This document shows, in pieces, positions 1-64,000 of a stretch of 64,000 nucleotides of DNA. The translations under genes were made by a program, and so were the position numbers. Numbering within the stretch: the first letter of the stretch is position 1; each line of letters starts with the position of its first letter. Source of the stretch: Kineococcus aurantiacus (GTDB lineage: Bacteria; Actinomycetota; Actinomycetes; Actinomycetales; Kineococcaceae); NCBI RefSeq assembly GCF_013409345.1, contig NZ_JACCBB010000001.1, forward strand, positions 2,418,001 through 2,482,000, written 5' to 3'. Under the pieces are notes generated by a model that saw only the letters and a program-made list of their open reading frames with translations, ran no database searches and was not told where the DNA came from.

Positions 1-267
1 GTCGACGTCGTCGCGGGCCGTCACGAAGACGACGGGCACGTCGCGCGGCACGCAGACCCGCCGGGCCAGGGACGTGCCGTCCTCGCCGGGCAGCATGACG
101 TCGAGGACGGCGATGTCGGGACGGAAGCGCTCGACGACCTCGTCCAGGTCGCGGCCGTCGGGGCGGGCGCGGACGACCATCCCGGTGCCGGTGAGCGCCT
201 CGGCGACGGACTCGGCGATGAGCGGGTCGTCCTCGACGAGGAGGACCCGGACGGCTGCGGTGGGCAC
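1..267 (-). CDS. Response regulator, receiver domain (C-terminal part outside window)
   Basis: The first 89 residues of a two-component response regulator are present; the rest lies beyond base 1. The acidic pair is at residues 13-14 (VEDDPLIAES), the phospho-acceptor Asp is at about 56 in DIAVLDVMLPGEDG, and the switch Thr is at 83 in FVTARDD, so the receiver is intact. The GTG at 267 is chosen because it starts directly before the first beta strand; an ATG at 278 is in another frame. The output domain is not visible. The paired 11-bp-spaced repeats upstream fit an OmpR/PhoB-type winged helix, but this is inference. It is divergent from a secreted DUF5666-like protein that it may control. 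Confidence 0.85.
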   Translation of the reverse strand, partial: MPTAAVRVLLVEDDPLIAESVAEALTGTGMVVRARPDGRDLDEVVERFRPDIAVLDVMLPGEDGTSLARRVCVPRDVPVVFVTARDDVD

Positions 268-311
268 CGCACGAACATCGCAGAGCCGCGGGGGTGCGGC
301 CAGCGCGTGAG

Positions 312-366
312 CTGAAGGGAACCTGAAGGACGGGGGCCGGGGGCGCCGGCTTCAGGCCGGCTTCAG
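312..366. promoter_or_regulatory. Palindromic array of CTGAAG repeats between divergent genes
   Basis: CTGAAG occurs at 312-317 and 323-328, and its inverse CTTCAG at 350-355 and 361-366. Each pair is spaced exactly 11 bp, about one helical turn, and the two pairs mirror each other. OmpR/PhoB-family regulators bind such direct repeats, so autoregulation by the adjacent response regulator and control of the divergent secreted protein are likely. Binding itself is inferred. Confidence 0.6.
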
Positions 367-448
367 GTCCGGCCGGTGGTCTGGACGTCGCCGCGGACCC
401 CCAGGTCGCGGCGGGAGCAGTCCCCGGACCGACCCGTGGAGGAGCACC

Positions 449-1342
449 GTGAGCACCACCCGCCCCACCGACCCGACCGACCGCGCCGCACGCCGCAGCG
501 CCAGCGTCCGCCGGTTCGTCCTCGGCGCCGTCGTGGCGACGGCCGCCGGCGGCCTGGCCGCGACGGCCGCCGTCGCGGCGACCGGCGACCCCGGCCCCGG
601 GTCCGCGACGAGCCCGTCCGCCCCGGCGTCGGCCGCGCCCGGCGACGGCACCGCGCCCGCGACCGACGCGCCCGCGCCGTGCGGTCCGGGTGCACCTGGC
701 GCGCCCGGTGACCCCGGTGGTCCCGGCCGCGCCGGCCCGCCGGCCGGCGGGACGGTCACCGCCGTCGAGGGCGACACCCTGACCCTCTCCTCCCCGCGTG
801 GGCAGGAGAGGACCGTCACGCTCACCGACGACACCGTCGTCGTGCTCGACCGGGGCCCCGGCCAGGGCGAGGGGACCGCCGACCGCAGCGCCCTCACCGT
901 GGGCCGGCACGTCCACGTCGAGCTGACCCCGTCGTCCTCGTCCTCCGACGGCGCGACGGCGGCCCGCGTCGTCGTGGAGCCGGTGCGCGCCGACGGGGAC
1001 GTGACGGCGGTCGACGGGGACTCGCTGACCGTCGCCGGTCCCGACGGCACGACGACCGTCGTGGACGTCGCCGGGGCGCAGGTTCTGCGCGACGGCCGGG
1101 ACGTGGAGGTCTCCTCGATCGCCGTCGGCGAGCACGTGCACGCCGAGGCCGCGGCGGGGACCGCGGTGGGTGACGACGGGTCCTTCACCGCGACCCGCGT
1201 CGAGGTGGGCCACCCCACCCCGCCGGCCGGGGCCCCGACTCCGCCTGAGGGGGCCCCGACCCCGCCCGCCCCGGCAGAGGGGGCCCCGACCCCGGGTGGC
1301 GGCACGACGACGCCGGGCAGCGCGCCGACCACCGGCAGCTGA
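449..1342 (+). CDS. Secreted DUF5666-like protein with collagen-like and Pro-rich segments
   Basis: This 297-residue protein has a positively charged N-terminus followed by a hydrophobic segment at about 22-43 (signal peptide or anchor). A collagen-like run of Gly-X-X triplets lies at about 79-100. Two repeated beta modules of the type GTVTAVEGDTLTLS and GDVTAVDGDSLTVAG follow, as in DUF5666 proteins. A low-complexity tail repeats GAPTPP/EGAPTP. The GTG start has a strong GGAGGAG ribosome site. Residence outside the cytoplasm is inferred. The divergent response regulator and the repeat array between them suggest it is a target of that two-component system. Substrate or ligand is unknown. Confidence 0.75.
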   Translation: MSTTRPTDPTDRAARRSASVRRFVLGAVVATAAGGLAATAAVAATGDPGPGSATSPSAPASAAPGDGTAPATDAPAPCGPGAPGAPGDPGGPGRAGPPAGGTVTAVEGDTLTLSSPRGQERTVTLTDDTVVVLDRGPGQGEGTADRSALTVGRHVHVELTPSSSSSDGATAARVVVEPVRADGDVTAVDGDSLTVAGPDGTTTVVDVAGAQVLRDGRDVEVSSIAVGEHVHAEAAAGTAVGDDGSFTATRVEVGHPTPPAGAPTPPEGAPTPPAPAEGAPTPGGGTTTPGSAPTTGS

Positions 1343-1357
1343 CCCGCCCCCACGCGC

Positions 1358-1390
1358 AGCACCCCCGGACCGCGACGGTCCGGGGGTGCT
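1358..1390. terminator. Bidirectional terminator, perfect 15-bp stem
   Basis: Bases 1358-1372 pair perfectly with 1376-1390 across a 3-nt loop (CGA). The hairpin sits between the convergent ends of the DUF5666-like gene and the PilZ gene and can serve both strands. There is no long U tract, which is usual in GC-rich actinobacteria. Confidence 0.85.
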
Positions 1391-1403
1391 GGGCGGGCGG
1401 GTC

Positions 1404-2051
1404 TCAGCCCCGGTTCTGCCTGGCCAGCTCCGTGAGCACGCTGCGCTCCAGGGCCTCCGCGGCGCCCTCTTCGAGCTCGACGAACCGCACGACGGCTTCG
1501 CCGGAGGTCTCGTCGACGCGCAGGACCTCGCCGCGGGCGTGGACCTCGAGGCCGTCGCCGAGCTCGAGGGCGATCTCGACGTCGGCGTGGGCGGGCATGT
1601 CCTGGGCGCCCTCGACGCGCATGCCGGTGCGGGAGTAGTCGACGGTGCGGACGTCGGCGACGCCCTCGGGCATCGTGAGGTGGGCGGGCAGGGACGCGGG
1701 GGCGCGGACGGCGCCGCGGCGGGTCTCGGCGGCGAGGAGCATGACGCCGGTGAGGGCGAGCTCGTCGTCGCGGTGGGCCTGGGCGATGGCCTGGAAGACG
1801 GCGTGGGGGGTGACGGAGTCGCCCTGCCCGGAGTCGGTGCTGACCCACACGCGCTGGCCGTCGAGGGCCTCGACGGTGGCGGGGGAGGCGCTGACGTGGC
1901 TGGTGACGACCAGCCCGGCCGCCCCGGCGGTCCAGGAGCGGACGGTGCCGGTGTGCCAGGCGCCGTTCCCCCCGGCGGTCGGCATGAGGGTCACCGTGGT
2001 GTCGACCGCGGGCCCTTCGGTCATGAGCGTGCCGCTCTGCGCCGCGTCCAT
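1404..2051 (-). CDS. PilZ-domain protein (probable c-di-GMP receptor)
   Basis: The 215-residue protein carries both halves of the PilZ c-di-GMP signature. The RxxxR element is RGAVR at residues 112-116, and the D/NxSxxG element is DYSRTG at 138-143. The N-terminal 100 residues form a YcgR-N/PilZN-like beta-rich region. No membrane segment is visible, so it is probably cytoplasmic and links c-di-GMP level to motility or envelope functions. Several GGDEF and EAL proteins are encoded in the same window, but none is adjacent. The start is an ATG at 2051; an internal ATG at residue 11 is an alternative. The gene ends convergently against the DUF5666-like gene with a shared terminator. Confidence 0.85.
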   Translation of the reverse strand: MDAAQSGTLMTEGPAVDTTVTLMPTAGGNGAWHTGTVRSWTAGAAGLVVTSHVSASPATVEALDGQRVWVSTDSGQGDSVTPHAVFQAIAQAHRDDELALTGVMLLAAETRRGAVRAPASLPAHLTMPEGVADVRTVDYSRTGMRVEGAQDMPAHADVEIALELGDGLEVHARGEVLRVDETSGEAVVRFVELEEGAAEALERSVLTELARQNRG

Positions 2052-2180
2052 GAGGTTCCCCCTGTGTCAGTCAAAGCGTGATCAGTTGGACACGCTACGT
2101 GACTACAGGGGTCGGTTCCACCTGAACGGGACTACTGACCGGTATTCTGGCCTCACCGTCAGTCACACCCGTCCCCTCCG

Positions 2181-2789
2181 TCACTCCGTGCGCAGCGGAC
2201 CCGTCTCCGGGGGCGGCGGGGGGTTCTCCTCCCACGCCGTGCGCAGCAGCTCCTCCAGGTGGGCGGGGTCGGCCGTCACCAGGTCCACCGTCGTGATCCC
2301 TTCGGCGCGCACCTCCGCCCGGTCCCCGGCGACCCGGGCCAGCCAGGGGCCGCCCACCCGCCGGAACCCCGTCCAGCCGTCCTCGGCCAGCTCCACGACG
2401 TCCGGCAGCGCCAGGGCCAGCGAACGCAGGTCCTGGACCCGCGCCGGGGCCGCCGGGCCCTCGACGACCAGCTCGTACCCCGCGGGCGTCACCAGCCGCA
2501 GGGTCCACTCCCCCGAGGGCTGCTCGTGCGGTTCCTCCCGCACGACGATCCCCGCGGCCAGCGCCACGGCCAGGACGGCCGGCACGTCGTCGACCTCCAG
2601 CTGCCAGGACAGCCCCGGCGGCGGCACGTCCACCGCGGCCCGGCGCAGCCCGAACAGGACGCGGTCGCGCTCCAGGGCGGCGAAGTCGCCCTCGCGGTGC
2701 TGCACGTGGAACGACAGCCCCTCGTAGAAGGCGACCTCCGCGTCGAGGTCGTGGACGGGCAGCACCGGCAGCGCGCGCAGGAACTCCAT
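2181..2789 (-). CDS. VOC (glyoxalase-like) domain fused to YjbR/MmcQ-like domain
   Basis: Residues 1-112 form a VOC/glyoxalase-like fold (FLRALPVLPVHDLDAEVAFYEG at the start, ending in TPAGYELVVEG). Residues about 118-195 resemble the YjbR/MmcQ DNA-binding-like family (LALALPDVVE, then GWTGFRRVGGPWLARV). The two are joined in one 202-residue frame. The catalytic metal residues of true glyoxalases are not obvious, so the VOC part is more likely a binding module, for instance for resistance to a small molecule. The gene is divergent from a hypothetical gene with only 17 bp between starts, so they share a promoter region. The fusion assignment is by pattern recognition only. Confidence 0.65.
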   Translation of the reverse strand: MEFLRALPVLPVHDLDAEVAFYEGLSFHVQHREGDFAALERDRVLFGLRRAAVDVPPPGLSWQLEVDDVPAVLAVALAAGIVVREEPHEQPSGEWTLRLVTPAGYELVVEGPAAPARVQDLRSLALALPDVVELAEDGWTGFRRVGGPWLARVAGDRAEVRAEGITTVDLVTADPAHLEELLRTAWEENPPPPPETGPLRTE

Positions 2790-2806
2790 CGGGTTAGCGT
2801 CCTCCT

Positions 2807-3385
2807 GTGCTGTCGGTCCCCGCCCTCCTCACCGGTCGCCGCCGCGCCGCGCCCGCCGCCGACCCCGTGCTGCGCGCCTACCTCAACGAGCAGCTCGCCG
2901 CCGCGACGGGCCTCGGTGAGCAGCTGCGGCGCGCGTCCACCCTGGAGGTCCTGCTGCCCGAGCGCACGACGCTGCTGCGCGTGCGCCGCGAGGTCGCCGC
3001 CGACCGCGCCGCCCTGCGCACCGCGATGCGCCGGCTGGGGGCGTCCACCGACTGGGCCGTCGTCGGGGTGAGCTGGCTGTCCGCCCACGCCGCCCGCCTC
3101 ACCCCGCTGCTGCACCGGCTGCCGGTCGTCGACCGCGTCGCGGGCGCGCTGCCGGCCCCCCACCCCACGCGCGAGGCCGTCGTGGAGGGGCTCATCGCCC
3201 TCGAGGACGTCCTCGGCGGGCTGCACCGGCGCGCCGTCGCGGCCGGTCTGCTCGGTGAGCTGGTCGCCGCCGAGCGCGCCGAGTGGGCCGCGGGCGTGCG
3301 GGGGCTGGCGGCCCGGGCCCGGGCCCAGCGCGACGAGGTGGAGGCCGCGCACCGCCGCTGCGCGCAGCCGCTGCTCCGGACCTAG
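2807..3385 (+). CDS. Hypothetical protein, alpha-helical
   Basis: I do not recognise this 192-residue protein. It is predicted mostly helical and rich in Ala, Leu and Arg, with no clear signal peptide or membrane segment and no catalytic motif. The GTG start lies 17 bp from the start of the divergent VOC-YjbR gene. The 3' end overlaps the C-terminal extension of the ChaB gene on the opposite strand by 194 bp. Codon pattern (strong GC at third positions) supports real coding. Confidence 0.6.
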   Translation: MLSVPALLTGRRRAAPAADPVLRAYLNEQLAAATGLGEQLRRASTLEVLLPERTTLLRVRREVAADRAALRTAMRRLGASTDWAVVGVSWLSAHAARLTPLLHRLPVVDRVAGALPAPHPTREAVVEGLIALEDVLGGLHRRAVAAGLLGELVAAERAEWAAGVRGLAARARAQRDEVEAAHRRCAQPLLRT

Positions 3386-3800
3386 CGCTGCGGGTCGCGG
3401 AGTCGTTGGCCTTGCGCAGCGCCTCGACCAGCTCCGCCTTCGTCATCGACGAGCGCCCCCGCACGTCCAGCTCGCGCGCGAGCTGGAGCAGGTGCTCCTT
3501 GGTGGCGTGCTCGTCGACGCCGCCGGAGGACCGGCGGTGGGTGTCGCGACCGCCCTCGGACTGGGGGTCCGAGGGGCCCTTGCGGCCGCCCTCCTTGGGC
3601 TGCCAGTGGTCGCCGACCTTCTCGTGGGTGTGCTTGACGGCGCCCCACGCGACGCGGTTGGCGCGCTCGGCGTCGTCGTACTGCTCCTCGGCCGCGTCGT
3701 GGGCCTTCGCGAACGTCCGCTGGGCCTTGGCGTCCGAGCGCCGCAGCGTGCTCGGCAGCTCGTCCTGGACGGGTTCCCCGCCCTTCGAGGTCTTCGGCAC
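3192..3800 (-). CDS. ChaB-family protein with Rho_N-like C-terminal domain
   Basis: Residues 1-70 match the ChaB family (LPSTLRRSDAKAQRTFAKAHDAA, then ANRVAWGAVKHTHEKVGDHW). Residues about 97-130 form a Rho-terminator-N/SAP-like helix pair (TKEHLLQLARELDVRGRSSMTKAELVEAL split over two helices). Actinobacterial relatives usually stop soon after the ALRKAND segment. Here the frame stays open for about 70 more residues of Arg/Pro/Ala-rich sequence that is simply antisense to the end of the hypothetical gene at 2807-3385. The tail is therefore probably not ancestral. The start is a GTG at 3800. Role unknown beyond a small, possibly nucleic-acid-associated stress protein. Confidence 0.75.
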   Translation of the reverse strand: MPKTSKGGEPVQDELPSTLRRSDAKAQRTFAKAHDAAEEQYDDAERANRVAWGAVKHTHEKVGDHWQPKEGGRKGPSDPQSEGGRDTHRRSSGGVDEHATKEHLLQLARELDVRGRSSMTKAELVEALRKANDSATRSARSGAAAARSGGARPPPRRAGPGPGPPAPARPRPTRRARRRPAHRADRPRRRAGAARRGRPRGR

Positions 3801-3827
3801 CGTGGTCTCCTCCCGACCCCGCCGACG

Positions 3828-5363
3828 TTAGGCCCGCACGGCCCCCGGCACACCCCGGGGCCGCAGCGAGCGCCACACGAGCAGCGCGGCCGCGGCGGTC
3901 AGGACGAGCCCGGCCGCGGCGGTCGCGTCGAGGCCGTGGGTGAAGGCCGCGCGGGCGGAGTCGAGCAGCGCCTGGCCGTCGGGGCGGGTGGCGGCGACCT
4001 GCACGGCGGCGCCGAGGGTCTCGCGGGCCTGCTCGGCCCCGGCGGGGACGTCGACCCGGTGGCGGTAGACGGCGTTCAGGACGCTGCCCAGGACGGTGGT
4101 GCCGAGCACGGCGCCGACCTCGTAGGCGGTCTCGGAGATCGCCGAGGCGGCGCCGGTGCGGGAGGCGGGGGCGGCGGACAGGATGGCGTCGTTGGTGAGG
4201 GTCTCGGCCAGCCCGGCGCCGGCGCAGAGCACGGCGAAGGCGACGGCCAGCTGCACGGCCGGGCCGGTGCCGGTGCCGGACCCGAGCAGGGCCATGACGG
4301 CGTACCCGGCGCTGCCGAGCAGCAGGCCCGCGGTGATGAGCAGGTCCAGCCGCAGGCGGCGGGCCAGCCGGGCCGCGAGGAGGCCGGCGGCGAAGGTGAC
4401 GACGGCCCCGGGCAGGAGCAGCAGCCCGGCGTGCAGGGGCCGCAGCCCGAGGACGAGCTGGAGGTGCTGGGAGACGGCGAAGAGCATGCCCGTCATCCCG
4501 CAGACGCTCATGAGGTTGGCGAGCACGGAGGCGCGGAAGACGGGCAGCCGGAACAGGTCGACGTCCAGCAGCGGCTCGGCCAGCCGCTGCTGGCGGCGCA
4601 CGAAGACGACGGCGAGGGCGACGCCCAGGGCGGTGGCGGACACCGGCACGAGGGTGGGCCCGTGCTCGGCGAGGGTCTTGACCCCGTAGACGAGGGACGT
4701 CAGGGCCAGGACGGAGACGGCGACGCTGGTCAGGTCGAGCCGGCCGTGCGTGCCGGGGGTGCGGTGCTCGCGCACGACGAGGGGCGTCAGGACCAGCAGG
4801 GCGACCATGAAGGGCACGTTGAGCAGGAAGACCGAGCCCCACCAGAACCGCTCGAGCAGCCAGCCGCCGACGATGGGGCCCACGGCGCCGCCGGCGGCGA
4901 ACCCGCCGGCCCACACGGCGAAGGCGGTGCGGCGCTGCTCGCGGTCGGTGAAGGTGCTGCGCAGCAAGGACAGCGTCGAGGGCATGAGGGTGGCGCCGAA
5001 GACGCCGAGGGCGACGCGGGCGGCGATGAGGGCCGTCGCGGAGTCGGCGAAGGCGGCGAGGAGCGAGACGACCCCGAACCCGGCGGAGCCGGCGAGCAGC
5101 AGCTTCCGCGCGCCGTGGCGGTCACCGAGGGTGCCCATCGTGACGAGCAGGCCGGCGATGGCCAGGGAGTAGCCGTCGACGATCCACAGCAGCTGGGTGC
5201 CGGTGGGGGAGACGGCCTCGCTGATGGCGGGCAGCGCGAAGCTCAGCACGGTCATGTCGATCGAGATGAGCAGCACGGGGAGCACGAGCACGGCGAGCGC
5301 GGCCCACTGGCGGGAGGTGGGGCGGGTCGGGACGGGGGTCGGCTGGGTGGTCGAGAGGGTCAT
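3828..5363 (-). CDS. DHA2-type MFS drug efflux transporter
   Basis: The 511-residue protein has about 14 hydrophobic segments, the DHA2 (EmrB/QacA/SmvA) pattern of proton-driven drug exporters. Motif A is seen as GTLGDRHGARKLLL in the 2-3 loop, and motif C as GGAVGPIVGGWLLE in helix 5. The ATG at 5363 is chosen as it gives a short cytoplasmic N-terminus before the first helix; the reading frame stays open far upstream. It is divergent from a TetR regulator, with a 24-bp palindrome between them, so substrate-induced derepression is likely. Substrate cannot be told; QacA/SmvA-like cationic biocides are a reasonable guess. Confidence 0.9.
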   Translation of the reverse strand: MTLSTTQPTPVPTRPTSRQWAALAVLVLPVLLISIDMTVLSFALPAISEAVSPTGTQLLWIVDGYSLAIAGLLVTMGTLGDRHGARKLLLAGSAGFGVVSLLAAFADSATALIAARVALGVFGATLMPSTLSLLRSTFTDREQRRTAFAVWAGGFAAGGAVGPIVGGWLLERFWWGSVFLLNVPFMVALLVLTPLVVREHRTPGTHGRLDLTSVAVSVLALTSLVYGVKTLAEHGPTLVPVSATALGVALAVVFVRRQQRLAEPLLDVDLFRLPVFRASVLANLMSVCGMTGMLFAVSQHLQLVLGLRPLHAGLLLLPGAVVTFAAGLLAARLARRLRLDLLITAGLLLGSAGYAVMALLGSGTGTGPAVQLAVAFAVLCAGAGLAETLTNDAILSAAPASRTGAASAISETAYEVGAVLGTTVLGSVLNAVYRHRVDVPAGAEQARETLGAAVQVAATRPDGQALLDSARAAFTHGLDATAAAGLVLTAAAALLVWRSLRPRGVPGAVRA

Positions 5364-5394
5364 GGGTCTCGTTCCTCGGTGAGCGGTCACCTCC

Positions 5395-5418
5395 ACTGTA
5401 CCGTCCGGACGGTGCAGT
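5395..5418. promoter_or_regulatory. TetR operator between MFS pump and repressor
   Basis: ACTGTACCGTCC followed directly by GGACGGTGCAGT forms a 24-bp palindrome with a single mismatched pair. It lies in the 78-bp gap between the divergent MFS and TetR starts, where a TetR dimer could block both promoters. Binding is inferred. Confidence 0.8.
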
Positions 5419-5441
5419 TGGCGACTGGTTACCCTTCCCGC

Positions 5442-6029
5442 GTGCCCCGGGACCCCGCCGCCACGCGCGACCGCCTCGTCGACGCCTTCGCCGGCCTCGT
5501 GGTGACCACGGGCGCCCGCTCGGCGACCCTCGAAGCCGTCGCCGCCCGCGCCGGCGTCTCCAAGGGCGGCCTGCTCTACCACTTCGCCTCCAAGGACGCC
5601 CTCGTCGACGGCCTCCTGGCCCGCCTGGAACGGCTCGCCGCCGAGGACCTCGAGCACATGCGCACCGCCCCCGAGGGCCCGGCGGAGTTCTACGTCCGCA
5701 CCTCCGCGCTCGAGGCGGTCTCCCTGTTCGCCGACAGCCCCGACCTGCTGTCCAACGCCCTCATCGCCACCCTCCGGCTGGCCCAGGAGGGGGAGGCGCG
5801 CGCGTCGGCGGCGTACGCGGCCGTCAACGGCGCCTGGCGGGAGCTGCTCACCGAGCAGGTCGGCGGCGACCGCTCCCTGGCCCGGATCATCCAGCTCGTC
5901 GGCGACGGGCTGTGGGTCTCGGCGTCGATGGACCTGCCCGTGGAGGACCTCGACGACATCCTCGAGCAGGTCCGCCGCCTGGTCGACGTGTCGACCCGGT
6001 CCAGCCGCCACGCCGCGTCCGACGGCTGA
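5442..6029 (+). CDS. TetR-family repressor of the adjacent MFS pump
   Basis: The 195-residue protein has a standard TetR N-terminal helix-turn-helix (RDRLVDAF, then ATLEAVAARAGVSKGGLLYHFASKDALVDGLL) at residues about 7-50. The C-terminal ligand and dimerisation half is variable. The GTG at 5442 is chosen because it starts just before the first HTH helix, although the frame is open much further upstream. It is divergent from the DHA2 efflux gene across a 24-bp palindrome, so it most likely represses that pump and itself and is released by a pump substrate. Confidence 0.88.
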   Translation: MPRDPAATRDRLVDAFAGLVVTTGARSATLEAVAARAGVSKGGLLYHFASKDALVDGLLARLERLAAEDLEHMRTAPEGPAEFYVRTSALEAVSLFADSPDLLSNALIATLRLAQEGEARASAAYAAVNGAWRELLTEQVGGDRSLARIIQLVGDGLWVSASMDLPVEDLDDILEQVRRLVDVSTRSSRHAASDG

Positions 6030-6118
6030 TCCACCCGTTCGGCCCCTCGGGTCGGCACCGCACGCCGCCGACGTACCCGGGACGGCCCCGACGGGGGGCC
6101 CGGGGGAGAGGTGGCGCG

Positions 6119-7354
6119 GTGCGGCTGGACCGGACGGACCCGGCCACGACCCGGCTCCTGGACGGCTTCCCCGACCCGGCCTGGAGCGTCGACGACGCCG
6201 GGCGCGCCGTCGCCTGGAACCGCGCGGCCGAGGACGTCCTCGGCCACCGCGCCGGGGACGTCCTGGGCCGCGACCCCGGCGAGCTGCTCGGGCCCGTCCC
6301 CACCGCCTCCGGGCCCGTCCGGCTGCGCGACGCGCAGGGCCGGCCCGTGCCGGGGTCCGTCCTCGTCTGGACCGCCGAGGGCCTGCGGCACGCGACGCTG
6401 CGGGTCGCCGACCCCGACGTCGGCGCCGTGGGCCGCCGCCTCCTGGAGGGCCTGCTCGCCCACGTCAGCGACGCCGTCACCACCCTCGACGCCGACGGGA
6501 CCGTGCGGTCGCTGAACCGGGCCGCCGAGCAGGTCTTCGGCGTCCGCGCCGCCGACGTCGTCGGCCACCACGTGCGGGTGCTGACCCGGTTCGAGGACAC
6601 CGACGACTACCTGCTGGCCATGGGCCGGGCGCTGCGGTCGGGGGAGGCGTGGCACGGGGTCGAGGTGCACCTGAGGACCCTCGCCGGCCGCCCCCTCGTC
6701 CTGCACACCTCCGCGACCGCCCTGTCCACCCCCGGCGGCGGGTACGCCGGGGCGGTCGTCGTCAGCCGCGACGTGACCCCGGTGCGCGAGCTGGAGCGGT
6801 CGCTGCGCGCGGCCACGAGCGCGCTGCGCGAGCGCGCCACCGAGCTCGCCCGCTCCACCCGCAGCGACGCCCTGACCGGTGTGGCGGCCCGCGGCCTGCT
6901 GCAGGAGCGGCTGGCCGCGGCGCTGTCGGCGGCCGCCGGGGACGCGGGGACCGTGTGCGTGCTGGCCGCCGACCTGGAGGGCTTCCGCGCCGTCAACGAG
7001 TCCTACGGCCTGGCCACGGGTGACGCCGTCCTCACCGCCTTCGCCGCCCACCTGCGCTCGGTGCTGCCGCCGGGGGCCACCGCGGGCCGGCTGGGCGCCG
7101 ACGAGTTCGCCGTCGTCCTGCCCGGGACCGGTGAGCCCGAGGCGGCCGCCGTGGCCCGCGCCGTGCGGGACTGGACCCCGCCCGCGCCGCTGCCCTCCCG
7201 GGGCCGGCGCCCCGACGACCCCGACGTCGGCGTCACCGTCGCGCTCGTGCGCGCCACGGCGGCGGAGTGCCGCTCACCGTTCGACACCGGGGTCCGCTCG
7301 GTGCTGCAGCGCGCCGAGGACGCCGTGGCCGCGGGCAAGGGCGCGCGCGGCTGA
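6119..7354 (+). CDS. Two-PAS protein with degenerate GGDEF domain
   Basis: The 411-residue protein has two PAS domains (about residues 5-95, with WSVDDAGRAVAWNRAAEDVLG, and about 105-225, with VTTLDADGTVRSLNRAAEQVFG). A diguanylate-cyclase-like domain follows from about 245 (DALTGVAARGLLQERL, then LEGFRAVNESYGLATGDAVL). The signature reads RLGADEF, so the second Gly of GGDEF is Ala, and the final helices are shortened. Catalytic activity is therefore doubtful; it may be a weak cyclase or a GTP-binding sensor. No membrane segment is seen. The GTG at 6119 is preceded by a GGGGGAGAGG ribosome site. It stands alone, convergent with the ABC exporter gene. Confidence 0.8.
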   Translation: MRLDRTDPATTRLLDGFPDPAWSVDDAGRAVAWNRAAEDVLGHRAGDVLGRDPGELLGPVPTASGPVRLRDAQGRPVPGSVLVWTAEGLRHATLRVADPDVGAVGRRLLEGLLAHVSDAVTTLDADGTVRSLNRAAEQVFGVRAADVVGHHVRVLTRFEDTDDYLLAMGRALRSGEAWHGVEVHLRTLAGRPLVLHTSATALSTPGGGYAGAVVVSRDVTPVRELERSLRAATSALRERATELARSTRSDALTGVAARGLLQERLAAALSAAAGDAGTVCVLAADLEGFRAVNESYGLATGDAVLTAFAAHLRSVLPPGATAGRLGADEFAVVLPGTGEPEAAAVARAVRDWTPPAPLPSRGRRPDDPDVGVTVALVRATAAECRSPFDTGVRSVLQRAEDAVAAGKGARG

Positions 7355-7366
7355 CCCCGCGGGGCC

Positions 7367-9187
7367 CTACTGCGCCAGCTCGGCGCGCGCCTCGTCGGCG
7401 GCCACGAGCTCGGCGTAGCGGCCCCCGGCGGCGAGCAGCTCGGCGTGGGTGCCGCGCTCGACGACCCGGCCCCGGTCCAGGACCGCGATCTGGTCGGCCC
7501 CGCGGACGGTGGAGAGCCGGTGGGCGATCGTGATGGTCGTCCGGCCGCTGGACAGCTCGGCCAGGGCGTCGGCCATGGCCCGCTCGGTGCGGGTGTCCAG
7601 GGCCGAGGTCGCCTCGTCCAGCAGCAGCACGGGCGGGTCGCGCAGCACGGTGCGGGCCAGGGCGATGCGCTGCTTCTCGCCGCCGGAGAACCGGTAGCCC
7701 CGTTCCCCGACGACGGTGTCGTAGCCCTGCGGCAGGGCGCTGAGCACGTCGTCGACCTGCGCGATCCGCGCCGCCCGCCGCAGCTCGTCGTCGGTGGCGC
7801 CGGGCCGGGCGAACCGCAGGTTGTCGGCGACGGAGGCGTGCAGCAGGAACGTCTCCTGCGTGACGACGCCGACGGCGTCGGACAGCGAGCGCGCGGTCAG
7901 GTCGCGCACGTCGACGCCGTCGATCGTCACGGCGCCGGAGTCCACGTCGTACAGCCGGGCCAGCAGGTACCCGAGCGTCGTCTTGCCGGACCCGGTCGCG
8001 CCGACGACGGCCAGCGAGGTGCCCGCGGGGACGTCGAGGGTGATGCCCTCGACCGTGGACCGCTCGGCGCCGGGGTAGGAGAACGACACGTCCTGGAACC
8101 GGACGTGCCCGGCGGGTGCGGTGAGCGGGCGCGCCCCGGGCCGCTCCTCGACCTCCACGGGCGTGTCGAGGTACTCGAAGACCCGCGTGAACAGGGCCAT
8201 CGAGGCGTGCAGCCGGACGACGATGCGCAGCAGCGCCCCCAGGGGGCGGAACAGCTGCCCCTGGAGGGTGACGAGGGCGACGAGCGTGCCGATGCTCAGG
8301 GCGGTGCCGGTGCCGCGGATCCAGCCGCCGAGCAGGTAGGTCAGGGCCGGGACGGCGGCCATGGTCAGGGTGATGAGCGACCACTGCCAGCGGCCGGCCA
8401 TCTCCGAGCCCACCTCCAGGCGGGCGACGTCGTCGGACTGGCGGGTGAACCGCTCGACGACCTCGGGGGTGCGCCCGGTGGTGCGGGTCAGCAGGACCCC
8501 GGAGATCGACAGGGTCTCCTCGACGGTGGCGGACATGTCGGCGAGCTGCCGCTGGCGCTGGGCGGTGATGCGCCGCCGCAGCCGCCCGACGCGGCGGTTG
8601 AGCCACACCGAGAAGGGCAGCACGACGAAGGAGAACAGGGCCAGCCGCCAGTCGAGGGCGAGCATGGCGACGACGGTGACGACGACGGTGGCGAGGTTCT
8701 GCACGAGCTCGGCCCCGGTGCTGGTGACGACGGTCTGCATGGCGCCGACGTCGTTGGCGATGCGGGACTGCACCTCGCCGGTGCGGGTGCGGGCGAAGAA
8801 CCCCAGCGACATGCGCTGCAGGTGCGCGTACAGGGACGTGCGCAGGCCGTGCATGACGGCCTGGCCGACGCGGGTGGTCAGCAGGCCCTGCACGACGTCG
8901 AGGACGGTGCTGACGGCGGCGATGCCGATGAGCCCGGCCGCCAGCCACGCCAGCAGGCGCAGGTCCCCGCGGGGCAGGGCGGTGTCGACGACCTCGCGGA
9001 TGAGGAAGGGGGCCGCGACGCCGGTGACGGCCGAGGCGGCGATGAGGACGGCGACGACGGCGAGGGTGCGCACGTGCGGGCGGAACAGCCGCAGGACGCG
9101 CGCGAGCTCGTCGCGCCGGGGGCGGTCCAGGCCGGTCGTGTCGACCTTGCCGGACCGGAAGGGATCGCGTTCGGGGTCACCCCGCAC
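7367..9187 (-). CDS. ABC exporter, fused permease-ATPase (MsbA/LmrA type)
   Basis: The 606-residue half-transporter has a six-helix exporter domain at about 40-320 and a nucleotide-binding domain at about 350-590. Walker A is GATGSGKTT, the signature is FSGGEKQR, Walker B is VLLLDEATSALD, and the switch His is in IAHRLSTVRGAD. It should work as a homodimer expelling lipophilic drugs or lipids. The GTG start has a GGAGGT site 7 nt upstream. It is divergent from a MarR regulator, with overlapping palindromes over its promoter, so expression is probably induced by a ligand of that MarR protein. Confidence 0.92.
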   Translation of the reverse strand: MRGDPERDPFRSGKVDTTGLDRPRRDELARVLRLFRPHVRTLAVVAVLIAASAVTGVAAPFLIREVVDTALPRGDLRLLAWLAAGLIGIAAVSTVLDVVQGLLTTRVGQAVMHGLRTSLYAHLQRMSLGFFARTRTGEVQSRIANDVGAMQTVVTSTGAELVQNLATVVVTVVAMLALDWRLALFSFVVLPFSVWLNRRVGRLRRRITAQRQRQLADMSATVEETLSISGVLLTRTTGRTPEVVERFTRQSDDVARLEVGSEMAGRWQWSLITLTMAAVPALTYLLGGWIRGTGTALSIGTLVALVTLQGQLFRPLGALLRIVVRLHASMALFTRVFEYLDTPVEVEERPGARPLTAPAGHVRFQDVSFSYPGAERSTVEGITLDVPAGTSLAVVGATGSGKTTLGYLLARLYDVDSGAVTIDGVDVRDLTARSLSDAVGVVTQETFLLHASVADNLRFARPGATDDELRRAARIAQVDDVLSALPQGYDTVVGERGYRFSGGEKQRIALARTVLRDPPVLLLDEATSALDTRTERAMADALAELSSGRTTITIAHRLSTVRGADQIAVLDRGRVVERGTHAELLAAGGRYAELVAADEARAELAQ

Positions 9188-9214
9188 GGGCGCACCTCCA
9201 GGGATGGTGTGGTT

Positions 9215-9236
9215 ACCTCACGATGAGGTTACCTCA
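9215..9236. promoter_or_regulatory. Overlapping MarR-type operators
   Basis: ACCTCA-CGA-TGAGGT (9215-9229) and TGAGGT-T-ACCTCA (9224-9236) are perfect inverted repeats sharing the TGAGGT half. The decamer GGTTACCTCA also repeats directly at 9211 and 9227, 16 bp apart. They lie between the divergent ABC exporter and MarR genes and are the likely MarR binding sites. Confidence 0.75.
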
Positions 9237-9257
9237 ACGAGCGGTAGGGTGTCACCC

Positions 9258-9710
9258 GTGGACGACCTGGACGCCGACCTCCTCGAGGTGCTGCGCTCGG
9301 TGCAGTGGCGGCTGCGCCGCAACAGCCACGGCGACGCCGGGGACCTGGGCGTCACCCCCGCGCAGGGCCGCGTCCTGCGCGTCGTCGGCCGGTGCGGCAC
9401 CCCGCCGCGCATGGGGGAGGTGGCCGAGCGCCTGCACATCGCCCCCCGCTCCCTGACCGACCTCGTCGACCCCCTGCAGGACGCCGGCCTGCTGCGCCGC
9501 ACGCCCGACCCCGGCAACCGCCGCTCGGTCCTGCTCGAGCTCACCCCCCGCGGCGCGTCCGTCCTGGAGGAGCTGCACCAGCGGTCCCGCCGCAGCGCGG
9601 CGCGGGCCTTCGCCGTCCTCGCGCCCGAGGAGCGGCGCCACCTGCTCGCCCTGCTGCGCCGGGTCGAGGCGGCCGTCGACGACCCGCCCACCGGGGCCGG
9701 TCGCGGCTAG
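9258..9710 (+). CDS. MarR-family transcriptional regulator
   Basis: The 150-residue protein has the MarR winged helix. The recognition region is PPRMGEVAERLHIAPRSLTDLVDPLQDAGLL at about residues 48-80, and the wing follows as RTPDPGNRRSVLLELTPRG. The GTG at 9258 is chosen as it lies 71 bp from the divergent ABC exporter gene and leaves the normal N-terminal dimerisation helix. The overlapping palindromes in the gap suggest it represses the exporter and itself. The ligand is unknown. Confidence 0.88.
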   Translation: MDDLDADLLEVLRSVQWRLRRNSHGDAGDLGVTPAQGRVLRVVGRCGTPPRMGEVAERLHIAPRSLTDLVDPLQDAGLLRRTPDPGNRRSVLLELTPRGASVLEELHQRSRRSAARAFAVLAPEERRHLLALLRRVEAAVDDPPTGAGRG

Positions 9711-9762
9711 AGTCGGGGGCCGGGACGTTCGCCCAGCAGAACCACCGGGAGGTGCCGAGGAC

Positions 9763-11811
9763 GTGCTCGACCCGGCCCAGGACGCCGAGCGCGTCGGCCT
9801 GACCCTCGCCCTGGACGCCGCCGGCCTCGCCCTGTTCGACCACGACCTGCGGACCGGGCGGCTGCACGCCGACGAGCGCCTGGCCGCGCTGTTCGGCCAC
9901 CCCGCCGACCGCTCCTCCGGCGGGTTCGAGCGCCGGCTGGCCGAGCTGCTCACCCCCGCCGACCTCACCCGGTTCCGGGACGCGGTGACCACCGCGGTGG
10001 AGTGCGACGAGCCGTTCCACGTGGAACTGCACCTGCGCGCCGGCGGCGGGGCGCCCGCGTGGGTGGGCGTGCGCGGCCGGGTCCTGCGCGAGGGCGGCGC
10101 CCCCGTCCGCGTCGTCGGCGTGGCCTACGACACCACCCGCGACCACGTGCAGGACCTCGCCAGCGCGCTGGAGCTGCTGCCCGCGGCGTACTACGCCCTC
10201 GACCCCGAGGGGACCCTGCGCACCCTCAACGCCGAGGCCGAGCGGATCGCGGGCCGCCCGCGCGCGCAGCTGCTGGGCCGGCGCTGGCACGACGTCTTCG
10301 ACCTCGCCGCCGGCACCGACGCCGACCGCGTCCTGCGCAGCGTCGAGCGCACCGGCCGCGCCGAGACCGTCGAGCTGCTGCACCCCGCGCCGCTGTCGCT
10401 GTGGTGCGAGCTGCGCGCCTGGCCCGACGGGGAGGGCACCAGCGTCGTGCTGCTGCCCTCCGGCGCGCGCCGCGACGCCGAGCGGGCCGCCGAGCGCGCC
10501 ACGACGCAGCTGCAGGTGCTGGCCAGCGTCGGCGCCCACCTGTCCGGCACGCTCGACGCCGAGACGGCCGTCGCCCGGCTGGCCGGGATCCTCGTGCCCG
10601 TGCTGGGCGACTGGTGCATCGTCTCGGTCGTCGACGAGCACGCCACCCTGCGCGACGTCGGCTGCCAGCACGCCGACCCCGCCCGCCAGGAGCTGCTGGA
10701 GTCCTACCGCTCGCACCGCCTGCGCGCCCTCGTCGCGCACAACCCCGCCGGGCCGCCGTACATCCTGCAGGCCGTGCGCAGCGGCCGTCCCGTGACGCTG
10801 CCCGTGCCCGCCGTCGACGCCATCCGGCAGGTCCTCGACCCCGGCCCGGCCGCCGACGAGATCACCCGGCTCGACCCCGAGGGCGTCGTCGTCCTGCCGC
10901 TGCGGGCCCGCGGCCGCACCGTCGGCCTCGTGACCCTGGCCCGCGACCGCGGCCGCCGCCCCTTCGACGTCGAGGACCTCGCCACCGTCTCCGGGGTCGC
11001 CGAGCGCGCCGCCCTCGCCCTCGACAACGCCCGGCTCTACGGCCAGCAGCAGCGGATCGCCGAGGGTCTCCAGCGCGACCTGCTCACCCCGCCCGCCCAG
11101 TCCCCGCACTGGCAGACGGCCGTCCGCTACCGGCCCGCCGCGCAGGCCGCCCAGGTCGGCGGCGACTGGTACGACGCCTTCCACCAGCCCGACGGGTCGA
11201 CGATGCTCGTCATCGGCGACGTCGTCGGCCACGACATCGGGGCCGCGGCGGCCATGGGCCAGCTGCGGAACGTGCTGCGCGGCATCTCCTTCGCCGCCCC
11301 CGACGGACCCGCCGGGCTGCTGGGCCGCCTCGACGCCGCGATGGCCGGGCTCGGGCTGAGCACCATGGCCACCGCGCTCGTGGGCCGGCTCGAACCCCAG
11401 CCCGACGGGGTGTTCCTGGAGTTCTCCAGCGCCGGCCACCCCGCGCCCGTCCTGCTCCGCGGCACCGGCACCGTCGTCCCGCTCGTCGCGGCCGACCGCC
11501 GCCTCGGCCCGGACCTGCTGCTCGGCATCGACCCGGGGACCGAGCGGCACGACGGCGAGCTGCTGCTGCACGAGGGCGACACCCTGCTGTTCCACACCGA
11601 CGGCCTCGTCGAGCGCCGCGACCAGAGCCTCGACGTGGGGACGGCCCGCCTGCTCGACGCCGTCTCCCGGCACGCCGCCCTGGGGCTGGAGGAGCTGTGC
11701 GACGCCGTCCTCGACGACCTGCTGCCCGAGCACCCCGAGGACGACGTGGCCCTCGTCGCGGTGCGCGTCGGCGCGGTGGGCACCGGTGGGGCCGTTCGCC
11801 CCCGCAGCTGA
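9763..11811 (+). CDS. PAS-PAS-GAF-SpoIIE (PP2C-type) phosphatase
   Basis: The 682-residue protein has PAS-like domains at about 10-125 and 130-235, a GAF domain at about 250-430 and a SpoIIE/RsbU PP2C phosphatase domain at about 440-670. Metal-binding parts of the PP2C fold are visible: QVGGDWYDAF, VIGDVVGHDIGAAAAMGQ, HTDGLVERR and the final EDDVALVAVRV. Such proteins dephosphorylate anti-anti-sigma factors in partner-switching stress pathways, but no partner gene is adjacent. The GTG at 9763 follows a GGGAGGTG ribosome site. A second protein of similar architecture starts near 25.0 kb. No membrane helix is seen. Confidence 0.88.
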   Translation: MLDPAQDAERVGLTLALDAAGLALFDHDLRTGRLHADERLAALFGHPADRSSGGFERRLAELLTPADLTRFRDAVTTAVECDEPFHVELHLRAGGGAPAWVGVRGRVLREGGAPVRVVGVAYDTTRDHVQDLASALELLPAAYYALDPEGTLRTLNAEAERIAGRPRAQLLGRRWHDVFDLAAGTDADRVLRSVERTGRAETVELLHPAPLSLWCELRAWPDGEGTSVVLLPSGARRDAERAAERATTQLQVLASVGAHLSGTLDAETAVARLAGILVPVLGDWCIVSVVDEHATLRDVGCQHADPARQELLESYRSHRLRALVAHNPAGPPYILQAVRSGRPVTLPVPAVDAIRQVLDPGPAADEITRLDPEGVVVLPLRARGRTVGLVTLARDRGRRPFDVEDLATVSGVAERAALALDNARLYGQQQRIAEGLQRDLLTPPAQSPHWQTAVRYRPAAQAAQVGGDWYDAFHQPDGSTMLVIGDVVGHDIGAAAAMGQLRNVLRGISFAAPDGPAGLLGRLDAAMAGLGLSTMATALVGRLEPQPDGVFLEFSSAGHPAPVLLRGTGTVVPLVAADRRLGPDLLLGIDPGTERHDGELLLHEGDTLLFHTDGLVERRDQSLDVGTARLLDAVSRHAALGLEELCDAVLDDLLPEHPEDDVALVAVRVGAVGTGGAVRPRS

Positions 11812-11837
11812 CCCCCCGTGGGCGAGAATCACCGCCT

Positions 11838-12296
11838 GTGAGCACCACGAGCACGGGGGAGCTTCCACCCGGGTCCGTCGCCTGGCGCGTCGCCGCGGTC
11901 GGGGTGGGCCTGGCCGTCCTGCTCGGCGGCCAGCTCGCCGACACCAACGACTGGTTCCCGCTGGGGTCGCTGTCCCAGTACGCCACCCCCCGCTCCGCCG
12001 ACGGCAGCGTCGTCATGACGTCCCTGGAGGGGACCACCGTCGACGGCGAGGTCGTCCAGGTGCCCCTGAGCCCCCGCTCGATCGGGATGTCCCGCGCCGA
12101 GGTCGAGAGCCAGGGGCAGCGGATCGTCGCCGACCCGCAGCTGCTCGGCGTCCTGGCCCGCTCCCGCCAGCAGCTGCACCCCGGCGCCGCCCCGCTGCGC
12201 GAGCTGCGCCTGGTCCGCAGCGAGCACCAGCTGCACGACGCCCGCGTCGTCGGCCCCGCCGCCGTGCGCGTCCTCGCCACCTGGACCGCCCCGTGA
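11838..12296 (+). CDS. Small membrane-anchored hypothetical protein
   Basis: The 152-residue protein has one hydrophobic segment at about 14-35 and an extracytoplasmic-looking remainder; I do not recognise the family. Its stop overlaps the GTG of the next gene (GTGA), which encodes a multi-helix HTTM-like protein. The two are therefore translationally coupled and probably form a complex, as partner pairs of this type often occur with HTTM proteins. The GTG at 11838 is the only start just before the hydrophobic segment. Confidence 0.7.
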   Translation: MSTTSTGELPPGSVAWRVAAVGVGLAVLLGGQLADTNDWFPLGSLSQYATPRSADGSVVMTSLEGTTVDGEVVQVPLSPRSIGMSRAEVESQGQRIVADPQLLGVLARSRQQLHPGAAPLRELRLVRSEHQLHDARVVGPAAVRVLATWTAP

Positions 12297-13138
12297 GGGG
12301 CGTCGGCGCGTTCCTGGTCCCCGCCCTGCCGCGGGCCCGCGTCGCCTGGCTGCGCCTGCTGCTGGGCTGCTTCGCCGTCGTGGACGCGCTGCTGATCACC
12401 GACCACGTGTTCTCGCACGTCCACGTCGGCGCGTTCTGGCGGCCCACCCTCGTCGGCCGCCTCCTGCACCTGCCGCCGCCCACCACCGCGACCGCCGCCC
12501 TGGCCCTGGCGGCGATGGTCCTCGGGGTCGTCCTCACCGCCCCCCGCCGCACCCGCCACCTCGCGGGCTGGTTCAGCTCCGCCGGGTACCTGGTGTGGAC
12601 GGGCTGGTCCATGGGCTTCGGCTACGTCGCCCACGACCACATGGCCGTCGTCGTCGCCATGGTCGTCCTGCTCACCGCCGGCCGCGCCGACTTCGACGAC
12701 CCGACCCCCTCCCGCGCGGCGGGCTGGGCGCTGCGCTGCGTCCAGATCGCCACCGTGGCCACCTACGCCGGGTCCGCGGTCAGCAAGTGGGTCCGCTCCG
12801 GCACCCCCTGGGACTGGGCCAACGGCGCCGTCACCGTCTGGGCCGTCACCCGCCGCGGCTCCGGCCTCGGCGACCAGGTCGGCCGGTTCCCCGCCTTCCT
12901 CGTCGCCGTCCAGTGGGTCGTGCTCGTCTGCGAGTTCTGCGCGCCCGTCGCGCTGTGGCTCAAGGGCCGGTGGCTGGCGTGCGCCGTCGGCGCCGCGCTG
13001 CTCTTCCACCTCTCGACGTACCTGACCCTCGGCATCCACTTCCTGCCGACCGTCGTGTGCTGGGCGGCGTTCCTGCCGCTGGAGCGGCTCGGCGCGCGCA
13101 CCCCGCGCCGCCGCCGTGCCGAGCTCGTCCCCGCCTGA
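12293..13138 (+). CDS. HTTM-like integral membrane protein
   Basis: The 281-residue protein has about six to seven hydrophobic segments. It carries features of the HTTM family related to vitamin-K-dependent carboxylase membrane domains, such as the GSAVSKWVRSGTPWDWANG stretch around residue 160 and the conserved His in LFHLSTYLTLGIHFLP near 240. The start overlaps the previous stop codon as GTGA, so both genes belong to one operon. Enzymatic activity is not established; an electron-transfer or carboxylase-like membrane role is only a possibility. Confidence 0.7.
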   Translation: MRGVGAFLVPALPRARVAWLRLLLGCFAVVDALLITDHVFSHVHVGAFWRPTLVGRLLHLPPPTTATAALALAAMVLGVVLTAPRRTRHLAGWFSSAGYLVWTGWSMGFGYVAHDHMAVVVAMVVLLTAGRADFDDPTPSRAAGWALRCVQIATVATYAGSAVSKWVRSGTPWDWANGAVTVWAVTRRGSGLGDQVGRFPAFLVAVQWVVLVCEFCAPVALWLKGRWLACAVGAALLFHLSTYLTLGIHFLPTVVCWAAFLPLERLGARTPRRRRAELVPA

Positions 13139-13174
13139 GCGCAGCGGCCCCCCCGATCGCGGCGCGGCGGCGCG

Positions 13175-13300
13175 TCAGGGGCTCCTCAGCTCCAGCAACC
13201 CCTCCAGGCCGCGGTAGTCGCCGAGGTGGGAGGTGACGAGCGGGAGGTCGTGCGCCCGCGCGGTCGCCGCGATCACCAGGTCGATCCGCCGGGGGCGGGG
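13175..13300 (-). pseudogene. C-terminal remnant of a VapC-type PIN toxin
   Basis: Reading leftward from 13300 the frame gives RRIDLVIAATARAHDL, then PLVTSHLGDYRGL and a stop at 13175. This is the characteristic C-terminal third of VapC PIN-domain RNases (D-x-x-I-A-A-x-A, then LVT and a gl-e-l tail). Only about 41 codons remain. The upstream part and any VapB antitoxin are gone, cut off by the end of the GNAT gene at 13301. It is a decayed toxin-antitoxin locus. Confidence 0.75.
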
Positions 13301-13768
13301 TCAGAGCAGGGGCCGCCGCAGCACCCGGCACCGCGCCCGGTGCTCGTACGTGGTCCCGTCCGGGCGCTCGGCCGTCCACGAGGCCACCGTCGTCCCGGCC
13401 CGCCGGTAGCCCAGCCGCTCGTAAAGCGCCAGCGCCCGGGGGTTGTCGACCTCGACCTCCAGCACCGCCCCGCGGGCCCCGCGCGCCCGGGCCCGCTCCT
13501 CCAGCGCCCGCACCAGCGCCGTGCCCAGGCCCCGCGACCGGTGGGCGGGGTGCACGACGAGCCCGAACAGCGCCCCCCGCCCCGGCTGCACCACCAGGTC
13601 CACCGCCCCGAACCCCCGGACCGCGCCGTCGACCACGGCCGCCAGGTGCTCCACGTCCGCGCCCCGCCCCAGGTCCGCCCGCAGCGCCCGCAGCAGCGTC
13701 GGGGACCCGGCCCACCTCAGGCCGGGCAGGTCCCCGGCGGTCAGCGGCCGGAACCGCGCGCCGGTCAC
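13301..13768 (-). CDS. GNAT-family N-acetyltransferase
   Basis: The 155-residue protein has the GNAT fold. Motif A with the acetyl-CoA pyrophosphate loop is seen as VVHPAHRSRGLGTALVRALEE at about residues 70-90 (RSRGLG), and motif B is NPRALALYERLGYRRAG at about 108-124. Substrate is unknown. The GTG at 13768 overlaps the stop of the PucR-type regulator by 4 bp, so it is co-transcribed with that regulator. Its stop abuts a VapC remnant, which suggests local rearrangement downstream. Confidence 0.85.
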   Translation of the reverse strand: MTGARFRPLTAGDLPGLRWAGSPTLLRALRADLGRGADVEHLAAVVDGAVRGFGAVDLVVQPGRGALFGLVVHPAHRSRGLGTALVRALEERARARGARGAVLEVEVDNPRALALYERLGYRRAGTTVASWTAERPDGTTYEHRARCRVLRRPLL

Positions 13769-14868
13769 GGCCCCGCGACCGGCGGGCGGCCCAGCACCAG
13801 CGCCAGGTGCAGCGCCGTCCGCTCCCGCCCGTCGTCCAGGTCGTACCCGCTGACCGCGCTGGCCCGGCGCAGCCGGTGGTACAGCGTCTGCCGGTGGATC
13901 GACAGCGCCTGCGCCGTGCGCTGCGCCGACCCCGCGAGGTCCAGGTAGGTCAGGACGGTGCCCGCCAGCTCGGGCTCGGCCAGCAGCCGGCGCGCGCGGT
14001 CGTCGACGACGACCGTCGCCGGGTCCCCGAGGGCCAGGAGCCGGTGCGCGCCGAGCCGCTCCCACTCGCGCACCCCCGCGCCCCCGGCCCGCACGGCGGC
14101 GTCCGCCTGCCGCCACCCGAGGTGCGCGGCCGGGGCCGCGACGACCCCGGACACCCCGACGGCCAGGCCGCCGGGGTGCTGGGACAGCAGCGCGGCCGCG
14201 GCGCGCTCGGCGACGTCGCGGCCCGCCAGCGGCTCGGGCACGACGAGCGCCGCGCGGTGCCCCACCGCGGCCACCAGCACCGACCGCGGCAGCAGCCAGC
14301 CGTTGACGACGCCCGTCGGGCCGCCGTCGGCCGGGGCCAGGGCGACGACCGTGACGGAGGGGGTGAGCAGCCCGTCGCGCTGCAGCTCCTCGACCGCGCG
14401 GGCCCGGGACCCGGCGTCGGTGGACAGCAGCTCCCCGACGGCCCAGGTGGTGCGGTCGGCGGTCCGCGCGCGGGTCGCCAGGTGCGCGGCGACCAGGTCG
14501 AGGGCCTCCTCGACGCGCTCGAGGTGGTCCACGCGCACCCGGCCGTGCGGGTCGAGCAGCCACAGGTACCCGTAGGTCACCCCGCGCCAGCGCACCGGCA
14601 GGCACCACCGGGACAGCCGCCCGGAGGCGGGGTCGCCGGGGATGCGCAGCGGCCCGGTCGCGCGGGCGATGCCGAACCCGTTGAACAGCTCCTGCACGAC
14701 GGGGTCCGAGCGCCGGCGCAGGATCGAGCGGCGCCGCACGTCGTCGACGTCGTCGTCGTGGCCGGAGGAGGCCACGAGCAGCAGGTCCCGGTCCTCCAGC
14801 GTGACGGGTGCGCCGGTGAGCTCGGCGACGGTGTCCACGAGGTCCTGCACCTGGTCGGTGGGGTTCAC
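13765..14868 (-). CDS. PucR/CdaR-type regulator of proline catabolism (PutR-like)
   Basis: The 367-residue protein ends with the PucR-type helix-turn-helix (TVLTYLDLAGSAQRTAQALSIHRQTLYHRLRR split over the HTH_30 fold) at about residues 310-345. The upstream region is GAF- or GGDEF-like regulatory sequence. Proteins of this type next to proline dehydrogenase activate put genes in response to proline. It is divergent from the proline dehydrogenase gene with two perfect inverted repeats between them. GTG at 14868 is used; a GTG at 14883 in the same frame is equally possible as neither has a clear ribosome site. It is co-transcribed with a GNAT gene. Confidence 0.8.
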   Translation of the reverse strand: MNPTDQVQDLVDTVAELTGAPVTLEDRDLLLVASSGHDDDVDDVRRRSILRRRSDPVVQELFNGFGIARATGPLRIPGDPASGRLSRWCLPVRWRGVTYGYLWLLDPHGRVRVDHLERVEEALDLVAAHLATRARTADRTTWAVGELLSTDAGSRARAVEELQRDGLLTPSVTVVALAPADGGPTGVVNGWLLPRSVLVAAVGHRAALVVPEPLAGRDVAERAAAALLSQHPGGLAVGVSGVVAAPAAHLGWRQADAAVRAGGAGVREWERLGAHRLLALGDPATVVVDDRARRLLAEPELAGTVLTYLDLAGSAQRTAQALSIHRQTLYHRLRRASAVSGYDLDDGRERTALHLALVLGRPPVAGP

Positions 14869-14875
14869 CCGCGCA

Positions 14876-14891
14876 TCATCCACCTGGATGA
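14876..14891. promoter_or_regulatory. Inverted repeat TCATCCA-CC-TGGATGA in put regulatory region
   Basis: A perfect 7-bp inverted repeat with a 2-bp spacer lies at the start of the PucR-type regulator gene, facing the proline dehydrogenase promoter. It is a candidate operator of that regulator. If the regulator starts at 14883 the site overlaps its start codon. Confidence 0.5.
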
Positions 14892-14902
14892 CGGAACGGC
14901 GT

Positions 14903-14917
14903 GGACGTGTGACGTCC
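14903..14917. promoter_or_regulatory. Inverted repeat GGACGT-GTG-ACGTCC
   Basis: A perfect 6-bp inverted repeat with 3-bp spacer lies centrally in the 90-bp gap between the PucR-type regulator and proline dehydrogenase. Its place, about 42 bp upstream of the proline dehydrogenase start, suits an activator or repressor site. Binding is inferred. Confidence 0.5.
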
Positions 14918-14958
14918 GTCGGTGGCTTCGGGGGCGCGCAGGGGCCTAGCGTCGAGGT

Positions 14959-15876
14959 GTGTTCGGACAACTCCTCCTCGGTGTCGCAGGCAACAGCGGT
15001 GTCCGCCGGCTCGTGACCGGCAGCACCCTCAGCCGCCCCGTCGTCGCCCGCTTCATCGCCGGCGACGACGTCGAGGCGGCCACTCAGGCCGTGCGCGACC
15101 TCACGCGCGACGGCATCGCCGTCACCCTCGACCGGCTCGGGGAGGACGTCACCGCCCCCGAGCAGGCCGACGAGACCGTCACCGGCTACACCCAGCTCCT
15201 CGACCGGCTCGCCGCCGAGGGCCTCGGGCGCGGCAACGAGATTTCGATCAAGCTCTCCGCCCTCGGGCAGGGCCTGGGTCCGGACGGCCCGCGCCGGGCC
15301 ACCGAGCGCGCCCACCGCCTCGTCGAACGCGCCCACGCCCACGGCGTCGACGTGACGGTCGACATGGAGGACCACACCCGCGTCGAGGACACCCTGGAGA
15401 CCGTGCGCACCCTGCGGGCGGACTTCCCCCGCACCGGGTGCGTCCTGCAGGCCATGCTGCGCCGCACCGAGGGCGACGCCCGCGACCTCGCCCACGCCGG
15501 GTCCCGCGTCCGCCTCGTCAAGGGCGCCTACAACGAGCCCCCCGAGGTCGCCTACCCCGCCAAGGCCGACGTCGACAAGGCGTACGTCCGCTGCCTGAAG
15601 GTCCTGCTCGACGGCGGCGCGTACCCGATGATCGCCACCCACGACCTGCGCATCACGGCCCTCGCCGAGGAGCTCCTCGCCTCCCGGCCCGTGGGCTCGG
15701 CGGAGTTCCAGATGCTCTACGGCATCCGCGCCGCCGACCAGAAGCGCCTCGCCGCCCGGCACACCATGCGCGTCTACATCCCCTACGGCACCGACTGGTA
15801 CGGGTACTTCTCCCGCCGCCTGGCCGAGCGCCCCGCGAACCTCGCGTTCTTCGCCCGCTCCCTCGTCGCGGGCTGA
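14959..15876 (+). CDS. Proline dehydrogenase (monofunctional)
   Basis: The 305-residue protein is a one-domain FAD-dependent proline dehydrogenase, which oxidises L-proline to pyrroline-5-carboxylate and passes electrons to the respiratory chain. The (beta-alpha)8 barrel motifs are visible: ISIKLSALGQGL near 95, VDMEDHTR near 135, VRLVKGAYNEPP near 185, and the C-terminal substrate helix YGYFSRRLAERPAN near 285. The start is a GTG with little leader. It is followed after 17 bp by the P5C dehydrogenase gene, so both steps to glutamate are in one operon. The divergent PucR-type protein is the probable regulator. Confidence 0.93.
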   Translation: MFGQLLLGVAGNSGVRRLVTGSTLSRPVVARFIAGDDVEAATQAVRDLTRDGIAVTLDRLGEDVTAPEQADETVTGYTQLLDRLAAEGLGRGNEISIKLSALGQGLGPDGPRRATERAHRLVERAHAHGVDVTVDMEDHTRVEDTLETVRTLRADFPRTGCVLQAMLRRTEGDARDLAHAGSRVRLVKGAYNEPPEVAYPAKADVDKAYVRCLKVLLDGGAYPMIATHDLRITALAEELLASRPVGSAEFQMLYGIRAADQKRLAARHTMRVYIPYGTDWYGYFSRRLAERPANLAFFARSLVAG

Positions 15877-15893
15877 CCGGAAAGGAAACCGCC

Positions 15894-17519
<1,626 letters not shown>

Positions 17520-17551
17520 TTGAAGATCCGCGGAGCGGGTAAGAGGACCTC

Positions 17552-18019
17552 ATGTCTCAACCGACTGGGTCCACCCGGGCCGGCGACCTCACCGTCACGC
17601 ACGGTCCCGGGCCGACGACATCGTCCGCGCCCCGCACCGACGCCAGCGTCGGTGAGCTCGTCAGCCAGCTGACCGAGCAGGTCTCGCACCTGGTCCGCGA
17701 CGAGGTGCAGCTCGCCAAGATCGACCTCGCCGCCAAGGGCAAGAAGGCCGGCCTCGGGATCGGGATGTTCTCCGGGGCCGGTCTGCTGGCGTTCTTCGGC
17801 GTCGGGGCCCTGGTCACCACGGCGATCATCGCCCTCTCCCACGCCGTCACGGCGTGGCTGGCCGCGCTGATCGTCGCCGTGGTGCTCTTCGCGCTCGCCG
17901 GCGTCCTGGCCCTCATGGGCAAGAAGGAGGTCCAGCAGGCGACGCCGCCGACCCCGCAGGCGGCCGTCGAGGGGCTCAAGCAGGACGTCCAGGTCGTCAA
18001 GGAGGGCTTCAAGCGATGA
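17552..18019 (+). CDS. Holin-X-like (Phage_holin_3_6) membrane protein
   Basis: The 155-residue protein has a polar N-terminus and an amphipathic helix (VGELVSQLTEQVSHLVRDEV, residues about 33-52, then LAKIDLAAKGKK). Two adjacent membrane helices follow at about 70-95 and 100-122. This is the actinobacterial holin-X pattern, found as a normal chromosomal envelope protein and not evidence of a prophage. It overlaps the following DUF3618 gene by an ATGA, and a DUF4235 gene follows. This three-gene cluster is common in actinobacteria. Function is unproven. Confidence 0.85.
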   Translation: MSQPTGSTRAGDLTVTHGPGPTTSSAPRTDASVGELVSQLTEQVSHLVRDEVQLAKIDLAAKGKKAGLGIGMFSGAGLLAFFGVGALVTTAIIALSHAVTAWLAALIVAVVLFALAGVLALMGKKEVQQATPPTPQAAVEGLKQDVQVVKEGFKR

Positions 18020-18294
18020 GCGACAGCGTCCCCACCGACCGCGACGAGCTCGAGAAGGACATCGCGGCGACCCGCGAGCGACTGGCGAGCACGGCCGACG
18101 CCCTCGCGGCCAAGGCCGACGTGAAGGCCCAGGCCCAGGCCAAGGCCGAGGATCTCAAGCAGACCGCCCAGCAGAAGGTCCACGACGTCAGCGACAGCGC
18201 CCCCGGGACCCCCAAGCAGCAGACCGGCGTCCTCGTCGGCGCCATCGTCGTCGCGACGGCCCTGGCCATCTGGCTCGTCGTCCGCAAGCGGTGA
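18016..18294 (+). CDS. DUF3618-family protein
   Basis: The 92-residue protein opens with the DUF3618 element ELEKDIAATRERLASTADAL, continues as an Ala/Lys/Gln-rich coiled region, and ends in one membrane helix (VLVGAIVVATALAIWLVV, about 72-89) with a positive tail. Its ATG overlaps the stop of the holin-X-like gene as ATGA, and the DUF4235 gene starts 4 bp later. It is probably a small tail-anchored envelope protein working with its two neighbours. Confidence 0.88.
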   Translation: MSDSVPTDRDELEKDIAATRERLASTADALAAKADVKAQAQAKAEDLKQTAQQKVHDVSDSAPGTPKQQTGVLVGAIVVATALAIWLVVRKR

Positions 18295-18298
18295 CGCG

Positions 18299-18568
18299 GT
18301 GAACGTCGCCAAGCTCGTCTACCGCCCCATCGGCCTGGCCTCCGGCGCCCTCGGCGGCGTCGTGGCCGGCGCCATCGTCAAGCAGGTGTGGCGCAAGGTC
18401 TCCGGCGAGGACGACGCCCCCGACGCCCTCCAGCACGAGTACCCGTGGAAGCAGGTGCTGCCCGCCGCGGCCCTGCAGGGCCTCGTGTTCGCCGTCGTGA
18501 AGGCCGCCTCCGACCGCGGCGGCGCGGTGCTCTTCGAGAAGCTCACGGGGTCCTGGCCGGGGGACTGA
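18299..18568 (+). CDS. DUF4235-family membrane protein
   Basis: The 89-residue protein matches DUF4235 (KLVYRPIGLASGALGGVVAG near the start, then WKQVLPAAALQGLVFAVVKA near residue 60) and has two hydrophobic segments. It is last in the holin-X/DUF3618/DUF4235 operon. It is also the last chromosomal-type gene before the tRNA fragment and the AT-richer island. Function unknown. Confidence 0.88.
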   Translation: MNVAKLVYRPIGLASGALGGVVAGAIVKQVWRKVSGEDDAPDALQHEYPWKQVLPAAALQGLVFAVVKAASDRGGAVLFEKLTGSWPGD

Positions 18569-18581
18569 TCCACAGTCCGCC

Positions 18582-18611
18582 TGTGGACAGTGTGGACAAC
18601 CTTGTGGACAG
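18582..18611. other. Cluster of three DnaA-box-like TGTGGACA motifs
   Basis: TGTGGACA occurs at 18582-18589, 18591-18598 and 18604-18611, all in the same direction; the middle copy extends to TGTGGACAA, the exact reverse complement of the actinobacterial DnaA box TTGTCCACA. An inverted half (TCCACAG, 18569-18575) precedes them. They sit between the DUF4235 stop and the tRNA-Pro fragment. They may bind DnaA, but a use in replication or regulation is unproven. Confidence 0.5.
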
Positions 18612-18623
18612 GCGCTCGTGCTT

Positions 18624-18646
18624 GCTTCGGGACGAAGAGGCCGCAG
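18624..18646 (+). repeat. Left copy of 23-bp imperfect direct repeat (att-like)
   Basis: This 23-bp segment (GCTTCGGGACGAAG then AGGCCGCAG) recurs at 23256-23278 with one mismatch (G to A at its eighth base). It coincides with the anticodon-arm part of a tRNA-Pro fragment, a classical integrase target. It marks the probable left edge of the island. Confidence 0.65.
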
Positions 18647-18670
18647 GTTCAAATCCTGTCACCCCGACCA
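18626..18670 (+). other. 3' fragment of tRNA-Pro (CGG)
   Basis: 45 bases correspond to the 3' half of an actinobacterial tRNA-Pro: the TTCGGGA anticodon loop (anticodon CGG), the 3' anticodon stem CGAAG, variable loop, a T-arm with TTCAAAT, the 3' acceptor strand CACCCCG, and ACCA. The D arm and the 5' acceptor strand (expected CGGGGTG) are absent upstream, so it cannot be a working tRNA. Such fragments arise at integration sites of mobile elements. Confidence 0.75.
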
Positions 18671-18682
18671 GCAAGACCGCAG

Positions 18683-18724
18683 GTCAGAGGCCCGGAACCG
18701 CGTGAGCGGGGCCGGGCCTCTGAC
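18683..18724 (+). terminator. Hairpin terminator behind the tRNA-Pro fragment
   Basis: Bases 18683-18695 pair perfectly with 18712-18724 (13 bp) around a 16-nt loop. The place, 13 bp after the CCA, is that expected for the native terminator of a tRNA gene, so the fragment seems to have kept its downstream flank. Confidence 0.7.
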
Positions 18725-18998
18725 GTTGTGAGTGACTGACTGCGTGGCTGTTATGCAGTGGAGCTTTCGGTTGGCTGTCGTCAGTCCACGTCGCGTACCT
18801 GCTTCATCTGCTTGTGTGGCACAGGACGGTCGGACGACGGGCCTCAAAATAGCCATGAGCAGGTCCGCAGAAGCAGTGACTATTTGGTACTCACCCGTTA
18901 CGCTGAGTAGACGAAGGTTGCCGGCTGAAAGATGACGTTATGCTGCGACAAGCCGTCAGTATGTTGAGCCATTCTCTGACCGTATAGGATCGATTCTA
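18725..18998. other. Island left spacer without recognisable gene
   Basis: Between the tRNA terminator and the RusA-like gene I see no convincing gene. Short open frames on both strands have no family features. The promoter of the RusA-like operon should lie in the AT-rich last 100 bases, but I cannot assign boxes with confidence. Confidence 0.5.
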
Positions 18999-19484
18999 GT
19001 GGCCACTGGCACGCCGGCTCCATTAAAAACCCCCCCGCTCCCGTGGGAGATATCAGTGCAGGGGCGGCCTACCTCACATCAAAGCAAAAACTCTACTGCG
19101 AGAGCTGCTTGGAAGGGGGCCGTTCAAAATGAAGCGGTTAAGAACTGGAACAACCAGGGTTGGCTAGTCATCACGATGCCCGTGCGTTTCACTATGGTGG
19201 TCTGCGATGCAGGAGTGAACGGAGATCTTGACAACAAAATCAAGAATACCTTAGACGGTTTGTGGGTTGGGCCACAAGATCCTTTAGCTGGTCAGTTACC
19301 GTTATACGATGATGATGCTGTTGAACAGATTGTTGTTGCTCGGCTCGACGTGGGGCAACAGTACAATCTGTCAAATGTTCCCCCTTTACTATACAAGACA
19401 TTTACTGCTGCTGCCTTGAATGGAAGCCCTGCGGTCTACTTGAGACTGGACTCGCCGACGCGGATGGGAAGTTTCTTGATATGA
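18999..19484 (+). CDS. RusA-like Holliday-junction resolvase family protein
   Basis: The 161-residue protein shows the RusA core. GDLDNKIKNTLDGL at residues 75-88 supplies the D-x-D-N and the K, and LYDDDAVEQI at 102-111 supplies the conserved YDD. The family cuts four-way DNA junctions and occurs in phages and islands. Codon use is much richer in A/T than in neighbouring chromosomal genes, so transfer is likely. The start is GTG at 18999 without a clear ribosome site. The stop overlaps the next gene's start as ATGA, so the two are coupled. Whether it cuts junctions or serves as a nuclease of a defence module cannot be told. Confidence 0.8.
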   Translation: MATGTPAPLKTPPLPWEISVQGRPTSHQSKNSTARAAWKGAVQNEAVKNWNNQGWLVITMPVRFTMVVCDAGVNGDLDNKIKNTLDGLWVGPQDPLAGQLPLYDDDAVEQIVVARLDVGQQYNLSNVPPLLYKTFTAAALNGSPAVYLRLDSPTRMGSFLI

Positions 19485-20137
19485 GCACCTCTTTCAACCA
19501 CGAACGTAGCACCGCCTCTGAGGTTGCCTTGGATCTGCAGAGAGAAGGATGGGCAGTAGTGGTTGAGCCGTCTCCCAAAGACTTGCCCCTAGGTTTGCAA
19601 AACTTTCATCCAGACCTTGTTGCTCGCAGGGGGGATGAAAACCTGATCATTGAGGTCAAAGGTGTGCAAGCAATACGACGCAATCCCGCATTGAAAGATC
19701 AGATTGATCAGATGTCTGCGGCAGTTGACCAATTGCCGAACTGGTCCTTTAGGCTTATGTGGCTCGGGGAAGAAGCGGAAAATACGCCGCTAGCTACTGC
19801 GCTGGATCGAGCAGAAAAAGCTGTAAGGATCTCGTCGATCAGCGTCGATGCCGGCCTATTACTAGTCTGGGCGGCGGTTGAGAGTGTTTTAACGAGAGCG
19901 GTAACTCAAGAAGATGCTTCTTTCAAAGATCGTCAACGCCCTCTGGTCGGCCCCCGTCTCTTGGAGAACGCATTTGACCTCGATTTGTTTGACAGTGAAA
20001 CCTACCTGACTTTGTCCAGGGCACTCAAAACGCGCTCCAGGATTGCTCATGGCGGCGAAAGTAAAGAGCTCACATCTGACCTCGTGGAGTGGTTGGCAGA
20101 ATGGGTCCGACGCTTCTCTATTCCTTCCAGTGGTTGA
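19481..20137 (+). CDS. PD-(D/E)XK nuclease-like protein with HEPN-like C-terminus
   Basis: The 218-residue protein has a compact restriction-endonuclease core in its first 80 residues: FHPDLVARR with Asp45, then LIIEVKG with Glu58 and Lys60, that is a PD-x(n)-E-x-K signature, and a preceding helix with Glu14. Residues about 120-205 are helical and end with RSRIAHGG (Arg185, His190), an Rx4H pattern like that of HEPN RNases. The HEPN reading is tentative. It is translationally coupled to the RusA-like gene by an ATGA overlap, and A/T-rich codons mark it as foreign. A two-nuclease module acting on invading nucleic acid is a reasonable but unproven idea. Confidence 0.7.
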   Translation: MSTSFNHERSTASEVALDLQREGWAVVVEPSPKDLPLGLQNFHPDLVARRGDENLIIEVKGVQAIRRNPALKDQIDQMSAAVDQLPNWSFRLMWLGEEAENTPLATALDRAEKAVRISSISVDAGLLLVWAAVESVLTRAVTQEDASFKDRQRPLVGPRLLENAFDLDLFDSETYLTLSRALKTRSRIAHGGESKELTSDLVEWLAEWVRRFSIPSSG

Positions 20138-20369
20138 GAATAAATCCGCAGTAGTTGCTCCTGGTGGCTGAGATCCTACAATGCCAGATCCCCATGCTTC
20201 TTTGTTCCATCGCGCTTTGGCTCCTGGCGTGTTGTTTTTTCTAGCTTCTCTAGAAGGCAGATTATTACACGAGCGTATCTACACTATTTAGTAGATCCAA
20301 CCCAAGTAAGCGCCGCTTAAAGAGGCGTACCTGCTTGCGCCTATTCTGTAATTGCTAGGTATTTTCAAA
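20138..20369. other. AT-rich spacer, no gene seen
   Basis: About 230 bases after the PD-(D/E)XK gene contain no supported gene on either strand and no strong hairpin. Composition is the most A/T-rich in the window. Confidence 0.5.
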
Positions 20370-20671
20370 GATCCGATCCATATTTCAGCACTGGGACATC
20401 CCTGGCGGCTACGTGGAGCCAGGAGGGCCCCCTTGCCGCTGTGCGCCGTGAGGTCGTCGAAGATCTGGGGACCGAGCTATCCATCGCTGGACTGTTGCTT
20501 GTCGACTGGGCACCTGCACCCAAGGAGGGCGACGAGATTGGTACCACCGCGTCCCACAACCTAGCCGCCATCGACGACCTGATGCCCGACCGTCGCGTTC
20601 GGGCCGCCCTGGACGCTGCCCCGGGTCGCAGCGAGCACTACGCCGAACACAGCACCAGCACGCTGGCCTGA
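20370..20671 (+). pseudogene. Broken Nudix hydrolase gene (frameshift, 5' and internal loss)
   Basis: In one frame the sequence reads QHWDIPGGYVEPG, and in the next frame PLAAVRREVVEDLG. Joined, they form a complete Nudix box (G-x5-E-x7-R-E-V-x-E-D-L-G). One base appears lost near 20422-20424, where EPGE-A-P would be expected. The 5' part is missing, and after LLLVDWAPAP the usual core strands are absent. The frame ends at 20671. Base composition is nearer to the host than to the flanking island genes. It is a pseudogene by sequence. Confidence 0.7.
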
Positions 20672-21050
20672 TTCGGGCGCCCAGCGCAAGGTTTGCCGGC
20701 ATCCGCGCCCCGTTATGAGAACTTTCTTTACTCCGTCAAGGCCGGCCGCTGCGCGACCGGCGCCCGGCTCGCGCCGCGCGTGCGGCGCAGGCGCCGTTCC
20801 CGGCGCGAGCCGGACCTAGTGACGAAATCGATTGGCTGAGCGGGTGGTACTAGGGGGCTCCCGCCCCCTGGACCCCCGGCCGCGCTGTACAGATCCGCGC
20901 ATCCGTCTGTAGGGGGCACCATTCGTTGCGCGGATCCGCACACCGCAGCGAGAAGGTGGCTCCGCTGGAGTACGCGCGGTGGGAATGATCGGTGTCCCTG
21001 CGGATAGTATTCATCTCGACTCAGCGAACTATGTAGTTGGTCACCTGCCC
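20672..21050. other. GC-rich spacer with three hairpins
   Basis: No gene is supported here. Three inverted repeats follow each other: 20764-20776 with 20801-20813 (13 bp perfect), GGGGGC-TCCC-GCCCCC at 20853-20868, and 20892-20901 with 20927-20936 (10 bp perfect). They lie between the Nudix remnant and the 3' end of the leftward two-gene unit, and may act as terminators or be relics of an element end. Confidence 0.6.
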
Positions 21051-22208
21051 TCAAGTGCTAGCGATGTCTGGGCGCACCTTGAAAGAATGCGCCGCCAGCA
21101 TGCGCAGTCGATTTCCAGATCTTTTCACCTGGCCGGACGCCGATACGAACAACCCGTCATTATGAGCATTGATTGCCAACCTATAGTCTTCGTCTGCTAC
21201 CGCAAGAGTCACGCGCCGCAACCGCTCGCTTTCATCATCTTCAAAAGTACCGGCAATTGTCACTTCACCGGGACCATCTGAAGCCTCTCGGTGCAGTCGC
21301 GTGACATTTCCAAGTATGGTGACGTCGTCTTGCAGTGCGCGCTCCCTAAGAATGCGCGCAGCCTCGGTCAAAACTTCAATATGCCGTTCTTCGAAGTGAA
21401 TTGCGGGAGAAGCAGGTAGTGGCCTCGCGGAAGACCAGCGCGTTTCCAGTCGGAACCCGGTGGCTGCACTGCCTATACGCGATAGAGCCTCAAGCGAGTT
21501 GGCTGTAAGCCCATCTGCGACTGCATGGTCGAAGGCCTGCAGGTCATCTCCATCTAGCAATTGTGTAGCCGCCTTGTGGGCCAATCGTGCGTCTTTGGCC
21601 ATGCGGTAGGAGGCGAGTCTTTCGAATGGGTCTTCTTCCGATGGCTCATTGCTCTCATGTAGGGCCAGCGTCTGCTGGCCGACCATAGGAGGCAGAGCAA
21701 CGGTGACAGGCAAGACGAAGCTCCCTGGGCGCGTTTGAGCGACCTCGACGGCGCCCAGGAAGGCGGTGGCTGCATCGGGTCGTCTCGTCGCCTGTACGGG
21801 TCGGAAGGTATCGCTGGCCTCCGTGGTCGCGCAGGCCAGCGCCCAAGCCCGGATTCCCTGCGCTGACTCGATGAGGTCAACGACGGGCAGTGAGGCGCTG
21901 CTTTGAGTTTGGAGAGAGACGTTATGAACGTCTTTATCCACGGACAGAATATCTGCAACTAGTTCGGGGAGGCTCGACTCTTCGAAGTCCGCTACCTGTT
22001 GCAGTACGTCGCGCAATTGCCCAAGGTACCCACGCATTCCTCGTCTCAGGGGAAGAAGCACGCTGGCATTATCTCCTTGGGAGAGGACGACTACATTGCC
22101 GTACCTCTCGGACGGCGTCCAGCCCTTCATCTGCAGCACTTGCCTTGCGCGGCTTGGTTCAATACTGCTGAGGTAGGCGTCGTCAATAAAGGACGCGGTC
22201 ATCGCCAT
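21051..22208 (-). CDS. Protein of unknown family, coupled to DUF4365 gene
   Basis: I do not recognise this 385-residue protein. It is soluble and acidic. The N-terminal half is mixed helical (SSIEPSRARQVLQMKGW, then LLPLRRGMRGYLGQLRDVL). The centre has the stretch DPFERLASYRMAKDARLAHK. The C-terminal 120 residues look like a beta-rich domain (DDVTILGNVTRLHRE, GEVTIAGTFEDDESE, RLRRVTLAVADEDY). Its ATG overlaps the end of the DUF4365 gene by 10 bp, and the GGAGG ribosome site lies inside that gene, so the two are made together, probably as a complex. Composition is intermediate and island-like. The pair is the best candidate for an undescribed system here. Confidence 0.75.
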   Translation of the reverse strand: MAMTASFIDDAYLSSIEPSRARQVLQMKGWTPSERYGNVVVLSQGDNASVLLPLRRGMRGYLGQLRDVLQQVADFEESSLPELVADILSVDKDVHNVSLQTQSSASLPVVDLIESAQGIRAWALACATTEASDTFRPVQATRRPDAATAFLGAVEVAQTRPGSFVLPVTVALPPMVGQQTLALHESNEPSEEDPFERLASYRMAKDARLAHKAATQLLDGDDLQAFDHAVADGLTANSLEALSRIGSAATGFRLETRWSSARPLPASPAIHFEERHIEVLTEAARILRERALQDDVTILGNVTRLHREASDGPGEVTIAGTFEDDESERLRRVTLAVADEDYRLAINAHNDGLFVSASGQVKRSGNRLRMLAAHSFKVRPDIAST

Positions 22209-22711
22209 TCCTCCACCTTTCGTGTGACAAGATTCTGCAAGGTCTCCGCGGACAGCGGATTGCTCAGCGGCACGTGAGCCGTTCGATATTTCGCACTATC
22301 GGCAACGGGTTCCTCGTTCATTAGCGAGACCCAGTATGCGAGATGATTGAGTTCGTAGTTCTCCTGGCGGAGCACCATGTACTCTTCAATATTTTTTGGC
22401 GTCTTGACAACAACAAGAATTCGCGGCACGGGAAACTCAATTCCCGGTTCTCCCACCAAGTCGTCATAATTTCTTGCCGGTAGTGAATAACTGATCGATT
22501 CATCAACAATGGAGGGCGCCGAATCGGACTTGATTTGCATATCGATTTGAGCGTGTCGGCGCCCATTTGGCGCTCGGCCGGGGTAATGCACGCTGAGGTC
22601 GGTGCCGTCGACGTCTAGATGCTTCTTGGACCAGGTAAGCCCCGCCGCGCAAGCCATCACCTGTATGAGCGCCTCGCCGTAGCTTCCTTGAGCTACGTTG
22701 TCGTTCAGCAC
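22199..22711 (-). CDS. DUF4365-family (PD-(D/E)XK-like) protein
   Basis: The 170-residue protein fits DUF4365, a family related to PD-(D/E)XK nucleases. GSYGEALIQVMACAAGL supplies the first helix with Glu13. DVDGTDLSVHY supplies Asp35/Asp38, and AQIDMQIKSDS supplies the metal/active strand with Asp57, Gln59 and Lys61 (a Q-x-K variant of E-x-K). The strand FPVPRILVVVKTP and the Trp in LAYWVSLMN are also family-like. It is first in a coupled two-gene unit with the unknown 385-residue protein. The GTG at 22711 overlaps the stop of a small upstream frame (GTGCTGA). A nuclease role, for example in defence, is inference. Confidence 0.78.
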   Translation of the reverse strand: MLNDNVAQGSYGEALIQVMACAAGLTWSKKHLDVDGTDLSVHYPGRAPNGRRHAQIDMQIKSDSAPSIVDESISYSLPARNYDDLVGEPGIEFPVPRILVVVKTPKNIEEYMVLRQENYELNHLAYWVSLMNEEPVADSAKYRTAHVPLSNPLSAETLQNLVTRKVEEWR

Positions 22712-22908
22712 GCGGCCAACCCCTCATGGTCAGGACCGATCTCCTCGGTGGGAGTCAACCTACGGGGATCCTCCGACGTCGCGTTGGACCCGAGCCCCGA
22801 GTGTCTATCGGTCACAAGACGCGCCTGAGCGACACTGCGACTCGCCGTCCCGAGTGCCGCTGAAGTCGTCCAGGCAATCTGGCGGGTCACGTCCAGCTGC
22901 GAGGCCAC
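22705..22908 (-). CDS. Possible small upstream gene of the DUF4365 unit
   Basis: A 67-codon frame from GTG 22908 ends with TGA overlapping the GTG of the DUF4365 gene (GTGCTGA). I see no known motif in it (VTRQIAWTTSAALGTASR in the first half, a Thr/Glu/Asp-rich second half). The tight overlap is the only argument that it is translated; it could also be a leader or chance frame. Confidence 0.25.
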   Translation of the reverse strand: MASQLDVTRQIAWTTSAALGTASRSVAQARLVTDRHSGLGSNATSEDPRRLTPTEEIGPDHEGLAAC

Positions 22909-22911
22909 CTA

Positions 22912-23255
22912 TAACCGCCATCGATGAGGGCGTATGCCGATGCACTCCTGCCATAGACAGCGCAGGCTGTCGGTGGCGTCCTGATGCTCATCGACATGAG
23001 CCTCCCGTGCCCGATGCATGCCAGTCACCCCGGCAATATGGAGGCGTCGAGGGTGCTTCGCAGCTTAGCGATAGGCATAGTGGAGACCGAGTCGAGGCCC
23101 TCACTTAGGGGCCGGCGGGGCTTCGCACGCTGCTGTCGTTGACGCACGAGCGAGTGTCTATCTGCGTGACAACGGACTCGGACGACTAGGGACGCCTATG
23201 GGTTGAGCTGGAGGCGGCAGTAGGGAAAACGAGACGGTCTGGGTGCTCCTGCGAA
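22912..23255. other. Island right spacer, no clear gene
   Basis: About 340 bases up to the right repeat show no supported gene. A 36-codon frame on the minus strand (ATG 23019 to 22909) exists but has no recognisable features. Composition rises toward that of the host. Confidence 0.45.
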
Positions 23256-23278
23256 GCTTCGGAACGAAGAGGCCGCAG
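23256..23278 (+). repeat. Right copy of 23-bp imperfect direct repeat (att-like)
   Basis: Matches the left copy at 18624-18646 in 22 of 23 positions. The following T-arm and acceptor part of the tRNA is not present here; a large hairpin repeat starts 7 bp later. It marks the likely right edge of the island. Confidence 0.6.
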
Positions 23279-23284
23279 CGCCGA

Positions 23285-23345
23285 GGTTCGGATCGTTGTG
23301 ACAACGCTGCCGATCATCGCGAGCGTTGTCACAACGATCCGAACC
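23285..23345. repeat. Long hairpin repeat, copy 1 (24-bp perfect arms)
   Basis: Bases 23285-23308 pair perfectly with 23322-23345 around a 13-nt loop. Each arm contains the smaller palindrome GTTGT-G-ACAAC. The element recurs near 54.4 kb with the same 18 inner arm bases. The loop there is the reverse complement of this one with a single change, so the second copy is inverted. It lies just after the LLM oxidoreductase stop and may end that transcript. Confidence 0.85.
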
Positions 23346-23353
23346 CGCGAGCG

Positions 23354-24391
23354 TCAGCCGAGTTCCTTGCGCACCAGCGGCGCGACCTCGGTCCCCAGCA
23401 GCTCCACGGCCTTCATGACGTCCGCGTGCGGCATCGTCCCGGCGGACAGGTGCAGCATGAACCGGTCGATCCCCAGGTGCTCGTGCTGGAAGAGGATCTT
23501 CTCGGCGACCTCCTCGGGGGAGCCGACGAGCAGCGCGCCGCGGCGGGAGCGGGCCGCCTCGTAGGAGGTGTGCGAGAAGTGCCCCCAGCCGCGTTCGCGC
23601 CCGAGCTGGTTCATGACGGCCTGGTAGGGCTTGAAGTGGACGGCTTCGGCCTGGGCGGTGGTGGGGGCGACGAACCCGTGGGAGTGGGTGGCGACGCGCA
23701 GCACCGACTCGTCGTGCCCGGCCTTGCGCCCGGCCTGCCGGTAGAGGTCGACGAGGGGCGCGAACTGCTCGGGCATCCCGCCGATGATCGCCAGCGCCAG
23801 CGGCAGGCCGAGGGTCCCGGCGCGCACGACGGACTGGGGGTTGCCGCCGACGGCGATCCAGACGGGCAGGGGCTGCTGCACGGGCAGCGGGAAGACGCCG
23901 AGGCCGGCGATGGCGGCGCGGTGCTTGCCGCCGGCCCAGGTGACCTTCGCGGGGTTGTCGCGGATGGCCAGCAGCAGGTCCAGCTTCTCGGCGAACAGCT
24001 CGTCGTAGTCGCCGAGGTCGTAGCCGAAGAGCGGGAAGGACTCGATGAAGGAGCCGCGGCCGGCCATGATCTCGGCGCGGCCGTCGGAGAGGCCGTCGAG
24101 GGTCGCGAACTGCTGGAAGACGCGGACGGGGTCGTCGGAGGAGAGGACGGTGACGGCGGTGGACAGCCGGATGCGGCTGGTCCGGGTGGCGGCCGCGGCG
24201 AGGACGACGGCGGGGGCGGAGGCGGCGTAGTCGGGGCGGTGGTGCTCCCCGAGGCCGTAGACGTCGAGGCCGACCTGGTCGGCGAGCTCGATCTCCTCGA
24301 CGACCTCCTTGAGCCGCTCGGCGTGGGAGAGGGTGGTCCCGCTGTCCGGGTAGGGCGTCGTCTCCGCGAACGCGCTGATGCCGATCTCCAC
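23354..24391 (-). CDS. LLM-class flavin-dependent oxidoreductase
   Basis: The 345-residue protein is a luciferase-like (beta-alpha)8 barrel using reduced flavin. Typical elements are [24 protein letters not shown] near residue 40, [32 protein letters not shown] in two parts near 75-105, and [15 protein letters not shown] near 110. Substrate is unknown. GTG 24391 gives the usual short N-terminus (MEIGISAF). It is divergent from the SoxR-like gene. A 14-bp near-palindrome lies 31 bp upstream of its start, so control by a redox or drug-sensing regulator is possible. Confidence 0.9.
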
Positions 24392-24421
24392 GACGAACCC
24401 CTGGTGCTCTCGGTCGGATAT

Positions 24422-24435
24422 GTTGAAGCCTCAAC
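24422..24435. promoter_or_regulatory. Near-palindrome GTTGA-AGCC-TCAAC
   Basis: Five-base arms are perfect, and the centre reads AGCC, giving GTTGAGGCTTCAAC on the minus strand. It lies upstream of the LLM oxidoreductase start within the divergent gap to the SoxR-like gene. The half-site CCTCAA resembles those of SoxR operators, but the arrangement is not the canonical one. Confidence 0.35.
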
Positions 24436-24522
24436 GATACGCCACCGGCCCACGCCGGTCCAGCCCCCGGCACCTGACCCCGGCAGGACCACCCCGCCGG
24501 GCGGGGACGGCACGATGGGCCC

Positions 24523-25143
24523 GTGAGCGCCCGCGACGACCTCCTGAGCATCGGCGCCGTGGCCGCGCGCGCCGGCCTGTCCGTCCCCGCCCTGCGCTAC
24601 TACGAGGAGCGCGGCCTGCTCACCGCCGTCTGCGACGCCGGCGGCCGCCGCCGCTTCCCCCGCCACGTCCTGCGCCGCCTGGCCGTCATCGCCGCCGGTC
24701 AGCGCGTCGGCCTGTCGCTGGCCGACATCGGCGACGCCCTCGCCACCCTGCCCACCGACCGCGCCCCCTCGGCGCGCGAGTGGGCCCGCGTCGGCACCGT
24801 CTGGCAGGAGCTCCTCGACGCCCGCCTGCGCGAGCTGCAGGCCCTGCGGACCTCCCTGGACGGCTGCATCGGGTGCGGGTGCCTGTCGCTGGCCCGCTGC
24901 ACCCTGCTGAACTCCGGCGACACCGCCGCCGGCAGGGCACCGGCTCCCGCTGGCTGCGCGCGGCCGAGAGCGCGCCGCGCTGAGCGATCACCACTAGGTT
25001 CGTGCCCGTGGTGGCGCGTCTCCCGTTCGGGACCGAGGAGGACCTCCGGCGCGCCTACGAGGAGGTCGACTGGGCCTCCACCTCCCTCGGCCACCCCACC
25101 ACCTGGCCCGGGGCGCTGCGCCGCGTCCTGGAACTGGCCCTAG
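24523..25143 (+). CDS. soxR: SoxR-like MerR regulator with apparent C-terminal frameshift
   Basis: Residues 6-75 are a MerR winged helix (LLSIGAVAARAGLSVPALRYYEERGLL, then GGRRRFPRHVLRRLAVI). The redox [2Fe-2S] ligands are in CIGCGCLSLARC (C-x2-C-x-C-x5-C) near residue 112, diagnostic of SoxR. After CTLLNSGDTAAG the frame runs on as Arg/Pro-rich nonsense to 25143, overlapping the next gene by 142 bp. In another frame, QGTGSRWLRAAESAPR and a stop at 24983 look like the normal SoxR end. One missing C near 24931-24933 would explain this. The sensor itself should still fold. It probably responds to redox-cycling compounds. Confidence 0.75.
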   Translation: MSARDDLLSIGAVAARAGLSVPALRYYEERGLLTAVCDAGGRRRFPRHVLRRLAVIAAGQRVGLSLADIGDALATLPTDRAPSAREWARVGTVWQELLDARLRELQALRTSLDGCIGCGCLSLARCTLLNSGDTAAGRAPAPAGCARPRARRAERSPLGSCPWWRVSRSGPRRTSGAPTRRSTGPPPPSATPPPGPGRCAASWNWP

Positions 25144-27071
25144 AGACCCGGTTCGCCATCGTCATCTGCTGGGGCCCGGACCTGACGATGGTCTACAACC
25201 AGCCCTACGCCGAGATGATCCCCGGCAAGCACCCGCAGGCGCTGGGCCGCCCCGTCAGCGAGGTGTTCCCCGAGGCGTGGGACGACCTCGAACCGTTGTT
25301 CGCCCAGGCCCTGACGGGGGAGGCGGTGTGGTTCGAGGACCTGCCCCTCGTGCTGGACCTGCGCGGCCACCTCGAGGAGACGTTCTTCACCTTCTCCTAC
25401 TCCCCGGTCCGCGACGACGACGGGCGCATCGCCGGCGTCATGGACATCGCCGTCGAGACCACCCGCCAGGTCCAGGACCACCGGCGCCTGGAGCTGCTCA
25501 CCCGGCTCGGCGACCTCGCCTCGGAGCTGGCGCCCCCCGCCGAGCTGGCCGGCAAGGCCCTCGACGTGCTGGCCACCGCCCCGCTGGACCTGCCCGCCGC
25601 CGACCTGCAGCTGCCCGGCCAGACCCCGCGGCTGCCCCCGCCCCCCGCGCCGCTGCGACCGCGCGAGGTGCTCGTGCGCGAGCAGCCCGACGGCGGCCCG
25701 CTCGCCTGGGTCCGCGTCCCCGCCGCCCTCGGCGGGGAGTCCCCCGGCGTCCTGGCCGCGCGCCTGAGCGACCTCGTCCCCGTCGACGCCGCGTACCGCG
25801 ACTTCCTGCGCCTGGTCGCCGCGACCGTCGGCGACGCCCTGTCCGCCGCCGCCTCCTACGAGGCCGAGCGCCGCCGCGCGGACCTGCAGCAGTGGCAGGC
25901 CCAGCGCCTGGCCGGGCTCGTCGCCGTCGCCCAGGCCCTGCCCTCGGTCGACACCGAGGCCGACGTCCTGCGCGTCCTGGGCCGCGGCGCCGCCGCCCTC
26001 CTCGGGGCCGACGGCATCGTCCTCGGCGTGCTGGAGGAGGGCGCGGTCCGCGTCCTCGGCGATGCGCAGGACCCCGCCGTCGGCGCCCTGGACGCCGCCC
26101 TCAACGGCACCGCCGTCCTCGACGACGGCGACTCCCGCACCGCCGCGTGGCCGCTGTGGGTCTCCGACCGCGTCGTCGGCGCCCTCGGCCTGTCCTGGCG
26201 CAGCCCCCGCCGGCTGTCCGCCGAGGACACCGACGTCCTCACCGCCCTCGCGGCCTCCACCGCCCAGGCCCTGGACCGCGTCCGCGCCACCCAGGCCGAG
26301 CGGGCCGCCGCCACCGCCGTGCGCGCCATGGCCGAGACCCTGCAGCGCAGCCTGCTGACCGCCGCGCCGCAACCGGACCACCTCGAGATCGCCGTCCGCT
26401 ACCTGCCCGCCGCCGAGCACGCCCAGGTCGGCGGCGACTGGCACGACGCCTTCCTCACCGCCGCCGGCACCGCCTGCCTCGTCATCGGCGACGTCACCGG
26501 CCACGACCAGGACGCCGCCGCCGCCATGGGGCAGGTCCGCAACCTGCTGCGCGGCATCGGCTACTCCCTGGAGGTGTCCCCGGCCGCGGCGCTCGCGGCC
26601 CTGGACCGCGCCATGCGCGACCTCGGCGTGGGGGCCCTGGCGACGGGCGTCCTGGCCACCGTCGAACCCCTGGAGGGTTCCTCGCACTGGCGGCTGCGCT
26701 GGTCGAACGCGGGCCACCCGCCGCCGCTGGTCGTCTCCCCCGACGGGGCCGTGGAGATGCTGCGCACGAGCCCGGACCTGCTGCTGGGGCTGGAGGCCGG
26801 GTTCCCGCGCGCCGACCACGTGCACGGCCTGCCGCCGGGGGCGACGGTCCTGCTGTTCACCGACGGGCTCGTCGAGCGCCGCGGCGCCGGCCTCGACGAC
26901 GGGCTGGCGTGGCTGGCCGAGACGGCGACGGGATTCGCGGGCATGTCCCCGGCGGAGATCTGCGACCACGTGCTGGGCCTCGTGGCCGGTCACGCCGAGG
27001 ACGACGTGGCCGTCCTGGCCGTGCGGGTGCGGCCCGAGCCGCTCACCGACCTCGTCGTCGTCCCGTCCTGA
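25002..27071 (+). CDS. PAS-GAF-SpoIIE (PP2C-type) phosphatase
   Basis: The 689-residue protein has an N-terminal PAS domain (about 30-160, with FAIVICWGPDLTMVYNQPY and FEDLPLVLDLRGH), a GAF domain (about 290-440) and a SpoIIE/RsbU phosphatase domain (about 445-680). Metal-site elements are QVGGDWHDAF, VIGDVTGHDQDAAAAMGQ, FTDGLVERRGAG and EDDVAVLAVRV. The architecture parallels the protein at 9.8 kb, which suggests paralogous inputs into partner-switching stress control. GTG 25002 is used; GTGs at 25008 and 25011 are alternatives. The start lies inside the run-on end of the SoxR-like gene. Confidence 0.87.
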   Translation: MPVVARLPFGTEEDLRRAYEEVDWASTSLGHPTTWPGALRRVLELALETRFAIVICWGPDLTMVYNQPYAEMIPGKHPQALGRPVSEVFPEAWDDLEPLFAQALTGEAVWFEDLPLVLDLRGHLEETFFTFSYSPVRDDDGRIAGVMDIAVETTRQVQDHRRLELLTRLGDLASELAPPAELAGKALDVLATAPLDLPAADLQLPGQTPRLPPPPAPLRPREVLVREQPDGGPLAWVRVPAALGGESPGVLAARLSDLVPVDAAYRDFLRLVAATVGDALSAAASYEAERRRADLQQWQAQRLAGLVAVAQALPSVDTEADVLRVLGRGAAALLGADGIVLGVLEEGAVRVLGDAQDPAVGALDAALNGTAVLDDGDSRTAAWPLWVSDRVVGALGLSWRSPRRLSAEDTDVLTALAASTAQALDRVRATQAERAAATAVRAMAETLQRSLLTAAPQPDHLEIAVRYLPAAEHAQVGGDWHDAFLTAAGTACLVIGDVTGHDQDAAAAMGQVRNLLRGIGYSLEVSPAAALAALDRAMRDLGVGALATGVLATVEPLEGSSHWRLRWSNAGHPPPLVVSPDGAVEMLRTSPDLLLGLEAGFPRADHVHGLPPGATVLLFTDGLVERRGAGLDDGLAWLAETATGFAGMSPAEICDHVLGLVAGHAEDDVAVLAVRVRPEPLTDLVVVPS

Positions 27072-27447
27072 GGCGCGGCCGCGGCGGGGGCGCGGCGTAC
27101 CCGCCGTCGGCCAGCCCGGCCCAGCGCTCGAAGACGTTGCGGTGCGGCAGGTTGCGCGTCAGGAGGGCGTTCAGCCCGTAGAGGGCCAGGAAGGGGACCG
27201 TCCCGAGCAGGGCGTACTGGTCGGCGTGCCGCAGCTCGTGGCGCCGGCGCACGGGGCCGCCCAGGTCGCCGTGCAGCCAGACGTTCCCGACGGTGGTGCC
27301 GCCGCGGCCGTAGGTGCCGCGCGGCATCCCCGAGGCCTCGACGAACAGGTCGCCGCCGACGGTGAGGGTGGCGCCGTGGTGGCGCGCCCAGACCAGGGCC
27401 AGGGCGCTGACGGGGAGGTTGCGTGCGGCCCGGTAGAGGACCCACAC
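27043..27447 (-). CDS. Small HExxH-motif protein, possibly membrane-associated
   Basis: The 134-residue protein carries HELRH followed by ADQ near residue 75, a metallopeptidase-like HExxH motif with a Gln as in DUF4157-type proteins (HE-x-x-H-x-x-Q). A hydrophobic stretch (YALLGTVPFLALYGLNALL) follows directly. No signal peptide is evident. The GTG at 27447 is chosen because the frame further upstream runs into the tRNA-Gly terminator. Its 3' end overlaps the end of the phosphatase gene by 29 bp on the opposite strand. Peptidase activity is a guess. Confidence 0.6.
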   Translation of the reverse strand: MWVLYRAARNLPVSALALVWARHHGATLTVGGDLFVEASGMPRGTYGRGGTTVGNVWLHGDLGGPVRRRHELRHADQYALLGTVPFLALYGLNALLTRNLPHRNVFERWAGLADGGYAAPPPRPRLRTGRRRGR

Positions 27448-27461
27448 CCCCCGAACGCGAA

Positions 27462-27492
27462 AGTACCGTCGGCCCACGGGGCCGACGGTACT
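27462..27492 (-). terminator. tRNA-Gly terminator, 14-bp stem
   Basis: Bases 27462-27475 pair perfectly with 27479-27492 around a 3-nt loop, starting 7 bp after the tRNA-Gly 3' end in its direction of transcription. A short T-run follows on the minus strand. Confidence 0.85.
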
Positions 27493-27498
27493 CCACAG

Positions 27499-27571
27499 AG
27501 CGGACGACGAGACTCGAACTCGCGACCCTAACCTTGGCAAGGTTATGCGCTACCAACTGCGCTACGTCCGC
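27499..27571 (-). tRNA. tRNA-Gly (GCC)
   Basis: The 73-nt cloverleaf starts GCGGACG and ends CGTCCGC plus discriminator T, giving a perfect 7-bp acceptor stem. The D arm (GTAGCGCAGTTGGTAGCGC), the anticodon arm with loop TTGCCAA (anticodon GCC) and the T arm with TTCGAGT are all standard. CCA is not encoded. A strong terminator follows. Confidence 0.97.
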
Positions 27572-27634
27572 AACGTGCGAGGACGACTCTACACGCTCAC
27601 GCGGGGTGGTCGGCACCGCCGTCACCCGTCCGCC

Positions 27635-28156
27635 TCAGTCGGCGGTGGACAGCACCTTGCGGGCGAAAGTGGCCGCGCGCTCGCGCAGCGCCTCCTGGCG
27701 CTGGGACACGCTCAGCCCCGGGTCCGGCTTCAGCCGCGGCGTCGCGCGCAGGACGCGCACGTTGTCGGCGCACGCGAGGTCGGTGCAGGCGTACGTCCCC
27801 ACGGTGTTCAGCTTCCGGCCGGACTCCCCGGCGCGGGCGGCGACGAACAGGCTCACCTCGCCGGGGGAGCGGGTGGTGCGGCACAGGTCGCACATGGCGG
27901 TGGCCCGCACGCCCTTCCCGGGCGTCGCGCGCAGGGCCAGGCCGACGACGGCCTCACCCAGCGGCACCAGGAGCCAGCCCCGCTCGGGGGCCTTGGGGTC
28001 GCGCCAGCCCACGACCTCGCGGACGGGGTCGGTGCCGTGGACCCAGTCGGGGACGCGCATGCGGTGCGCCTCGCCGCGGGTGCAGTTCGTCATCGTCGAG
28101 CGGATGGCCTCGTCGGTCAGGTGACCGGCGTCCAGGGCCGTCGTTGCCTGTGACAC
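27635..28156 (-). CDS. FBP-domain (treble-clef zinc finger) protein, EF-G-binding-like
   Basis: The 173-residue protein matches the actinobacterial FBP-domain family. A zinc finger is formed by MCDLC (about residue 88) and CTDLAC (about 122), with VRVLRATPR near the end of the domain. Members resemble the C-terminal zinc finger of fusidic-acid-resistance protein FusB, which binds elongation factor G, so a role at the ribosome or in antibiotic tolerance is possible. It stands alone between tRNA-Gly and the GGDEF-EAL gene. The start is an ATG or GTG at 28156. Confidence 0.82.
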   Translation of the reverse strand: MSQATTALDAGHLTDEAIRSTMTNCTRGEAHRMRVPDWVHGTDPVREVVGWRDPKAPERGWLLVPLGEAVVGLALRATPGKGVRATAMCDLCRTTRSPGEVSLFVAARAGESGRKLNTVGTYACTDLACADNVRVLRATPRLKPDPGLSVSQRQEALRERAATFARKVLSTAD

Positions 28157-28198
28157 GTTCTCTCCCTCGGAGGAAAAACCCGACCGAGGGTACGCCCG

Positions 28199-30907
28199 TC
28201 AGAGGGCCGTCTCGAAACTGCCGGTCGCCTCGAAGGTCCGCGTGCAGCCCTCCACCGCGCCCGGCAGCCGGTCGGCCGGGACGGGGCGGGAGAAGTAGTA
28301 GCCCTGCGCGGTGTCGCACCCCACGGCCTGCAGCGCGCGGACCTGGGAGGCCTGCTCGACGCCCTCGGCCACGACCTTCAGCCCGAAGCTGCGCGCCGCG
28401 CCCACGACGAGGCGGACGAGCTCGACGGTGCGCGGGTCCTCGGAGTCGACGAAGCTGCGGTCGATCTTCAGGACGTCGACGGGCACCCGGGCCAGCTGCC
28501 CGAAGGACGTGTAGCCCGTCCCGAAGTCGTCGATGGCGACCGCGACCCCCAGGGAGCGCAGCTCCTCCAGGCGCGCCCACGCCGCGTCGTCCTCGACCAT
28601 GACGGTCTCGGTGACCTCCAGCGTGAGCCGGTCCGGGGCGGTGCCGGCGGCCTCCAGGGCCGAGCGCACGTCCTGGACCAGGCGCGGGGAGCGCAGGTGC
28701 CGCCCGGAGATGTTTACGGCGACGCGCAGACCCGCCCCCGGGCCCCCGGCCGCGTCGAGCCGGGCCAGCTGGGCCAGCGACGTCCGCAGCGCCCAGCGGC
28801 CCAGGTCGCAGATGAGGTCCGAACCCTCGGCGACGGGGATGAACGCGCCGGGCGGGACGAGCCCCTGCCCGGGCTTCTCCCACCGCACCAGCGCCTCGAC
28901 GCTGCGCACCCGGCCGGTGTCGAGGTCGGTGACCGGCTGGTAGTGCAGGACGAGCTCGTCGTGGGCCAGGGCGTGCCGCAGCCCCTCCTCGACCGCGGCC
29001 TGGGCGGCCAGGGCGGCGCGCAGGTCGTCGTCGTAGACCTCGACGCGGCCGCGGCCGGCGTTCTTGGCGCGGTAGGCCGCCGTGTGCGCCTCCTGGAGCA
29101 GGCGGTCGGCCCCGTCGGCGCCGGGCACGACGTCCAGGCGGCTCACCGCCACCCCGACGCTGGCCCCGATGACGGCCTGCGACTCGGCCGAACCGGGCAG
29201 CGGGATGGGCCGGGACACGGTCTCGATGAGGGACTGGCCGAACCCCAGCAGCCCCACCTCGTCCTGGACGGGCTCGACGAGGACGACGAACTCGTCGCCG
29301 CCGAGCCGCGCGACGACGTCGGTGCCGCGGACGCGCTCGCGCAGGCGCTGCGCCACGGACCGCAGGACGGCGTCGCCGGCCAGGTGGCCCAGGGAGTCGT
29401 TGACGGTCTTGAACTGGTCGAGGTCGATGAACAGCAGCCCGACGCGGTCGCCGCTGCGGTGGGCCCGGCGCAGCGCGCGGTCCACCTGCGCCAGCGCCTC
29501 GGCGCGGTTGGGCAGCGCCGTCAGCGCGTCGTGGGTGGCCTGGTGGGCCATCTCCTGCTGCAGCTCCTCGCGCTCGCGCACGGCGCCGACGATCTGCTGC
29601 ACGGACGCGTGCACGACCCGGCCCAGCGGCCCGCCGACGGGGCGCTGGAGGATCGCGTCGTCGAGGTCGCCGTCGGCGACGGCCTGGGCCTGGGCCTGCA
29701 CCGAGCGCAGGCTGGCGACCGCCGCGCCGAGACCGCGGGCGACGACGCGCGCCTCCTGGGGGCCCTCGACGGCCACGTCGACGAGCTCGCCGCGGCTGAT
29801 GGAGCCGGCGGCGTCGGCCAGCCGGGCCAGCGGACCGCCGATGGAACGGCTCGTGACGAGGCTGCCGCCGACGGACAGGACCAGCAGGGCCGCGGTGATC
29901 GCGGCGTACTTCACGAGCTCGTCGCGGGCCTGGGCGCGGTAGGACTCCGCGGCCCGGACGGCCTCGCCCGCGGCGGTGTCCAGCACGGTGCGCAGGGCGT
30001 CGTCGCGCCCGATCACGGCCGTGCTCAGCGCCAGCAGGGCCGCCGAGGCCGGGACGGTGCGCTCGTCGGAGGCGACGGCCGCGATGAGGGTCCTGTCGAC
30101 GAGCTGGCTGTCGGGGACGGCGAGCGCGGCGGTCCAGGCCGAGCGCACGGCGGCCTGCCGGGAGGTCGACACCCCCTCGGAGGCGACCTGGAAACCGGCC
30201 CAGCTGCGCAGGAACAGCTGCCGGGCCGGGGCCTCGGCCCCGGGGGCCGCGGACAGGTAGCCCAGGAGGTAGGGCACCTCCTCGCCGGCCAGGGTGGTGG
30301 CGCTCGCGGCCTGCTGCAGGTCGGTGACGGCGCTCTCCAGGCCCTGGTCCCCGCCCTCGGCGGCCGCGGTGGCCAGGTGGGCGTCGACGGCCTGGCTGAG
30401 CTGCTCGACGAGGTACCGGTACTTGTCGAACAGCTGCCGGTTGTTCGTCTCGCGCTCGCCGGGGGTCTGGCCGGCGCCCCAGGAGGCGCGGACGGCGGCG
30501 AGGCGGTCGGCGGAGGCCTGCACCTCGTCGCGGGCGAGGGGGTCGGTGGTGGCGGCGGCGACGGCGGTGTCGGTCCGGGCGACGGCTCCCCGGTAGAGGG
30601 TGTCCAGGCTGACGCTGAGGTCGTCGCGCTCGGCGGTGGTGCCGCCGCTGACGCTGAGGTCGAGCAGCTCGACGCTGGAGACCAGCGGGATGGCCTCCTC
30701 GGACACGCGGGCGCGCACCTCGTCGAGGGCGATGGCGGCGCGCACCTGGCGCACGGCGTCCTCGGCGGCCTGGACGCGCTGGAAGCGGTGGACCACGAGG
30801 ATCGAGGCGAAGGCGGAGAACCCGAGCACGGGGACGAGGACGAGGACGAGCAACCTGCTGCGCAGGCTGATCGTGCGTCGCTCTCGCTGCTCCGGGGTGT
30901 CCGCCAC
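28199..30907 (-). CDS. Membrane sensor with HAMP, GGDEF and EAL domains
   Basis: About 902 residues. A membrane helix lies near residue 20-40, a long helical periplasmic sensor (nitrate/nitrite-sensor-like) occupies about 45-320, a second helix is at about 330-350, then HAMP to about 440. The GGDEF domain (about 470-620) has intact RLGGDEF and LFIDLDQFKTVNDSLGH. The EAL domain (about 640-885) has EALVRW, NISGRHL, EVTETV, IDDFGTGY, KIDRSFV and AEGVE, all catalytic residues kept. It can in principle make and break c-di-GMP. GTG 30907 is chosen so that a short basic tail precedes the first helix; the frame is open to 31051. It is divergent from a second GGDEF-EAL gene. Confidence 0.88.
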   Translation of the reverse strand: MADTPEQRERRTISLRSRLLVLVLVPVLGFSAFASILVVHRFQRVQAAEDAVRQVRAAIALDEVRARVSEEAIPLVSSVELLDLSVSGGTTAERDDLSVSLDTLYRGAVARTDTAVAAATTDPLARDEVQASADRLAAVRASWGAGQTPGERETNNRQLFDKYRYLVEQLSQAVDAHLATAAAEGGDQGLESAVTDLQQAASATTLAGEEVPYLLGYLSAAPGAEAPARQLFLRSWAGFQVASEGVSTSRQAAVRSAWTAALAVPDSQLVDRTLIAAVASDERTVPASAALLALSTAVIGRDDALRTVLDTAAGEAVRAAESYRAQARDELVKYAAITAALLVLSVGGSLVTSRSIGGPLARLADAAGSISRGELVDVAVEGPQEARVVARGLGAAVASLRSVQAQAQAVADGDLDDAILQRPVGGPLGRVVHASVQQIVGAVREREELQQEMAHQATHDALTALPNRAEALAQVDRALRRAHRSGDRVGLLFIDLDQFKTVNDSLGHLAGDAVLRSVAQRLRERVRGTDVVARLGGDEFVVLVEPVQDEVGLLGFGQSLIETVSRPIPLPGSAESQAVIGASVGVAVSRLDVVPGADGADRLLQEAHTAAYRAKNAGRGRVEVYDDDLRAALAAQAAVEEGLRHALAHDELVLHYQPVTDLDTGRVRSVEALVRWEKPGQGLVPPGAFIPVAEGSDLICDLGRWALRTSLAQLARLDAAGGPGAGLRVAVNISGRHLRSPRLVQDVRSALEAAGTAPDRLTLEVTETVMVEDDAAWARLEELRSLGVAVAIDDFGTGYTSFGQLARVPVDVLKIDRSFVDSEDPRTVELVRLVVGAARSFGLKVVAEGVEQASQVRALQAVGCDTAQGYYFSRPVPADRLPGAVEGCTRTFEATGSFETAL

Positions 30908-31087
30908 GCGAGAGGGATCGACCGTTCGGACGGATCTCCTGAGCACCGGGGGGGTCCGGGGGACCGGGCGTCCCCCGGACGGCCCAGCGGCGGCCGGGGG
31001 ACCGGCCCCGCCCGGGGGCCGGTCGGCGGGGCGGGAGCGGCTGGGCCGCACGCCGGATTGTGCGGGCGCCGGGCAGGCGGCACACTC

Positions 31088-31114
31088 ATCCGGCAGCCGG
31101 ATTCTTCTAGAAGA
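31088..31114. promoter_or_regulatory. Two adjacent palindromes upstream of PAS-GGDEF-EAL gene
   Basis: ATCCGG-CAG-CCGGAT (31088-31102) and TCTTCTAGAAGA (31103-31114) are perfect inverted repeats lying back to back, followed by the direct repeat ATGCGTCG-ATGCGTCG. They lie 27-53 bp before the GTG at 31141 and are the only ordered structure in the 230-bp divergent gap. Confidence 0.45.
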
Positions 31115-31140
31115 TGCGTCGATGCGTCGGGAGGTGGGCC

Positions 31141-32859
31141 GTGGGCGCTGAGGGACCCCCCGCCCTCACGCGCGTCCTGGCGGGCGCTGCCGTGGGCGTC
31201 GCCGTCACCGACCTGCGCGGGCGGGTGCTGGAGGCCAACGCCGCGTTCGCCGCGCTGCTGCACCTGCCGGCCGGGGAGCTGGTCGGTGCCGGGGCCGGCG
31301 ACCTGCTGTCCCAGGGCTCGCCCCCCGGCCGCGGCGCGGACCCCGCCGGTGTCCTGGACGGCGTCGTGGAGGACCTCCTCGCGGGCGTGGCCGTCGTCAC
31401 CACGGACCTGCTCGTGCGCCGCCGCGACGGCACCGCCCTGCGCGGCCAGGCGCTGTGCGCGCTGTCCACCACCGACGACGGCGACCCGGTCGTCGTGCTC
31501 CAGCTGGTCGACACCGACCAGCGCGGTCACCACCGCCCCCCGGGCGACCACGACCCCGTGACCCACCTGCGCAGCCGTGCGGCGGTCGTGGCCGATCTGA
31601 CGGCCCGGCTGCGCACCCGCGACGGGCTGCTGGGCGTCGTCGCCTGCGACCTGGACCGCTTCCGCGTCGTCAACGAGAGCCTCGGTCACGCCGTCGGCGA
31701 CGAGGTGCTCGTGGGCGTGGCGCGCCGGCTCGTGGCCGGGGTGCGCTTCGGCGACGTCGTGGCCCGGCTCGGCGACGACGAGTTCCTCGTGCTCCTGCCC
31801 GGCCTGGCCGACGTCGAGGAGGCCGTCGACGTCGCGCACCGGCTCACCCGCGGCCTGGCGGCCCCGATGCTGGTGGACGTGCCCGGGGGGCAGCAGGAGA
31901 TCCGCTGCGCCGTGAGCACCGGGCTCGTCGTGGTGGACCTGCGGGCCGACTGCCCGGCGGGCCCGCCGCTGGACGCCGCGACGCTGCTGCGGGACGCCAA
32001 CACCGCCCTGGACGCCGCCAAGGCCGCCGGTGGCGGCTGCTGCCGGGTTTTCACGGGGGCGATGCGCGAGCGCGCCGTGCGCCGGCTCACCGTGGAGAAC
32101 GACCTGCGCCGCGCCCTGGAGCACGGCGAGCTGCGCGTGCACTACCAGCCCGTCGTGGCCCTGCGCGACGGCCACCGCACGGGGTTCGAGGCCCTCGTGC
32201 GCTGGGACCACCCGCACCGCGGGCTGCTGCTGCCGGGGCAGTTCCTCGACGTGGCCGAGGAGTGCGGCCTGGTGACAGCCATCGACGCCGCCGTCCTGGA
32301 CGAGGCGCTGGGCTTCCTGGTCCGCCACCCGGGCACCCGGGTGGCCGTGAACACCTCCGCGCGCCGCCTGGACGGGACGTTCGCGACGGCCGTCGCCCGC
32401 GGCCTGCGGCAGCGGGCGCTGTCCCCGTCCCGGCTGTCGGTGGAACTGCTGGAGACCTCCCTCGTCTCCGGCGACGCCGTGACCGAGCGGGAGCTGCGCG
32501 ACCTGGCCCGCCTCGGCGTGCCCGTCCTCCTCGACGACTTCGGCACGGGCTACTCGGCCCTGTCGTACCTGCGGCGGCTGCCCGTCACCGGCCTCAAGCT
32601 CGACCGGTCGTTCGTCGCCGACCTGCCCGACGACCCCGGCTCGGACCGCATCGCCGCCGCCGTCGTGGGCCTGGCGGGCAGCTTCGGGCTCAGCTCCGTG
32701 TGCGAGGGCGTGGAGACCGCGGCCCAGGCCGAGCACCTGGCCGCGCAGGGCTGGGAGTCCGCGCAGGGCTTCCACTTCGGCGTCCCGGCCCCGGAGGAGC
32801 GCTGGTTCCCGCGCGCCGCGGCCGGGGCGGGGGGCGGCCTGGCCCGCGTCCCCGCCTGA
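31141..32859 (+). CDS. PAS-GGDEF-EAL protein, probable c-di-GMP phosphodiesterase
   Basis: The 572-residue cytoplasmic protein has a PAS domain (about 5-135), a GGDEF-like domain (about 140-310) and an EAL domain (about 315-560). The cyclase signature is RLGDDEF, so its second Gly is Asp and the domain is probably inactive. The EAL residues are kept (EALVRWDHP, NTSARRL, ELLETS, LDDFGTGYS, LKLDRSFV, CEGVET). It most likely degrades c-di-GMP. GTG 31141 follows GGGAGGTGG; an ATG at 31114 in frame lacks such a site. It is divergent from another GGDEF-EAL gene, and its stop overlaps the next start (TGATG). Confidence 0.88.
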   Translation: MGAEGPPALTRVLAGAAVGVAVTDLRGRVLEANAAFAALLHLPAGELVGAGAGDLLSQGSPPGRGADPAGVLDGVVEDLLAGVAVVTTDLLVRRRDGTALRGQALCALSTTDDGDPVVVLQLVDTDQRGHHRPPGDHDPVTHLRSRAAVVADLTARLRTRDGLLGVVACDLDRFRVVNESLGHAVGDEVLVGVARRLVAGVRFGDVVARLGDDEFLVLLPGLADVEEAVDVAHRLTRGLAAPMLVDVPGGQQEIRCAVSTGLVVVDLRADCPAGPPLDAATLLRDANTALDAAKAAGGGCCRVFTGAMRERAVRRLTVENDLRRALEHGELRVHYQPVVALRDGHRTGFEALVRWDHPHRGLLLPGQFLDVAEECGLVTAIDAAVLDEALGFLVRHPGTRVAVNTSARRLDGTFATAVARGLRQRALSPSRLSVELLETSLVSGDAVTERELRDLARLGVPVLLDDFGTGYSALSYLRRLPVTGLKLDRSFVADLPDDPGSDRIAAAVVGLAGSFGLSSVCEGVETAAQAEHLAAQGWESAQGFHFGVPAPEERWFPRAAAGAGGGLARVPA

Positions 32860-33362
32860 TGGGGGTCCGCAACGTCCTCGTGGAGGGGGTCTCCGGCACG
32901 GGGAAGACGTCGGTGGCCACCGAGCTGCAGCGCCGGGGCTTCCACGTCGTCCACGGCGACCGGGAGCTGGCGCACCAGGCCGACCCGGTGACGGGGGAGC
33001 CGACGGGCGGGCCCGCCCGGCACGAGCACCACGTGTGGCCCGTGGACGCCGTCCGGCGGATCGCGGCCGACCGCTCACGACCGGTGACGTTCTTCTGCGG
33101 GGGGTCGCGGAACTGGGCGCGGTTCCTCGACGTGTTCGACGTCGTCGTGGTCCTCACCGTCGACGCCGCGACCCTGCAGCGGCGGCTGGCGGCGCGGGCC
33201 GGGACCGACGAGTGGGGTGCGACGGCCGAGCAGCGGGAGCGCTCGCGCCGGCTGCACGCCACGCAGGAGGACGTCCCCGCGGTCGGGGTGCGCGTCGACG
33301 CGACGAGGCCGCTGGCGGAGGTCGTCGACGAGGTCCTGGCCCTGGCGGCCGCCGGGGCGTGA
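32859..33362 (+). CDS. P-loop ATPase/kinase (shikimate/adenylate-kinase-like)
   Basis: The 167-residue protein starts with the Walker A loop GVSGTGKTS at residues 10-18. FHVVHGDRELAHQADP is a possible acceptor-binding region, and there is a lid-like Arg-rich segment (LQRRLAARAGTDEW) near 110. This is the pattern of small kinases acting on a metabolite; the substrate is unknown. The ATG overlaps the stop of the PAS-GGDEF-EAL gene (TGATG), so they are coupled, although a functional link is not evident. Confidence 0.75.
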   Translation: MGVRNVLVEGVSGTGKTSVATELQRRGFHVVHGDRELAHQADPVTGEPTGGPARHEHHVWPVDAVRRIAADRSRPVTFFCGGSRNWARFLDVFDVVVVLTVDAATLQRRLAARAGTDEWGATAEQRERSRRLHATQEDVPAVGVRVDATRPLAEVVDEVLALAAAGA

Positions 33363-33365
33363 GCC

Positions 33366-33962
33366 TCAGCGCCGGCCGCGGCGCGACCCGTCGTAGGCGG
33401 GTTCGCGCAGGCGGCGCCAGCGGGGCGGCACCTCCAGCCCCGGCACCGCGTGGCGCACGGGCTCGAAGGTCAGCGGCTCGTCGCCCGCGTCCCCGTCGCG
33501 CAGGTGCAGCTCCGCGAACGGCCGCCACGGCCCCCGCGTGGTGGCGACGGCGAGCAGGAACCGGCCGCCGACCTCCCGGGCCCCCACGAGCAGCCGCCCG
33601 CGCGGGGTCGTGAACGCCTCGATGCTGGAGTACACGACGGAGCCGGTGCCGCGGCGCGGGAACGGCACCCGCCGGCCCAGGGTCGTCGCCAGCAGCAGGT
33701 CCCAGGGGTCCCCGTCGGGGGACTGGACCCGCAGCGCCAGGCCCAGCACGTCCGGCAGCGGGGCGGGCAGCCCGGCGCCGCGGGAGAACCGCACGACGGC
33801 GCGGTCCTCGCCGGGTTCGTCGACCCACGCCACGCCCGTCGCGGGCCGCAGCCCGTGGCGCACCAGGGTGCCCGCGTGGACCTCCCCGCGCGGGTGCAGC
33901 ACCTTGGTGCCGCGCACGGCGGCGACGGCGCGGAAGAGGGTGCGCAGGGGTGTGGTCAGCAC
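33366..33962 (-). CDS. Uncharacterised catalase-like-fold protein
   Basis: The 198-residue protein recalls a family distantly related to catalase beta barrels: KVLHPRGEVHAGTLVRHG near residue 18, then DRAVVRFSRGAGLPAPLPDVLGLALRV near 52-78 in two parts. The heme ligands of true catalases (His and the distal RxxxY) are not seen, so enzymatic activity is doubtful. GTG 33962 is used; the frame stays open upstream. It is convergent with the small kinase gene and divergent from the spore photoproduct lyase homologue, with 85 bp between starts. Confidence 0.55.
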   Translation of the reverse strand: MLTTPLRTLFRAVAAVRGTKVLHPRGEVHAGTLVRHGLRPATGVAWVDEPGEDRAVVRFSRGAGLPAPLPDVLGLALRVQSPDGDPWDLLLATTLGRRVPFPRRGTGSVVYSSIEAFTTPRGRLLVGAREVGGRFLLAVATTRGPWRPFAELHLRDGDAGDEPLTFEPVRHAVPGLEVPPRWRRLREPAYDGSRRGRR

Positions 33963-34047
33963 ACCGTGGTTGTTCCCCGTCCGGCCGGTGGTACACGTCA
34001 CGGCCCGCGCGGGACGGGACGGCGGTCCCCGCTCGTTGCACCTGGTG

Positions 34048-35133
34048 ATGGCCACCGCCGCTGCTGCCTCCAAGCCCGTCCTCTGGGTCCCCCGCCACGT
34101 CCTCGTGACCGCCTCCGCGCAGGCCGAACCCCACGGCCGCGCGATCCTGGACCGCCTCGCCGCCGCGGGCGTCGACGACGTCCGGCTGCTGACCGGCGAC
34201 CGCCTGCCGCCGCTGCGCGGGGACGACGACCGCGCCACGTACGCGCGCGCCAAGCGCACCCTGGCCGTCGTCACGAGCGCGCAGTCCAAGCGGCGGCCCA
34301 CGCCGATCCCGCCGAGCGCGGACTTCTCCTTCCCGCTGGCCGAGGGCTGCCCGGGCCACTGCCAGTACTGCTACCTGGCCGGTTCGCTGGCGGGCCCGCC
34401 GATCACCCGCGTCTACGCGGACCTGCCCCGGGTCCTGGAGGGTCTGGACGCCGTGGTCGGCACGGGCGCCGTGACCTCCGGCACGGCCGCGCGCGGTCAC
34501 GAGGGCACCACGTTCGAGGCGTCCTGCTACACCGACCCGCTGGCGCTGGAGCACGTCACCGGGTCGCTGGCCGCCACGATCACCCACTTCGGCACCCACG
34601 ACTGGCCCGGGCCGGTGCAGCTGCGGCTGACGACGAAGTACGACGACGTCGAGCCGCTGCTGGACCTGCCCCACCACGGCCGGACCCGCGTCCGCGCGTC
34701 GGTGAACGTCACCGACGTCGAGCGTTTCGAGGGCGGCACCGCGCGCGTCGCCGCGCGCCTGCACGCCCTCGGGCGGCTGGCCCGGGCGGGCTACCCCGTG
34801 GGCCTGACGATCGCGCCGATCATGCCGGTGGACGACTGGCGCGGGCAGTACGCCGGGCTGCTGGACGCCGCGGCGGCCGAACTGCCCGCCGGCGCCGACC
34901 TGACGGTGGAGTGCATCACGCACCGCTTCACGCCGAAGAGCAAGGACGTCCAGCTCGGCTGGTACCCGCGGACCAAGCTCGACCTCGAGGAGTCGACCCG
35001 CAGCCGCAAGCACGGGAAGTTCGGCGCCGTGAAGTACGTGTACGACAGGGACACGATGCGCGACCTGCGCGGCTGGTTCGAGGCGGCCGTCGCCGACCGC
35101 CTGCCCGCGGCCCGCCTCCTGTACTGGACCTGA
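34048..35133 (+). CDS. Spore photoproduct lyase-like radical SAM enzyme
   Basis: The 361-residue protein has the radical-SAM cluster ligands in CPGHCQYCYL (Cys101, Cys105, Cys108). A downstream Cys160 in FEASCYTDPLALEHVTG fits the hydrogen-donor Cys of spore photoproduct lyase. Other family stretches are SADFSFPLAEGCPGHC before the cluster, RVRASVNV near 215 and KYVYDRDTM near the end. The family reverses the 5-thyminyl-5,6-dihydrothymine UV lesion using S-adenosylmethionine. Presence outside endospore formers suggests UV or desiccation repair. ATG 34048 or the GTG just before it (34045) is the start. Confidence 0.85.
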   Translation: MATAAAASKPVLWVPRHVLVTASAQAEPHGRAILDRLAAAGVDDVRLLTGDRLPPLRGDDDRATYARAKRTLAVVTSAQSKRRPTPIPPSADFSFPLAEGCPGHCQYCYLAGSLAGPPITRVYADLPRVLEGLDAVVGTGAVTSGTAARGHEGTTFEASCYTDPLALEHVTGSLAATITHFGTHDWPGPVQLRLTTKYDDVEPLLDLPHHGRTRVRASVNVTDVERFEGGTARVAARLHALGRLARAGYPVGLTIAPIMPVDDWRGQYAGLLDAAAAELPAGADLTVECITHRFTPKSKDVQLGWYPRTKLDLEESTRSRKHGKFGAVKYVYDRDTMRDLRGWFEAAVADRLPAARLLYWT

Positions 35134-35169
35134 GGCCCGGGGGCCGGTCCTCACCGGTACCGAGCCTCG

Positions 35170-35198
35170 TTGTCACTGAGCTGAGGCTCAGCTAACCT
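35170..35198 (+). promoter_or_regulatory. Sigma-70-like promoter overlapped by DtxR/IdeR-like iron box
   Basis: TTGTCA (35170-35175) and TAACCT (35193-35198) are separated by 17 bp. The interval 35177-35195 matches the 19-bp DtxR/IdeR box at 14 of 19 positions and contains the perfect inverted repeat AGCTGAG-G-CTCAGCT. Repression by iron-loaded DtxR/IdeR of the binding-protein gene downstream is the simplest reading. Confidence 0.7.
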
Positions 35199-35246
35199 GC
35201 GGCCGCCCGGCAGTCGCCGGTCCCCTCCACCCCCGGGAGCCCCGAC

Positions 35247-36224
35247 GTGCCCTCGCGCCGAGCCGTCCTGTCCAGCGCCACCGCGGCGACCCTGACCGCC
35301 GCCGGCCTGACCGCCTGCTCCCCGGCGGCACCGGCCGCCGGGGACGCCCCCGCCGGCGCGGGCGGCACCGCCGGGGCGTTCCCGCGCACCGTCGAGCACG
35401 AGCTCGGCACCACCGAGCTCGCGCGGCGCCCCGAGCGCGTCGTGTGCGCGACCGACGGCGCGGAGCTGTGCTCGCTGCTGGCCCTGGGCGTGCGGCCCGT
35501 CGGCTTCGGCCAGCGCAACGACCCGCTGCGCCCGTGGGTGCGCGACCTGGCGCGCGGGGTCCCGTCCTACCCGCTGGCCGAGGAGACGAACTTCGAGCAG
35601 CTGGCCGGGTGGGCCCCGGACCTGGTGCTCGTGCAGCGGGGCTTCGCCGACACCGGCAACCTCGCCACCTACTCCGCCGTCGCCCCGACGGTGGTCACCA
35701 GCTTCATCGACTGGCGCACCAACCTGGAGCAGGTGGGGCGCGCGGTCGGCCGCGAGCAGGAGGCCGCCGAGCGCACCGTCGCCACCGACGCCGCCGTCGC
35801 CGAGACCGCCGCCGCCCTCACGGCCCGGGCCCGGGCGCTGACCGTGCGCACGGTGGCCGCCTTCGACGACGGCAGCCTCTACGTCCTCAACGACCAGTCC
35901 CCCGCGGGGCGGGTCGCCGCCGCGATGGGCCTGCCGGGCCTGCCCGCGGCCACCACCGACGGCGAAGCCGTCGAGGTCCTCTCGGCCGAGCAGCTGGTGC
36001 AGCTGGAGAGCGACTTGCTGGTGCTCCTCGACTTCGGCGCCGGCCGCGCCGCCACCGACGCGCTGCGCGCCCGCGAGGCCTTCCAGCAGCTGGAGGTCGT
36101 GCGCGCCGGGCACGTCGTCGAGCTCGACGAGGAGCAGTCCAACCAGCTCTACTTCGACTCCGTCCTCACCGTCGAACCCAACGCCGCGCTCCTGGCCCGG
36201 CTGGTGACCGACGCCGTGGCGTGA
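35247..36224 (+). CDS. Iron-siderophore ABC transporter binding lipoprotein
   Basis: The 325-residue protein has a twin-Arg-like basic start and a lipobox (TAAGLTAC, Cys at about 27) with Ala/Gly linker, then a class III (FepB/FhuD/BtuF) fold. Typical elements are ARRPERVVCATDGAELCSLLALGVRPVGFG near 62-90 in two parts, LAGWAPDLVLVQRG near 115 and the long interdomain helix. It should capture ferric siderophore at the cell surface. No permease or ATPase gene is adjacent, so it must use a transporter encoded elsewhere. A DtxR/IdeR-like box overlaps its promoter, consistent with iron repression. Confidence 0.88.
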   Translation: MPSRRAVLSSATAATLTAAGLTACSPAAPAAGDAPAGAGGTAGAFPRTVEHELGTTELARRPERVVCATDGAELCSLLALGVRPVGFGQRNDPLRPWVRDLARGVPSYPLAEETNFEQLAGWAPDLVLVQRGFADTGNLATYSAVAPTVVTSFIDWRTNLEQVGRAVGREQEAAERTVATDAAVAETAAALTARARALTVRTVAAFDDGSLYVLNDQSPAGRVAAAMGLPGLPAATTDGEAVEVLSAEQLVQLESDLLVLLDFGAGRAATDALRAREAFQQLEVVRAGHVVELDEEQSNQLYFDSVLTVEPNAALLARLVTDAVA

Positions 36225-36256
36225 CCCGGGCGGGGACCGGGGCGCACCGGGTGCCA

Positions 36257-36271
36257 GACCCTCCGAGGGTC
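36257..36271. promoter_or_regulatory. Inverted repeat GACCCT-CCG-AGGGTC
   Basis: A perfect 6-bp inverted repeat lies 66 bp upstream of the alpha/beta-hydrolase start, with a possible TAGCGT -10 element at 36296. It may be an operator of a MerR- or TetR-type regulator encoded elsewhere. Confidence 0.35.
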
Positions 36272-36336
36272 ACGCCCGGGCACCCCCGCGCTGCCTAGCG
36301 TCGGGGCGTCCCGCCCGCCCACCCCAGGAGCCCGCC

Positions 36337-37050
36337 GTGCCCACTCCCACCGTCGTCCTCGTCCACGGCGCCTTCGCCGACGCCGCCAGCTGGGCCCCCG
36401 TGACCGCCGACCTGCTCGAGCGCGGGTTCACGGTCCGGGTCCCGCCCGTCTACAACCGCAGCCTGGCCGCCGACGCCGCGTCGGTCCGCGCCGTCGTCGA
36501 GCAGGTCGAGGGTCCCGTGCTGCTGGCCGGGCACTCCTACGGCGGGGCGGTCGTCACGGTCGCCGGGGCCGCCGAGAACGTCGTCGGCCTGGTCTTCGTG
36601 GCCGGTTACGCGCTGGCCGAGGGCGAGAGCCTGGGGCAGCTGCAGGGCGGGTTCCCGGACTCCGACCTGGCCGCGCACCTCGTGTACACGCCCTACCCGG
36701 TCGAGGGCGGCGAGCCCGGCACCGACGTGTCGGTGGAGGTCGACGCCTTCCCCGCCGTGTTCGCCGCGGGGGTGCCGCTGGAGCGGGCGCGGGTGCTCGC
36801 GGTCTCCCAGCGCCCCCTGTCGGGCGCGGCCTTCGGGGAGCCGGCGTCGGTGGCGGCGTGGCGGACGAAGCCGTCGTGGGGCATCGTCTCGGCCGCCGAC
36901 CACACCATCAACCCCGACGTGGAGCGGTTCGGCTACGAGCGCGCCGGGTGCCGCAAGGTCGTCGAGCTGGACGCCCCGCACCTGGTGATGCAGACCCACC
37001 CGCGCGAGGTCGCCGACGTCATCGCGGCCGCGGCCGCCGAGACGGCCTGA
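36337..37050 (+). CDS. Alpha/beta hydrolase
   Basis: The 237-residue protein is an alpha/beta-hydrolase of the small single-domain esterase type. The oxyanion-side element is VLVHGAFADAASW (residues 7-19), the nucleophile elbow is GHSYGG (Ser about 68), and the catalytic His is in DAPHLVMQTHP (about 217), with the acid probably in SAADHTINPD. Substrate is unknown. It has its own leader and a terminator behind, so it is monocistronic. GTG 36337 follows CAGGAGCCC. Confidence 0.9.
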   Translation: MPTPTVVLVHGAFADAASWAPVTADLLERGFTVRVPPVYNRSLAADAASVRAVVEQVEGPVLLAGHSYGGAVVTVAGAAENVVGLVFVAGYALAEGESLGQLQGGFPDSDLAAHLVYTPYPVEGGEPGTDVSVEVDAFPAVFAAGVPLERARVLAVSQRPLSGAAFGEPASVAAWRTKPSWGIVSAADHTINPDVERFGYERAGCRKVVELDAPHLVMQTHPREVADVIAAAAAETA

Positions 37051-37060
37051 CCCTCACGGG

Positions 37061-37090
37061 CCCCGCCCGCGTGCCTGCGCGCGGGCGGGG
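37061..37090 (+). terminator. Hairpin terminator after alpha/beta hydrolase
   Basis: Bases 37061-37071 (CCCCGCCCGCG) pair perfectly with 37080-37090 around an 8-nt loop, 10 bp after the hydrolase stop. Confidence 0.75.
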
Positions 37091-37137
37091 TGGGTACCGG
37101 TCGCCGGAACCCGTCCCCCGACGATCGGAGCAGCACC

Positions 37138-38592
37138 GTGGACCACTCCCGCACGCCCGTCCTGGAGGCGGTCGAGGCCTTCCACCGCCGGGGTGACGTG
37201 GTGTTCGGCCCACCCGGGCACCGGCAGGGGCTCGGGGTCGACCCCCGCGTCCTGGACGTCATGGGGACGGGGGTGTTCCGCGCGGACGTCCTCACCCTCA
37301 ACGGCCTCGACGACCGCCGCGAGTCGCAGGGCGTCGTCAGCCGGGCCGAGGAACTGATGGCCGACGCGGTCGGTGCCGACCGCGCGTTCTTCTCCACCTG
37401 CGGCAGTTCCCTGTCGGTCAAGAGCGCGATGATCTCCGTCGCGGGGCCGGGGGAGGAGCTGCTGGTCTCGCGCAACGCGCACAAGTCCGTCATCGCGGGC
37501 GTCATCGTCTCCGGCATCGACCCCGTCCGGGTCCACCCGCACTTCGACGCCGACCGCCACCTGGCCCACCCGCCGGAACCGGCCGACGTGCGGGCGGCGC
37601 TGGAGGCGCACCCCGACGCCGAGGGGATGCTGCTCATCTCGCCCACCGACTGGGGGACGTGCGCCGACATCGGCGGTGTCGCGGACGTGTGCCACGAGTT
37701 CGGGGTGCCGCTCATCGTCGACGAGGCGTGGGGGGCGCACCTGCCGTTCCACCCGGACCTGCCCGAGTGGGGGGTGAACGTCGGCGCGGACCTGGTGGTG
37801 ACCAGCGTCCACGAGATGGGGGCCGCGATCGAGCAGAGCTCGGTGTTCCACCTCACGGGCGACCGCGTCGACCCCGACGTCCTGTCGGCCCGCGAGGACC
37901 TGCTGGGCACGACGAGCTCCTCGCCGCTGGTGTACGCCAGCCTGGACGGCTGGCGGCGGCAGATGGTCGAGCAGGGCCGCGAACTGCTCGGGGCGGCGCT
38001 GGAGCGGACCGCGCGGCTGCGGTCCGCGGTCGGGGACCTGGAGGGCCTGGACCTGCTGGGCCGCGAGGTCCTCGGCACCGGGGGAGCGTTCGAGCTGGAC
38101 CCGCTGGCGCTGACGATCGACGTGCGGGGTCTGGGGATCAGCGGGTTCCAGGCCGCGGAGTGGCTGCGCGCGCAGTGCAGGGTGGACGTCGGGTCCGCCG
38201 ACTCCTGCCGCATCGGGGCGCGCCTGACCCACGCCGACGACCAGTCCCGGCTCGACCGGCTGCTGGAGTCCCTGCGGCGGCTCACGACCGCGCGCTTCGA
38301 GCGGCCGGCGCCGGTGGACCTGCCGAGCCCGCGGGGGCTGGAGCTGGAGAACGCGGTGCTGCCGCGGGACGCCTTCTTCGGGCCCGCCGAGCAGGTGCCC
38401 GTCGAGGAGGCCGTGGGGCGCGTCGCGGCGGAGATCGTCAGCCCCTACCCGCCGGGGGTCCCCGTGCTGACCCCCGGCGAGGTCGTCAGCGCCGAGGCCG
38501 TGGACTACCTGCGCTCGGGCGTGGCGGCGGGGATGCTGGTCCCGGACGCCGCCGACGCCTCGCTGCGCACCCTGCGCGTCGTCGCCCGTTGA
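37138..38592 (+). CDS. Orn/Lys/Arg-decarboxylase-family PLP-fold protein lacking the PLP lysine
   Basis: The 484-residue protein has the family's large domain: FFSTCGSSLSVKSAM near 82, SRNAHKSVIAGVIVSG near 112, and DEAWGAHLPFH near 197 holding the PLP-N1 Asp. In relatives, the Schiff-base lysine is in S-x-H-K-M. Here the sequence is TSVHEMGAAIEQSSVFH with Glu at residue 226 (codon GAG at 37813-37815). One base change from AAG would explain it. The enzyme may be inactive or have a new role, unless it is a sequence error. The C-terminal domain (ILVVTPGE-like VPVLTPGEVVSAE near 440) is kept. The GTG at 37138 follows GGAGCAGC. Confidence 0.8.
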   Translation: MDHSRTPVLEAVEAFHRRGDVVFGPPGHRQGLGVDPRVLDVMGTGVFRADVLTLNGLDDRRESQGVVSRAEELMADAVGADRAFFSTCGSSLSVKSAMISVAGPGEELLVSRNAHKSVIAGVIVSGIDPVRVHPHFDADRHLAHPPEPADVRAALEAHPDAEGMLLISPTDWGTCADIGGVADVCHEFGVPLIVDEAWGAHLPFHPDLPEWGVNVGADLVVTSVHEMGAAIEQSSVFHLTGDRVDPDVLSAREDLLGTTSSSPLVYASLDGWRRQMVEQGRELLGAALERTARLRSAVGDLEGLDLLGREVLGTGGAFELDPLALTIDVRGLGISGFQAAEWLRAQCRVDVGSADSCRIGARLTHADDQSRLDRLLESLRRLTTARFERPAPVDLPSPRGLELENAVLPRDAFFGPAEQVPVEEAVGRVAAEIVSPYPPGVPVLTPGEVVSAEAVDYLRSGVAAGMLVPDAADASLRTLRVVAR

Positions 38593-38608
38593 GGGGCAGG
38601 CGGGACGG

Positions 38609-39124
38609 TCAGAACACGCCGTTGAGCTCGATCTCCCGCTTGCGGGCGACCGAGCCGCCCACGAGGAAGAACACGCCGAGCAGCAGGTAGAGCCAGTTGC
38701 TCGCCGCGTCGGTGGGCAGCACGGGGTTGGTGGACTGGTTGACGATCCCGACGCCGGCGACGCCCATGCCGAGGAGCGCCAGGGCGTGCAGGACGACGTT
38801 CTTGTGGGCCTGGCGCACCGACCCGGCGAAGGCGATGACGGTGATGCCCCAGAGGAACAGCAGCGCCGACGTCACGATCGAGACGGTGAAGATCCCGAAC
38901 AGCTGCGCGCTGCTGCGGAAGATCCCCATCTCGTCGTAGTTCGTCGTGATCCCGGGGATCACGCCGCAGATCCCCAGCAGGCTCAGCAGCGCCCCGGTGA
39001 ACTGGGCGTGGCGGCGGACGGGGCCGCCGCGGGTCTTGAACACCTGCGCCGGGTTGGACTCGGCCTTCAGGACGGTCTCGACGTCGTCGTCGCGGCGGGG
39101 CTGGAGGGCGCGCTGGTCGGTCAT
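38609..39124 (-). CDS. DUF4383-family membrane protein
   Basis: The 171-residue protein has four membrane helices at about 41-60, 75-97, 108-127 and 140-160, preceded by a polar 40-residue tail, fitting DUF4383. Function is unknown. ATG 39124 is used; GTG 39130 is two codons upstream. It is convergent with the PLP-fold gene, 16 bp apart. Confidence 0.8.
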   Translation of the reverse strand: MTDQRALQPRRDDDVETVLKAESNPAQVFKTRGGPVRRHAQFTGALLSLLGICGVIPGITTNYDEMGIFRSSAQLFGIFTVSIVTSALLFLWGITVIAFAGSVRQAHKNVVLHALALLGMGVAGVGIVNQSTNPVLPTDAASNWLYLLLGVFFLVGGSVARKREIELNGVF

Positions 39125-39228
39125 CGGCACTCACCGTTCGTGGTTCGTCGGGCGGAGGGTCGCGAGCCGCGTCTCTGGACCGCTGGGATCCGAGCATGGC
39201 ACCGGCGTTCCGCGCTGGCGCGCCGAGC

Positions 39229-39606
39229 TCAGCCGTTCCAGTCGACGAGCTGGACGACGACGCCGTTGGGGTCGCGGACCTGGAACGCGCGCTCACCCCA
39301 CTCCTCGACGGTCAGCGGCATGGTGATCCGGACCCCCTCGGCCCGCAGCCGGGCCAGTTCCCCCTCCAGGTCGGTGACGACGAAGGCGACGATCTGCCCG
39401 CGCGCGACCTCCTCGCGCTGGTCGGCGGGCAGGGTGGGCAGGCCCCGGCGCAGGTAGATCAGCTGCAGGCCCGCGTCGGGCCGGCTGAGGCTGACGAACC
39501 CGTCGGCGGACTGGTCGACGGTGAAGCCGAAGTGCTCGGTGAGGAACGTGGCGGAGGCCCGTTCGTCCTCGACGGTCAGGGACAGCGCGCTCGCGGTGAT
39601 CTGCAC
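39229..39606 (-). CDS. VOC (glyoxalase/bleomycin-resistance) protein
   Basis: The 125-residue protein is one VOC repeat pair: a first beta-alpha module (SALSLTVEDERASATFLTEHFGF) and a second (IVAFVVTDLEGELARLRAEGV) ending with the family-typical FQVRDPNGVVVQLVDW, where Glu/Gln metal ligands usually lie. It may bind or modify a small toxic compound. It is divergent from a TetR regulator with an operator-like palindrome directly upstream of its start, so inducible expression is likely. Confidence 0.87.
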   Translation of the reverse strand: MQITASALSLTVEDERASATFLTEHFGFTVDQSADGFVSLSRPDAGLQLIYLRRGLPTLPADQREEVARGQIVAFVVTDLEGELARLRAEGVRITMPLTVEEWGERAFQVRDPNGVVVQLVDWNG

Positions 39607-39617
39607 GGCGACCTCTT

Positions 39618-39636
39618 CTCTGTACGGTGTACGGAG
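39618..39636. promoter_or_regulatory. TetR operator between VOC and TetR genes
   Basis: CTCTGTAC-GGT-GTACGGAG is a 19-bp inverted repeat with one mismatch, 12 bp upstream of the VOC start and 60 bp upstream of the TetR start. It is the probable binding site of the adjacent TetR protein. Confidence 0.7.
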
Positions 39637-39695
39637 CGGAACGCGCCACCCGGCCGGGTTGTTCCCGGCCCCCCGCCCTCGGCGATGATCGGCGC

Positions 39696-40448
39696 GTGAG
39701 CCCCGACCACCCCGGCGCCGGCGACCCCGCCCGCACCCTGGCGCTGCTGTGGCGGGACCCGGCCGCGGTCCCGGTGAAGGGCCCGCGCCGCCGGCACGAC
39801 CTCGACACCGTCGTCGCCGAGGCCCTCGCCCTCGCCGACGCCGAGGGGCTCGCGGCCCTGACGGTGCGCCGCGTCGCGCAGCGCCTCGGCATCTCGGCGA
39901 TGTCGCTCTACACCTACGTCGCCGACCGCGCCGAGCTCCTCGACCTGCTCCTGGACGCCGCCTACCGGCAGATGCCCCGCACCGGCACCGCCGGTGCGCC
40001 CTGGCGGCACCGCCTCACGGTGATCGCCCACGAGAACCGCCGGCTCTTCGAGGACCACCCCTGGGCCGCCGAGGTCTCCACCGTCCGGCCCTCCCTCGGC
40101 CCGGGCCAGACCGCCAAGTACGAGCACGAGCTGGCCGCCTTCGACGACACCCCCGCCGACGACGTCACCCGGGACGCGTGCCTGACCCACCTGCTCGTCT
40201 TCGTCCGCGCCTGCGCCCGCGACGCCGCCGACGCCCGCGCGATCACCGCCGCCACCACGACCGACGCGCAGTGGTGGGCCACCGCCGGGCCCCTGCTCGA
40301 ACGGGTCCTGGACCCCCGGCGCTACCCCCGCGCCGTGCGCGTCGGCACCGCCGCCGGGCAGGCCGCCGGCAGCGCCCATGACCCCGAACGCGCCTACGCC
40401 TTCGGCCTGGCCCGCCTCCTCGACGGGCTGGCCCCCCTGCTGGACTGA
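39696..40448 (+). CDS. TetR-family regulator (TetR_C_11-like)
   Basis: The 250-residue protein has an HTH at about 28-75 (TVVAEALALADAEGLAALTVRRVAQRLGISAMSLYTYV in two parts) and a long C-terminal half typical of tetracycline-repressor-C-like proteins, with a 25-residue leader. GTG 39696 is chosen near the divergent VOC gene; the frame is open further upstream. It most likely represses the VOC gene through the palindrome between them. Confidence 0.85.
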   Translation: MSPDHPGAGDPARTLALLWRDPAAVPVKGPRRRHDLDTVVAEALALADAEGLAALTVRRVAQRLGISAMSLYTYVADRAELLDLLLDAAYRQMPRTGTAGAPWRHRLTVIAHENRRLFEDHPWAAEVSTVRPSLGPGQTAKYEHELAAFDDTPADDVTRDACLTHLLVFVRACARDAADARAITAATTTDAQWWATAGPLLERVLDPRRYPRAVRVGTAAGQAAGSAHDPERAYAFGLARLLDGLAPLLD

Positions 40449-40547
40449 CCCGCGCGTCGCTGTCGCTTCAAGTTCCCCACCCCGTTGCCGATGGACCCTG
40501 CGCGGGACACCACGACGGCGTCCGCGAGGGGTGAGGAGCGAGCACGC

Positions 40548-42191
40548 ATGCCCACGGCAGCAGTCACACCGGGCGCAGGGGCGTCCCGGACCAGGAAGCG
40601 CTTCGCCGACCGGTCGGTCGCGACCAAGCTCAGCGCGCTCATCCTGACGTCCACCGTCATGGCGGGCGCCCTGCTGGCCGTCGGGTTGCAGGGGATCTCC
40701 GACGTCACCTCCCAGGCCGACGCCATCTACAACCGCAACCTCGTGCCGGCCGCCGCGCTCGGGGAGGTGCGGGTCGCGACGATGCAGGCCCAGCGCGACC
40801 TGGCCAACCTGGCCCTGGCCGAGGACGACACCGCCCGCCAGGACCTGCAGCAGCGCCTGTCCGCCGACGACGAGGCGATCGCCGAGGGGATGGACGCCTA
40901 CCGCGCCTCCCTCAGCACCGCCGCCCAGCGCCAGCAGGTCGCCGCGTTCGACACCTGGTGGAGCGCCTACCGCACCACCCGCGACAACTTCCTCGTGCCG
41001 CTGGCCACGTCCGGCGACGTCTCCGACCGCGCCGCGTTCCAGACGCTCTACCTGGGCAACGTCGCGATCCTGGCGGAGAACGCCGAGAGCGCCCTGGACG
41101 AGCTCGACCAGCTCGGGCAGGAGGCCGGCTCCGCCTCGGCCGCCGCGGCCCACCACAGCGACACCCGCGCCCGGCAGGTCCTGGCCGCCGTGACCGCCGG
41201 CGGCGTCCTGCTGTCGGTGCTGCTGGCCGTCTGGATCACCCGCCTCGTCGTCCGGCCGCTGCGCCGCGTCGTCGAGGTCCTGCACCGCGTCGCCGACGGC
41301 GACCTCACCGCCCGCGCCGACATCGACCAGCAGGACGAGGTCGGGCAGATGGCCCTGGCCCTGGGCGCGGCGACCGACGGCATGCGCACCACCGTCTCCG
41401 GCCTCGACGACGACGCGTCCGCGCTGGCCGGCGCCATCGAGCAGCTGCGCGCCAGCAGCCGCACCATCGCCGACGGCGCGCAGGACGTCTCCGACCGCGC
41501 CGCCACGGTCGCCCGCGCGGCCGGGGAGGTCAGCGCCAACGTCGGCGGCGCCGCCGCCGGGGCCGAGGAGATGGGTTCCTCCATCCGCGAGATCGCCTCC
41601 AACGCCGCCCGCGCCGCCGAGGTGGCCGGCAACGCCGTCCGCGTCGCCCACGACACCGGCGACACGATGAACCAGCTCGGGCGCTCCTCCGCCGAGATCG
41701 GCGACGTCGTCAAGACCATCACGTCCATCGCCGAGCAGACGAACCTGCTGGCCCTCAACGCGACCATCGAGGCCGCCCGCGCCGGCGACGCCGGCAAGGG
41801 CTTCGCCGTGGTCGCCGGGGAGGTCAAGGAGCTCAGCTCCCAGACCGCGCGCGCCACCGAGGACATCGCCCGCCGCGTCGAGGCCATCCAGCGCGACGTG
41901 CAGGACGCGGTCGCCGCCATCGGCAGCATCGGCGCGGTCGTCGCCGAGATCAGCGACTACCAGGGCACCATCGCCGCCGCCGTCGAGGAGCAGGCCGCCA
42001 CGACCCAGGAGATGGGCCGCAGCGTCGCCGACGTCGCCACCGGCGCCGGGCAGATCGCCGCCACCATCGACACCGTCGCCGCCGCCGCCCGCTCCACCGG
42101 GGAGGGCGCCGCCGACTCCGACCGCGCCGTCAGCGACCTGGTCGACATGACCGCCCGCATGCGGTCCACCGTCGCGAACTTCCGCTACTGA
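40548..42191 (+). CDS. Methyl-accepting chemotaxis protein
   Basis: The 547-residue receptor has a membrane helix at about 27-47, a four-helix-bundle periplasmic sensor (about 48-208), a second helix at 210-233, HAMP (about 231-285) and a cytoplasmic signalling coiled coil to the end. The kinase-contact tip [18 protein letters not shown] (about 393-410), followed by [14 protein letters not shown], is nearly consensus. It implies CheA/CheW-driven taxis. ATG 40548 has an AGGAGCG site. A sugar-type binding lipoprotein follows 16 bp later, so that protein may present ligand to this receptor. Confidence 0.93.
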
Positions 42192-42207
42192 GCAGGGGAC
42201 GAGAACG

Positions 42208-43281
42208 ATGAACCGCACCACGCGCGCCCTGGCCGCCTCGGCCCTCGCCGCCCTCACCCTGGGCCTGGGCGGCTGCGGCCAGGACACCACCACCGCCGCC
42301 GCCCCCGCCGAGGGGCCCCACGTGGCCTTCCTCGTGCCCTCGACGTCGCTGCGCTCGCAGACCTACGACGTCCCGAACTTCACGGTGGCGCTGCACGAGC
42401 GCTGCCCCACCTGCGTGGTGGACGTGCAGACGGCCGAGGACCAGGCCACCCAGAACGAGCAGGGCCGCAAGGCCGTGCAGGACGGGGCCGCGGCCGTCGT
42501 CGTCGTCGCCATCGACGGCTCGCAGGCCGGGGAGCTGGTGACCACGGCCGAGGCGGCCGACGTCCCGGTCGTGGCCTACGACCGGCTGATCCGCGACGTC
42601 CCGCTGGACTACTACGTGTCCTTCGACGGCGGCGCCGTCGGGGAGCTGGGCGGCACCGCGATCCTCGACGCCGTCGGTCCCGACACCGCCGGCGGCGCGA
42701 TCGTCATGCTCCAGGGCGACCCGGCCGACAACAACGCGGGCCTGTTCGCGCAGGGCGCGCACTCCGTGCTCGACGGCAAGGTCGAGATCGCCGACGAGCG
42801 GTACGTCGCCGGCTGGAGCGCGGAGCAGGCCGAGGTGGAGATGACCCGGGCGCTGGCCTCGCTGAACGGCCGCCGCCTGCTGGGCGTCTACACCGCCTAC
42901 GACGGCCTGGCCGCCGGGGCGCTGCAGGCCCTGACCAAGGCCGGCTACCCGAACGTGCCGATCACCGGCCAGGACGCCGAGACCGCCGCGCTGCAGCGCA
43001 TCCTCGCCGGCACCCAGACCATGACGGTGTTCAAGGACCTGCCCTCCCAGGCGCGCACCACGGCGACGCTGGTCGCCGACGTGCTCGACGGGAAGGACCC
43101 CGAGACCACCGGGACGACGGACAACGGCGGCGGCGCGGTGCCCACGGTGCTGCTGCAGCCCGAGGCCGTCGGCAAGGAGGAGATCCGCTCGAAGGTGCTC
43201 GCGCAGGGGTACACGACGGTCGACGCGCTGTGCGCCGGGGCCGCCAGCACGCTGTGCACCCAGGCTGGCATCTCCGGCTGA
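42208..43281 (+). CDS. Sugar-type periplasmic binding lipoprotein (XylF/ChvE-like)
   Basis: The 357-residue protein has a lipobox (LGLGGCGQ, Cys at about 22), a Thr/Ala linker and a type I periplasmic-binding fold of the sugar ABC class: HVAFLVPSTSLRSQTYDVPNF near 37, AAAVVVVAIDGSQAGELV near 95, DVPVVAYDRLI near 118 and ITGQDAETAALQRILAGTQTMTVFKD near 250-275 in two parts. No permease or ATPase gene is next to it. It follows the chemoreceptor gene by 16 bp, so it may be a chemosensory ligand carrier. A double hairpin terminator follows. Confidence 0.87.
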   Translation: MNRTTRALAASALAALTLGLGGCGQDTTTAAAPAEGPHVAFLVPSTSLRSQTYDVPNFTVALHERCPTCVVDVQTAEDQATQNEQGRKAVQDGAAAVVVVAIDGSQAGELVTTAEAADVPVVAYDRLIRDVPLDYYVSFDGGAVGELGGTAILDAVGPDTAGGAIVMLQGDPADNNAGLFAQGAHSVLDGKVEIADERYVAGWSAEQAEVEMTRALASLNGRRLLGVYTAYDGLAAGALQALTKAGYPNVPITGQDAETAALQRILAGTQTMTVFKDLPSQARTTATLVADVLDGKDPETTGTTDNGGGAVPTVLLQPEAVGKEEIRSKVLAQGYTTVDALCAGAASTLCTQAGISG

Positions 43282-43290
43282 GCCCCCGAC

Positions 43291-43353
43291 GGGGGTGGCG
43301 GCCCACCGCCACCCCCGCCCCACCCCTCCCCCCGACCACCCCGCGGTGGTCGG
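43291..43353 (+). terminator. Two tandem hairpin terminators
   Basis: The first pairs 43291-43301 with 43306-43316 (11 bp, 4-nt loop); the second pairs 43332-43340 with 43345-43353 (9 bp, 4-nt loop). Both follow the binding-lipoprotein stop and close the chemoreceptor operon. Confidence 0.8.
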
Positions 43354-43435
43354 GCACTCCACCCGTTCACCCGGCCTCCCGGCCGACGGACGTTTACGGT
43401 GAAGGTTCAAGCACCGCTCGGACCGAGGAGAACCC

Positions 43436-43897
43436 GTGAGCCCCAAGACCGTCCCCTTCGTCGTGCAGGCGCAGGGCACCGGTGTCGCCCAGCAGCTGAC
43501 CGTCCCGGGGGAGAACCAGCACACCTTCCAGGCCGACACCTACCCCTCGTTCGGCGGCCAGGACGCCGCGCCGAGCCCGCTGAGCTACGCCCTGGGCGCA
43601 CTCACCTCCTGCAACCAGGTCACCGGCAGCATCGTGGCCCAGGGGCTCGGCGTGCAGCTGGGCACGTGGACGATCCACGTCCAGGGCGACCTGAACCCCG
43701 CCGTCATCGGCACCGGCGCCGAGGGCAACGCGAACTTCGACCGCGTCGCCGTCCGCGTGGAGGTCCAGACCGACGCCGACGAGGCCACCTTCGAGACGCT
43801 GCGCGCCGAGACCGAGCGCCGGTGCCCCGTGACCCAGCTGTTCAAGCGCAGCGGCCTGGAGTTCAGCAGCGAGTGGGAGCGCCTGCCGCTGTCCTGA
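43436..43897 (+). CDS. OsmC/Ohr-family protein
   Basis: The 153-residue protein has the two reactive cysteines of the family: ALGALTSCNQVTGS (Cys about 60) on the long helix and ERRCPVTQLF (Cys about 131). The family reduces organic hydroperoxides through these thiols. The GTG at 43436 follows a GAGGAGAACC ribosome site. It is convergent with the IclR gene and shares a terminator with it. Confidence 0.9.
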   Translation: MSPKTVPFVVQAQGTGVAQQLTVPGENQHTFQADTYPSFGGQDAAPSPLSYALGALTSCNQVTGSIVAQGLGVQLGTWTIHVQGDLNPAVIGTGAEGNANFDRVAVRVEVQTDADEATFETLRAETERRCPVTQLFKRSGLEFSSEWERLPLS

Positions 43898-43903
43898 CGA
43901 CCC

Positions 43904-43936
43904 GTGAGCTCCTGGCGGACGCCGCCGGGAGCTCAC
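43904..43936. terminator. Bidirectional terminator between OsmC and IclR genes
   Basis: Bases 43904-43918 pair with 43922-43936 (15 bp, one mismatch, 3-nt loop). The right arm includes the IclR stop codon, so the structure can end both convergent transcripts. Confidence 0.75.
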
Positions 43937-44694
43937 ACCCCGAACAGCCTCCTGCGCAGCTCCCCGGCGTGCCGCCGCACCGCCTCCGCCAGCTCCGCGC
44001 GCCGTCCCCCGTCCACGGCCGCCGCCTCGAACGTCACCGCCAGGCTCGTCACCGGCCACCCGCCGCGGTCGCGCACCGCGACCGCCACCGACGCGAACCC
44101 CGGCGTGATCTCCCCGTCCTCCACGGCGTACCCGCGCGCCCGCGTCCGCACCAGCTCCGTCCGCAGCTCCCGCGACGACATCTGGACCCCGCGCGCCGTG
44201 AGCGCGGCGGGGGAGGGGAACAGCGCCCGCACCTGCTCCGCCGGCAGGGCGGCCAGCAGCGCCCGCCCGCTCGCCGTCAGCTGCGAGGGCAGCCGCACCC
44301 CCACGTCCGTGACCAGCGCCGGCCGCCGCGGCGCCCGCTCCTCCACGAGGTACACGACCTCGCTGCCCACGAGGACGGCCAGGTGCGCGCTCTCCCCGAC
44401 CCGGTCCACCAGCGTCGCCAGCACCGGCCGGCCCAGCCGCGTCACCGGTTCCTGCCGCACGTACCCCGAGCTCAGCTCGAACGCCGCCAGGCCCAGCCCG
44501 TACCGCCGGGCCTCGGGGAAGTGCAGGACGAACCCCTGCGCGACCAGTTCGGCCAGCAGCCGGTAGACGCTGGACCGGGGCAGGCCCAGGGACCGCGCGA
44601 GCGTCGCCGCCGCCACCGGCCCCTGCTGCGCCGCCATGAACGACAGGATCCGCAGCGCCGCCCCGACGGTCGGGGCCCCGGGGGAGGTGACCAC
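43933..44694 (-). CDS. IclR-family regulator, probable hut regulator
   Basis: The 253-residue protein has the N-terminal winged helix (GAALRILSFMAAQQGPVAAATLARSLGLPRSSVYRLLAELV in two parts, residues about 9-55) and the C-terminal IclR effector domain (ESAHLAVLVGSEVVYLVEE, SGRALLAALP, and GYAVEDGEITPGFASVAVAV with the effector-loop residues). It is divergent from hutH across a perfect 20-bp palindrome, so control of histidine breakdown, perhaps with urocanate as ligand, is likely. GTG 44694 is chosen as the start nearest the HTH. Confidence 0.85.
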   Translation of the reverse strand: MVTSPGAPTVGAALRILSFMAAQQGPVAAATLARSLGLPRSSVYRLLAELVAQGFVLHFPEARRYGLGLAAFELSSGYVRQEPVTRLGRPVLATLVDRVGESAHLAVLVGSEVVYLVEERAPRRPALVTDVGVRLPSQLTASGRALLAALPAEQVRALFPSPAALTARGVQMSSRELRTELVRTRARGYAVEDGEITPGFASVAVAVRDRGGWPVTSLAVTFEAAAVDGGRRAELAEAVRRHAGELRRRLFGV

Positions 44695-44702
44695 GGGGTG
44701 AA

Positions 44703-44722
44703 GTGTCCAGCACCCTGGACAC
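44703..44722. promoter_or_regulatory. Perfect palindrome, probable IclR operator of hut operon
   Basis: GTGTCCAG and CTGGACAC flank a CACC spacer. The site begins 9 bp before the IclR start and ends 45 bp before hutH, so a bound IclR protein could act on both promoters. Confidence 0.78.
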
Positions 44723-44766
44723 CGACGCCGCGCCGGGCGCTGACGGGGGCGCCGCGGCGCGGTGGG

Positions 44767-46311
44767 ATGGGGGACGTGAAGAACGTCCTCGTCTCCTCCG
44801 GCCCGGTCACCGTCGCCGACGTCGTCGCCGTCGCCCGGCACGGCGCCCACGTCGACCTCGACCCCGCCGCGCTGGCCGCCGTCGAGGAGTCCCGCGCCCG
44901 CGTCGAGGCCCTCGCCGGCGACGCCGAACCCCACTACGGCATCTCGACGGGTTTCGGGGCCCTGGCCACCCGGCACATCCCCGCCGACCAGCGCACCCAG
45001 CTGCAGCGCAGCCTCGTCCGCTCCCACGCCGCCGGCTCCGGCGCCGAGGTCGAGACCGAGGTCGTGCGCGCCACGATGCTGCTGCGGCTGTCGACGCTGA
45101 TGACCGGCCGCACCGGCGTGCGCGCGCAGACCGCCCGGGCGTACGCCGACCTGCTCAACGCCCACCTCACGCCCGTCGTCACCGAGCACGGTTCCCTGGG
45201 CTGCTCCGGCGACCTCGCGCCGCTGGCCCACTGCGCGCTCGCCGTGATGGGCGAGGGCGTCGTCCGCACCGCCGCCGGGGAACTCCTCGACGCCGGGACC
45301 GCCCTGGCGCGGCACGGCCTCGAACCCGTCGTCCTGGCCGAGAAGGAGGGCCTGGCCCTCATCAACGGCACCGACGGCATGCTCGGCCAGCTCGCCCTCG
45401 CGCTGGACACCCTGGACACCCTCTTCGCCACCGCCGACCTCGCCGCCGCCCTGTCCGTCGAGGCCCTCCTGGGCACCGACGCCGTCTTCGCCGACGACCT
45501 GCAGGCCCTGCGCCCGCAGCCGGGCCAGCGCGTCTCCGCCGGGAACGTCCGCCGGGCCCTCGCCGGCTCCCCGGTCGTCGCCAGCCACAAGGGCCCGGGG
45601 TGCACGCGCGTGCAGGACGCCTACTCGCTGCGCTGCGCCCCGCAGGTCCACGGCGCCGGCCGCGACACCGCCGCGCACGCCCGCGCGGTGGCCGAGCGGG
45701 AACTGGCCGCCGCCGTCGACAACCCCGTCGTGACCTCCGACGGCCGCGTGGAGTCCAACGGGAACTTCCACGGCGCGCCCGTGGCCTACGTCCTGGACTT
45801 CCTGGCCATCGCCGTCGCGGACCTGGCGAGCATCTCCGAGCGCCGCACCGACCGGTTCCTGGACCCGGCCCGCAACCACGGCCTGCCCGCCTTCCTCGCC
45901 CACGACGCGGGCGTCGACTCGGGGCTGATGATCGCGCAGTACACCGCGGCGGGGATCGTCTCCGACCTCAAGCGCCTCGCCGTCCCCGCCAGCGTCGACT
46001 CCATCCCGAGCTCGGCCATGCAGGAGGACCACGTCTCGATGGGCTGGGCCGGGGCGCGCAAGCTGCGCCGGGCCCTCGACGGCCTGACCCGGGTCCTGGC
46101 GATCGAGGTCCTCACCGCCACCCGTGCCCTGGACCTGCGCGCACCCCTGGTGCCGGGCCCGGCGACCTCTGCGATCCTGCGGACCGTCCGCACCGTCGTC
46201 GCCGGTCCCGGGCCCGACCGGTTCCTGTCCCCGGAGATCGAGGCCGTCGTGGCCCTGGTCGCCTCGGGGGACGTCCTGAACGCCGCCCGTTCCGTCACCG
46301 AGATCGACTGA
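44767..46311 (+). CDS. hutH: Histidine ammonia-lyase
   Basis: The 514-residue enzyme removes ammonia from histidine to give urocanate. The self-forming MIO cofactor lies in [15 protein letters not shown], with the triad Cys146-Ser147-Gly148 in place of the common Ala-Ser-Gly. Other signature parts are [11 protein letters not shown] (Tyr near 57), [14 protein letters not shown] near 285, NGNFHGAPV near 335 and [12 protein letters not shown] near 420. ATG 44767 is used; a GTG at 44776 is an alternative. It opens the hutHUFI operon, with hutU 13 bp downstream. Confidence 0.95.
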
Positions 46312-46324
46312 GGGAGTCCCGCCG

Positions 46325-47992
46325 ATGTCCGGAGTTTCCCACGGGCCCAGGCCCGTCCGCGCCCACCGCGGCACCGAGCTGCACGCGAGGAGCTGGCAGA
46401 CCGAGGCCCCGCTGCGGATGCTCATGAACAACCTCGACCCCGAGGTCGCCGAGCGTCCCGACGACCTCGTCGTCTACGGCGGCACGGGGAAGGCCGCCCG
46501 CTCGTGGGAGGCGTACGACGCGATCGTGCGCACCCTGGAGACGCTGGAGGACGACGAGACGCTGCTGGTGCAGTCCGGCAAACCCGTCGGGGTGTTCCGC
46601 ACCCACGCGTGGGCGCCGCGCGTCCTCATCGCGAACTCCAACCTCGTGGGGGACTGGGCCACCTGGCCGGAGTTCCGCCGCCTGGAGGTCCTGGGCCTGA
46701 CGATGTACGGGCAGATGACCGCCGGGTCGTGGATCTACATCGGCACCCAGGGCATCCTGCAGGGCACCTACGAGACGTTCGCCGCCGTGGCCGACAAGAA
46801 GTTCGGCGGGACCCTGGCCGGGACCATCACCCTCACCGGCGGCGCGGGCGGCATGGGCGGCGCGCAGCCGCTGGCCGTGACGCTCAACGAGGGCGCCGTG
46901 ATCGTCGTCGACGTCGACCGGGCCCGGCTGCAGCGCCGCGTCGACCACGGGTACCTCGACGAGCTGGCCGACGACCTCGACGACGCCCTGGCCCGCGTCG
47001 TCGCGGCCCGCGACGAGCGGCGCGGCCTGTCGGTCGGTGTCGTCGGCAACGCGGCGACGGTGTTCACCGAACTCCTGGAGCGCGGGGCCCCCGTCGACGT
47101 CGTCACCGACCAGACGTCGGCGCACGACCCGCTGAGCTACCTGCCCGAGGGCGTCCCCGTCGAGGAGTGGCACGAGCTCGCCGCGAAGGACCCCGAGGAG
47201 TTCACGCGACGTTCGCGGGAGTCCATGGCCAAGCACGTGCAGGCCATGGTCGGGTTCCAGGACGCGGGCGCCGAGGTGTTCGACTACGGCAACTCCATCC
47301 GCGAGGAGGCCCGCCTCGGCGGGTACGAGCGCGCGTTCGAGTTCCCCGGGTTCGTCCCGGCCTACATCCGCCCGCAGTTCGCCGAGGGCCGCGGGCCGTT
47401 CCGCTGGGCCGCGCTGTCGGGTGACCCGGCGGACATCGCGCGCACCGACCGCGCGATCCTCGAACTCTTCCCCGAGGACGAGAAGCTGCGCCGCTGGATC
47501 ACCGCCGCGGGCGAGAAGGTCCACTTCGAGGGCCTGCCCGCCCGCATCTGCTGGCTGGGGTACAAGGAACGCCACCTCGCGGGCCTGAAGTTCAACGAGC
47601 TCGTCGCCAGCGGCGAGATCTCCGCGCCGATCGTCATCGGCCGCGACCACCTCGACTCCGGGTCGGTGGCCTCGCCGTACCGCGAGACCGAGGCCATGGC
47701 CGACGGGTCCGACGCGATCGCCGACTGGCCGCTGCTGAACGCCCTGCTGAACACCGCCTCGGGCGCCACCTGGGTGTCCCTGCACCACGGCGGCGGCGTC
47801 GGCATCGGCCGCTCGATCCACGCCGGTCAGGTCACCGTCGCCGACGGCACGGAACTGGCCGCGCAGAAGATCGAGCGGGTCCTGACCAACGACCCCGGCA
47901 CCGGCGTCATGCGCCACGTCGACGCCGGGTACGACCGCGCCGCCGAGGTCGCCCGCGAGCGCGGGCTGCGCGTCCCCATGTGGGAGTCGTGA
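46325..47992 (+). CDS. hutU: Urocanate hydratase
   Basis: The 555-residue NAD+-dependent urocanase converts urocanate to imidazolone propionate. Typical parts are [27 protein letters not shown] in two pieces near 60-85, [12 protein letters not shown] near 108, [22 protein letters not shown] near 130-152, [15 protein letters not shown] (NAD loop) near 175, and the active-site [13 protein letters not shown] near 405. Length matches the family. ATG 46325 has a GAGGGAG site, and the stop overlaps the hutF start by GTGA. Confidence 0.96.
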
Positions 47993-49290
47993 ACTTCCAC
48001 GCGCGGTCCGCCTGGCTGGAGGGCCGGGCGGTCGCGGACGTCCGCATCGCCGTGTCGGCGGGCCGCATCACCGCGGTGACCCCCGGGGTCCCCGCCGAAC
48101 CGGGGGATACCGTCCTGGGGGGCCTGGTGCTCCCGGGGTTCGCGAACGCGCACTCGCACGCGTTCCACCGGGGCCTGCGCGGGCGGACCCACGGCGACGG
48201 CGGGACGTTCTGGACGTGGCGGACCGCGATGTACGCCCTCGCCGCGAAGCTCACCCCCGAGGTCTACCGGGAGCTGGCGACGGCCGCGTTCACCGAGATG
48301 GTCCTCGCGGGGTTCACGGCGGTGGGGGAGTTCCACTACCTGCACCACCGGCCCGACGGCACCCCCCACGAGGACCCGAACGCCTTCGCCCTCGCGCTGC
48401 GCGACGCGGCCCGGACCGCGGGGATCCGGCTGGTCCTGCTCGACGCGCTGTACCTGACGTCCGCGCCGGGTGAGCCGCCGCTGCCCGAGCAGCGCCGGTT
48501 CTCCGACGGCACCGCGCAGGCCTGGGCCCGGCGGGTCCGGCAGATCCCCGCCGACGAGTTCTTCCGCGTCGGCGTCGCCGCCCACTCGGTGCGCGCCGTC
48601 GGGCCGGCCGACCTCGCCGTCGTCGCCGAGACGGCGTGGGACCTCGGCGCGCCGGTGCACGTCCACCTGTCCGAGCAGCCCGCCGAGAACGAGGCGTGCC
48701 GCCGGGCGTACGGGTGCACGCCCACCGAGCTGCTGGACCGCGCGGGTGCCCTGAGCCCCGCGCTGACCGTCGTCCACGCCAACCACGTCACCGACGCCGA
48801 CGTGGCCCTGCTCGGGGCCCGGCAGGCGTCGGTCGTGGCGTGCCCGACGACGGAGGCCGACCTCGGCGACGGGGTGGGCCGGTACCGCGCGCTGGCCGAC
48901 GCGGGGTCGGTGCTCGCGCTGGGCACCGACCAGCACGCCGTCGTCGACCCGTTCGCCGAGACCCGCGGCCTGGAGGGCGCCTCCCGGCTGGGGTCGCTGC
49001 GCCGGGGCGTGTTCGCCCCGGCCGAGCTCCTCGCGGCCCTGACCACCGGCGGCCACCGCATCCTGGGCCTGGACGGCGGGACGCTGGCCGTCGGCCAGCC
49101 CGCCGACCTCGTCGCCGTCCGCACCGACTCGGTCCGCACGGCCGGGTCGGACCCGGCGCAGATCGCGATGACGGCCTCCGCGCAGGACGTGACCGACGTC
49201 GTCGTCGCCGGGGAGCCGGTCGTCCGCGCCGGGGTCCACCGGGCCGTCCCCGAGGGACGCCTCGTCGAGGTCCTGGGGAGCTTCGCGTGA
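47989..49290 (+). CDS. hutF: Formimidoylglutamate deiminase
   Basis: The 433-residue amidohydrolase hydrolyses N-formimidoyl-glutamate to N-formyl-glutamate and ammonia. The metal-site residues are visible: [13 protein letters not shown] near 49-60, VAAHSVRAV near 195, [14 protein letters not shown] near 223-236 and [14 protein letters not shown] near 310. The H-x-H-AFHRG stretch is specific to HutF compared with other amidohydrolases. It is coupled to hutU before it and hutI behind it by GTGA overlaps. The choice of HutF over HutG means the pathway runs through formylglutamate. Confidence 0.92.
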
Positions 49291-50429
49291 GCACCCTCTT
49301 CACGGGCATCGCCGAGCTGACGACGAACGACCCGGAGTTCGACGGCGACGACCTCCTGGCCCGGATCACCGACGCGGCCCTGGTGGTCGAGGACGACCGC
49401 GTCGTCTGGACCGGCCCCGCCTCCCGGGCCCCCGAGGCCGACGACCGCATCGACGTGTGCGGCCGCGCGGTGCTGCCCGGCTGGGTCGACTCCCACTCCC
49501 ACCTCGTCTTCGCCGGGGACCGGACGGCCGAGTTCGAGGCGAGGGTGGCCGGGCGGCCCTACGCCGCGGGCGGCATCGCCACGACGGTGGCCGCGACCCG
49601 CGCCGCGACCGACGAGCAGCTGCGCCGGGGTCTGCGCCGGCACGTCGCCGAGGCCCGCGCCCAGGGCACGACGACGCTGGAGACGAAGACCGGCTACGGC
49701 CTGACGCCCGCCGAGGAGCTGCGCGCCGCGCGGCTCGCGGCGGAGTTCACCGACGAGGTCACCTGGCTGGGCGCGCACATCGTCGCCCCCGGCGCCGACC
49801 CCGGCGCCTACCTCGCCGAGCTCGTCGGCCCCCAGCTCGACGCGGTGCTGCCGCACGTCCGCTGGGCCGACGTCTTCTGCGAGACGGGGGCGTTCGACGA
49901 GGACGCCTCCCGCGCGGTGCTCCTGGCCGCGCGGGAGAAGGGACTGGGCCTGCGCGTCCACGGCAACCAGCTCACGCAGGGCCCGGGCGTGCGCCTGGCG
50001 GTGGAGCTCGGCGCCGCCAGCGTCGACCACTGCAACCACCTGTCCGACGCCGACGTGGAGGCGCTGGCGGGCTCGGGCACCGTCGCCACCGTCCTGCCCG
50101 CCTGCGACCTGTCGACGCGCCAGCCCCTCGCGCCCGCGCGCCGGCTGCTCGACGCCGGGGCGACGATCGCCATCGCGAGCAACTGCAACCCCGGCTCCAG
50201 CTACACGAGCTCGGTGGCGTTCTGCGTCGCGACGGCCGTCCTGCAGATGGGCCTGACCGTCGCCGAGGCCGTCCACGCGGCGACCTCCGGCGGGGCCCGG
50301 GCGCTGCGCCGCACCGACGTGGGCCGCCTCACGGTCGGCGCGAAGGCCCACCTGCACGTCCTGGACGCCCCCTCGGTCACCCACCTCGCCTACCGCCCCG
50401 GCGTCCCCCTGACCCACTCCGTCCACTGA
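49287..50429 (+). CDS. hutI: Imidazolonepropionase
   Basis: The 380-residue enzyme opens the imidazolone ring to formimidoyl-glutamate. Metal ligands lie in [12 protein letters not shown] near 67-78. The substrate region is EAR/AGG ([19 protein letters not shown] near 85-105 in two parts). Also present are [11 protein letters not shown] near 132, [17 protein letters not shown] near 220, [14 protein letters not shown] near 248 and [12 protein letters not shown] near 298. The GTG overlaps the hutF stop. It is the last gene of the operon; no hutG follows. Confidence 0.95.
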
Positions 50430-50792
50430 CTCCCCGACGGAACCACCGCGAGGTCGCGCGGGCCCGGCCCGCTGGGCCCCCGCCGCCGCAGACGCCGCAC
50501 GTTCCGCCGAGCCGGCCGGACCGTCGAGGTCGCCGCCGACGTCGCCGACCTGCTCTCCGCCGCCGGGGGGATCCTGGAGCTCCCGTTCACCGTCGTGCGG
50601 GCGGTCGTCGACGCCCTCACCCGAGCCTCGGGGCACCTCGACCGGCGAGCCGTCCGCGCACCGGTCCGGGTGCTGCGCCCGGTGCTCCTCCAGCGTCAGC
50701 CCCCCCGCCCGCGTCGGCGCACCCCGGGCCCGGTGCGGGGAGCCACCGCGCCTGCTCTCGCCGACCCCTCCCGCAGCCGCCACCCTGTGGGG
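50430..50792. other. Spacer after hut operon, no supported gene
   Basis: About 360 GC-rich bases lie between hutI and the next small gene. An open plus-strand frame runs through the second half (GTG 50595) in register with the next gene, but its Arg/Pro-rich translation does not look like protein. No strong hairpin is noticed directly behind hutI. Confidence 0.45.
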
Positions 50793-51032
50793 GTGACCGA
50801 CACCGACCACCCCCAGCCGCAGGCGCCCGTCGCGGACCGCGTCACCGCCCTGGCCGGCTACCTCGACCAGCTCCACGCCGTCGCGGCGGGCTCCGACGAG
50901 GCCGCCGCGGGCCTGGCCGAGGACCTGCGCGCCGCTGCGCTGACCGACCTGCGCGCCCTCGCCGCCGCCTGCGGCGTCGACTGGGACGGCGTCCTGGCCG
51001 AACGCGACCGCCGCTCCGTCGTCGCCGAGTAG
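50793..51032 (+). CDS. Small hypothetical protein
   Basis: The 79-residue acidic, Ala/Asp-rich protein is probably helical (ADRVTALAGYLDQLHAVAAG, then DLRAAALTDLRALAAACGVD). I do not recognise it. GTG 50793 is preferred to the in-frame GTG at 50595 because coding character starts here. It lies 53 bp before the HAD-like gene. Confidence 0.5.
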   Translation: MTDTDHPQPQAPVADRVTALAGYLDQLHAVAAGSDEAAAGLAEDLRAAALTDLRALAAACGVDWDGVLAERDRRSVVAE

Positions 51033-51085
51033 CCGCCGGGGCCCGCCACCGCCTCGCACCCTCGCGCGGGTGGCAGGATCGGGGC

Positions 51086-51997
51086 GTGACGACCGCCCCG
51101 CCCTTCGGCCTCCTCCTCGACGTCGACGGGCCGATCGCCAGCCCCGTGACCCGCTCGATCAGCGCCCCCGGCCTCCTGGACAGCCTCCTGGAGCTGCTGG
51201 CCGCCGGGATCCCGGTCGTGTTCAACACGGGCCGCTCCGACGCGTTCCTGCGCGAGCAGGTCGTGGGGCCGGTCCTGGCCGCGGGGCTGCCCGCGGCGGC
51301 CCGGCTGCACGCGGTCTGCGAGAAGGGGGCGGTGTCCTTCAGCGTCACCGCCGACGGCATCGGCCCGATCGAGGTCGACGAGGACCTGGCCGTCCCCGCC
51401 GAGGCCGTGCGGCGGCTGGAGGCCTTGGCCCGCGAGGGCTTCGGCGACGTCCTGTTCGTCGACGAGGGCAAGCGCGCCATGGTCTCCCTGGAGCAGCGCC
51501 TCGACGTCGACTCCGCGACCTACCTGGGCCGTCAGCCGGAGTTCGAGAAGGCCGCGCTGCAGGTGTTCGCCGACCTCGACCTCGGCGTCACCTGGAAGGG
51601 CGTCAGCGTCCCCGACGCCCACGGCGCCGTCGACTGGCGCATCGACCCCACGATCATCTCCACCGACGTCGAGTCCGTGCTGCTCGGCAAGGACCGCGGC
51701 GCCGAGACGGCGCTGCGGTTGCTGGCGCAGGACGGCCCGCTGCCCGCGGCCTGGCGCACGGTCGGCGACTCCCGCACCGACTACGCGATGGCCGACTGGC
51801 TGCACGCCCAGGGCCACGTCGTCGCCCACGTCGACGTGCGCCCCGCCGACGGCGTCCCCGCCACCCTCTACCCCGTCCTCGTGCCCCGGCGCACCGTCCA
51901 CGACGCGGCCGGCGCGGCGTGGCTGGCGCGGCTGGCCGCGGTCGTGCGCGGCGAGGTCGCCGACGACTCGAACTTCGACGCGACCGTGGAGGCCTGA
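51086..51997 (+). CDS. HAD-superfamily hydrolase-like protein
   Basis: The 303-residue protein begins with LLLDVDGPI (D-x-D nucleophile motif, residues 8-16). FNTGRSD near 52 stands for motif II, and [14 protein letters not shown] near 232 holds the motif IV acidic pair. The spacing, with a large insert between, fits the Cof/sucrose-phosphatase-like C2-cap type. It probably acts on a phosphorylated metabolite. GTG 51086 follows GGATCGGGGC. The thymidylate synthase gene starts 1 bp after its stop, so the two are co-transcribed. Confidence 0.8.
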
Positions 51998-51998
51998 G

Positions 51999-52811
51999 AT
52001 GACGACCACCGACCCGCGCGTGGACACCCAGTACGAGGACCTGCTGCGCCACGTCCTGGCCACCGGCACCCCCAAGTCCGACCGCACCGGCACGGGCACC
52101 CGCAGCGTCTTCGGCCACCAGCTGCGCTACGACCTGTCGCAGGGCTTCCCGCTGGTCACCACCAAGCGCGTCCACTTCAAGTCCGTCGCCCTCGAGCTGC
52201 TGTGGTTCCTGCGCGGGGACGGCAACGTGCGCTGGCTGCAGGAGCGCGGCGTGACGATCTGGGACGAGTGGGCCGACGAGAACGGCGACCTCGGCCCCGT
52301 CTACGGCGTCCAGTGGCGGTCCTGGCCCACGCCCGACGGCCGGCACGTCGACCAGGTCGCCGAGGTCCTGCACACCCTGCGGACCGACCCCGACTCCCGG
52401 CGCATGGTCGTCTCCGCGTGGAACGTCGCCGACCTCGGCAAGATGGCGCTGGCCCCCTGCCACGCCTTCTTCCAGTTCCACGTCGCCGACGGGAAGCTGT
52501 CCTGCCAGCTGTACCAGCGCTCGGCTGACCTGTTCCTGGGCGTGCCGTTCAACATCGCCAGCTACGCGCTGCTCACGACGCTCGTGGCCGCCGAGGTGGG
52601 CCTGGAGCCGGGCGACTTCATCTGGACCGGCGGCGACTGCCACGTCTACGACAACCACGTCGAGCAGGTGCGCGAGCAGCTCACCCGCACGCCGTACCCC
52701 TTCCCGCGGCTGCAGGTGGCGCGCAAGGGCCTGTTCGACGTCCAGTACGAGGACCTCGAGGTCGTCGGCTACCGGCACCACCCCGCGATCAAGGCTCCCG
52801 TGGCGGTGTGA
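51999..52811 (+). CDS. thyA: Thymidylate synthase
   Basis: The 270-residue ThyA methylates dUMP to dTMP using methylene-tetrahydrofolate. Present are [19 protein letters not shown] near 27, [16 protein letters not shown] near 50, the nucleophile in [10 protein letters not shown] (Cys about 152), [17 protein letters not shown] near 172 and HVYDNH near 213. The C-terminus ends with the typical IKAPVAV. It is coupled to folA by a GTGA overlap, giving the classic thyA-folA pair that recycles the dihydrofolate formed. Confidence 0.97.
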
Positions 52812-53290
52812 TCGGCCTCGTCTGGGCCCAGTCCGCCAACGGGGTCATCGGGGCCGGGGGCCGCATCCCGTGGCGCGTCCCGGAGGACCTGGCCCACTTC
52901 TCCCGGCTGACGGCCGGGGCGACCGTCGTCATGGGCCGCGCCACGTGGGAGTCCCTGCCGGCCCGGTTCCGCCCCCTGCCCGGGCGCCGGAACCTCGTGC
53001 TGTCCCGCGACGGCGCGTACGAGCCGCCCGGCGCGGAGGTGCTCACCGACCTCGCCGCCGCCCTGGCCGTCCCCGGGGACGTGTGGGTGGTCGGCGGAAG
53101 CGCCGTCTACGAGGCGGCGCTCCCGGTCGCCGACGTTCTCGTGGTGACCGAGGTGGACCTGGTGGTCGACGGGGACGCGCGCGCGCCGCGGGTGGGCCCG
53201 CCGTGGCGGCCGGTGGAGACGGGGCCGTGGACGACCTCGACGGCGGGGCCGCGGTTCCGGGTCGTCACCCACCGGCGCGGTGACGTCTAG
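52808..53290 (+). CDS. folA: Dihydrofolate reductase
   Basis: The 160-residue enzyme reduces dihydrofolate with NADPH. Signature parts are [19 protein letters not shown] (residues 4-22), the acidic Asp of VPEDLAHF near 27, [12 protein letters not shown] near 43, [12 protein letters not shown] near 60 and the NADPH loop [13 protein letters not shown] near 97. The GTG start overlaps the thyA stop, so both enzymes are made together. Confidence 0.96.
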
Positions 53291-53363
53291 CGCGGACGCG
53301 CCCGGCGTGCCACCGTTGGTCATCGAGCCCCCGCGGGAGGGCTCCCGGCCGAAAGGGGCCCCG

Positions 53364-53543
53364 ATGACCCTTCTCGTCTCGTTCGCGGTGATCGTCCTGG
53401 TGGCCGCCCTGGTGGGCCGCTCCTGCGCGCGGGCCAAACCGGGTGACCGTCCCGGTGCGGCGAACCGCACGATCTCCCTGGACTCCCACCACTCCGGCTG
53501 GAGCCACGCGCGCAGCCACGACTCCAGCAGCGGCGGGGACTGA
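53364..53543 (+). CDS. Small single-helix membrane protein
   Basis: The 59-residue protein starts with one membrane helix (LLVSFAVIVLVAALVG, residues 3-18), followed by a short basic and then a His/Ser/Asp-rich tail. ATG 53364 has a GAAAGGGG site. I know no family for it. Its spacing (73 bp after folA) allows either its own promoter or read-through. Confidence 0.55.
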   Translation: MTLLVSFAVIVLVAALVGRSCARAKPGDRPGAANRTISLDSHHSGWSHARSHDSSSGGD

Positions 53544-53628
53544 CCCCGACCCCTGACCCTGAACCCGAGGCGTGCGGCCGTCCGGGTGGCGCCGGAACAG
53601 GCGGGCCGGGACGGCGGTTGCCGCCGGG

Positions 53629-54348
53629 GTGAAGGTGGAGATCTGGTCCGACGTCGTCTGCCCGTGGTGCTACATCGGCAAGCGCCGGTTCGAGAGCGCG
53701 TTGCGCGACTTCGAGCACGCCGACGACGTCGAGGTGGTGTGGCGGTCGTTCGAGCTGGACCCGACGGCGGTGTCGGTGACCGAGCGGGCCGCGGGCCCCA
53801 GCGACGCCCACGCGCGCCGGCTCGCGGCGAAGTTCGGCCGGCCGGTGCAGGAGGTCCAGCGGATGGTGGCCCACGTCGACGAGACGGCGGCCGCGGAGGG
53901 GCTGGAGTTCCACCAGGACGTGTCGGTCCCGGCGAACACCGTCGCCGCGCACCAGCTCCTGCACCTGGCGGGTGAGCGCGGGGTCCAGGGCGCGGTGAAG
54001 GAGCGCCTCCTGCGGGCGCACTTCACCGAGGGCGAGCCGCTGGGCGACGTGGACACGCTCGTGCGGCTGGCCGCCGAGGCGGGGCTGGACGCCGACGAGG
54101 CGCGCGCGGTCCTGGCCGAGGACCGCTACCTGGCCGACGTGCGCGCGGACGTCGCCGAGGCGTCGGCGCTGGGCGCGCGCGGGGTGCCGTTCTTCGTCGT
54201 GGACCGCAGGTACGGGGTCTCCGGCGCGCAGCCGGCGGAGCAGTTCCTGCAGGTGCTGCAGCGGGCGTGGGCCGAGTCCCGCCCGCTCACCCTCGTCGGG
54301 GACGGGTCCGCCGACGGCGCGTGCGGCCCGGACGGCTGCGCGATCTGA
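53629..54348 (+). CDS. DsbA-family (FrnE-like) thioredoxin-fold oxidoreductase
   Basis: The 239-residue protein has an N-terminal thioredoxin-fold strand and the active site VCPWCYIGKRRFE (C-x-x-C at about residues 10-13), an inserted helical domain (about 60-165) and the cis-Pro loop RGVPFFVVDRRYGVSGAQP near 187-205. A Cys-rich end (GACGPDGCAI) is typical of FrnE-like 2-hydroxychromene-2-carboxylate isomerase relatives. No signal peptide is seen, so it acts in the cytoplasm. GTG 53629 starts directly at the first strand. Confidence 0.88.
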   Translation: MKVEIWSDVVCPWCYIGKRRFESALRDFEHADDVEVVWRSFELDPTAVSVTERAAGPSDAHARRLAAKFGRPVQEVQRMVAHVDETAAAEGLEFHQDVSVPANTVAAHQLLHLAGERGVQGAVKERLLRAHFTEGEPLGDVDTLVRLAAEAGLDADEARAVLAEDRYLADVRADVAEASALGARGVPFFVVDRRYGVSGAQPAEQFLQVLQRAWAESRPLTLVGDGSADGACGPDGCAI

Positions 54349-54371
54349 CCCCCGGCGCCGGGAGGGGTCCG

Positions 54372-54420
54372 GATCGTTGTGACAACGCTCGCGGTGATCG
54401 GCAGCGTTGTCACAACGATC
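54372..54420. repeat. Long hairpin repeat, copy 2 (18-bp perfect arms)
   Basis: Bases 54372-54389 pair perfectly with 54403-54420 around a 13-nt loop. The arms equal the inner 18 bases of the copy at 23.3 kb, and the loop is that copy's loop in reverse complement with one change, so this copy is inverted relative to it. It lies between the convergent ends of the DsbA-like and TerD genes. Confidence 0.85.
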
Positions 54421-54428
54421 GCGCTCCC

Positions 54429-55007
54429 TCAGGCGACGTCCACCCCGAAGTCCTGCGCGATCCCCCGCAGCCCCGAGGCGTACCCCTGCCCGACGGCGCG
54501 GAACTTCCACTCCCCGCTGTGGCGGTACAGCTCCCCGAACACCATGGCCGTCTCGGTGGAGGCGTCCTCGGACAGGTCGTAGCGGACGACCTCGCTGCCG
54601 TCGACGCGGTTGACGAGCCGGATGAAGGCGTTGACGACCTGCCCGAAGCTCTGCCGGCGCGCTTCGGCGTCGTGGATGGAGACGGCGAAGACGATCTTCT
54701 CGACCTGCGCGGGCACCGACAGCAGGTCGACCTCGATGCTCTCGTCGTCGCCCTCGCCCTCCCCGGTGCGGTTGTCGCCGGTGTGCCGGACGGAGCCCTC
54801 GGGGCTGGCGAGCTGGTTGTAGAACACGAAGTGCGCGTCGGACAGGACCTTGCCGCCCGCGCCGAGCAGGAGGGCGCTGGCGTCGAGGTCGAAGTCGAGG
54901 CCGGTGGTGGTGCGCACGTCCCAGCCGAGGCCGACGAGCGCTTCGGTGAGGTTCGGGGCCACCTTGGCCAGCGAGACGTTTCCACCCTTGGCGAGAGTCA
55001 CACCCAT
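54429..55007 (-). CDS. TerD-family stress protein
   Basis: The 192-residue protein is a full-length TerD-domain protein: [15 protein letters not shown] at the start, [22 protein letters not shown] near 28-48 in two parts, [20 protein letters not shown] near 72 with the Ca2+-site acidic residues, and [21 protein letters not shown] near 155. TerD proteins bind calcium and are linked to tellurite, phage and stress resistance. It has no other ter genes beside it here. ATG 55007 follows a GGTTCTGGCC leader. Confidence 0.93.
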
Positions 55008-55016
55008 GGCCAGAAC

Positions 55017-55625
55017 CTAGCCGAGGGCGCTGGGAGCGGCCTGGGCGGTGGCGGGGGCGACGAGGCGTTCGACGAGCAGTTCGACGAGGACGTCGACGGA
55101 GGGGGCGGGCAGGCCGAACAGGGCCCGGAAGTAGACGGGGGCGACGAGGTGGTCCAGCACCCGGGTGGTGGTGGGCGCCTCCTCCCCGCGCCGGGCGGCG
55201 GCGGCGACGATGGCCTCGGCCTGGGTGCTGCGGCCCACGAGGCAGGCCGAGCAGGCGGACTCGAACCCCGCGGGGGCGCCGGGGTCGGCGGGCCCGGCGG
55301 CGACGGCGGCCCGCAGCAGGGCCAGTTCCTCGGGGCGGGCGGCCTCGGCGACGAGGGCGGTGCCCCAGGCGTGCAGGTCCCCGCGCAGGGACCCGGTGTC
55401 GGGGACGTCGCCGCTGGTGCCGAAGCGGACGAGGGCGGTGTCGGCGAGCAGGGCGCCGACGTCGCCCCAGCGCCGGTAGACGCTGGTGGCGTTGACGCCG
55501 GCGCGGGCGGCGACCTGGGGGATGGTCAGGGGGTCGCCCTCGGCGAGCAGTTCCACGACGGCGCGGTGGACCGCGGCCGTGACCTTCGCGCTGCGTCCGC
55601 CCGGACGCGCCATCGTCGGCGTCAT
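55017..55625 (-). CDS. TetR-family repressor
   Basis: The 202-residue protein has a TetR HTH at about 14-60 (AVHRAVVELLAEGDPLTIPQVAARAGVNATSVYRRWGD in two parts) and a C-terminal half of the TetR_C_33 or similar type. It is divergent from an MFS gene, and the gap holds a perfect 24-bp operator palindrome. ATG 55625 is used; an ATG at 55613 is possible. Confidence 0.87.
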   Translation of the reverse strand: MTPTMARPGGRSAKVTAAVHRAVVELLAEGDPLTIPQVAARAGVNATSVYRRWGDVGALLADTALVRFGTSGDVPDTGSLRGDLHAWGTALVAEAARPEELALLRAAVAAGPADPGAPAGFESACSACLVGRSTQAEAIVAAAARRGEEAPTTTRVLDHLVAPVYFRALFGLPAPSVDVLVELLVERLVAPATAQAAPSALG

Positions 55626-55634
55626 GGCCCCACC

Positions 55635-55658
55635 TTAACGCAATCCGCGTTGCGTTAA
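55635..55658. promoter_or_regulatory. Perfect TetR operator TTAACGCAA-N6-TTGCGTTAA
   Basis: Nine-base arms are perfect and the spacer TCCGCG is 6 bp. The site lies 10 bp upstream of the TetR start and 55 bp upstream of the divergent MFS start. GCAA/TTGC half-sites are common for TetR proteins. Confidence 0.85.
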
Positions 55659-55712
55659 CGAGGGCGCCGGAGTAGTTTCCTGGAGACACCTCCCCGAACT
55701 CCTGGAGCGCAC

Positions 55713-56960
55713 GTGTCCCCCAGACCGGGAACCCGCACGGGTTTCACCCTCATCACCCTCACCCTCGGGGTGCTCGTCGCGGCGAGCTCGGCCCCCTCGC
55801 CGATCTTCCCCGTCTACGAGGAGCTGTGGGGCGCCGGACCGGCGGCCGTCACGGTCGTCTTCGCCGTCTACGCCGCCGTCCTGCTCGTCGCGCTGCTCAC
55901 CGTGGGCTCCCTGTCGGACCACCTCGGCCGCCGCCGCGTCGTCCTCGCCGCCCTCGTCGGGGTCATCGCCTCCATGCTGGTGTTCTCCCAGGCCGGCGAC
56001 GTCACCACCCTCGTCCTCGGCCGCGCCCTGCAGGGCTTCTCCACCGGCACCGCCATCGGCGCCCTCGGCGCCTGGCTGCTGGACCTGGCCGGTCCCACCC
56101 GCGCCCCGCTGGCCCAGCTCGTCAACGGCGCCACCCCGCCCGTGGGCCTCATGGCCGGCGGCCTGGGCTCCGGGCTGCTCGTCCAGTTCGGCCCGGCCCC
56201 CACCGAGCTGACCTACCTCGTGCTGGCCGTCCTGCTCGCCGGCGCGTTCGTCGCCGTCTGGTGCACCCCCGACGTCGTCGCCCCCGTCCCCGGGGCGCTG
56301 CGCTCGCTCAAACCCGTCGTGCGCCTGCCCGCCGCCTCCCGCCGCGCCTTCACCACCGCCCTGCCCGGCTTCCTCGGCAGCTGGGGCCTGGGCGGGCTGT
56401 GCATGGGCCTGGGGCCCTCCGTCGTCGCCGGGGTCCTCGGCCTGACCAACCACGTCGCCGGCGGTCTCGTCGTCGCCTCCGTCGCCGGGGTCGGCGCCCT
56501 GACCGGCCTCCTCACCCGCCACCACGCCCCCGACCGGGTCGTCGCCCTCGGCATGGGCGGGCTCGTCGTCGGGCCCCTGGTCATGACCCTGGGCCTGAAC
56601 CTCACCTCCGTCGCGGTGTTCTTCGCCGGGGCCCTGCTGTCCGGCGTCGGCTTCGGGGCCGGTTTCCAGGGCGCGCTGCGCGCCGTCCTGGGCACCGCCC
56701 CCGCCCACGAGCGCGCCGGGGTCCTGTCGGCCGTCTACGTCGTCAGCTACCTGGCGTTCGGGCTGCCGGCCGTCGTCGCCGGGTTCCTCGCCCCGCACCT
56801 GGGGCTGCGCGCGGTCGTCGACGGCTACGCCGCCCTCGTCGTGCTGGCCGGGGTCGCCGGGCTCGTCCTGGTCACCCGCGCGCGCCGCTCCACCGGCACC
56901 GTCCCCACCCAGGCCCGCCGCGCCGTCCCCGGCGCCCGCCCGGCGCAGGACCGCGCCTGA
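55713..56960 (+). CDS. MFS transporter controlled by divergent TetR
   Basis: The 415-residue protein has 12 predicted membrane helices. Motif A is seen as GSLSDHLGRRRVVLAAL near 63, and helix 5 holds GLMAGGLGSGLLVQFG near 148. It belongs to the DHA1-like drug efflux class. The GTG start is 88 bp from the divergent TetR gene with the operator between, so it is presumably induced by its own substrate. Substrate unknown. Confidence 0.88.
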   Translation: MSPRPGTRTGFTLITLTLGVLVAASSAPSPIFPVYEELWGAGPAAVTVVFAVYAAVLLVALLTVGSLSDHLGRRRVVLAALVGVIASMLVFSQAGDVTTLVLGRALQGFSTGTAIGALGAWLLDLAGPTRAPLAQLVNGATPPVGLMAGGLGSGLLVQFGPAPTELTYLVLAVLLAGAFVAVWCTPDVVAPVPGALRSLKPVVRLPAASRRAFTTALPGFLGSWGLGGLCMGLGPSVVAGVLGLTNHVAGGLVVASVAGVGALTGLLTRHHAPDRVVALGMGGLVVGPLVMTLGLNLTSVAVFFAGALLSGVGFGAGFQGALRAVLGTAPAHERAGVLSAVYVVSYLAFGLPAVVAGFLAPHLGLRAVVDGYAALVVLAGVAGLVLVTRARRSTGTVPTQARRAVPGARPAQDRA

Positions 56961-56997
56961 CGTCAAGGTCGCGTCCCGGTCTGCCGATCACCGGGAC

Positions 56998-57240
56998 GTG
57001 ACCCTCCACCCCGGTCAGCGCATCGCCTTCAGCGGCCACTTCCTCGCCCCGCGGGCCGACCTCGTCGTCCGCGCGCAGCGGGCCGGCCTGCGCGTCGAGG
57101 CCGCCGTCACCGACCGCACCGACGTCCTGATCGCCAACGACGCCGGGTCCGGGGAGGCCGCCGTGCGCGCCGCCCTGGCCCACGGGACCCCGATCGTCGA
57201 CGAGTACACCTTCGACGCGCTGCTCGCCGTCACCGCCTGA
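56998..57240 (+). CDS. Stand-alone BRCT-domain protein
   Basis: The 80-residue protein is one BRCT domain and nothing else: [18 protein letters not shown] at the start, [24 protein letters not shown] in the middle (as in the NAD-ligase BRCT: v-tkkt-lLvagd--gs-K--kA), and [14 protein letters not shown] near the end. It may help in DNA repair or poly-ADP/phosphopeptide-like contacts, but no partner gene is adjacent. GTG 56998 follows ACCGGGACGT. Confidence 0.8.
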
Positions 57241-57328
57241 GCACGGCCCGTGCGGCGCGCCGGGCGTGCGGCGCGGAGTCGGAAGTGGTTGCCTTCCCCG
57301 ATCCAGTCCGTCACGGGAAGGGAACCGC

Positions 57329-58819
57329 ATGCCAGTCGACGACCAGGGGAGCGGGACGGCGCAAGCCACCGTCCAGCGCGACTTCTCCCACGAGGACGGC
57401 GGGCTCCACAAGAGCCTGAAGAACCGCCAGCTCCAGATGATCGCCATCGGCGGTGCCATCGGCACCGGCCTGTTCCTGGGCGCGGGGGGACGCCTGTCCA
57501 CCGCCGGCCCGGGCCTGTTCATCGTGTACGGCGTCTGCGGCTTCTTCGTCTTCCTCATGCTGCGGGCGCTGGGTGAGCTGGTCCTGCACCGCCCCTCCTC
57601 GGGCTCCTTCGTCTCCTACGCCCGGGAGTTCTACGGGGAGAAGGCCGCCTTCGTGGCCGGCTGGATGTACTGGTTCAACTGGGCGATGACGGCCATCGTC
57701 GACATCACCGCCATCGCCCTCTACCTGCACTACTGGAGCGCCTTCAGCTCCGCCCCGCAGTGGCTGCTGGCGCTCGCCGCCCTCGTCGTGGTCCTGGGCC
57801 TCAACCTCGTCTCGGTGAAGATCTTCGGCGAGATGGAGTTCTGGTTCGCCCTCATCAAGGTCGTCGCGCTCACCGCGTTCCTGGTGATCGGCGTCGTCTT
57901 CCTCGCCGGCCGCTTCCCCGTCGAGGGGCAGACCACGGGCCTGAGCGTCGTCCGCGACAGCGGCGGCTGGTTCCCCACCGGGGCCGTCCCGCTCGTCGTG
58001 GTGATCTCCGGGGTCGTCTTCGCCTACGCCGCGGTCGAGCTCGTCGGCACCGCCGCCGGGGAGACCGAGAACCCCGAGAAGATCATGCCGCGGGCCATCA
58101 ACACCGTCATCGTCCGCATCGTCGTCTTCTACTGCGGGTCCCTCGTCCTGCTCGCGCTGCTGCTGCCGTACACCGCCTACAGCGCCGACGAGAGCCCCTT
58201 CGTGACGTTCTTCTCCAAGATCGGCGTCCCGGGCGCCGGCGACGTCATGAACTTCGTCGTCCTCACCTCGGCGCTGTCCAGCCTCAACGCGGGCCTGTAC
58301 TCCACGGGCCGCATCGTCCGCTCGATGGCCATGAACGGCTCGGCCCCGCGCTTCGCCGCCAAGCTCAACGGCGGCGGCGTGCCCTTCGGGGGCATCGCCA
58401 TCACCGGCGCCGTCGCGGTCCTGGGCGTCGTCCTGAACTACGTCGCCCCCGGGCGGGCCTTCGAGATCGTCCTGAACGCCTCGGCCCTGGGCATCATCGC
58501 CAGCTGGGGCACGATCGTGCTGTGCCAGCTGAAGCTGCACAAGTGGGCGAAGGCCGGGATCGTCCAGCGCCCGCACTACCGGATGTTCGGCGCCCCGTAC
58601 ACCGGCTACCTCGTCCTGGCCTTCCTCGTCGCCGTCCTGGCGATCATGGCCTACGACTCCGAGAGCCGCCCCACGGTCTACGCCCTCGGCGTCATCGTGC
58701 CGCTGCTCGTCCTGGGCTGGTTCGCCGTCCGCAAGCGCGTCCTGGCCGCCGCCGAGGAACGCGCCGGCTACACCGGGGAGTTCCCCGTCAAGGCCGACCG
58801 CCCCCACCGGCGGGACTGA
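57329..58819 (+). CDS. Amino-acid permease (AnsP/GabP family)
   Basis: The 496-residue APC-superfamily transporter has 12 membrane helices. The family signature is at the first helix: [20 protein letters not shown] followed by TGLFLGAGG (residues 27-56). [22 protein letters not shown] near 88 and [26 protein letters not shown] near 232 in two parts are also typical. Asparagine, GABA or similar amino acids are probable substrates. ATG 57329 follows GGGAAGGGA; the frame is open further upstream without such a site. A terminator-like hairpin follows the gene. Confidence 0.9.
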
Positions 58820-58832
58820 GACCCGGATCGGA

Positions 58833-58885
58833 CGAGACGCCGCCGCCCCCTTCGCCCTAGGGTTGAAGGCGACGGCGGCGTCTCG
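58833..58885 (+). terminator. Large hairpin after amino-acid permease
   Basis: Bases 58833-58845 pair perfectly with 58873-58885 (13 bp); TCGCC and GGCGA inside the 27-nt loop can extend the stem. It lies 14 bp after the permease stop and before the Bcr-type MFS gene. Confidence 0.65.
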
Positions 58886-58950
58886 CCGCGTCACGCCCCG
58901 TCCAGCGCCGTGCGGAGCACCACCGCGACGCCCCCGAGGACCCACTGCGC

Positions 58951-60252
58951 ATGACCGCGCCCCCCACCCAGCGCTCCGCCCGCGCCACCGCCGCCCGCGC
59001 CACCCCCCGCACCCCCTCGACGGTCGGTCTCGTCGTCCTGCTCGGCGCCATGGCCGCGCTCGGCGCCGTGACGATCGACCTCTACCTGCCCTCCCTGCCG
59101 CAGGTCGCGGTCGACCTGAGCACCACCGAGGCCCGCACCCAGCTGACGATCACCGGCGTCCTCGTGGGCGCCGGCTTCGGCCAGCTCGTCGTCGGCCCGC
59201 TCTCGGACGCCTTCGGGCGCCGCAAGCCGGCCGCCGTCGGGTTCTCCGTCTACGTCGTCGCCACCCTGCTGTGCGCGATCGCCCCGAACCTGCCCACCCT
59301 CGTCGCCTTCCGCGTCCTGTCCGGGATCGGCGCCTCGGCCGGGGCCGTCGTCGGCATGGCCGTCATCCGCGACCTGTTCACCGGTCCCGCCGCGGCTCGG
59401 CTGCAGTCCCGCCTCGTGCTCGTCATCGGGGTCGCGCCCCTGTTCGCGCCCACCGTCGGCGGCGCCATCGCCGCGCACACCGGCTGGCGGCCCGTCCTGG
59501 CGCTGCTCGCCGTCGCAGGCCTCGGCGTCCTGGTCGCCGTGTGGCGCCGGCTGCCCGAGACCCGGCCCGAGCTCACCGACACCGCCGCCCAGGCGCGCGC
59601 CGAGCCCGAGCGCGCCCCCGTCACCCCGCCGCGGCCGGGCCGGGTGCTGCGCACCTTCACCGGCTACGGCGCCCTGCTGCGCGACGGCCGGTTCCTGGCC
59701 TTCGCGGCCATGCCGGGCCTGGCGCTGGCGACGATCATGGCCTACGTCTCGACGTCGGTGTTCGTCCTGCAGGACGGCTTCGGCCTCAGCGGGACCGGCT
59801 TCGCCGTCTACTTCGCGATCAACGGCACCGCCCTCGTCGGCGGCACCCAGCTCAACGCGGCCCTCGTGGAGCGTTTCGGCTCCGCCCGCCTGCTGCGGGT
59901 CGGGGTCGTGGCCGCCCTCGTCTTCGGGCTGGCCCTGGCGGCCGCGCTGCTGGCCCGCACCGACCAGCTGGTCCTGTTCGCCGCCCCGCTGTACCTGCTG
60001 CTGCTCGCCCTGGGCCTGATCATGCCCAACGCGGTGACGCTGGCCCTGGAGCCCTACGGCGACAGCGCCGGTGCGGCCGCGGCGCTGGTGACCGCGCTGC
60101 AGTCCGGCGTCGGTGGCCTGGTGGGCGTCCTCGTGGGGCTCCTCGGCGGCGACGAGCACGCCATGGGCGTCGTCGTGGGCGCCGCGGTCGTGCTCAACGT
60201 GGTCCTCCTCCTCTCGGTCTCGCGGAAGATCAGGCCTAGGGTGGCCGCATGA
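58951..60252 (+). CDS. Bcr/CflA-type MFS drug efflux transporter
   Basis: The 433-residue protein has 12 membrane helices with the Bcr/CflA start (GAVTIDLYLPSLPQVAVDL, residues 37-56). Motif A is GPLSDAFGRRKPAAVGF near 88, and RVLSGIGASAGAVVGMAVIRD near 130 is also family-like. It exports drugs such as bicyclomycin or chloramphenicol in relatives; the substrate here is unknown. ATG 58951 is used. Its stop overlaps the M13 peptidase start as ATGA. Confidence 0.9.
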   Translation: MTAPPTQRSARATAARATPRTPSTVGLVVLLGAMAALGAVTIDLYLPSLPQVAVDLSTTEARTQLTITGVLVGAGFGQLVVGPLSDAFGRRKPAAVGFSVYVVATLLCAIAPNLPTLVAFRVLSGIGASAGAVVGMAVIRDLFTGPAAARLQSRLVLVIGVAPLFAPTVGGAIAAHTGWRPVLALLAVAGLGVLVAVWRRLPETRPELTDTAAQARAEPERAPVTPPRPGRVLRTFTGYGALLRDGRFLAFAAMPGLALATIMAYVSTSVFVLQDGFGLSGTGFAVYFAINGTALVGGTQLNAALVERFGSARLLRVGVVAALVFGLALAAALLARTDQLVLFAAPLYLLLLALGLIMPNAVTLALEPYGDSAGAAAALVTALQSGVGGLVGVLVGLLGGDEHAMGVVVGAAVVLNVVLLLSVSRKIRPRVAA

Positions 60253-62228
60253 GCTCGATCACGGACGCCCAGCCCGCGGGCAGCGACGTCGACCCGTCGA
60301 CCCGTCCCCAGGACGACCTCTTCCGGCACGTCAACGGCCGGTGGCTCGCCACGACCGAGATCCCCGCCGACCGCGCCGTCGACGGCGCCTTCATCCGGCT
60401 GCGGGACCAGTCCGAGGCCGAGTGCCGCACCATCGTCGAGGCCGCCGCGGCCGCCGCCGCCCGGGGCGAGGCCGCCCCCGGCACGGTCCGGCAGAAGATC
60501 GGCGACCTGTACGCCAGCTTCATGGACACCGACCGGATCGAGGCCCTCGGCGCCACCCCGCTGGACCCCGAGCTGGCCGCCGTCGACGCCGTCACCGACC
60601 ACGCCGGGCTCGTGCGCCAGCTCGGCGCCTTCGAGCGCTCCGGCGTCGGCGGCCCCTTCGCCTACTGGGTCGACACCGACAACGCCAAGTCCGACGAGTA
60701 CGTCGTGTACGTCACCCAGGCCGGCCTGGGCCTGCCCGACGAGTCGTACTACCGCGAGGAGCAGTACGCCGCGGTCCGCGAGGCCTACGTGGGCCACGTC
60801 GAGCGCATCCTCGCCCTGGGCCACCGCGAGGACCCGGCCGGTTCGGCCCGGCGCGTCCTGGAGCTGGAGACGGCGCTCGCGGCCCACCACTGGGACCGCG
60901 TGCGGAACCGCGACGCCAACGCGACGTACAACAAGGTGGACCGCGCGGGCCTGGAGGCCCTGCTGCCCGGCATCGACCTCGCGGCCTGGCTGGAGGCGGC
61001 CGAGCTGCCCGGCTCCGCCTTCGCCCACGTCGTCGTGCGCCAGCCCAGCTACCTGACGGGCATGGCCGAGGTGCTGCTCTCGACCCCCGTGCAGACGTGG
61101 AAGGAGTGGCTGGGCTGGCGCGTCCTGCACCAGGGCGCCGCGTTCCTGTCCGCCGACTTCGTCGAGGAGAACTTCGCCTTCTACGGCACGACCCTGACCG
61201 GCGCCCCGCAGCTGCGCGAGCGCTGGAAGCGCGGGGTCGGGCTCGTCGAGGGCAACCTCGGCGAGGCCCTGGGCGAGCTGTACGTCGCCGAGCACTTCCC
61301 CCCGGCCGCCAAGGCCCGCATGACCGAGCTCGTCGCCAACCTCGTCGAGGCCTACCGCCAGGACATCGAGGCGCTGGACTGGATGACGCGCGAGACCAAG
61401 GACCGCGCGCTGGAGAAGCTCGGGCAGTTCACGCCCAAGATCGGCCACCCCGACACCTGGCGCGACTACTCGGCCCTGACGATCGACCGCGAGGACCTGC
61501 TCGGCAACGTCCGCCGCGCCTTCGCCTTCGAGGTCGACCGCGAGCTGGCCAAGCTGGGGTCCCCCGTGGACCGCGACGAGTGGTTCATGACCCCGCAGAC
61601 GGTCAACGCCTACTACAACCCGGGCATGAACGAGATCGTCTTCCCCGCGGCGATCCTGCGCCCGCCGTTCTTCTCCCTGGACGCCGACGACGCCGAGAAC
61701 TACGGCGGCATCGGCGCCGTCATCGGGCACGAGATCGGCCACGGCTTCGACGACCAGGGCTCGAAGTACGACGGCCTGGGCAACCTCAACGACTGGTGGA
61801 CCGACGCCGACCGCGCCGAGTTCGGCGAGCGCACGCAGGCGCTCGTCGCCCAGTACGACGCCCTCGAACCCCCCGAGACCCCCGGCAAGCACGTCAACGG
61901 CTCCCTCACGGTGGGGGAGAACATCGGTGACCTCGGTGGCCTGACCATCGCGCACAAGGCCTACGAGATCGCCCTCGGCGGCCGGGAGGCCCCCGTCGTG
62001 GACGGGCTCACGGGCAGCCAGCGGCTGTTCTTCGGGTGGGCGAAGGTGTGGTGCGGCAAGGTCCGCCCGGCCGAGGTGGAGCGCCGCCTGGCGATCGACC
62101 CGCACTCCCCGCCGGAGTTCCGCTGCAACGCGGTCGTGCGCAACCTCGACGAGTTCCACGACGCGTTCGGCACCGCCCCCGGCGACGGGCTGTGGCTGGA
62201 TCCGGCCGAGCGCGTCCGCATCTGGTGA
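60249..62228 (+). CDS. M13-family (neprilysin-like) zinc metallopeptidase
   Basis: The 659-residue protein has the two M13 domains. In the catalytic part, the Zn site is IGHEIGHGFDDQGSKYDG (His, Glu, His near residue 495), with the third ligand Glu in GENIGDLGGLTIAHKAY near 557. NEIVFPAAILRPPFF near 461 and the C-terminal LAIDPHSPPEFRCNAVVRN near 615 are family marks. No signal peptide or membrane anchor is seen, so it acts in the cytoplasm like other actinobacterial M13 enzymes. It overlaps the Bcr-type MFS gene by ATGA. Confidence 0.95.
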   Translation: MSSITDAQPAGSDVDPSTRPQDDLFRHVNGRWLATTEIPADRAVDGAFIRLRDQSEAECRTIVEAAAAAAARGEAAPGTVRQKIGDLYASFMDTDRIEALGATPLDPELAAVDAVTDHAGLVRQLGAFERSGVGGPFAYWVDTDNAKSDEYVVYVTQAGLGLPDESYYREEQYAAVREAYVGHVERILALGHREDPAGSARRVLELETALAAHHWDRVRNRDANATYNKVDRAGLEALLPGIDLAAWLEAAELPGSAFAHVVVRQPSYLTGMAEVLLSTPVQTWKEWLGWRVLHQGAAFLSADFVEENFAFYGTTLTGAPQLRERWKRGVGLVEGNLGEALGELYVAEHFPPAAKARMTELVANLVEAYRQDIEALDWMTRETKDRALEKLGQFTPKIGHPDTWRDYSALTIDREDLLGNVRRAFAFEVDRELAKLGSPVDRDEWFMTPQTVNAYYNPGMNEIVFPAAILRPPFFSLDADDAENYGGIGAVIGHEIGHGFDDQGSKYDGLGNLNDWWTDADRAEFGERTQALVAQYDALEPPETPGKHVNGSLTVGENIGDLGGLTIAHKAYEIALGGREAPVVDGLTGSQRLFFGWAKVWCGKVRPAEVERRLAIDPHSPPEFRCNAVVRNLDEFHDAFGTAPGDGLWLDPAERVRIW

Positions 62229-62241
62229 CCGCCCCCGCGGC

Positions 62242-63810
62242 TCAGTCGGCGAGCGCCACCTGGTCGCGACCGCCCTCCTTGGCCTCGTAGAGGGCCCGGT
62301 CGGCGGCGAGCAGGAGCTCGTCCGGGGTGCCCCCGTGGTCGGGGGCGGTGGCGACCCCGGCGCTGACGGTGACGCGCAGCTCCTCGACCTCCACGCGCAC
62401 CGCGGCGCACGCCACCCGCAGCTCCTCGGCCCGCGCCCGGGCGGCGCGGGCGTCGACGCGGGGCAGGAGGACGACGAACTCCTCCCCGCCGTAGCGGACG
62501 ACGTCCTCGGGCCGGGCGTGCGCGGCCAGCGCCCGCGCCACCTCGACGAGGACCTCGTCGCCGACGGCGTGGCCGTGGGTGTCGTTGACGGCCTTGAAGT
62601 GGTCGACGTCGAGCAGCACGAGCGACAGCGGCTCCCCGGTGGCGGCGGAGGCGGCGAGCCGGGTCCGCAGGTCGTCGACGAAGCGGCGCCGGTTGCGCAG
62701 GCCCGTGAGCGGGTCGCGGGCGGCCTCCTCGGCCAGCTCGGTGCGCAGCGCCTCGATGGTGACCAGCTGCGCGCGCAGCTGCGCGTTGGCGCGTTCGAGG
62801 TCCCGCGCGGCCCGGAGCTGGTCGGTGACGTCGCGGGCCACGACGACCCGCCCGAGGTGCCGTCCCCGCTCGTCGCGCAGCCGGCGGGTGCGCACGTCGA
62901 CGTCGGTCCCGCCGGGCAGCCGGACGACGACCTCGGCCTCGCCGTCGCCGACGGCCCGCACGAGCGCGGGGTCGGCGGAGCGGGCGAACGGCTCGCCCAC
63001 GACGTCCCCGCCCCGGCGCAGGAGCCGGCGGCCGGCGGGGTTGACGTCGACGAGCCGTTCGCGGGCGTCGAGCACGAACACGGCGTCCGCGACGGTCTCG
63101 ACGACGAGGGACCGGGCGACGGGCACGAGCCGCAGCAGGTCCTGCTGGAGCACGGCGTAGGCGAACAGGACGCCCGTGGCGGCGAAGGCCAGCGGCGTCA
63201 CGTCGACCTCGACGACGTCGCCGAGGAACACGACGGCGAGGTTGGCGGCGAAGGGGACGGCGATCGCGGCGAGCATGGTGGTGGCCTGCCGCCGCAGCAG
63301 GTCGCGGGTGCCGCGGCGCAGCTGCCAGACGGTGGAGGCGGCGCCGAGGACGACGGCGTAGCTGTACGCGGTGTGGACCCAGAACAGCGGCCCGGCGCTG
63401 ACGACGCGCCGCTCGGGGTCGCCGACGTGCTCGACGGTGGCGTGGAACCAGTGCGTCCAGGGGTCGACGAGCACCGCGACCAGCAGCAGCGCCGGTTCGA
63501 CGCACAGGGCCAGGGTGCGGCCCCGGCGGGCCGCGCGTCCGCTGGCGGCGTCGACGAACAGGCGCAGCGCGAGCACGGTGACGCCGACGCCGAGGAACTG
63601 CGGCACGACCAGCAGGTCCAGCCACGGCCGGGGCACGCCGGCGTTGAGCAGCACGACCGCGAGCGCCCACACCGTGACGGCGGCCAGCGCCAGGGTGAGC
63701 GGCACGGCGGCGGGGGTGTCCCGGCGCCGCCGGAAGGTCAGGACGCCCGTGGCCGCGGTGATCGCCGCGGCCACGGCGATGAGCAGCGCGAGCGGTGCCG
63801 TCGACGTCAT
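62242..63810 (-). CDS. 7TM-PAS-GGDEF diguanylate cyclase
   Basis: The 522-residue protein has seven N-terminal membrane helices (about 5-215, of the HisKA_7TM type), a PAS domain (about 225-335, with DAVFVLDARERLVDVNPAG), a short coiled coil and a GGDEF domain (about 355-515). The catalytic signature is YGGEEF, and the metal/nucleotide part is LLDVDHFKAVNDTHGHAVGDEVL; both are intact. An RxxD inhibitory site just before the signature is not obvious. It should make c-di-GMP in response to a membrane or small-molecule signal. ATG 63810. Confidence 0.92.
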   Translation of the reverse strand: MTSTAPLALLIAVAAAITAATGVLTFRRRRDTPAAVPLTLALAAVTVWALAVVLLNAGVPRPWLDLLVVPQFLGVGVTVLALRLFVDAASGRAARRGRTLALCVEPALLLVAVLVDPWTHWFHATVEHVGDPERRVVSAGPLFWVHTAYSYAVVLGAASTVWQLRRGTRDLLRRQATTMLAAIAVPFAANLAVVFLGDVVEVDVTPLAFAATGVLFAYAVLQQDLLRLVPVARSLVVETVADAVFVLDARERLVDVNPAGRRLLRRGGDVVGEPFARSADPALVRAVGDGEAEVVVRLPGGTDVDVRTRRLRDERGRHLGRVVVARDVTDQLRAARDLERANAQLRAQLVTIEALRTELAEEAARDPLTGLRNRRRFVDDLRTRLAASAATGEPLSLVLLDVDHFKAVNDTHGHAVGDEVLVEVARALAAHARPEDVVRYGGEEFVVLLPRVDARAARARAEELRVACAAVRVEVEELRVTVSAGVATAPDHGGTPDELLLAADRALYEAKEGGRDQVALAD

Positions 63811-63838
63811 CGACGCCTCCGGCCCCCCGCCGGTCCCC

Positions 63839-64000
63839 TCATCGTCCCGGCGGTGTCAGCGGCAGCCGGGGGTGCAGCAGGTGCGCGACGAGGGCGGTCC
63901 AGCCGGTCTGGTGGGTGGCCCCCAGGCCTTCGCCGGTGTCGCCGTCGAAGTACTCGTTGAACGTGATGTGGTCGCGCCACAGCGGGTCGTCGGTGGCCTC
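63839..64000 (-). CDS. MGH1-like glycoside hydrolase, C-terminal end (partial)
   Basis: The last 53 residues of a larger protein are present; the start lies beyond base 64000. The stretch [19 protein letters not shown] followed by [19 protein letters not shown] is the conserved C-terminal part of actinobacterial GH63-type/MGH1-like glucosidases, where the catalytic-domain Glu and the H-Q-T-G-W motif lie. The stop at 63839 is 28 bp after the divergent start region of the GGDEF gene on the same strand. Confidence 0.8.

Follow-up and report, generated by a model that had tools for sequence, protein, structure and literature searches.

Integrative elements of the pSAM2 type (AICEs) carry a site-specific integrase, a RepSA-like initiator and an FtsK-like transfer gene between paired attachment ends. 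Cis-mobilizable elements, known as CIMEs, keep cargo between two attachment ends and have no integrase or transfer genes. Among nuclease systems, SPARDA couples a short Argonaute to a DUF4365-APAZ protein, PADLOC holds a two-protein candidate named PDC-M02, and fusions of HEPN to a nuclease resembling archaeal Holliday-junction resolvases have been noted (PMC3710099).

Complete pSAM2-type elements that carry tyrosine integrase, RepSA and FtsK-like genes occupy tRNA-Pro(CGG) in congeners of the genome studied here (genomes are numbered, G000 being this one), with variable defence genes as cargo adjoining both ends. In the element of G003 the integrase, RepSA (516 bits) and FtsK were confirmed by Pfam. 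The same integrase is present at 87–91% identity in G001, G005, G008 and G009, where RepSA-like and FtsK-like genes are visible in the ORF lists; the G005 match contains one TGA, and the ORF list gives a continuous 475-aa ORF ending there. The right end of the G005 element was looked for and not found, the contig ending with no further attachment core. PADLOC models were matched by 7 of the 10 sister-element cargo proteins scanned, including ThsB, a ThsA-like protein and RmrA.

The island at 18624–23278 of the window (the whole 64-kb stretch of DNA that was analysed) shares with these AICEs the attachment arms around a tRNA-derived core, but differs in lacking all three defining genes and in lying at a non-tRNA site. 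We read it, with a probability of about 0.72, as a decayed pSAM2-like element at a secondary site, its element core deleted and its cargo consisting of anti-phage nucleases. Its features are as follows.

18624–18646, + strand: attachment core, left copy, 23 nt
18626–18670, + strand: 3' portion of tRNA-Pro(CGG) running from the anticodon loop through CCA, with the CGAAG allele and not the host's own CGAGG
18626–18751, + strand: left attachment arm, comprising the tRNA 3' half, a terminator hairpin and two 8-nt repeats (at 18729 and 18741, 12 nt apart)
18999–19484, + strand: RusA-family endonuclease, 161 aa, with D76, D78, N79, K82, D86, D104 and D105 present
19481–20137, + strand: AHJR-like PD-(D/E)XK plus HEPN protein, 218 aa, with D45, E58, K60 and R185-x4-H190; 4-nt overlap with the RusA gene
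20716–20903, no strand: trace of the right edge of the element backbone, short collinear matches to congeners
21051–22208, − strand: PDC-M02B, 385 aa; PADLOC PDLC04305, 903.4 bits, full length
22199–22711, − strand: PDC-M02A, DUF4365 PD-(D/E)XK nuclease, 170 aa, with Q59-x-K61; Pfam DUF4365 E 2.4e-14, PADLOC PDLC04277 183 bits
23123–23278, + strand: right attachment arm, containing a single TGCGTGAC repeat at 23163–23170
23256–23278, + strand: attachment core, right copy, 23-nt repeat
23285–23345, no strand: repeated hairpin of the chromosome, immediately beyond the insertion, with many more copies in the genome; start of the right flank

The sharp fall in GC described in the earlier note is evident, the island having a GC content of 0.573, while the adjacent 10-kb stretches to its left and right have 0.755 and 0.760. 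Nine of the ten congeners compared have an empty site in which the flanks are joined over 35–272 nt; the tenth, G002, is a fragmented assembly with no syntenic place and is not counted among the nine. Because the flanks join without the insert in these nine congeners, 18624–23278 is an insertion, a mobile segment with nuclease cargo. The comparison with relatives lacking the insert, which had been proposed earlier, therefore bears out the insertion, and the empty sites rule out ordinary conserved chromosome at this place. They do not bear out the accompanying proposal that the 23-bp repeat is exactly where the chromosome joins. No attachment core is present in the empty sites of the relatives, which defeats the repeat-joined model but not the insertion as such. 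Apart from four predicted cargo genes (RusA-family, AHJR-HEPN, PDC-M02B and PDC-M02A), no ORF in the island exceeds 136 aa.

The direct repeat that the earlier note had placed at the island's edges was recovered as 23-nt copies at 18624–18646 and 23256–23278, identical at 22 of 23 positions. The core pattern occurs at just these two places in the window at up to 3 mismatches, and a mean of 0.01 occurrences in 100 shuffles rules out a chance origin. Overlapping the left copy is the tRNA-Pro(CGG) 3' fragment, likewise as described: it is 45 nt long, begins in the anticodon loop and yields no complete tRNA with ARAGORN at 18626–18670. Attachment arms extend beyond the core, a feature absent from that description. 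The left arm is 96.0% identical to that of the G008 element over 126 nt and 95.8% to that of G001 over 120 nt (93–96% over 120–126 nt for G001, G003 and G008 overall). The right arm matches the right end of the G001 element at 79% over 161 nt (E 2.4e-29) and that of G003 at 76% over 128 nt, and the arm repeats have a fixed spacing in 7/7 right ends aligned.

These comparisons bear on the origin of the tRNA fragment. The island had been thought to sit at tRNA-Pro. A reading close to this holds that the gene once stood here and that integration displaced the host's own 3' half, now seen as the fragment; the presence of a tRNA 3' half and, 4.6 kb from it, another copy of the core would suggest as much. 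We consider this very improbable. Neither tRNA-Pro nor the core was found in the empty sites of the nine congeners, the sequence past the tRNA end is element arm and not chromosome, and the host's tRNA-Pro(CGG) gene is intact 543 kb away with another stem allele, CGAGG; a tRNA-Pro at the island site is accordingly rejected. On sequence grounds the fragment is the element's left attachment end and not a broken host tRNA. Its CGAAG stem allele, paired with CTTCG in the complete gene where the host allele pairs CCTCG with CGAGG, is found in eight congeners. Among the ten genomes in which the gene was found (that of G007 was not), the altered stem occurs only in G000 and G005, which are sisters in the tree (support 97/99) and thus represent one change, and in both of which the element lies at a non-tRNA site. 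The element may have entered a secondary site because the tRNA-Pro stem of this lineage had changed, and the two sister species provide a natural case for asking whether a base-pair change in a tRNA can evict integrative elements. The right-hand core runs about 14 nt beyond the point in the anticodon loop where crossover is expected, and its sequence was looked for in the relatives' empty sites and is not present there. Hence, simple secondary-site integration does not explain both ends; an empty site bearing TTCGGAACGAAGAGGCCGCAG in the same species would favour a secondary attachment site.

Of the AICE hallmarks the island has the family's pair of attachment ends; it contains no ORF for a site-specific integrase, as the earlier note had stated, and no RepSA-like initiator or FtsK-like transfer gene. 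With both ends kept and mobility genes absent it resembles CIMEs, from which it differs in that its own genome has no cognate tyrosine integrase (the best match in G000 is just 28–29%), its mobilization in trans being putative. The integrase had been said to be lost or never present, and here the first option is the better one, since the island has both arms, together with edge traces, of an element family whose complete members bear an integrase. The traces, which had escaped notice before, lie near 20716–20903 between the two cargo blocks and are short matches: 56 nt at 87.5% to G008, two to G003 (49 nt, 86%; 60 nt, 82%), others to G009 and one to G001. A Nudix-like fragment read by eye at about 20400–20670 gave no match in Pfam.

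Alternatively, the island could be a mini-element that lacked an integrase from the start: a satellite-like or cis-mobilizable cassette that has always depended on full elements to move it in trans. Integrase-less forms occur at least twice, since G006 carries a 2.9 kb island with a SIR2 gene between an intact tRNA-Pro and a displaced core, also without cognate integrase. We nonetheless regard such an origin as rather unlikely, given that cargo adjoins both ends as in full elements and that backbone-edge traces lie between the cargo blocks, as a deletion would leave them. For a decayed element, deletion of the element core would have left the left cargo (RusA and AHJR-HEPN) and the right cargo (PDC-M02A/B) between the two arms, and the remnant would be movable only with an integrase from a related element. 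What was described as a nuclease island is thereby recast as one of a defined family of mobile elements that carry defence genes.

The two nuclease gene sets probably protect against viruses, and the island may serve anti-phage defence through two independent nuclease modules. The earlier note had recognized three nuclease-like genes. Two were assigned directly, the DUF4365 gene and the AHJR-like PD-(D/E)XK gene (Pfam E 1.1e-16). The RusA assignment rests on the alignment and the structural model: the island protein alone has no Pfam RusA match (PHROG E 0.24), whereas 14/15 members of its alignment match Pfam RusA, and its predicted model (pLDDT 80.2) gave six Foldseek matches at E ≤0.001, all to E. 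coli RusA. The PD-(D/E)XK protein also carries a HEPN domain, not mentioned previously; Pfam HepT-like is matched by 14/15 members of the AHJR-HEPN alignment and not by the island protein, which gives HEPN_RiboL-PSP at E 0.2.

RusA and AHJR-HEPN occur together in 21/21 loci from Actinomycetota and Alphaproteobacteria, a set from which L170 had been dropped beforehand (a 39-residue match with no AHJR or RusA by HMM) and in which L153 came from the RusA search and all other loci from AHJR-HEPN searches. The acidic and lysine residues of the RusA fold (D76, D78, K82, D86 and D105) and the HEPN R-x4-H motif are present in all 21, whereas only 14 have the full catalytic E-x-K pair of the AHJR domain. 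This pattern points to the AHJR domain being a sensor more than a cutter. The fusion noted in PMC3710099 has the domain architecture of the island protein, and that paper does not mention the constant RusA partner ('RusA', 0 occurrences). No description of the pair was found in the papers searched and no convincing match among PADLOC models; AHJR-HEPN had no match in phage records, and neither protein had relatives in viral contigs. PDC-M02 is already a PADLOC candidate, and the RusA/AHJR-HEPN couple appears undescribed.

RusA and the AHJR domain might recognize branched or otherwise abnormal DNA, and RNA cleavage by the HEPN domain would then stop the infected cell. Our tentative proposal is that the two genes form an anti-phage system not described before. 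A Holliday-junction-type resolvase and a resolvase-like domain would detect or cleave branched DNA of the phage and would license the HEPN ribonuclease, which then shuts down the cell; in this genome the system would persist on an element displaced from its home tRNA through a compensatory change in the stem. A DNA-repair or addiction module is a possible, though doubtful, alternative. RusA belongs to a Holliday-junction resolvase family, one copy of the pair lies near LigD and ImuA on a Ti plasmid, and HEPN proteins, according to PMC3710099, are often toxins of toxin–antitoxin pairs. HEPN-MNT pairs have a nucleotidyltransferase antitoxin as partner; none was seen here, the constant partner being RusA-like. 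Against a repair or addiction role, the pair is spread patchily (2/394 genomes of the class, its own included), resides on plasmids and islands, and has defence neighbours in three loci, where Gabija, dCTP deaminase and AbiE lie nearby. Ten further proteins near the pairs had no PADLOC match; CBASS cyclase, a 2TM effector and PD-T7 are among the matches listed (25 of 123 families; 99/125 called neighbour ORFs) and are not placed at particular loci, all such counts being raw, without a control rate. As an anti-phage candidate, the pair is a small, strictly paired module ready for cloning and phage testing.

The second gene set matches PDC-M02, with both proteins of the candidate present and no difference from it beyond its candidate status; the best PDC-M02B model fits the island's own protein almost as a self-match. 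Anti-phage activity of PDC-M02A/B is that of a candidate system, in which a DUF4365 DNase may be controlled by its partner. SPARDA shares the DUF4365 nuclease with its Q-x-K motif, but no Argonaute or APAZ was seen in the island. PDC-M02B has no Pfam match, and its profile found one PDB match, a phosphatase at E 0.12, which is not convincing; membership of SPARDA was rejected for these reasons. A single-sequence structure prediction of PDC-M02B was unusable (pLDDT 33.8), and no relatives were found in viral contigs. The PDC-M02B gene is a fourth gene, absent from the earlier note, and lies adjacent to and overlapping that of PDC-M02A.

The island (18624–23278) is probably a decayed element of the actinomycete integrative and conjugative element (AICE) type at an ectopic site, carrying defence-like cargo: a known kind of element in an unusual state. 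One of its cargo modules looks new. Re-analysis confirmed three features described in the earlier note: the fall in GC, the direct repeat (22/23 identical) and the 3' fragment of a tRNA-Pro. The window spans C1:2418001–2482000 of the host genome (G000; 5.03 Mb, two contigs), which was compared with ten congeners (G001–G010). In nine of them the homologues of the left flank and of the right-hand monooxygenase gene are neighbours, with 35 to 272 nt between; no syntenic place was found in G002. The gap varies because some congeners do not conserve the terminal part of the left flank, the end of its match falling between 18159 and 18615. The tightest empty sites are those of G001 (left match to 18615, right match from 23348) and G005 (to 18609 and from 23354). 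The PDC-M02B and AHJR-HEPN cargo genes are absent from all ten congeners. The earlier note proposed testing whether the chromosome joins at the 23-bp repeat; at ≤6 edits, no core was found at the junction of any of the nine empty loci, the few loose matches in this search all lying away from it. The tRNA fragment and core therefore arrived with the insert. A palindromic hairpin of ~60 nt (23285–23345) has dozens of intergenic copies in the host genome; at the corresponding position G001 and G005 each have a species-specific counterpart.

The host tRNA-Pro(CGG) is intact at ~1.893 Mb, 543 kb from the island, and has the anticodon stem CCTCG/CGAGG; the island's fragment, unlike it, is of the CGAAG form. 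An intact tRNA-Pro(CGG) is followed by an element in G001, G003, G006, G008 and G009. The displaced tRNA 3' half marks the far end of the element, sharing a contig with the intact gene in G003, G006 and G008 and lying on a different contig in G001; G009 has a truncated core at the far end. Left arms of these sister elements comprise the tRNA 3' half, a terminator and two 8-nt repeats 12 nt apart, and are 93–96% identical to the window's left arm over 120–126 nt (93% in G009 and G006). Their right arms and that of the window have a common TGCGTGAC-type repeat at a fixed distance. At insert-free tRNA-Pro(CGG) genes (G004, G010 and the host's own) the sequence diverges past the terminator.

The G003 element encodes Phage_integrase, RepSA and FtsK domains, and ORF lists hold resembling ORFs in the elements of G001, G008, G009 and G005. 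PMC3218068 defines AICEs by their integrase, RepSA and FtsK modules and regards fragments with at most two of the three as, among other things, likely remnants. Short collinear matches link the window to DNA just outside HD/Nudix-like genes at the backbone right edge of G003, G008 and G009, and to one of two right-edge pieces in G001; these gene names were assigned by eye, except NUDIX in G003. A Nudix-like pseudogene fragment (20361–20670) was read by eye in the window, its pieces having no Pfam match. The full elements of G003, G001 and G009 (loci L048, L052 and L055) are a defence-carrying AICE family at tRNA-Pro(CGG). Cargo near their ends includes Thoeris ThsB, TIR, RmrA, PDC-S54 and PDC-M68B-like genes. 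In G007, a low-GC composite region contains a right attachment end belonging to this element family (contig C22, ~18050–18071; tRNA-Lys at ~29.5 kb).

The only island ORFs above 136 aa are the four cargo genes. The cognate integrase is present in 5/11 genomes (G001, G003, G005, G008 and G009) and was not found in the host, where the best match is 28%. G006 likewise has an integrase-less island at tRNA-Pro, so this form is not unique to the window. That island (L050, 1173–4115; 2.9 kb) lies between an intact tRNA-Pro(CGG) and the displaced 3' half, and carries SIR2 (ThsA-like) and a YefM/YoeB-like pair, the latter named by eye.

Crossover in the anticodon loop predicts chromosome after TTCGGNA; the right-hand core instead continues CGAAGAGGCCGCAG. 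The right ends in G009 and G007 stop at GAGGCCG, followed by unrelated DNA. The longer core may reflect insertion of a core-to-core unit, a secondary attachment site whose right half is long, or an older relic.

The element of G005, sister to the host (support 97/99), also occupies a non-tRNA site, adjoining a phosphatase-like gene; no element was seen adjoining the host homologue at 4.55 Mb. The CCTCG/CGAGG stem occurs in these two genomes only, and CTTCG/CGAAG in the other eight of the ten with a tRNA-Pro(CGG) found (none was found in G007). A link between the changed stem and ectopic elements is suggestive only, because host and G005 are a single lineage.

PADLOC models for PDC-M02A, the DUF4365 nuclease, and PDC-M02B both match window genes. 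In a set of 394 genomes from the class, the host's among them, PDC-M02B is matched in 49, many matches covering the C-terminal part only. DUF4365 is described as the DNase of a short-Argonaute system in PMC10810196; no Argonaute or APAZ partner of the island nuclease was seen at the locus. A text search of the PADLOC web-server paper (PMC9252829) gave no occurrence of 'PDC', and PDC-M02 was not found among the matches listed.

The RusA-family and AHJR-HEPN genes are adjacent, overlapping by 1 to 16 nt, in 21/21 true matches (the window, the further genome G400, five plasmid records and 14 genome contigs). RusA residues D76, D78, N79, K82, D86 and D105 are present in all 21 and D104 in 20, and a RusA fold is supported for the window protein. 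HEPN R185 and H190 are likewise invariant, as is AHJR D45; E58 is kept in 17/21 and K60 in 14/21. At three loci (L159, L160 and L163) Q and M or L stand in place of the catalytic E-x-K residues of the AHJR domain, with the HEPN motif intact. Distances of the two proteins correlate (r 0.95, reached by 0/9999 permutations), showing joint inheritance, with shared phylogeny still included in the correlation. PADLOC assigned the window proteins no family beyond a weak CARF_PDDEXK match (E 0.04), and one alignment member has a match at E 0.0079. In listings from literature searches that mainly covered open-access journal papers, no account of the pair appeared. Ten neighbouring proteins had no PADLOC match; other neighbours are the defence genes GajA/GajB (L156), dCTPase (L157) and AbiEii (L151). 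A HATPase-type ATP-binding gene adjoins the pair on the opposite strand in L156 (6675–8603), L151 (5753–7558) and L152 (4143–6077), assigned by Pfam, below cutoff and by annotation only, respectively.
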